A stretch of DNA of 20,179 bases, from positions 1 through 20,179 of the IMG/VR virus record IMGVR_UViG_3300037587_000160, one strand, 5' to 3'. Numbering within the stretch: the stretch's first letter is position 1; the number at the start of each line of letters is the position of its first letter. A model generated the notes under the pieces. The model had not been told where the DNA came from. It searched no databases and saw only the letters and a program-made list of their open reading frames with translations. This stretch comes from a virus. Made by a program: the position numbers and the translations under genes. Positions 1 to 20,179 of this stretch are shown here, piece after piece.

Positions 1-1166
1 CTAAGCGCGTGGTTATGGCTGACAATGGCACAATATTAGTTATCGTTGTTCCTGGCGGTGATACATTCGTTTGGGATGGCTCAGCGTTAACACAGATAAC
101 GGATCCTGACTTCCAAGTTTCCGACACAGTTAGTTTTTACCGCGGTTTTTTCGTATTCACCACTACGGACGGAAAACAGCTATTTGTTTCAAACCTTAAT
201 CAGCCATTGATATTTGACGCGTTAGATTTTGGCAGCGCAGAGGGCGACCCAGATAGAATAATTACTCAGATATTAAACCACGACGAGCTGACCATTTTAG
301 GCACTGAAACAAGCGAAGTATTTAAACTAGTTGGTGGCGCAGGCTTCCCGCTTGCTATTATCCCCGGCGCATTTGGGCAGAAAGGCGCACACAGCAAATA
401 CGGGACGATTGCTTTCGATAGCACGTTCTTATTTATTGGCGGCGGCGAGAATGAAAAGACAGCGGTATGGCGCAAAACATCAAGCAGTAACTCGGTTAAG
501 ATTTCTGATAACGCAATCGATACATTAATACAAGAATTCACAGCGGATGAAATAGCCGAAGCGTTCTGGATGACATACACGCAACGCGGCCAGCTCTTAG
601 CTATCCTCACTATTAACTCGAGCAGAATACCATGCCGATCGTTTGTATATAACGGTACCGCATCGGTATTAGGTGGCAAGCAAGTCTGGTTTGAATACCA
701 ATCAGGCGTGACGGATAATTGTTGGCGTGTTAATTCAATCGTCAAAGTCTATGACAAGTTTTTATGCGGTGACTCGATTGATGGTAGAATAGGATTTTTA
801 GACAAAGATAAAAACGACGATTACGGCGACGTAATGTTTAGGCAAATGTCTACCGCGCCATTTAGTCAAGACGGAGTGTCTATTTTTGCCGGTGAGTTTG
901 AGGCTACCTTTGAATCAGGCGTTGGATTAACTACCGGTCAAGGCTCCGATCCAATTGTTAGATATGATTTCTCAGACGACGGCGCGAGAACATTTAGCAG
1001 CGAGTTTAGCCGGACTATTGGCAAGATTGGCCGATATGAACAGCGCTCGATATGGAGAAGGCAAGGACGATTCCCAGTATCAAGAGTTATTAGGCTAACT
1101 ATTACGGACCCAGTTAAAGCTAACTTGATTAGAATTGCCGCTAACCCTGAAATAGGATCTCAATAA
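1..1166 (+). CDS. P22 gp10-like packaged DNA stabilisation / tail hub protein, 5'-truncated by window edge
   Basis: The reading frame is open to the left edge (first full codon at 3), so this is the C-terminal part of a longer protein; the GTG at 9 is not a convincing start. About 387 residues are visible, while P22 gp10 is roughly 470, so some 80-90 N-terminal residues lie outside. The C-terminal signature is the main evidence: a segment with GKIGRYEQRSIWRRQGRF followed by SRVIRLTITDPV near the end, the pattern of phage stabilisation proteins. The family forms part of the tail machine below the portal and closes the packaged head. The next genes follow the P22 order (needle position, gene 14, 7, 20, 16), which supports the call. 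The stop overlaps the next start (TAATG). Confidence 0.85.
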   Translation, partial: KRVVMADNGTILVIVVPGGDTFVWDGSALTQITDPDFQVSDTVSFYRGFFVFTTTDGKQLFVSNLNQPLIFDALDFGSAEGDPDRIITQILNHDELTILGTETSEVFKLVGGAGFPLAIIPGAFGQKGAHSKYGTIAFDSTFLFIGGGENEKTAVWRKTSSSNSVKISDNAIDTLIQEFTADEIAEAFWMTYTQRGQLLAILTINSSRIPCRSFVYNGTASVLGGKQVWFEYQSGVTDNCWRVNSIVKVYDKFLCGDSIDGRIGFLDKDKNDDYGDVMFRQMSTAPFSQDGVSIFAGEFEATFESGVGLTTGQGSDPIVRYDFSDDGARTFSSEFSRTIGKIGRYEQRSIWRRQGRFPVSRVIRLTITDPVKANLIRIAANPEIGSQ

Positions 1167-1438
1167 TGGCCACACCAATTATACCGCCAAGGCGTCGAGA
1201 GGAATTCTTTAACGAAGATGGAACTTTCACGCTAAGGGCGCTTAGGTTTTTCGAGGACTTAACCACCACGTCAAATACAAACACCGAAGATATTGAAGAT
1301 GACTCAGGCATTGGATCGCTTAATGCTATCTTGTTAAGAATTCAAGATCAGGTCGGATCAGGAAAGCCTCTAACTATAGATACTACCGGATTCACCATAG
1401 ACACAACACTTCAATCCATTGACCAAACGGAGGCATAA
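1166..1438 (+). CDS. Small structural-module protein, function unknown (90 aa)
   Basis: This 90-residue protein starts at an ATG that overlaps the previous stop by one base. It opens with a proline/arginine stretch (PPRRREEF), then a phrase of the form FNEDGTFTLRALRFFEDLT, then a polar acidic tail. Short proteins of this kind, with an 'F-x-D-x-G-x-x-T-x-R...FFE-L' pattern, are common near tail or needle genes of phages; that is recalled family knowledge, not a database hit. Tight coupling to the genes on both sides suggests co-expression with the tail proteins. No enzyme motif, signal peptide or membrane segment is visible. It could be a small tail or needle-associated subunit, but no function can be assigned. 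Confidence 0.7.
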   Translation: MATPIIPPRRREEFFNEDGTFTLRALRFFEDLTTTSNTNTEDIEDDSGIGSLNAILLRIQDQVGSGKPLTIDTTGFTIDTTLQSIDQTEA

Positions 1439-2794
1439 ATGGCCCAGGAAGATTTAACGATAGGAGCGGCTGACGCGGGGCTTGGTGATGTGTATTTTGA
1501 TGCGTTCACAATAGTTCAATCTAATTTTGATCAGCTATTCCCGCTAGCAAATAACGCATTAAGCAAGACCGCATTAGCCGTTCAAACTGTTTTAGGTGAG
1601 GTTAACTTTACAGGTGGGTTAAAAGTCAATGGCGCGCTAGTTAAAGCCCCACTTCGTCAAGTTATCATTAATGTACTAGCTGACTTACCAACCCCTGTTG
1701 CGTCTGAAATAACGCTAGCAACACAAACTGAGTATGTGGTCGGCGACGATTTAAACATTGGTACAAATCGGCTAGTAATGAGCGCAGACACTGTATTTAG
1801 AGGGCTTGACGAAAACGTAATAACCGTAACGTATACCGGCACCGGCAGCATGTTCACCGCGTCCGATGTAAGTTGCAGAATTAAAGGGCTAACCGCCAAC
1901 TGTACGAGCGGAACGCTATTAACTGCAATCAACACTGCAGGCAATGAAGGTACATCAAATGTCATATTAGACAACGTTGACGTTGATTGCTCCACGCTTG
2001 GAACGATTACAAACCTTAACATATTGGGTATTTTCCGTTGTGCGTTTAACTCAATTTCAACAGATGGCTTCTCGTTCATTGGTACGCAGGGCAACGCGAT
2101 CACAATCAACGACAGCACGATACTGCAACAGGCCGGAACGTTCTTAAACTTGGGCGTCGCTTCATTCTTGAGCTTTGACATTAGTAACTATCTAATGATC
2201 GGCTCGGGCGGCACGACCTTCCTATCAGGCGCGGCAGCATCAGCAAACATTAGAGCGGGCGGTTTGGGTCGCGTTGTTCGCGGTCGAAACTTAGGTGCTG
2301 AAACGGTGTTGTCCGGAATAACTTCACAGGATGCTTTGTGGGAATTCTTTTTAAACGACTCGATACCTAACACTAGACCAGACGGCTTGTTATCAATGCA
2401 AAGCAACGCCACAGCAACTGTAATCGCAACACAAAGCTTGCCAGTATTAGTTGCTGGCATTTGGGTGGTTGAGCGCGTAAGTCAGTTTACAGGGACCGCA
2501 GGCGGCCGGTTAACATATAACGGCGGGAAAGATGTAACAGTGCCATTAACTGCGTCGCTAACGGTTGAACCTGTTTCTGGTGGAGCCACTGACGTTTCGG
2601 TGCAGGTTGCCATTAATGGTATTGTTGTTGCAAATTCAAAACGAGTCGGCAACACATCGGCAGGTAACCCAACATCAATAACCATCCCTTGGCAGGAGCA
2701 ACTTTCGACATCAGATTTCGTTGAGGTTTTCGTTGCCAATGAGGGTGGCACGGTGAATATATTGGTATCTAGCGCAGTATTGAGGATCAACTAA
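1439..2794 (+). CDS. Tail fibre/needle-position protein with beta-helix middle and jelly-roll-like C-terminus (451 aa)
   Basis: The ATG directly abuts the preceding stop and has a good ribosome site (GGAGG at about 1429-1433). Residues about 5-50 carry an 'x-GAADAGLGD...AF..VQSNFDQLF' module, the common phage N-terminal pattern (GDxLRxAFxKxNxNFxEL) placed before fibre domains. Residues about 90-300 are short beta-strand repeats rich in N, T, S, G and hydrophobics, compatible with a right-handed beta-helix. The last ~110 residues look like the compact C-terminal beta-sandwich found on phage fibres (QVAINGIVVANS, then a D-F-V-E-V-F-V-A-N motif). It occupies the position of the P22 tail needle gene 26 but lacks the long coiled coil expected there. 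It may plug or decorate the tail tip; the role is inferred from position. Confidence 0.65.
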   Translation: MAQEDLTIGAADAGLGDVYFDAFTIVQSNFDQLFPLANNALSKTALAVQTVLGEVNFTGGLKVNGALVKAPLRQVIINVLADLPTPVASEITLATQTEYVVGDDLNIGTNRLVMSADTVFRGLDENVITVTYTGTGSMFTASDVSCRIKGLTANCTSGTLLTAINTAGNEGTSNVILDNVDVDCSTLGTITNLNILGIFRCAFNSISTDGFSFIGTQGNAITINDSTILQQAGTFLNLGVASFLSFDISNYLMIGSGGTTFLSGAAASANIRAGGLGRVVRGRNLGAETVLSGITSQDALWEFFLNDSIPNTRPDGLLSMQSNATATVIATQSLPVLVAGIWVVERVSQFTGTAGGRLTYNGGKDVTVPLTASLTVEPVSGGATDVSVQVAINGIVVANSKRVGNTSAGNPTSITIPWQEQLSTSDFVEVFVANEGGTVNILVSSAVLRIN

Positions 2795-3126
2795 TGGCTA
2801 AAGATTCGGTATTGGTAGACGGTGTAACAGCAAGCCTAGCAAATACGCTTGAGACTATATTCACGGCAGTTGAGGATACTTTAATCAAAGCGGTGACAGC
2901 ATCAAACCCGACAACGGTTAACGCCTCTTATCAGATGAATATCGTACCAGTTAGCGGCGACATTACAAAACCGGAGATCCCTTTTCAGGTGGTGATCAGG
3001 TTGGACGCTGATAATGGCGCCGATGTAGTTAATCACGTTATCCCCAAGGGCGGAACATTGCGTATATCAACAAGCGCGGCTGATTCAATAGCTTTTCGGG
3101 TGACCGGGCGCATATTGACGCCTTAG
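2794..3126 (+). CDS. Small beta-rich virion-module protein (110 aa), function unknown
   Basis: The start overlaps the preceding stop by one base (TAATG). The protein begins KDSVLVDGVTASLANTLETI, continues through alternating polar and hydrophobic strands and ends with RISTSAADSIAFRVTGRILT. This resembles small beta-sandwich phage structural proteins that place a receptor-like or coat-binding domain next to the fibre genes. No catalytic motif, cysteine pair or membrane helix is visible. It lies between the needle-position protein and the gene 14-like protein, where P22 has no extra gene, so it is an accessory insertion relative to P22. A virion decoration or tail accessory role is plausible but inferred only. 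Confidence 0.65.
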   Translation: MAKDSVLVDGVTASLANTLETIFTAVEDTLIKAVTASNPTTVNASYQMNIVPVSGDITKPEIPFQVVIRLDADNGADVVNHVIPKGGTLRISTSAADSIAFRVTGRILTP

Positions 3127-3166
3127 CTAATTTGCTTAAATTTTGATAGAATTAACCGAGGTTTAA

Positions 3167-3637
3167 ATGATATTAGTTTGTCGTGATATGGATTACATCA
3201 ATATGTTTATGTCTCAGCCTGACGTATTTAAATACTGTTCAGAATTCGGCACTAGCATTGATGACGTAAATTTCAAGCATGACGCTAGAGCCATTTGGTT
3301 AAATTACACAGTTGACGGCGAGCAAGTAGGATTAATTAACGCTCAAATATCAACGGGCGTTATGTGTACTTTTCACCCGTATATAAACAAGGATAGGCGG
3401 CAGCTTTACGGCGATATGATTAAAGAGTTATTTAAGTGGCTTTATATCAACATGCCGAGCGAAATAGTAAAATTCAATGCTGTCATACCGACATTATTTA
3501 AAGGCGCTATAAAGGCCGCTAACGCTGCCAAGATGAAAAACGAGGGGCTTGACAGAATGAGTTTTAGACACAAAACCGGATTGTATGATCGCGTATTATT
3601 CGGCATCACCCGCGAGGAAATGAAATGGGCAGTTTAG
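3167..3637 (+). CDS. GNAT-like protein at the P22 gene 14 (head assembly) position (156 aa)
   Basis: A 40-base gap precedes the gene, with GAGG about 9 bases before the ATG. The sequence reads as a GNAT acyltransferase fold: a central 'DGEQVGLINAQIS' strand, 'HPYINKDRR' at the acetyl-CoA loop position, an amphipathic helix with FKWLY, 'KFNAVIP', then an A..A helix and 'KNEGLDRMSFRH..GLYDRVLFGITREE', the usual beta6-beta7 ending. The canonical R/Q-x-x-G-x-G/A loop is degenerate, so enzymatic activity is doubtful. P22 gene 14 lies between genes 26 and 7 and encodes a head assembly protein; this gene has the same position and size class. The assignment rests on position plus the GNAT-like pattern. 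It overlaps the next gene by 13 bases. Confidence 0.65.
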   Translation: MILVCRDMDYINMFMSQPDVFKYCSEFGTSIDDVNFKHDARAIWLNYTVDGEQVGLINAQISTGVMCTFHPYINKDRRQLYGDMIKELFKWLYINMPSEIVKFNAVIPTLFKGAIKAANAAKMKNEGLDRMSFRHKTGLYDRVLFGITREEMKWAV

Positions 3638-4266
3638 TTAATAAGGTTGTCAAAATAGGGACGCTCGGTCTTGTTTCTGACGTTACCGGGCAAGAGGCGG
3701 CAGGAAAGGCGGCGGAGAAGGCAGCAGCAGGACAGGCAACAGCGGCGGAGCAAGGCACGGCAGAGGTTCGCCGTCAATTTGATATAACTCAAGAGCAGCT
3801 ACAGCCATTCCAGCAAGCAGGCGTTAGCGCGCTAGAGCAACAGCAAGCATTAATAGGACTTGGCGGACAGGAGGCACAGCAACAAGCGTTTGCAGGTCTT
3901 GAAGAGTCAAGAGGTCAACAGTTCTTGCGTGAGCGAGGTCAAAAAAATCTATTGCGCAACGCGGCAGCTATAGGCGGCATTGGCGGCGGAAATGTTCGTG
4001 AGGCGCTGGTTCAGCAAGGTGTCGGATTTGCCCAGCAAGACATACAAAATCAGTTTGGGCGATTAGGCCAAATAGCAGGGCAAGGGCAGGCAGCGGCAAC
4101 AAATGTTGGTCAATTCGGAGCGCAGGCAGCCGGGCAAATATCGCAAGGTATTCAGGGCGCGGCACAGGCGAGAGCTAGCGGCATTCTTGGAAAAACCCAA
4201 GCGGCCTCTCAAGCTACTGGCCAGATCTTGCAATTAGGCGGTCAATTCGCTGGCGCAGCTTTTTAA
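3625..4266 (+). CDS. Ejection (DNA transfer) protein, P22 gp7 position (213 aa)
   Basis: The ATG at 3625 lies inside the end of the preceding gene and has GAGGAAA about 6 bases upstream. The protein is rich in Ala, Gln and Gly. It contains RRQFDITQEQLQPFQQAGVS, which matches the widespread phage pattern 'QFD.T...L.PF..AG..AL', followed by glutamine-rich helices and a G-G-I-G-G-G-N turn. P22 gp7 has about the same length and, with gp20 and gp16, is packaged in the virion and ejected with DNA. Those three genes come in the same order here. The absence of transmembrane helices and the low-complexity helical composition fit an internal virion protein. The family assignment comes from pattern and gene order. 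Confidence 0.75.
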   Translation: MGSLVNKVVKIGTLGLVSDVTGQEAAGKAAEKAAAGQATAAEQGTAEVRRQFDITQEQLQPFQQAGVSALEQQQALIGLGGQEAQQQAFAGLEESRGQQFLRERGQKNLLRNAAAIGGIGGGNVREALVQQGVGFAQQDIQNQFGRLGQIAGQGQAAATNVGQFGAQAAGQISQGIQGAAQARASGILGKTQAASQATGQILQLGGQFAGAAF

Positions 4267-4275
4267 GGAATAATT

Positions 4276-5547
4276 ATGGCACTAGTAACGGCAAATCAAT
4301 TTCAATTAGTACCTGAGTTATCACGCTTAGGCAGTGGATTCCAGCAAGGGCAGCAAATACGTGCAGGACTCGACGCGCGACAACTTGCGCAACAGCAAGC
4401 CCAGCAAACAGCACAGTCTAAGCAATTCGCTGGGCAGGCGCTAACAGGTGATAAGGCCGCTTTAGGCGGTCTCGCGGGAGTCGACACTCAGAAAGCAATA
4501 CAAATCCAATCGTTTCTAGCTAACCAATCTGAAGCCGATCGCGCCGAAGGCTTACGCGAGAATGAAGTTTTAACCCGTTCAGCACTTAGCGCTTTGTCTA
4601 TTGAAGACCCAACTCAGCGACGATCATTTGTAACCGCAGAGCGCGAGAAATTCGCAGCGGCAGGTCGAGACACGGCGAACATTGATCGCGCTTTGTCCGG
4701 TGATGATAACGCATTAAATCAAGCGTTAACACTTCAAGCGCAGCAAGGGCAAGCTATTGCAGATTTGGCAGATAGGCAGTTTCCTAAAGCTGCGGTATCG
4801 TCAGAGCAGAGATCATTTGACTCATTGATTGGCAGTATGTCACCTGAAGATCAAGTGAAAGCCCGAAGAATCAAGGCGGGATTAGATCCAAGGGCTGGGT
4901 CATCATCAGCCGAAAGAATCGCACTAAACCAAAAGCTGGCCGATTTGGTTGCGAAAACTCAAAGCAAGATCGCGGGAGCAAAGACCGGAGCATCCGAAGA
5001 GGCAAAGCTCAAACAGCAGCTTAACTTTAAGCCGCAAATAGCCAAAGCCGTAGCCGATGCGAAGTCGGAAGCAGCCGAGCGCAATGAAGTTTTGACAGAC
5101 CTTAGCAGGGCGCAAGCAGCAATGCCTGGGCTACTCAACGCTGTTGAGCAATTAAGAGATCTATCGAAAATGGCGACCAGCACACTCGGCGGTAGAATTT
5201 TTGATACCGCAGTTAAAGAAACGGGCTTTGGGTCAACGAAGGGCGCAACGGCAAAGGCTAAATTTATTGCCATTATTAACAATCAAGTACTACCATTATT
5301 AAAACCTACTTTCGGGGCCGCGTTTACTGTCCAAGAGGGCGAATCGTTAAAAGCAACAATGGGTGATCCAAATGCTAGTCCAGAGGAAAAAATGGCCCAG
5401 TTGGACGCGTTTATAGACCAAAAAATCAGAGACATTGAAACTAAACAACTCCAACTAGGCCAAGGCGAGCCAGATCAAACCGATAATTTATCACAATCAG
5501 AACTTAATGAACTGGCCGCGTTAGAAGCACAGTTTGGGGGTCAATAA
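4276..5547 (+). CDS. Ejection (DNA transfer) protein, P22 gp20 position (423 aa)
   Basis: The gene starts 9 bases after the preceding stop with an AAGGAA ribosome site. The protein is mostly alpha-helical and Gln/Ala-rich at the N-terminus (a helix with LAQQQAQQTAQSKQFAGQAL), with long charged helices through residues about 200-300. The C-terminal third has a recognisable phage phrase, 'NNQVLPLLKPTFGAAFTVQ' followed by EGESLKATMGDPNASPEEK, typical of internal DNA-transfer proteins. P22 gp20 is about 470 residues and takes part in forming the ejection conduit; this protein is somewhat shorter. It overlaps the next start by one base (TAATG), consistent with balanced expression of the three ejection proteins. 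Confidence 0.75.
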   Translation: MALVTANQFQLVPELSRLGSGFQQGQQIRAGLDARQLAQQQAQQTAQSKQFAGQALTGDKAALGGLAGVDTQKAIQIQSFLANQSEADRAEGLRENEVLTRSALSALSIEDPTQRRSFVTAEREKFAAAGRDTANIDRALSGDDNALNQALTLQAQQGQAIADLADRQFPKAAVSSEQRSFDSLIGSMSPEDQVKARRIKAGLDPRAGSSSAERIALNQKLADLVAKTQSKIAGAKTGASEEAKLKQQLNFKPQIAKAVADAKSEAAERNEVLTDLSRAQAAMPGLLNAVEQLRDLSKMATSTLGGRIFDTAVKETGFGSTKGATAKAKFIAIINNQVLPLLKPTFGAAFTVQEGESLKATMGDPNASPEEKMAQLDAFIDQKIRDIETKQLQLGQGEPDQTDNLSQSELNELAALEAQFGGQ

Positions 5548-7475
5548 TGGGCGCTCAAAGAGATCGTTTAAATGAATTAAGAGCAATGCAGCAGCAAGCG
5601 CCGCAACAACCAACTCAACAGCAGCCTACTCAACAAACTCAGCGCCAACGCCTTGAGCAATTAAGAGCGTTAAGCGCTCAACAGCCAGCGGCACCGCAGG
5701 TCGAGCAGCAACTACCTCCACAACAAGTCGACCAACTACCACCGCAAACAGCACAGCAAGAGGCTCAACTGCCGCCGCAGCCAATAGAGCAGCCAATACA
5801 ACCAACAGCGCAGCCGCAAGGTAGAGGCCGATTCATACCAGAACAACAGCAGCCTCAAGCGCTTGAAGTTCAAGCCCAAAGGGTTAGTGACTTGCCCGAG
5901 CTTGGTCAAGGCGGCTTGCTAGCGGGTCAAGATCCATTAACGGGCGCGGCCATTACTCCGGCATTACTTACAGCAACCGACCCGCAAGAGATTGGCCAGA
6001 TATTAACTAGTAACTTCCCTGGTGTAATTGGGATAACCCAAACCAAAGAGGGCGAATTAATAGCAACTAACAATGACACTGGTGTAAGGGTGTCACTTAA
6101 TAAGCCGGGACTGTCTACTATTGATGTACTTCAAGGTTTGGGCGTTGCGGCGGCTTTCACTCCCGCAGGAAGGGTGGCGACAGGCGGCTTGATAGGCGCA
6201 ACAACAGCGGCGGCAGCATCAGGATTAACATCGGCAGCAATAGAAGGTGTTCAAGCTTTATCTGGCGGGGAGTTTGACGCTGAGACAGTTGCTCTAGATG
6301 CTGCGCTAGGTGGCATTGCCAGCGGCGCGGTTAGTACATTTAAAAAGTTCAAAGCGAATCGAGCTGAAAAGGCAGCATTTGAATCTAGATTCCCCAAACA
6401 ACGCAAGAGCTTTGAAAATAGATTCACCACTAGCAAGAAATTCGGCAGGCTATCCAAAGTCGCACAATCACAAGGCTTTGATGCGGATAAACTAAAAGTA
6501 TTTGCCAGCTCGACCCCATTAGAAAAACGCAAAATGTTAGAAATGGTTAAAATTGCAGAAAAGTCACTTGACGATCCAATTTTTGCCGCAGCCAACAGGC
6601 CGACCGACATTGCCGGGGATTCACTCCTTAGAAAGATTAACTTTGTAAAGAAAAATCAATCTGACGCAGGTACACAGCTCGGCAGGGTCGCTAGAGGATT
6701 AAAAGGTAAAGAGGTTGATATTGAAACGCCTGTTAATGATTTCGTTGTGACAGCCGAAGGGATGGGGATAAGATTCGACGAGGACATGATCCCGTCATTT
6801 GAGGGTTCTTTAATTGAAACTGTAGCTCCAGCAAAAAAGATCATAGAAGATATTGCACTGAAGATAAGAAGAAGCCCGACCATGGACGGGCAGCAGGCTC
6901 ACGAATTTAAAAAGTTCATTGACGAGATAGTTACCTTTGGAAAGTCCGAGGGGCTAAAGGGCAGAACCGAGGCTTTAGCCAAGCAATTGAGAGCTGGTGT
7001 TAACGATTCAGTTAGAGACATTAGCCAACCATACAGGGACGCGAATAAGACATTTAGCGATTCAGTAAGTGCGATTGATGATCTACAAAAGTCCGTTGGC
7101 AAAACTGTCGATCTGTCTGGCCGTCACTCGGATAAAGCTGTGGGAACTTCGTTAAGGGGACTGATGAGCAACATCAAATCAAGAGCTAACATGATGACAG
7201 CAATTGAGAATATTGAGTCTGTGGCGAACAAACAAGGCGGTGCTTTTGATGACAACATACTATCTCAATCATTATTTGCAGAGGAATTAGAACGCATATT
7301 TAAACTTGCTCCTAAAACCGGCTTTCAAGGTCAAGTCACCGCGGGACTCGAAGGCAGCGCCAGCATTTCAGCATTAGGCTTGGCAGCAAAAGCCATTAGC
7401 GCTGGAAAAGAAAGAGCTAAAGGCATAGATAAGCCAGGCGCTATAAAAGCAATCAGAAAAATTTTAATAAATTAA
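5547..7475 (+). CDS. Large ejection (DNA transfer) protein, P22 gp16 position (642 aa)
   Basis: The start overlaps the previous stop (TAATG). Residues 1-100 are a Gln/Pro-rich linker with two copies of an RLxxLRAxxxQQ helix (about residues 6-22 and 34-50). Residues about 135-190 contain a conserved-looking domain (TDPQEIGQIL...NFPGVIGITQ...DTGVRVSLNKPGLS) seen in phage internal virion proteins. Residues about 190-260 are long Gly/Ala-rich hydrophobic stretches that could penetrate membranes, and the rest is a charged helical tail. P22 gp16 (about 609 residues) is ejected first and helps DNA cross the membrane. Size, order and composition fit that role. No lytic transglycosylase motif is visible. 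Confidence 0.75.
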   Translation: MGAQRDRLNELRAMQQQAPQQPTQQQPTQQTQRQRLEQLRALSAQQPAAPQVEQQLPPQQVDQLPPQTAQQEAQLPPQPIEQPIQPTAQPQGRGRFIPEQQQPQALEVQAQRVSDLPELGQGGLLAGQDPLTGAAITPALLTATDPQEIGQILTSNFPGVIGITQTKEGELIATNNDTGVRVSLNKPGLSTIDVLQGLGVAAAFTPAGRVATGGLIGATTAAAASGLTSAAIEGVQALSGGEFDAETVALDAALGGIASGAVSTFKKFKANRAEKAAFESRFPKQRKSFENRFTTSKKFGRLSKVAQSQGFDADKLKVFASSTPLEKRKMLEMVKIAEKSLDDPIFAAANRPTDIAGDSLLRKINFVKKNQSDAGTQLGRVARGLKGKEVDIETPVNDFVVTAEGMGIRFDEDMIPSFEGSLIETVAPAKKIIEDIALKIRRSPTMDGQQAHEFKKFIDEIVTFGKSEGLKGRTEALAKQLRAGVNDSVRDISQPYRDANKTFSDSVSAIDDLQKSVGKTVDLSGRHSDKAVGTSLRGLMSNIKSRANMMTAIENIESVANKQGGAFDDNILSQSLFAEELERIFKLAPKTGFQGQVTAGLEGSASISALGLAAKAISAGKERAKGIDKPGAIKAIRKILIN

Positions 7476-7488
7476 AGGAACCTAAATA

Positions 7489-9894
7489 ATGGCAACTAGA
7501 TTAGTCATTCCCACAGTTGACGTGGGGCCAGGCATTAAGCCAGCGTCAGGCGCTAAAATGTTTTTTTTCTCCACAGGCACCAACGCCCCAAGAGACACGT
7601 TCACTACGGCAGCGGCAGACATACCAAACGCCAACCCAGTAATATCTGATAGCAATGGCGTATTTCCTGACATTTTCATCAACGGGATTTACAAAGTAAT
7701 TCTAACTGATAAAAACGATGTCCAAGTTGGATTTGGGGAAGCCGATCCAGTTGGCCCTGATACTATTTTTTCAATCACCAAAAAGCCAACGGAATCAATA
7801 ACGTTAACAGCGAGTCAAACAACGGTTGCTTTTACTTCAATAAACGTAAGCAAAGCAGAAATATTTCTAACTAGCCTAAGCGGTGATAGAGGTCGGTTAT
7901 TTGCAGGCACTGATTTCACTGTAACATCAGCAAGCGTAATCGAGTTAACCAACAGTCAACCAGCAGGAACAATTTGCTTCGCAGATGAAACGCTATTAGA
8001 AACGGCGACATTCTCAGAGTCAGATTTGGTTAAGAAGTTTGCAACTCTTAGCTTGGCCGCTGCCGACACAAAACTCAAAGTCGATGACGTAATAAATCTA
8101 ACAGAGCGCACCACAGGCAACGGCGGCGGGGCGATTTGGGATGTTGTTTTAACTTCATCTGTCACCCCTAATACGTTTAATATTGTGATATCAACCGGAG
8201 ATGCATTGCTGTCTCTTGTTTTGCGAGATAATGGAATTGCAAACGCACTTCAGTTTGGGGCTATACCTGATGGCACAACAGATAGTACTTTAGTTTTTGA
8301 CGCAATGTTTGATAGTGGACTTAAAAAATTGTTGTTCCCATCAGGCTCATACAGAGGGAAGATATCTGAAACCTCAACGACTAATGTCGACTGTGTATTT
8401 GAAGAGGGGGCCAGCATTCAATCTTTCTCTACAGATCAAGTTATAAAGCTCGACACATGCACAAATGTAAATATTTTAGGTGGCAGCTTTTCAGCACCCA
8501 GCCGTGTTAGCCGAACCATCAACCTGACTGATTGCAACAACTGTGATGTCAAAGATACTAAGGTTTCGTTTGCCACCAAATCAACATTCTCAGGATCAGC
8601 ACCTAACTCAAATGCCGGTATATTTTTAGAACGCGCAATTCGATGCTTAATTGAAAATAACGAGGTTTTCAACATCGAGGGCTACGGGGTAACCATAGCC
8701 GATACGGGCAACGACAATACAGTTAGAGGAAATAACGTCCACGATAATATTGGCGGAATATTTAACAACGGCGACAATAATAACTTTAATACATTTATTA
8801 ATAATGATGTGAGGTTCAATAACGTTTCACCGGGAGAGGGTAACGACGGGATATATATCAATGCAACAAGTATTGCTCTCGCATCTAGCGGTCACTCGGT
8901 TTCAAATAACAGAGTAAATAATAGCGGCGAGCACGGGCTGTACATTCAATCCGCCAACACAAACGTTTCAGACAATATAGTAAACAGCAATGCAGAAGCC
9001 GGAATTAAACTGGCCAAATGTAGAAATACTGAAGTTGTAGATAACGTGGTGTTTGATAACCAATCTAATATACAAGTACAAAGTGGGTATGAACAGATTC
9101 TAATTCAAGGGAATACATGCAGGTTAGCAACAGGTAGTTTTGACCTAGATTTCACTTGGAGTACCGGTCTTGATCCGTTCGGTGGTAAAGATGTTAAAGT
9201 TATAGGAAATTATTTCCTATCTGATACCGCTTCATTCTCAATGGATATTGACGGTACAGAGGGTGTTCATATTGAAAATAACACCTGTAAAAAAGGCTTA
9301 ATATATACGGGGAATGCAACTCCGGTTGACTATCTAAACGTGACTATTAAGAATAATACATTCTTAGACGGCATTATAAGAGTTGTCAAAACTAAAGGGG
9401 CGGTAATCTCAGATAACAAAGCCGTAAGCTTATTTTTTAATGACTCAAATTCTGAAGCTATTTTAAGGGATAATGTATTCACCGCCTTAACAATAGCGAC
9501 AAGAAAAGACTTGCAGCTAGAGGCGTTTAAATCTATTTGCGGTAATGAGATAACATCGCCTGATATTGCTGGCGCACCTAACTTTGAATTATTCAATGGT
9601 CAAGAGGCTGTGCTAGATAAGGTCCGCATTTGTGGCAACACAATAATTACAGCTGGCGCCATTATATTTAATATAAATACTCTTGGTGGCCTAACTGACA
9701 GCGTTATTTCAAATAATATATTCGATGCTGGCGGCACTGACGTTATTAATATGATAACCAACTCTGATGGTAACGCCTTAGTGGGTAATGTTGGCCTTGT
9801 TGGAACTATAACAACCACTAACAGCACAGGCGTTGCAAACACTGGCGGCACTTCATTTAGCGGTGCGGGCAGCTCATTCGCTAATAATATTTAA
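7489..9894 (+). CDS. Tailspike 1 with virion-binding N-terminal domain and parallel beta-helix (801 aa)
   Basis: The ATG follows an AAAGGA ribosome site. Residues 1-95 match the common spike/fibre anchor pattern: SGAKMFFFSTGTNAPRDTFT, then 'NANPVISDSNGVFPDIF..GIYKVILTD'. Residues about 105-175 form a second beta adaptor. Residues about 185-245 resemble the 'F.TL......L.V.DVI.L.ERT.GNGGGAIW' domain. From about 250, 'LQFGAIPDGTTDST' and 'FPSG.YRG' mark the start of a pectate-lyase-like right-handed beta-helix with many N-rich NosD-type rungs (for example VSNNRVNNSGEHGLYIQS) running to the C-terminus. Tailspikes bind and usually cleave surface polysaccharide. Catalytic residues cannot be assigned by eye. 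The last ~40 residues, rich in G, T and S, may be the trimerisation end. Confidence 0.85.
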   Translation: MATRLVIPTVDVGPGIKPASGAKMFFFSTGTNAPRDTFTTAAADIPNANPVISDSNGVFPDIFINGIYKVILTDKNDVQVGFGEADPVGPDTIFSITKKPTESITLTASQTTVAFTSINVSKAEIFLTSLSGDRGRLFAGTDFTVTSASVIELTNSQPAGTICFADETLLETATFSESDLVKKFATLSLAAADTKLKVDDVINLTERTTGNGGGAIWDVVLTSSVTPNTFNIVISTGDALLSLVLRDNGIANALQFGAIPDGTTDSTLVFDAMFDSGLKKLLFPSGSYRGKISETSTTNVDCVFEEGASIQSFSTDQVIKLDTCTNVNILGGSFSAPSRVSRTINLTDCNNCDVKDTKVSFATKSTFSGSAPNSNAGIFLERAIRCLIENNEVFNIEGYGVTIADTGNDNTVRGNNVHDNIGGIFNNGDNNNFNTFINNDVRFNNVSPGEGNDGIYINATSIALASSGHSVSNNRVNNSGEHGLYIQSANTNVSDNIVNSNAEAGIKLAKCRNTEVVDNVVFDNQSNIQVQSGYEQILIQGNTCRLATGSFDLDFTWSTGLDPFGGKDVKVIGNYFLSDTASFSMDIDGTEGVHIENNTCKKGLIYTGNATPVDYLNVTIKNNTFLDGIIRVVKTKGAVISDNKAVSLFFNDSNSEAILRDNVFTALTIATRKDLQLEAFKSICGNEITSPDIAGAPNFELFNGQEAVLDKVRICGNTIITAGAIIFNINTLGGLTDSVISNNIFDAGGTDVINMITNSDGNALVGNVGLVGTITTTNSTGVANTGGTSFSGAGSSFANNI

Positions 9895-9908
9895 CAGGAT
9901 AATTTAAA

Positions 9909-11711
9909 ATGACAAAAACTCTAAGACGACCAACAACAAGAGACGCGATAGATAACATGAAGTTTACCGTTGCTGTCGCCATTGGCACACTCATGAAGTC
10001 TGACGGATTTGAAGAAATAGGGGATGGCGGAAAAGGAACGTGGGAGCATAAAGGCGTAACAGGCGTGGCGCCTAGTCAAGACCCTGGTCAATTAGCTGAT
10101 GCGCTGTTTAATGATGCGAGCGGTAATCAGTGGGCGCTGGTTCCTGTTGTCGGTACGGTTTCTAGTGAGATTAACATAAAGGCGTTAGGGGCAATAGCGG
10201 ATGATTCAACTGACAACACGCTTACCATACAGGCGGCAATAAACGCGGCAGCTAAAATAGTCGCCAGTATGATTACAAACAAGATTGTTATTGTTGCATC
10301 ATCTGTTTTTATGCCGGCAGGGATTTATAGGCATCAAACATTAAACACGTTTACAGGTGTGAGGATTTTTGGGTCTGGAATTAGTTCAACATTATTGAAA
10401 TTTACAGGCACAACAGGAAATGCGATAAACATAGATAAAGTTTCTACAGAGGAATTATTTGGAGTTCAGTTTGAAAACTTTTCAATGCAAAATATCGCGG
10501 TATCTGGGTCACCACGCGGAATATCAGGCGATGACGGCAACGCATTAGCAATTAGAAAATGTCACATTATTGGCGTTCAAGTTCGTGAATTCGATATTAA
10601 CTTATTCTTAGACAACAGTTTTACATTCTATTTATTTAATAGTCTATTTATGAGCGCAACCACCAATAATGCCGTACTTAAAAACGCAACGGCTGGCGGG
10701 GCTGATTGGTGTCGGTTTGATGTGTCAGGCGATAATAATGTTGTAGTAGATGATGGAAGTGGCGGGTTTGAATCAATCGCTTGCACATTCAGAAAATGCA
10801 CGTTCCAAAGCTCTACCAAATGGGGCCTGCTAGGTATTGACGTTGTGGCAATGCGGGTGCTAGATTGCTTTTTTGAAGCTAACAATCAAGATGCGGCGGC
10901 TGACTTTGGTAGCGTTTTCTTATCAGATGGCGCAAACACCAGAGGAAAACATTACGAGTTTAGAGGTAATTTCTATTCTCCGGGAAGCGGAACGACTGGG
11001 CAGACAGCAATTAAAATAGACAGAGCTGAATACTTAGAAACCAGCGACATGATCCGAGGTTCAGGTATAGCAAACGGATTGGTGCTAGGCAACAACGTCA
11101 CAATGGCAGTAGATAAAAACATCTATAACGGGCAATCATCAGAGGTCACATACGACGAAGCATTTACTAAGTTATTTAGTTTAAATGGCGCTTTAGCTTT
11201 ACCTTCGTTTTTTGGTGAAGGGGTTGATCTTAGTTCATTTTCATCGGGGGACGCTAACTTACTCGCAGGCAGTCAATTTGCTGGCCATGTACTTGTCGGC
11301 GCGTTTGACGGGGCTCCTGGAATACAAGGAGCGGGTACAGGTTCGGGGTTCAAATTAGACCTTAACCCTCATGACGGGTTTGTCCAGTCTGGAGCAACAA
11401 TAAGCCGTCGAACAATTACAACGTCAAATTTCACAGCGACAAAAAAAACGCCTATGTTAATTTCAACTAGGACAACAGGAACTCATGCTTTTGATGTTGC
11501 ATCAGAAGATCCGACGGACGGCGGGGAATACACTTTTTACAAAACAGACGACGGGAGCACTATTAATGTTGTCCCGGACACGGGAGACGCCATAAACGGA
11601 GGTACGGCCGGTGCCATTTTGATTATCAGCGGGGCGGGATCTTCTGGCCATTACAGAGTTGTTGGTGTTGGCTCTACGGATTGGCGCGTTACGTTTGCTG
11701 CTGAGTCATAA
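9909..11711 (+). CDS. Tailspike 2, pectate-lyase-like beta-helix without a virion anchor domain (600 aa)
   Basis: The gene starts 14 bases after spike 1 with an AGGA ribosome site. Residues about 1-90 form a small domain with 'EEIGDGGKGTWEHKG' and 'FNDASGNQWALVP', similar in style to residues 185-245 of spike 1. Residues about 95-160 carry 'IKALGAIADDSTDNTLTIQA' and 'VFMPAGIY', the entry of a pectate-lyase-3-type beta-helix, which continues to about 400. The last ~100 residues form a beta-sandwich with a 'PDTGDAINGG' and 'GSTDWRVTF' ending, typical of fibre C-termini. The anchor domain of spike 1 (the 'SGAKMFFFSTGT' pattern) is absent, so attachment through spike 1 or another adaptor is inferred. 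It is the last plus-strand gene before the convergent operon. Confidence 0.8.
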   Translation: MTKTLRRPTTRDAIDNMKFTVAVAIGTLMKSDGFEEIGDGGKGTWEHKGVTGVAPSQDPGQLADALFNDASGNQWALVPVVGTVSSEINIKALGAIADDSTDNTLTIQAAINAAAKIVASMITNKIVIVASSVFMPAGIYRHQTLNTFTGVRIFGSGISSTLLKFTGTTGNAINIDKVSTEELFGVQFENFSMQNIAVSGSPRGISGDDGNALAIRKCHIIGVQVREFDINLFLDNSFTFYLFNSLFMSATTNNAVLKNATAGGADWCRFDVSGDNNVVVDDGSGGFESIACTFRKCTFQSSTKWGLLGIDVVAMRVLDCFFEANNQDAAADFGSVFLSDGANTRGKHYEFRGNFYSPGSGTTGQTAIKIDRAEYLETSDMIRGSGIANGLVLGNNVTMAVDKNIYNGQSSEVTYDEAFTKLFSLNGALALPSFFGEGVDLSSFSSGDANLLAGSQFAGHVLVGAFDGAPGIQGAGTGSGFKLDLNPHDGFVQSGATISRRTITTSNFTATKKTPMLISTRTTGTHAFDVASEDPTDGGEYTFYKTDDGSTINVVPDTGDAINGGTAGAILIISGAGSSGHYRVVGVGSTDWRVTFAAES

Positions 11712-11720
11712 ACTAAAAAC

Positions 11721-11745
11721 CGCGGGGCTAATCACTAGTCCCGCG
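11721..11745 (-). terminator. Intrinsic terminator of the leftward replication operon
   Basis: The segment forms a 10-bp stem (CGCGGGGCTA with TAGTCCCGCG, one G-U or G-T pair) and a 5-base loop. Read on the minus strand it is followed by GTTTTTAG, a U-rich tail; read on the plus strand it is followed by A-rich sequence. It therefore ends minus-strand transcription just before the convergent tailspike gene. The stop codon of the last tiny minus-strand gene lies inside the stem. Confidence 0.8.
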
Positions 11746-11799
11746 TAAAAACAAAACAACCACCGCGACAAGTGCCAGGTAGCAAATTATTATTGTCAT
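11728..11799 (-). CDS. Tiny single-pass membrane peptide (23 aa), last gene of replication operon
   Basis: The ATG overlaps the stop of the preceding 26-codon gene as ATGA. The peptide reads MTIIICYLALVAVVVLFLRG plus TSD: nearly entirely hydrophobic over residues 2-18, then a positive charge and a short polar end, a classic single transmembrane helix. The stop falls inside the terminator stem. No known family is recognised. The stop/start overlap and hydrophobicity suggest a real gene, but at 23 codons chance cannot be excluded. Short phage membrane peptides can act in lysis timing, superinfection exclusion or envelope modulation; none can be chosen here. Confidence 0.45.
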   Translation of the reverse strand: MTIIICYLALVAVVVLFLRGTSD

Positions 11800-11876
11800 T
11801 TGTCGCACCTACTATACAGCCACCCACAAATCAGAATAAACCCTATAATAAACATTGCACCTTGTAAATTTGGCAT
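11796..11876 (-). CDS. Tiny single-pass membrane peptide (26 aa) coupled to ninG
   Basis: Its ATG overlaps the ninG stop as TAATG, and its own stop overlaps the start of the next tiny gene as ATGA. The sequence is MPNLQGAMFIIGFILICGWL followed by YSRCDK: a hydrophobic segment at residues 7-21 and a basic end, predicting one membrane helix. The two nested start/stop overlaps mean both peptides would be made by re-initiation after ninG. No homologue is recognised. The alternative is that this is non-coding leader to the terminator. Confidence 0.5.
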   Translation of the reverse strand: MPNLQGAMFIIGFILICGWLYSRCDK

Positions 11877-12289
11877 TATATCTCGCCTACTCTTTCGCGA
11901 TGATGTTTAATCAGCTCATTAAAGCCCTTCAGCATTTCGACATATTCAGCTTTGCCAATTTTTTTGAGCTCGCCTTTAGTATCTAGCATGTGCTGAACTT
12001 GCTCCCGACTGTACGTGTCAATCATCCACAACATGTATTGCTGCGCTGCGATGCCGAATTTCATGCCAAAACCGTTGCAGCCCTTACACTGTGGGTGAAC
12101 GTTCTCAACCTCTAATGCCCATCGTGAGCTAGTTCCTTTTGGTATAAAATGCCCACCGTCCATTTCTTTGTAGTGCTGAAATTCTCCACATGATACGCAG
12201 TTACAATAACCGTTTTCATCTGCCGCTGATATTCTTGCTAGCAATTGAATAGCTAGTAAGCATTTAGATCTTGGTGTTGCTTTTGCCAT
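11876..12289 (-). CDS. ninG: NinG family recombination protein
   Basis: The 137-residue protein shows the NinG (lambda Rap-like) zinc/HNH-type pattern: 'CNCVSCGEFQHYKEMDGGHF' at about residues 28-47, then 'NVHPQCKGCN' at about 63-72. The paired Cys-x2-Cys elements and the GGHF motif are the family hallmarks; the lambda homologue is a structure-specific nuclease that favours branched intermediates during Red recombination. AAGGAA lies just upstream of the ATG. The length is shorter than lambda NinG (about 204 residues), with a helical C-terminal half (REQVQHML...KAEYVEMLKGFNELIKHH). It lies at the end of the replication operon, as nin genes do in lambda and P22. Its stop overlaps the next tiny gene. 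Confidence 0.88.
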   Translation of the reverse strand: MAKATPRSKCLLAIQLLARISAADENGYCNCVSCGEFQHYKEMDGGHFIPKGTSSRWALEVENVHPQCKGCNGFGMKFGIAAQQYMLWMIDTYSREQVQHMLDTKGELKKIGKAEYVEMLKGFNELIKHHRERVGEI

Positions 12290-12298
12290 AATAATTCC

Positions 12299-12736
12299 TT
12301 AAAAAAAGTTATAAAGCTTGTCGATTGTTGTTTGGTCTGCATCCTTAAATACATGACTGATCGCCGCATTAATTAAGGCGCTGTATAGTTTCTCAAATTC
12401 ATCTTGAGACATTTTACCATAGCTAATTGATTTGGCTTCAACTCTAACTCTGCCGTCGATGCCTGAGTATGAATCATAGAACCCAGCGAGCACAGTTAGG
12501 TGATCCCGAAAAACTTCTGATTGCTTTTGCTCACATTGAAACTCGTTGTCGCCTTTCCAGAATTCAAAGCAAAAATTAAAAAACGCGAACACCTTCCGAT
12601 GAAACGCGGCATTCCTAGTTAGCTTAATTTCAACTTCGTACATTTCACCGGTTTTAAATCTAACCAGCTTTTCAGCTTCAAGGTCAGAGGCGGGAACCAT
12701 AACCCCGCCTGGTTGTTTGATAAAATTAACCTTCAT
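12299..12736 (-). CDS. DUF1367 family protein
   Basis: The start is placed at the ATG at 12736, giving MKVNFIKQPGGVMVPASDLE, because that is where the family pattern (a lysine/isoleucine strand, then 'PGGVLVPAS') begins; the frame extends six codons upstream to a GTG. Further family-like features are 'YEVEIKLTRNAAFHRKVFAF', 'FNFCFEFW' and a helical C-terminus. DUF1367 proteins are found beside nin genes in lambdoid phages and have no known function. A GAGG lies about 12 bases before the ATG, a long spacing. The gene precedes ninG by nine bases, so both are probably translated from the same message. Confidence 0.75.
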   Translation of the reverse strand: MKVNFIKQPGGVMVPASDLEAEKLVRFKTGEMYEVEIKLTRNAAFHRKVFAFFNFCFEFWKGDNEFQCEQKQSEVFRDHLTVLAGFYDSYSGIDGRVRVEAKSISYGKMSQDEFEKLYSALINAAISHVFKDADQTTIDKLYNFF

Positions 12737-12768
12737 GATATCATCAAGCCTCACTTGTTAGTTCTCTT

Positions 12769-12795
12769 TGCCCACCCTCATGGATGGGCATTTTT
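12769..12795 (+). terminator. Plus-strand-oriented hairpin with T-tract inside the minus-strand operon
   Basis: TGCCCACC and GGATGGGCA can form a stem (six pairs, one mismatch, two pairs) around a short loop, followed by TTTTT at 12791-12795 on the plus strand. Read on the minus strand the tail is not U-rich. It lies between the 55-residue gene and the DUF1367 gene. It could terminate rightward read-through from the virion operon, or serve as a messenger processing or stability hairpin in the leftward transcript. Confidence 0.4.
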
Positions 12796-12961
12796 AATCA
12801 TCAGTAATTATATCTTCGTAAGTTATTTTAGTATTGTGCCGCTGCATCCAGTTTGGAATATTTTTATTTAGCCAATTCCAAGCGTCGCTATCAGTTTTGA
12901 AACCTTCATACCAACGAATATACTTAGCAAGAGCGTCCATTTCTGCTTGCGATTTAAGCAT
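12794..12961 (-). CDS. Small hypothetical protein (55 aa), TGATG-coupled
   Basis: The gene starts at the second of two consecutive ATGs (12961), which overlaps the preceding stop as TGATG and has AGGA five bases upstream. The product begins MLKSQAEMDALAKYIRWYEG and contains a tryptophan-rich stretch, DAWNWLNKNIPNWMQRH, then an acidic tail. It has no signal peptide, membrane helix or recognised motif. The coupled start, a clear ribosome site and a sensible amino-acid composition support a real gene that standard length cut-offs would miss. Starting at 12964 would add one residue. Confidence 0.6.
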   Translation of the reverse strand: MLKSQAEMDALAKYIRWYEGFKTDSDAWNWLNKNIPNWMQRHNTKITYEDIITDD

Positions 12962-13122
12962 CATCGTCCTGACCGCTTAAACTTACTGCGTCGATTCTTC
13001 TTGTGCGGTGGGGTGAATGATTGTTGTTGGCGCATATCGTATTTAATCGCAGGCATAGAAAATGATGCTTGAGATAGCGATAGAGCAACCGCGCTGTATA
13101 TTATACATTTACTTAGTCGCAT
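12961..13122 (-). CDS. Small protein with Sec-type signal peptide and basic tail (53 aa)
   Basis: The start at 13122 overlaps the end of the preceding gene by 14 bases. The N-terminus MRLSKCIIYSAVALSLSQAS has two basic residues, a hydrophobic core (residues 6-16) and a small-residue region around 17-22, the layout of a Sec signal peptide with possible cleavage near SQA or SFS. The rest, about 30 residues, is strongly basic (KKNRRSKFKRSGR at the end). A frame extension upstream to 13188 exists but would bury the signal inside a longer protein and overlap the neighbour heavily, so it is not preferred. If exported, it would be a cationic periplasmic peptide. No family is recognised. Confidence 0.45.
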   Translation of the reverse strand: MRLSKCIIYSAVALSLSQASFSMPAIKYDMRQQQSFTPPHKKNRRSKFKRSGR

Positions 13123-13309
13123 TATTTGCCGCCTTAGCCTGTTCTGCATCAAATTTAACTTTCGCCGCATCAGGACGGTGACAGACAAGCATTTTATTGA
13201 AGCTTGTGATCATGCTGCCTTGCTGCTTGACTAAGCTATTTGCCGCCGCTGATTTCTCGAATGGCTTGATTATCGGTGCCATAAGTAGCACGTTTTGATT
13301 AAAAAGCAT
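13109..13309 (-). CDS. Small hypothetical protein (66 aa)
   Basis: The ATG at 13309 overlaps the upstream stop (TAATG) and has GGGAG about eight bases away, so this start is preferred over an internal Met at codon 10 that lacks a ribosome site. The product reads MLFNQNVLLMAPIIKPFEKS, then a helical, Ala/Lys-rich C-terminus (PDAAKVKFDAEQAKAANNAT). No known domain, signal peptide or membrane helix is visible. It lies in the accessory part of the replication operon, coupled on both sides. Confidence 0.6.
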   Translation of the reverse strand: MLFNQNVLLMAPIIKPFEKSAAANSLVKQQGSMITSFNKMLVCHRPDAAKVKFDAEQAKAANNATK

Positions 13310-13926
13310 TATTTTTGCTCCCGTAGTTGTTTTTCAATTTCATCAAAGAAAGTTTCTATCGAATCCGTATCTCTTGGGCCTTCAAACTCGTATCTGAATT
13401 TTTGCACTGCATCGCTAACAGCATCAGCCTTAACGCTTGCTAGTTCCTCTTGGTTGTCTTCGAGGGCTTCGCAAGCCTGCTCAAACGCATCAAGCAATAT
13501 CGACGCGCAACTACAGTTACCACTCAAACCATGGCTTGCGGCAACCGCTCTAATTAACGGGTGATTTTCTAACTCGCCCCAAACCCTTTCCCATGCATTG
13601 GCTTTTGAAGTCAAAGCATTAACCATCGCCTTCAATCCGTTATTCTCATCCACCAGCCGGTTAAACTTAGCATCAGCCACCGCCAATATTTCTTGATTAA
13701 CAATCTCGATATTGGTTATCTGATCGTCGTGTTGCTCGAGCTCGGCTTTTAGCTCTGCGATTACTTGTTGCTGGGCGTCGCATTCGCTGATAGCCTGAAT
13801 CAGGTCAATCTTAGATTGGAATAATTTTGAACAGTCAGGCTCTTGAACTCCGGGTATAATTTGCAGGAATTCGGTGTAATAGTTCAACGTATTTAGCTGA
13901 TTTTTTAATAACTCTTTAATTGTCAT
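13309..13926 (-). CDS. Coiled-coil accessory protein (205 aa), Ead/Ea22-like in style
   Basis: GGAG lies eight bases before the ATG. Residues about 47-110 have strong heptad character (QQQVIAELKAELEQHDDQIT... and RLVDENNGLKAMVNAL), predicting a coiled coil. The middle (WGELENHPLIRAVAASHG, then a Cys-x-Cys) may be a small folded unit, and the tail is acidic (SIETFFDEIEKQL). The arrangement recalls Ead/Ea22-like phage accessory proteins, which are variable and of unknown function, but no specific match is claimed. An 84-base gap to the helicase gene upstream may hold a secondary promoter, though none is clear. Confidence 0.6.
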   Translation of the reverse strand: MTIKELLKNQLNTLNYYTEFLQIIPGVQEPDCSKLFQSKIDLIQAISECDAQQQVIAELKAELEQHDDQITNIEIVNQEILAVADAKFNRLVDENNGLKAMVNALTSKANAWERVWGELENHPLIRAVAASHGLSGNCSCASILLDAFEQACEALEDNQEELASVKADAVSDAVQKFRYEFEGPRDTDSIETFFDEIEKQLREQK

Positions 13927-14010
13927 TTCGATTGCTCCACTTGTTATTTAGTTTAATTTATATCACCAAACTGGTTATTGGTATTAGACCAAAGCCGCAT
14001 TGACATTTGG

Positions 14011-15336
14011 TTAATCTTGATCATTCCATCCGTCGGTGTAAGCCCGGTTAACATCGTTGTCGCTGACATTCTCAAACCAGCCGCCTTTCATCTCAACAAA
14101 TGCGGTACCTGGCGCGCCGTGTCTGTTAGCTGCTACGATAACCTCCGTTAAGCCTCCCAGCGTGCTATCTGGGTTGTAAATTGAATCACGGTATAGGAAT
14201 ATAATTCTATCCGCGTCCTGTTCGATTGAGCCCGACTCCCGCAAGTCTGAAATTAACGGTCGTTTATTTGGTCGGCTATCAACTCCCCGGGATAACTGAG
14301 CCAATAGAAAAACAGGTATTTCCAACTCTTTTGCCATGTCCTTGAGCCCGGTTGAGTTCTTGCCAAATGCTAAATCTGTGCGCCCGGCACTTTCAATCTT
14401 CATTAGCGTGAAGTAATCCACAAGGAACCCGGCAACCTCGCCATGGTCTGCTTTAAACTTTCGGCATGTGCTTTTAATTTGTGCCAGTGATAAATTTGGC
14501 CGATCGTCAATATAAAGATTGGTCCCGCTTAACTCTCCGATAGCCAAGCTAACACGTGACATTTCGTAATCGTCCATTGGTTCATAGAATTTATTGCCCT
14601 GAATTTTCGAGCTGTTAGTTAAGAATCGTTCGAATATCTGTTGCCCGGGCATCTCCATAGAAAACATAAGGACCGGCTTGTTTGATTCTCGCGCCATGTG
14701 ATCACCAATCTTAACCATCATTTGAGTTTTACCGACTTTAGGCCGGGCCCCGATAACCGTCATATCAGTTTTGCCAACTCCCCGGGCCCCGAATATTAAA
14801 TCTAAACCATCAATCCCGGTTGTTAACCCCTTAACGCTATCGTTGTTAATTCGGTCCTCATATGAATCAAGCCATTCAAGCGCAATTTCTTTAACGTGGG
14901 TAGGTGCCGAATCGTTACTATCAACAACAATGTCACTAACTAGCGTCACAGCTTCAGCGGCTTTCTCTTGGGTTTTTCCTTCACCCCTAATGATTGCCAT
15001 TGCTTCATTGAGTTTATCTAGCGCGCTTCTCTCCTGCGCCTTGTCTGACACTATCCGGGCGTAGCTATAAATATTTGCCGCGCTGCCAGTATCTTTTATG
15101 ATGCTTCCTAACGCTGTGAAATCTTCATCACCCAAATGCTCGGCAACCGTCATATAGTCGATTGCTTTGCCTTCTTCGTGCGTATCAACTACCGCTTGAT
15201 AGAATCGTCTTACCTGTGGGTTAAAAATATCATCAGGCTTGATTGACTCGAGTACTTTGTCGTTAGCTCCGCCCCGGATTAACGCGCCAAGTAATGCTTG
15301 TTCAGCGCTTAGGCTGCTTGGTTGCCAATTGCTCAT
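14011..15336 (-). CDS. dnaB: Replicative DNA helicase, DnaB family
   Basis: At 441 residues this is a near full-length DnaB-type hexameric helicase, like P22 gp12. The N-terminal helical domain has AEQALLGALI (11-20) and 'IFNPQVRRFYQAV' (37-49). The RecA-like domain has Walker A GARPKVGKT (196-204), 'FSMEM' (225-229), Walker B 'FLVDY' (304-308), 'LLAQLSR' (344-350), and the arginine-rich 'ISDLRESGSIEQDADRIIFL' (362-381), followed by 'VAANRHG'. All core motifs appear intact. A second GxGKT-like string (GARGVGKT, 183-190) sits 13 residues before the true P-loop. It unwinds DNA at the fork. Its start overlaps the loader-like gene (ATGA), so loader and helicase are translationally coupled. Confidence 0.95.
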   Translation of the reverse strand: MSNWQPSSLSAEQALLGALIRGGANDKVLESIKPDDIFNPQVRRFYQAVVDTHEEGKAIDYMTVAEHLGDEDFTALGSIIKDTGSAANIYSYARIVSDKAQERSALDKLNEAMAIIRGEGKTQEKAAEAVTLVSDIVVDSNDSAPTHVKEIALEWLDSYEDRINNDSVKGLTTGIDGLDLIFGARGVGKTDMTVIGARPKVGKTQMMVKIGDHMARESNKPVLMFSMEMPGQQIFERFLTNSSKIQGNKFYEPMDDYEMSRVSLAIGELSGTNLYIDDRPNLSLAQIKSTCRKFKADHGEVAGFLVDYFTLMKIESAGRTDLAFGKNSTGLKDMAKELEIPVFLLAQLSRGVDSRPNKRPLISDLRESGSIEQDADRIIFLYRDSIYNPDSTLGGLTEVIVAANRHGAPGTAFVEMKGGWFENVSDNDVNRAYTDGWNDQD

Positions 15337-15839
15337 GATTCACCTTTATTTTCTAAACGTGCCAAATCATGAATGCCAGCCAGTGATTTTGGCAAGTCTT
15401 TTTCGTTGGTGATCGCCGTTGTTGTGTAAGCCTGGATAAACTCACGCTTTTTAAAATCAAGTTCTTTGTAGCTAAGGTTGCAAAGATTCGACCACCCACC
15501 AACATGATTGATTATTTGCATTGCTAGCTTGTCGTCTAACGTAAGCGCTCTGTAGGGACCGATCTTGCTTATGGCGTTAGTGATACTAAGCCAGGCTAAA
15601 ACGGCCTTGTCCTCGTTGTTTGGCTTGCCTGCGTTTATGATACGTATCAATTGAGAAGGGCGTGGGAAGAAATCACCGGTTTGTAAGTGTTTAGTGAATG
15701 CGGCATCAACTTGATCAATGCTGTATTCTTTTAGTGTTTCGAACATGATCCGAAGTATTGGCTTGGTTAGCTCTTTGTCGAATATAGATCCCGACACTGC
15801 CATTAGTTCGCCGAATTTTTTTTCGTCGTTGTTATTCAT
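15333..15839 (-). CDS. Putative helicase loader, DUF6475-like (168 aa)
   Basis: The ATG overlaps the initiator stop (TAATG), and the stop overlaps the helicase start (ATGA). The N-terminal half is helical with 'YSIDQVDAAFTKHLQ' and 'FFPRPSQLIRII', a pattern shared by phage loader/inhibitor proteins that scan for 'FP.P..L'. The C-terminal half has 'AVLAWLSITNAISKIGPYRA', 'LDDKLAMQIINHVGGWSNLC' and 'EFIQAYTT', which I recognise as the DUF6475 pattern common beside phage initiators. Lying exactly between an O-like initiator and DnaB, it takes the place of lambda P. No ATPase P-loop is present, so it is not DnaC-like. The loading function is inferred from position and pattern. Confidence 0.7.
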   Translation of the reverse strand: MNNNDEKKFGELMAVSGSIFDKELTKPILRIMFETLKEYSIDQVDAAFTKHLQTGDFFPRPSQLIRIINAGKPNNEDKAVLAWLSITNAISKIGPYRALTLDDKLAMQIINHVGGWSNLCNLSYKELDFKKREFIQAYTTTAITNEKDLPKSLAGIHDLARLENKGES

Positions 15840-16624
15840 TACCAGTCTCCGTTTATAGCTTGAATGTTTGAGGCGTCTTTACGAGACATACCGCCTAAGT
15901 TTTGTTGTTGGTTAGCCTTGGCGCTTAATTGGTTCCATTGCTTTCTAAGCTTGCCCGGGCTAAGAATGTTACTAGACCAAAACTGATCTTTATTGGCCCA
16001 AGTAAATACGCGAGCCATCTCATTGTGATCAATGCCGTCAATCTCTCGAATTTTTCTAACTTCTTCGGCCCAGGTGTTTTTATTAGGCTGCTTAAATTTA
16101 GGATTGCTTTGTAATAACAGGTTTAGCATTCCATCGACAAAGGCCATATCACCGCTTGAAAACTTTTCACGTTTCGGCTTGGCTGGAACAATAGATTTAT
16201 TATCATTCTTTTCATTATTTACATTGTTATCATTATTGTTTGTCGTTACCCTTCCGTTACCCTTCCGTTGGTCTTCCGTTGGTCTTCCGTTACCTGTTCC
16301 GTTACCCTCTTCTTCATTAATGTCATAAACCGTTGAATTCAATAGCTTTGCAACCGTTCCTGTATCCGTTGCCTTTTTGCCTTTTTTAAACTCTACGAAT
16401 CCCCATTTTTTTAGGTTTTTCTTTGCAGTTCGATACTGTTGCTCTGTTATTCCAAGACCTTTATGGCCTATAAAACACTCACCTATATCTAACATTGTTA
16501 ATCTACATGGCGTCCTTCTTGCGCGTCTAGCTATTACATTTAATACATGATTTTCTACCGGGTGAGTATCAAGGAACTTTGCTTCATCGCTTCTTAGCGC
16601 CATAACGAAGTTACTCAACAGCAT
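15839..16624 (-). CDS. O-like replication initiator with internal origin (261 aa)
   Basis: The start at 16624 has AGGGG six bases upstream and lies one base after the RHH gene stop. Residues about 22-102 look like a winged-helix DNA-binding domain (ENHVLNVIARRARR, ITEQQYRTAKKNLKKWGFVE, then a beta wing ending with LLNSTVYDI). Residues about 105-143 are a low-complexity linker (GNGTGNGRP..., NNNDNNVNN), and the C-terminal domain (150-261) has AFVDGMLNLL, 'NTWAEEVRKIREID' and 'ILSPGKLRKQW'. DNA encoding the linker contains the iterons and AT-rich tract expected of an origin inside an initiator gene, as in lambda O. It should bind the iterons and recruit the loader and DnaB. Confidence 0.8.
   Translation of the reverse strand: MLLSNFVMALRSDEAKFLDTHPVENHVLNVIARRARRTPCRLTMLDIGECFIGHKGLGITEQQYRTAKKNLKKWGFVEFKKGKKATDTGTVAKLLNSTVYDINEEEGNGTGNGRPTEDQRKGNGRVTTNNNDNNVNNEKNDNKSIVPAKPKREKFSSGDMAFVDGMLNLLLQSNPKFKQPNKNTWAEEVRKIREIDGIDHNEMARVFTWANKDQFWSSNILSPGKLRKQWNQLSAKANQQQNLGGMSRKDASNIQAINGDW
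16196..16241 (-). other. AT-rich duplex-unwinding tract of the origin, with 9-bp periodicity
   Basis: Directly downstream (in the O-gene direction) of the iterons is a tract that is about 84% A+T. CATT (AATG on the coding strand) recurs at 16204, 16213, 16222 and 16231, exactly every nine bases. It encodes an Asn-rich linker. Position next to the iterons and composition fit the duplex-unwinding element of a lambda-type origin. Confidence 0.65.
16242..16308 (-). repeat. Replication origin iterons (six units, 11-12 bp) inside the O-like gene
   Basis: On the plus strand, units of the form TCCGTTACCCT or TCCGTTGGTCT start at 16253, 16264, 16275, 16286 and 16298, with a degenerate copy GTCGTTACCCT at 16242. 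The spacing is 11, 11, 11, 11 and 12 bases, about one helical turn, so a protein would meet every site on the same face. The core is CGTT in all six and TTCCGTT in five. Two variants alternate (ACC/GGT after the core). The lambda ori has the same design: iterons inside O followed by an AT-rich tract in the direction of O translation. Confidence 0.8.
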
Positions 16625-16625
16625 G

Positions 16626-16931
16626 CTACGCCCCTACTATCTTTGCGAATTCAACCAGTGGGCTAGCTTCGTTACTGCCGGAGATCGAGCGAGATATAGA
16701 TCTTTGGATAACGGAATTTGGGACATTAAAGTTTCCACTCATACAATGAAAAATGTTATTGGCTTCAAAATCTCGCATTATAACGTTAGTTAAATCACTA
16801 GCTGTTTTTGATGACTCTCCTATTGACGCAAGATGCACGCATGCCTTTGAGAATGAAACCTCTTTAAGAGACGCGTAAGAGCTTATTTTTTCATAAGCCG
16901 AATCTGACATTGAAATTGTAACTCGTTTCAT
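16626..16931 (-). CDS. Ribbon-helix-helix (Arc/CopG-like) transcriptional regulator (101 aa)
   Basis: Residues 1-45 match an RHH fold: the beta-strand 'KRVTISMSD', then helix A (SAYEKISSYASLKEVS), a turn and helix B (FSKACVHLASIGES). The remaining ~55 residues are of unknown fold and unusually long for an Arc-type protein; they may mediate oligomerisation or cofactor sensing. AGAGGT precedes the ATG. It is the first gene of the replication operon, and two perfect inverted repeats overlap the upstream promoter, so autorepression and control of replication genes are likely. The target assignment is inferred from position. Confidence 0.8.
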   Translation of the reverse strand: MKRVTISMSDSAYEKISSYASLKEVSFSKACVHLASIGESSKTASDLTNVIMRDFEANNIFHCMSGNFNVPNSVIQRSISRSISGSNEASPLVEFAKIVGA

Positions 16932-16949
16932 AATTTTACCTCTGTGTTT

Positions 16950-16964
16950 TGATTAACTTAATCA
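16950..16964 (-). promoter_or_regulatory. Operator dyad 2 upstream of RHH gene
   Basis: The sequence TGATTAACTTAATCA is a perfect 15-bp dyad (seven-base arms around one base). It overlaps the TATGAT -10 element of the leftward promoter and the expected transcription start. Binding here would block open complex formation. The RHH protein encoded just downstream is the obvious candidate ligand. Confidence 0.6.
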
Positions 16965-16989
16965 TACTTAATGCATAACTGTTATGCAA
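16961..16989 (-). promoter_or_regulatory. Leftward promoter of the replication operon
   Basis: On the minus strand a -10 TATGAT (five of six consensus, at 16966-16961) lies 17 bases downstream of TTGCAT (weak -35, at 16989-16984). It lies directly downstream of the terminator of the preceding gene cluster and about 30 bases ahead of the RHH gene. Both elements are covered by inverted repeats, which supports a regulated promoter. Confidence 0.55.
16972..16988 (-). promoter_or_regulatory. Operator dyad 1 upstream of RHH gene
   Basis: TGCATAACTGTTATGCA is a perfect 17-bp dyad with eight-base arms around one base. It covers most of the -35 hexamer and the spacer of the leftward promoter. Its sequence is unrelated to dyad 2, suggesting two different regulators, or one regulator with distinct sites. 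Confidence 0.6.
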
Positions 16990-17020
16990 CACTTCAATTG
17001 ATTTATTTCAGGCAAAAATA

Positions 17021-17040
17021 AAGCGCCCTCGTGGGCGCTT
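17021..17040 (-). terminator. Intrinsic terminator of the small-gene cluster
   Basis: AAGCGCCC and GGGCGCTT form a perfect eight-bp stem with a four-base loop. On the minus strand the stem is followed by TATTTTTG, a U-rich tail. It lies seven bases after the stop of the 39-residue gene and separates the small-gene cluster from the replication operon promoter. Confidence 0.85.
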
Positions 17041-17046
17041 GGTGGG

Positions 17047-17166
17047 TTATCCGTAGTGCTTTTGCTTGCCACACTTCCGACATGTGCCAACAATTAACAT
17101 TCCATTGCCAAACTCTTCGTAACGGTATTTATGTCGGCAAAATAACACTTTTATCCAGTTAAACAT
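17047..17166 (-). CDS. Zinc-ribbon-like mini-protein (39 aa)
   Basis: The ATG at 17166 follows an AAGGGGAAGAAA ribosome site. The product begins MFNWIKVLFCRHKYRYEEFG and ends 'GTCRKCGKQKHYG'. Cys10, His12, Cys29 and Cys32 could bind one zinc ion. Small phage proteins with an N-terminal 'MF.W.K.LFC.H.Y' and a C-terminal C-x2-C are common and uncharacterised. It is the last gene of the nine-gene leftward cluster, followed at once by a strong terminator. It might bind nucleic acid or a host factor, but no function is known. Confidence 0.65.
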   Translation of the reverse strand: MFNWIKVLFCRHKYRYEEFGNGMLIVGTCRKCGKQKHYG

Positions 17167-17201
17167 TTTCTTCCCCTTTATCGGTCATAGTTTAGTGGTG
17201 T

Positions 17202-17360
17202 TTAATCGTCAGGCATCAACTCTTTAATTATCGTAAAATCGCCGTTACTAACTTTGATATATACTCGCTTTCGTTTCTCGCTAAATGTGAAATTAAAGTA
17301 ACCCAAACTTCTTAACATGGCGCGATTATCTTTAGTGTCTTTAATTCCTCGACGTTTCAT
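17202..17360 (-). CDS. Small basic hypothetical protein (52 aa)
   Basis: The ATG overlaps the upstream stop (ATGA), and GGAG lies seven bases before it. The product starts MKRRGIKDTKDNRAMLRSLG and continues with an amphipathic beta pattern, 'FNFTFSEKRKRVYIKVSNGD', ending in an acidic dipeptide. The N-terminal half is strongly basic, compatible with nucleic acid binding. No family is recognised. The coupled start and good composition support coding. Confidence 0.6.
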   Translation of the reverse strand: MKRRGIKDTKDNRAMLRSLGYFNFTFSEKRKRVYIKVSNGDFTIIKELMPDD

Positions 17361-17566
17361 TTTATTTCTCCAATAGGTTTAATTGTGCCGCGCTTTAACG
17401 CCATCACCGAACCAAACCCCTTGCGCCCATCGCTGAACTCAACTGTTACATTGTTATAGTTGCCGTACATTGTGACTATAACGGGGTCGTCACAATGCTT
17501 GTTGTCGAATTTGTCGCCCTTCTTAATCGACGGCTTCCCTTTCTTGCTTCTTAGGTCGATTGGCAT
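17357..17566 (-). CDS. Small beta-barrel-like hypothetical protein (69 aa)
   Basis: GGGAG lies about seven bases upstream of the ATG. The product begins with a basic arm (RSKKGKPSIKKGDKF), then 'DPVIVTMYGNYNNVTVEFSD' and 'GRKGFGSVMALKRGTIKPIG'. The alternation of strands and the ending 'RG.IK' resemble the small beta domain ('V.F.DG......V.RG.IKNP') seen at the front of phage homing endonucleases, here alone without an HNH or GIY domain. That could mean a nucleic acid-binding remnant or an independent module. The resemblance is by eye only. Confidence 0.6.
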   Translation of the reverse strand: MPIDLRSKKGKPSIKKGDKFDNKHCDDPVIVTMYGNYNNVTVEFSDGRKGFGSVMALKRGTIKPIGEIK

Positions 17567-17569
17567 GAT

Positions 17570-17788
17570 TTACTCCCACGGATTTTTGGTAAGTTTCGAT
17601 ACGAATTCTAAATTGTCAATCTTACTCAACTCCTCGACTCTAACGCTCATGCGGCTAGGTCGATCGTTATCTCGGTAGTGATTAAGCTTTTCAACTGCCA
17701 GCTTGATAGTTAAAAGGCGGCCGCTAAGTTTCTTGGCGTTGTTTTCTGCTACGTCGATTGTTATGTCGATTGCTATTTGCTTTTGCAT
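17570..17788 (-). CDS. Small hypothetical protein (72 aa)
   Basis: A strong GAGGAG ribosome site lies eight bases before the ATG, which is one base after the previous stop. The product begins MQKQIAIDITIDVAENNAKK and has a charged helical middle (TIKLAVEKLNHYRDNDRPSR) and a polar tail. No recognised domain, signal or membrane segment. Membership in a tightly packed leftward cluster supports coding. Confidence 0.65.
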   Translation of the reverse strand: MQKQIAIDITIDVAENNAKKLSGRLLTIKLAVEKLNHYRDNDRPSRMSVRVEELSKIDNLEFVSKLTKNPWE

Positions 17789-17789
17789 G

Positions 17790-18029
17790 TTATTGCTCCT
17801 CGCATTGCTGCATGGTGTAAGTGTGATGTCCGTCGACGGTTACCGCTATTAAATCAACGATTCCATTGGTTACTGTGGTCATTACGTAGTCGGGATAAGT
17901 TGCCGTTGATTTGATAGCCCACTCGCCAACTCCTGCGGTGGACTGTACTGCCATTGTGTGCAACATAACCAATAGCGTGTAAGCCTCGGTTTTGTTGTCG
18001 CTGTCCGCTGTGATTGTTTCTATTTGCAT
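17790..18029 (-). CDS. Small hypothetical protein (79 aa)
   Basis: AAGGGG precedes the ATG, four bases after the preceding gene. The product begins MQIETITADSDNKTEAYTLL, with a helix (VMLHTMAVQ) and a beta-rich second half (YVMTTVTNGIVDLIAVTVDG). It is acidic overall and without cysteine motifs except one near the end. No family recognised. It is part of the co-translated small-gene cluster, which probably acts early in infection. Confidence 0.65.
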   Translation of the reverse strand: MQIETITADSDNKTEAYTLLVMLHTMAVQSTAGVGEWAIKSTATYPDYVMTTVTNGIVDLIAVTVDGHHTYTMQQCEEQ

Positions 18030-18033
18030 GGTG

Positions 18034-18240
18034 TTACCCCTTAATCATTGTGTTAATAAAGTCGTCTGCCGTTTTCTTCGCTGAAGACCAGGCTCGCCTG
18101 ATTAGCGTCAATTCTTTGGCGGTGAATATATCCTCACCTATCCAATAGCAATCATGAATGCCGACTTCGGTTATGATTGCGTTTTTGAGCTGCCTTACTC
18201 CGTCGTCGCAATTCACCTCATCCCCAACATAAAATATCAT
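18034..18240 (-). CDS. Small hypothetical protein (68 aa)
   Basis: The start is placed at 18240 (MIFYVGDEVNCDDGVRQLKN) because GGGGG lies seven bases upstream and the ATG overlaps the stop of the membrane-protein gene as ATGA. The frame can be extended 21 codons further, but that extension overlaps the entire membrane segment of the neighbour in another frame. The product has a compact 'GDEVNCDDG' start and a helical C-terminus (LIRRAWSSAKKTADDFINT). No domain is recognised. Confidence 0.65.
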   Translation of the reverse strand: MIFYVGDEVNCDDGVRQLKNAIITEVGIHDCYWIGEDIFTAKELTLIRRAWSSAKKTADDFINTMIKG

Positions 18241-18359
18241 GATAAAACCCCCGAAGTTATTAATAGCGAGCCAATGATGCAGCAAAATATAATTGCGAAA
18301 CAAATCGACTCTAACCAGATTGGTGTTTGTAAGCGGTGGATGCGTTTAAATATCTTCAT
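18237..18359 (-). CDS. Single-pass membrane protein (40 aa)
   Basis: This small gene begins in an ATGA overlap with the upstream stop and ends in an ATGA overlap with the downstream start, so it sits exactly between its neighbours. The product has a basic N-terminus (MKIFKRIHRLQTPIW) and a hydrophobic segment (SICFAIIFCCIIGSLLITSG) at residues 18-37. Positive residues on the N-terminal side predict a cytoplasmic N-terminus. No family is recognised. A role in superinfection exclusion or membrane modulation is possible but unproven. Confidence 0.6.
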   Translation of the reverse strand: MKIFKRIHRLQTPIWLESICFAIIFCCIIGSLLITSGVLS

Positions 18360-18610
18360 TTGGCTAGCTCCTTTAGTAATGCGTCGGCCATGCTAACAAC
18401 AAGCACTGCTAGCTCTTCATTGGTGCCACGACCAAAACTGTGAGATAACACGCCCTGCATTGCTAACCCTGCGAAGTGTTCGCGCTTTGTTAGCCCTATG
18501 GTGATGCTCCCTTGGTCAAAGTAACCCTTGTCCATATCTACATCAAAATTAAAAAACTTATCGTCACAACCTTTGATTGGTGCTATTGGCATATCTGCAT
18601 TTTTACTCAT
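18356..18610 (-). CDS. Conserved-looking phage protein of unknown function (84 aa)
   Basis: The start overlaps the upstream stop (ATGA). The C-terminal half reads 'GLTKREHFAGLAMQGVLS' then 'NEELAVLVVSMADALLKEL', which matches a pattern I know from many small early phage proteins ('tR.yfAa.AmqGll....  a..Av..ADaLl.eL') of unknown function. The N-terminal half is acidic and polar. Its position second in the small-gene cluster, beside recombination genes, is typical for that type. The family recall is from memory and not verified. Confidence 0.7.
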   Translation of the reverse strand: MSKNADMPIAPIKGCDDKFFNFDVDMDKGYFDQGSITIGLTKREHFAGLAMQGVLSHSFGRGTNEELAVLVVSMADALLKELAK

Positions 18611-18768
18611 TTGCTTAATTCCTTCCGTAGCTCTCTATCAATTAATGAAGCGACTATTGCTATCGGTGATGACTGGTCGCCGCGCTTGCTTGCTATTTCT
18701 ACCAACTGATTAAGCTGGCGTTGTGTTAGTGCGAATATTGGTACCTGGCTTGCTATGTTGAATTTCAT
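18607..18768 (-). CDS. Small hypothetical protein (53 aa), first gene of the leftward small-gene cluster
   Basis: The ribosome site AAGGAGG is a full Shine-Dalgarno match four bases before the ATG. The product begins MKFNIASQVPIFALTQRQLN, continues with 'QLVEIASKRGD' and ends with a helix 'IAIVASLIDRELRKELSK'. The strand followed by two helices is compatible with a short ribbon-helix-helix or helix-turn-helix fold, but motif evidence is weak. It is the first gene after the leftward early promoter, the place of a regulatory or highly expressed early protein. Its stop overlaps the next start (ATGA). Confidence 0.65.
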   Translation of the reverse strand: MKFNIASQVPIFALTQRQLNQLVEIASKRGDQSSPIAIVASLIDRELRKELSK

Positions 18769-18792
18769 GGTGCCTCCTTGGTTTTAGACACG

Positions 18793-18819
18793 TTACTATA
18801 TAGAGCTTTAGTAAGTCAA
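18793..18819 (-). promoter_or_regulatory. Probable leftward early promoter of the small-gene cluster
   Basis: TTGACT on the minus strand (18819-18814) is a good -35. The best -10 downstream is TAGTAA at a short 15-base spacing, in a TATATAGTAACG context, so exact placement is uncertain. The first gene starts about 25 bases further on. The long inverted repeat at 18822-18851 lies just upstream of the -35. Confidence 0.4.
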
Positions 18820-18821
18820 GT

Positions 18822-18851
18822 TTATTTCATACTAAAATTAATATGAAATAA
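18822..18851. promoter_or_regulatory. Perfect inverted repeat (10-bp arms, 10-bp spacer) between divergent promoters
   Basis: TTATTTCATA (18822-18831) and TATGAAATAA (18842-18851) are exact reverse complements. They lie between the leftward TTGACT and the rightward TTGACC. The same core half-site (TTTCATACTA, 18825-18834) recurs at 18881-18890 and, inverted, at 18915-18924. This points to a regulator that controls both directions. Confidence 0.65.
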
Positions 18852-18864
18852 TGTATGATTAGTG

Positions 18865-18894
18865 TTGACCTCGATTGTTGTTTCATACTATTAT
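18865..18894 (+). promoter_or_regulatory. Rightward early promoter of the erf operon
   Basis: TTGACC at 18865 and TATTAT at 18889 are spaced by 18 bases, each close to consensus. The expected start point is near 18901, about 20 bases before the first gene, with GGGAGG in between. The half-site TTTCATACTA at 18881-18890 fills the spacer up to the -10 element. Confidence 0.55.
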
Positions 18895-18926
18895 GGCTCT
18901 ACCAAATCGGGAGGCAGTATGAAACA
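18879..18926. promoter_or_regulatory. Second inverted repeat flanking the -10 region and start codon
   Basis: TGTTTCATACT (18879-18889) and AGTATGAAACA (18916-18926) are exact reverse complements, 26 bases apart. The right arm contains the ATG of the first rightward gene and the left arm abuts the -10 element, so binding would block transcription initiation. The left arm lies upstream of the expected transcript start, making a DNA operator more likely than an RNA hairpin. Confidence 0.55.
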
Positions 18927-19137
18927 GAGACAATTAAATTTATCCAAAGAGTCAATTCAGAACGAAAAGGACTTAAAGCGATTAAGTAAAGGTAAGTCTA
19001 TCCAGGCTTCCAGGGATGGCATTTACGAAAAGGCGCTAAGAAACAAACTGGCATCGGTTGCTAAAACGTATGGCGACGATGAAATCTTAAGAAGGTTAAA
19101 GGGGCCAACTAATGAGCAGGCTATGCTACAAAACTAA
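18919..19137 (+). CDS. Small basic protein (72 aa), first gene of the erf operon
   Basis: The start is set at 18919 (MKQRQLNLSKESIQNEKDLK) because GGGAGG lies four bases upstream and the promoter lies before it; the frame extends upstream into the -35 region, which is not a credible coding segment. The product is basic and helical, with 'ASRDGIYEKALRNKLASVAK' in the middle. A short N-terminal strand followed by helices could be RHH-like, and the operator half-sites at its own start suggest it may be an autoregulator, but no motif proves this. It overlaps the next gene by 26 bases. Confidence 0.65.
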   Translation: MKQRQLNLSKESIQNEKDLKRLSKGKSIQASRDGIYEKALRNKLASVAKTYGDDEILRRLKGPTNEQAMLQN

Positions 19138-19366
19138 CGCCGAAGCCGTGCAAGGTGCAATTGCCCAAATGGCAGAGCATGAAGCGTTAGGAGATCAAGC
19201 TAGCGTTGATAACTCAGCGGCACGGCAGCAAGTAAGAGTTCAAGCTCGGTTTGATTCAAATCAAAGACACTGTGATTTAATGCATAAACTTAGAATCCAG
19301 AACAAAGAAGCGGTGAAAGTTAAAGAGCTTTCAAGTGAGATCGTGTATCCACAAAGGAAATTTTAA
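19112..19366 (+). CDS. Small hypothetical helical protein (84 aa)
   Basis: The ATG at 19112 lies within the end of the preceding gene and has GGGG seven bases upstream. The product has a helical N-terminus (AVQGAIAQMAEHEALGDQAS), a Gln/Arg-rich middle (ARQQVRVQARFDSNQRHCDL) and a charged tail. Nothing is recognised. An internal Met at codon 20 could be used instead, but it lacks a clear ribosome site. Expression with the recombination gene is implied by the operon. Confidence 0.6.
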   Translation: MSRLCYKTNAEAVQGAIAQMAEHEALGDQASVDNSAARQQVRVQARFDSNQRHCDLMHKLRIQNKEAVKVKELSSEIVYPQRKF

Positions 19367-19368
19367 AT

Positions 19369-19692
19369 ATGGTAATTATCAATATGGATATTGTCGAAAG
19401 CGGCTCGGATGATGAACCAGTATTTGACCACCCAAACGGCAGCAAGTGGATTGTAAGCGTTGATATTGACGGTAATGTAATGGTTTTGAATACGCCTAAT
19501 TTGTGCGATGGGATGCTAGAGCGTGAAGTTCCGTTTGGTATTATTGGATTTCCTTGTGACAGTCTGTTGTCGCCAGGTGTTTACGAGTGGACTTGTGATT
19601 ATAGCGAGAGCATTGATTGGGAAAGCGGTCACGTTGATGATTGGTCGTTTGAAGTTTCAGAGTCAAAATTACTATGGGAGCCAAGCAAATGA
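19369..19692 (+). CDS. Hypothetical acidic protein (107 aa)
   Basis: AAGGAA lies ten bases upstream of the ATG, just after the preceding stop. The product is strongly acidic and beta-rich (VDIDGNVMVLNTPNLCDG, GVYEWTCDYSESIDW, SFEVSESKLLWEP), with many aromatic residues. No domain is recognised. The high negative charge makes it a possible DNA mimic or protein-interaction factor, which is speculation from composition. Its stop overlaps the next small gene (ATGA). Confidence 0.65.
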   Translation: MVIINMDIVESGSDDEPVFDHPNGSKWIVSVDIDGNVMVLNTPNLCDGMLEREVPFGIIGFPCDSLLSPGVYEWTCDYSESIDWESGHVDDWSFEVSESKLLWEPSK

Positions 19693-19796
19693 ATGATTCA
19701 GCGATAGAGTTTTTTACCGAATGTGCAAGCCTTGTTGGGCTGACTTTAGAGCAACTAACTGAAGCCGATCGGGCTTTCTGGAATGGAGAAGACTAA
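19689..19796 (+). CDS. Very small acidic protein (35 aa)
   Basis: The ATG overlaps the preceding stop as ATGA, and the stop is one base before the ERF gene. The product begins MNDSAIEFFTECASLVGLTL and ends 'EQLTEADRAFWNGED'. It is acidic with an amphipathic helical pattern. Coupling on both sides and the ribosome site of erf within its end (GGAGAAG) support a real gene. No family is recognised. Confidence 0.55.
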   Translation: MNDSAIEFFTECASLVGLTLEQLTEADRAFWNGED

Positions 19797-19797
19797 T

Positions 19798-20179
19798 ATG
19801 GAAATGTCAGAAAAAACAAATGAGCTATTTGCTGCGTTCGTATTGTTTCAAGGTGACTTGACTAACGCATCAAAAAGCAAAGCGGGTCACGGTTATAAAT
19901 ATGCTGACCTTGCCGAGTGTATCGAAACAGCAAGAGAGCCGCTTTTAATGCATAACTTGGCTGTTACTCAATTAATCGGGCAATCGGACAAGGGCACAAC
20001 GCTAACCACTATGTTGACTCACTCAAGCGGTCAATGGATGCGCGATGAGTTCTTAATGGAGAAAGCTGTACTTCAAGGTGGTGCTGGTAAGAATCCAGCT
20101 CAAGAAATGGGCGCCTCAATCACCTATATGCGCCGTTATGCTTACACGGCTATCATTGGCATGACTCAAGAAGATGAAG
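19798..20179 (+). CDS. erf: ERF-family single-strand annealing protein, cut by right edge
   Basis: The frame from the ATG at 19798 (GGAGAAG upstream) stays open to the window end, giving 127 codons. The pattern is that of the ERF family: a helical N-terminus (ELFAAFVLFQGDLTNASKSK), 'YKYADLAECIETAREPLLMH' (the KYADL hallmark), 'LAVTQLIG', 'LTTMLTHSSGQWMRDEFLM', and 'PAQEMGASITYMRRYAYTAI' followed by GMTQEDE. ERF proteins, first known from P22, anneal complementary single strands in phage recombination and genome circularisation. Matching ERF and NinG in one phage is consistent with a P22-like recombination module. The C-terminal part, including any oligomer tail, is outside the window. Confidence 0.92.
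   Translation, partial: MEMSEKTNELFAAFVLFQGDLTNASKSKAGHGYKYADLAECIETAREPLLMHNLAVTQLIGQSDKGTTLTTMLTHSSGQWMRDEFLMEKAVLQGGAGKNPAQEMGASITYMRRYAYTAIIGMTQEDE

Follow-up and report, generated by a model that had tools for sequence, protein, structure and literature searches.

Does the end of a phage early operon, where overlapping frames of 26 and 23 codons are wedged between ninG and a terminator, encode a pair of cooperating membrane peptides, a single tiny gene, or no gene at all? The window analysed here is a viral record of 20,179 bases from a podovirus-like phage. Its plus strand up to position 11711 holds the late genes, one of which matches the P22 gp7 ejection protein below threshold, and its minus strand holds the early operon, which encodes an O-like/DnaD-like replication protein, a DnaB helicase, NinB and NinG. 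A search for relatives of a 168-aa protein from the replication region found none.

The two frames behind ninG

The ninB gene (Orf recombination mediator) occupies 12299..12754 of the minus strand (phrog_319, E=2e-47), and is followed at 11876..12289 on the same strand by a short form of ninG, a member of the NinG/Rap junction-specific endonuclease family (Pfam NinG PF05766, E=4e-9; phrog_171). The ninG product scores 36.9 bits against a curated cut-off of 25.4, which places it within PF05766. In phage lambda, ninB and ninG lie in a delayed-early operon of interlinked genes (Kroger and Hobom, as relayed in PMC10695390); the lambda nin region is nonessential for plaque formation, and the genes downstream of ninG there are ninH, ninI and Q (PMC10695390). 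The window resembles lambda in carrying ninB and ninG in an early operon with chained genes. What comes after ninG is different: in the window it is two tiny membrane frames and then a terminator, with convergent tail genes on its far side.

The first of these frames, p1 (11796..11876, minus strand; 26 codons, MPNLQGAMFIIGFILICGWLYSRCDK), starts within the end of ninG (..GAGATATAATGCC..), where the TAA of ninG and the ATG of p1 share one base in a TAATG overlap. The second, p2 (11728..11799, minus strand; 23 codons, MTIIICYLALVAVVVLFLRGTSD), overlaps the end of p1 (..GACAAATGACA..) through ATGA. The terminator of the early operon is an intrinsic stem, CGCGGGaCTA/TAGcCCCGCG, followed by GTTTTTAG (11721..11745, minus strand; -14.1 kcal/mol), and it faces a convergent gene, probably that of the tail spike. 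In this stem (CGCGGGaCTAgtgatTAGcCCCGCG, 11745-11721), the 3′ arm opens with the p2 stop codon, TAG at 11730-11728. The chaining of both frames to ninG, and the placement of the second stop inside the terminator stem, are thus as the original prediction had described them.

Both frames are predicted to encode a single membrane helix, again in line with that prediction. For p1, the maximum mean Kyte-Doolittle hydropathy over 17 residues (KD17) is 2.09, against 1.59 and 0.15 in the two alternative sense frames of that stretch; for p2 it is 3.08, against 1.02 and 0.19. The hydrophobicity is specific to the named frames. Re-initiation from the overlaps would be possible, but each frame is also preceded by a modest Shine-Dalgarno match of its own. 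Family searches gave neither peptide a significant match. At the RNA level the region has no Rfam family match and does not fold better than shuffled versions of itself (z -0.56), and the idea that it is an RNA element was rejected on these two grounds.

Composition and the likelihood of chance

The original prediction held that two successive overlapping frames, each giving a clean membrane helix, would be unlikely by chance. The likelihood was estimated from simulated sequences with an ATG start behind a gene under three composition models (local, whole minus strand and early operon). A tiny helix frame arose in 9.4%, 1.6% and 0.4% of cases, respectively; for a coupled chain of two helices the figures were 0.09%, 0.005% and 0 of 60,000. 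Under local composition, a stricter cut-off lowered the coupled chain to 0.01%. The chain in the window is the sole two-helix case among 819 ends of long frames in the window and related loci. On this strand thymine makes up 36-38% of the region, compared with 24% of the early operon, and this local T-richness by itself raises the rate of helix frames and accounts for part of the effect. Since the chain was also chosen from many candidates, the surprise is only moderate, unusual as the chain is.

These figures bear directly on a reading in which neither frame is functional, the T-rich spacer reading as helices by virtue of its composition and any translation amounting to run-on through the overlaps. 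Thymine-rich non-genic DNA widely yields helix-coding frames (Vakirlis et al., PMC7005711), and in these loci helix-helix pairs, if loosely defined, turn up at a rate of roughly one for every 16 kb of strand. Like the de novo peptides of that study, p1 and p2 are short helix-coding frames in a T-rich stretch with few relatives or none; unlike those peptides, which come from yeast intergenic DNA, p1 has a relative, and in that relative it is preceded by a strong Shine-Dalgarno sequence. The spacer reading also gains from the state of the frames in other phages, p1 being broken in its sole relative and p2 being unique. Set against it are the rarity of the coupled chain even at local composition, the frame specificity of the hydrophobicity, and the retention in that relative of the p1 block with edges that match the frame. 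On balance we consider a spacer without genes somewhat unlikely.

Relatives of p1 and p2 and the variable slot

Relatives were sought by several routes. Among 63 IMG/VR loci with a relative of the short NinG, 62 were readable (L044 ends before the end of ninG), and none of these 62 contains the pair or either frame singly. Relatives of NinG were also sought in bacterial genomes, and none was confirmed. With ninB as the marker for the closest relatives, three phages were located (L065, L066 and L067) whose NinB is 94-98% identical at the protein level. Degenerate patterns for both halves of p1 matched L066 only among IMG/VR viral contigs, and one such pattern had no match in genomes. A p2 pattern identified no relative in 2.9 million IMG/VR viral contigs, nor was one found in phage records; three matches to the pattern were rejected as chance, the frames being full of stops. 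The long NinG of L066 led to 80 loci, among which p1 occurs in L066 itself and p2 in none.

The slot between ninG and the terminator varies among these close relatives. It holds a 67-aa soluble frame in L065, p1 alone in L066 and, behind the ninG of L067, an unrelated 41-aa membrane peptide with its own Shine-Dalgarno sequence.

A second variable position lies directly upstream. Comparison of the window (12299-12289) with L065, L066 and L067 shows different genes behind a nearly identical ninB in the four phages: a short NinG, one of two sorts of long NinG, or a set of small proteins together with a 146-aa protein, which looks RuvC-like by eye and has no Pfam match. The site behind ninB is an exchange hot spot for junction nucleases. 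In L066 the early operon also encodes, adjoining ninB, a 312-aa protein (4995-5930) whose alpha/beta-hydrolase match is weak and falls short of the curated cut-off.

In L066, p1 is found behind a different, non-orthologous ninG allele of the long form (Pfam NinG, E=3e-47), again through a TAATG overlap. The shared sequence is a block of 69 bp (11812..11880, minus strand) that covers most of the p1 frame at 90% identity between unrelated flanks; the ninB genes of the two phages are 88% identical in DNA. Ahead of the p1 start in L066 lies a Shine-Dalgarno sequence that is nearly perfect (TAAGGGGGT, -12.3 kcal/mol). Between the two copies there are eight changes over codons 1-22, four of them in codons 6-22, where three are silent and one is a replacement. 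Such a 3:1 bias would arise about 3% of the time by our own arithmetic if changes fell randomly on sites, for a codon range that was chosen post hoc. The match of the block edges to the frame, the Shine-Dalgarno sequence in L066 and the mostly silent changes in codons 6-22 suggest that p1 is a gene that stayed together as one piece when the gene next to it was replaced, although the block could have been kept for a non-coding reason.

The L066 copy is nevertheless not intact. Its codon 5 is a stop (TAA), its codon 8 is ATA in place of ATG, with loss of the internal Met8, and the p1 frame ends at a stop that itself falls inside another hairpin (TAGCCCC/GGGGCTTA); p2 is absent. No intact second copy of p1 under purifying selection was found, the sole relative being the one with the nonsense codon, which represents either the recent loss of a dispensable gene or an assembly error.

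Possible roles at the end of the early operon

The original prediction took the arrangement to suggest that p1 and p2 form a device of two membrane peptides, with re-initiation setting their expression; in the form considered here, re-initiation at the overlaps would fix the ratio of the two. Both peptides are hydrophobic and their frames overlap, and overlapping bacterial genes are generally coupled in translation and their products are often partners (PMC6728339, PMC10666635). With a stop in p1 and no p2 in L066, however, a two-peptide device is unsupported and the pair is probably not a conserved one; no relative of p2 was found in the collections searched, and a tandem pair with synonymous changes, expected in related phages if the pair were a unit, was absent from the 62 short-NinG loci and from L066. 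The original prediction had also named a stop in either frame of a relative as evidence against it, and one such stop was found, that at codon 5 of L066. We regard the two-peptide device as quite unlikely. Very unlikely, in our estimate, is an elaboration in which both frames are translated by successive re-initiation and act jointly in the host membrane, with the ribosome on p2 controlling read-through of the terminator.

The reading that we favour, at a probability of roughly 55%, is that p1 is a real but dispensable tiny inner-membrane gene in a variable slot, and that p2 is an orphan and not an obligate partner. The p1 product would be a tiny single-pass peptide of the inner membrane, encoded where the early operon ends, between a junction-nuclease gene and the terminator at its 3′ limit. 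It would be made early in infection by ribosomes finishing ninG, and may have an accessory role in modulating the host membrane or one of its proteins. The second frame, known from one sequence, may not be a gene; at most it would be a young one, added in this lineage in the space that p1 leaves before the terminator. That p1 and p2 are translated, are inserted into the membrane and have any effect on the host is what we infer.

Two more specialised functions deserve consideration beside a dispensable accessory gene. In size and in their near-pure hydrophobic helix, the peptides are reminiscent of type I toxins such as IbsC (19 aa) and ShoB (26 aa), which consist of a single hydrophobic helix (PMC8309996). 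Either p2, whose size fits, or p1 might accordingly be a toxin-like peptide that depolarises the membrane, possibly kept in check by a plus-strand antisense RNA; a promoter-like match (9/12) lies on that strand at 11765-11793. The region contains seven promoter-like matches against 2.7 expected from shuffles, a modest excess, and no plus-strand terminator is paired with this one. Unlike IbsC and ShoB, p1 and p2 have no antisense antitoxin that we could find and no conserved regulation, and they are stacked behind ninG in a polycistronic arrangement; the lack of conservation and of an Rfam match likewise speaks against a toxin, a role that we consider quite unlikely.

A lysis function, as a minimal holin or spanin, is the other such proposal and seems highly improbable. 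Small membrane peptides would suit it, and p1 has a sub-threshold Pfam match to the T7 outer spanin (E 0.25), but the frames lie at the end of the early operon and not among the late genes. In lambda, the lysis genes come after Q. The L066 phage carries a Phage_lysozyme gene (E=2e-15) elsewhere, on its late-gene strand beside unclassified hydrophobic frames, which makes a lysis role unlikely. The known holins are far longer than p1, which has no clear lipobox.

Tiny membrane frames behind genes are ordinary in these phages. They directly follow genes in one of 15 NinG clusters and in 23 of 649 other gene clusters, so they are not tied to NinG in particular, and a NinG-specific association was rejected. 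The early operon of the window itself contains a 40-aa single-helix membrane frame (MKIFKRIHRLQTPIWLESICFAIIFCCIIGSLLITSGVLS; 18359-18237, minus strand) that is joined to both neighbours by ATGA. The L065 contig (L159) has this frame at 98% identity, with seven of the eight base changes silent and the ATGA junction to the next gene retained; a family search gave no match. Judged from this pattern of substitution, it is a well-supported candidate for a tiny membrane gene under clear coding constraint, and a clearer case than p1 or p2. Upstream of ninG on the same strand, loci L014-L031 carry a family of membrane peptides of 37-40 aa (MDILLGIAWLILIG...) with 12 distinct alleles, a pN/pS of 0.58 that implies mild constraint only, and no significant family match.

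The window frame at 18359-18237 and the frames of L014-L031 and L067 are like p1 and p2 in being short, tightly packed and without a family, with a single helix each; they differ in being longer and unrelated in sequence. The frames of 18359-18237 and L014-L031 are intact in relatives, whereas the sole relative of p1 has a broken copy and no relative of p2 was found. In another phage group (L085-L098 and relatives), a 31-aa frame (MTTENYYQIGWAALLAIGYVLDWFETRGGKW) overlaps the ninG stop through ATGA; these frames are borderline to moderately hydrophobic (KD 0.9-1.6), have a pN/pS of 0.53 and are unrelated to p1 and p2.

With regard to p1, there is thus some evidence that it is a gene, and it is probably a tiny membrane gene of the ordinary kind. 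The lesson of the locus is that a conservation test should precede the assignment of function to paired short frames. Both sides of the matter are visible here: p1 recurs in a second phage behind a start signal of its own, and in that phage it is already broken. Annotation readily overlooks membrane peptides this small, and the ends of phage operons seem to be slots for their gain and loss.
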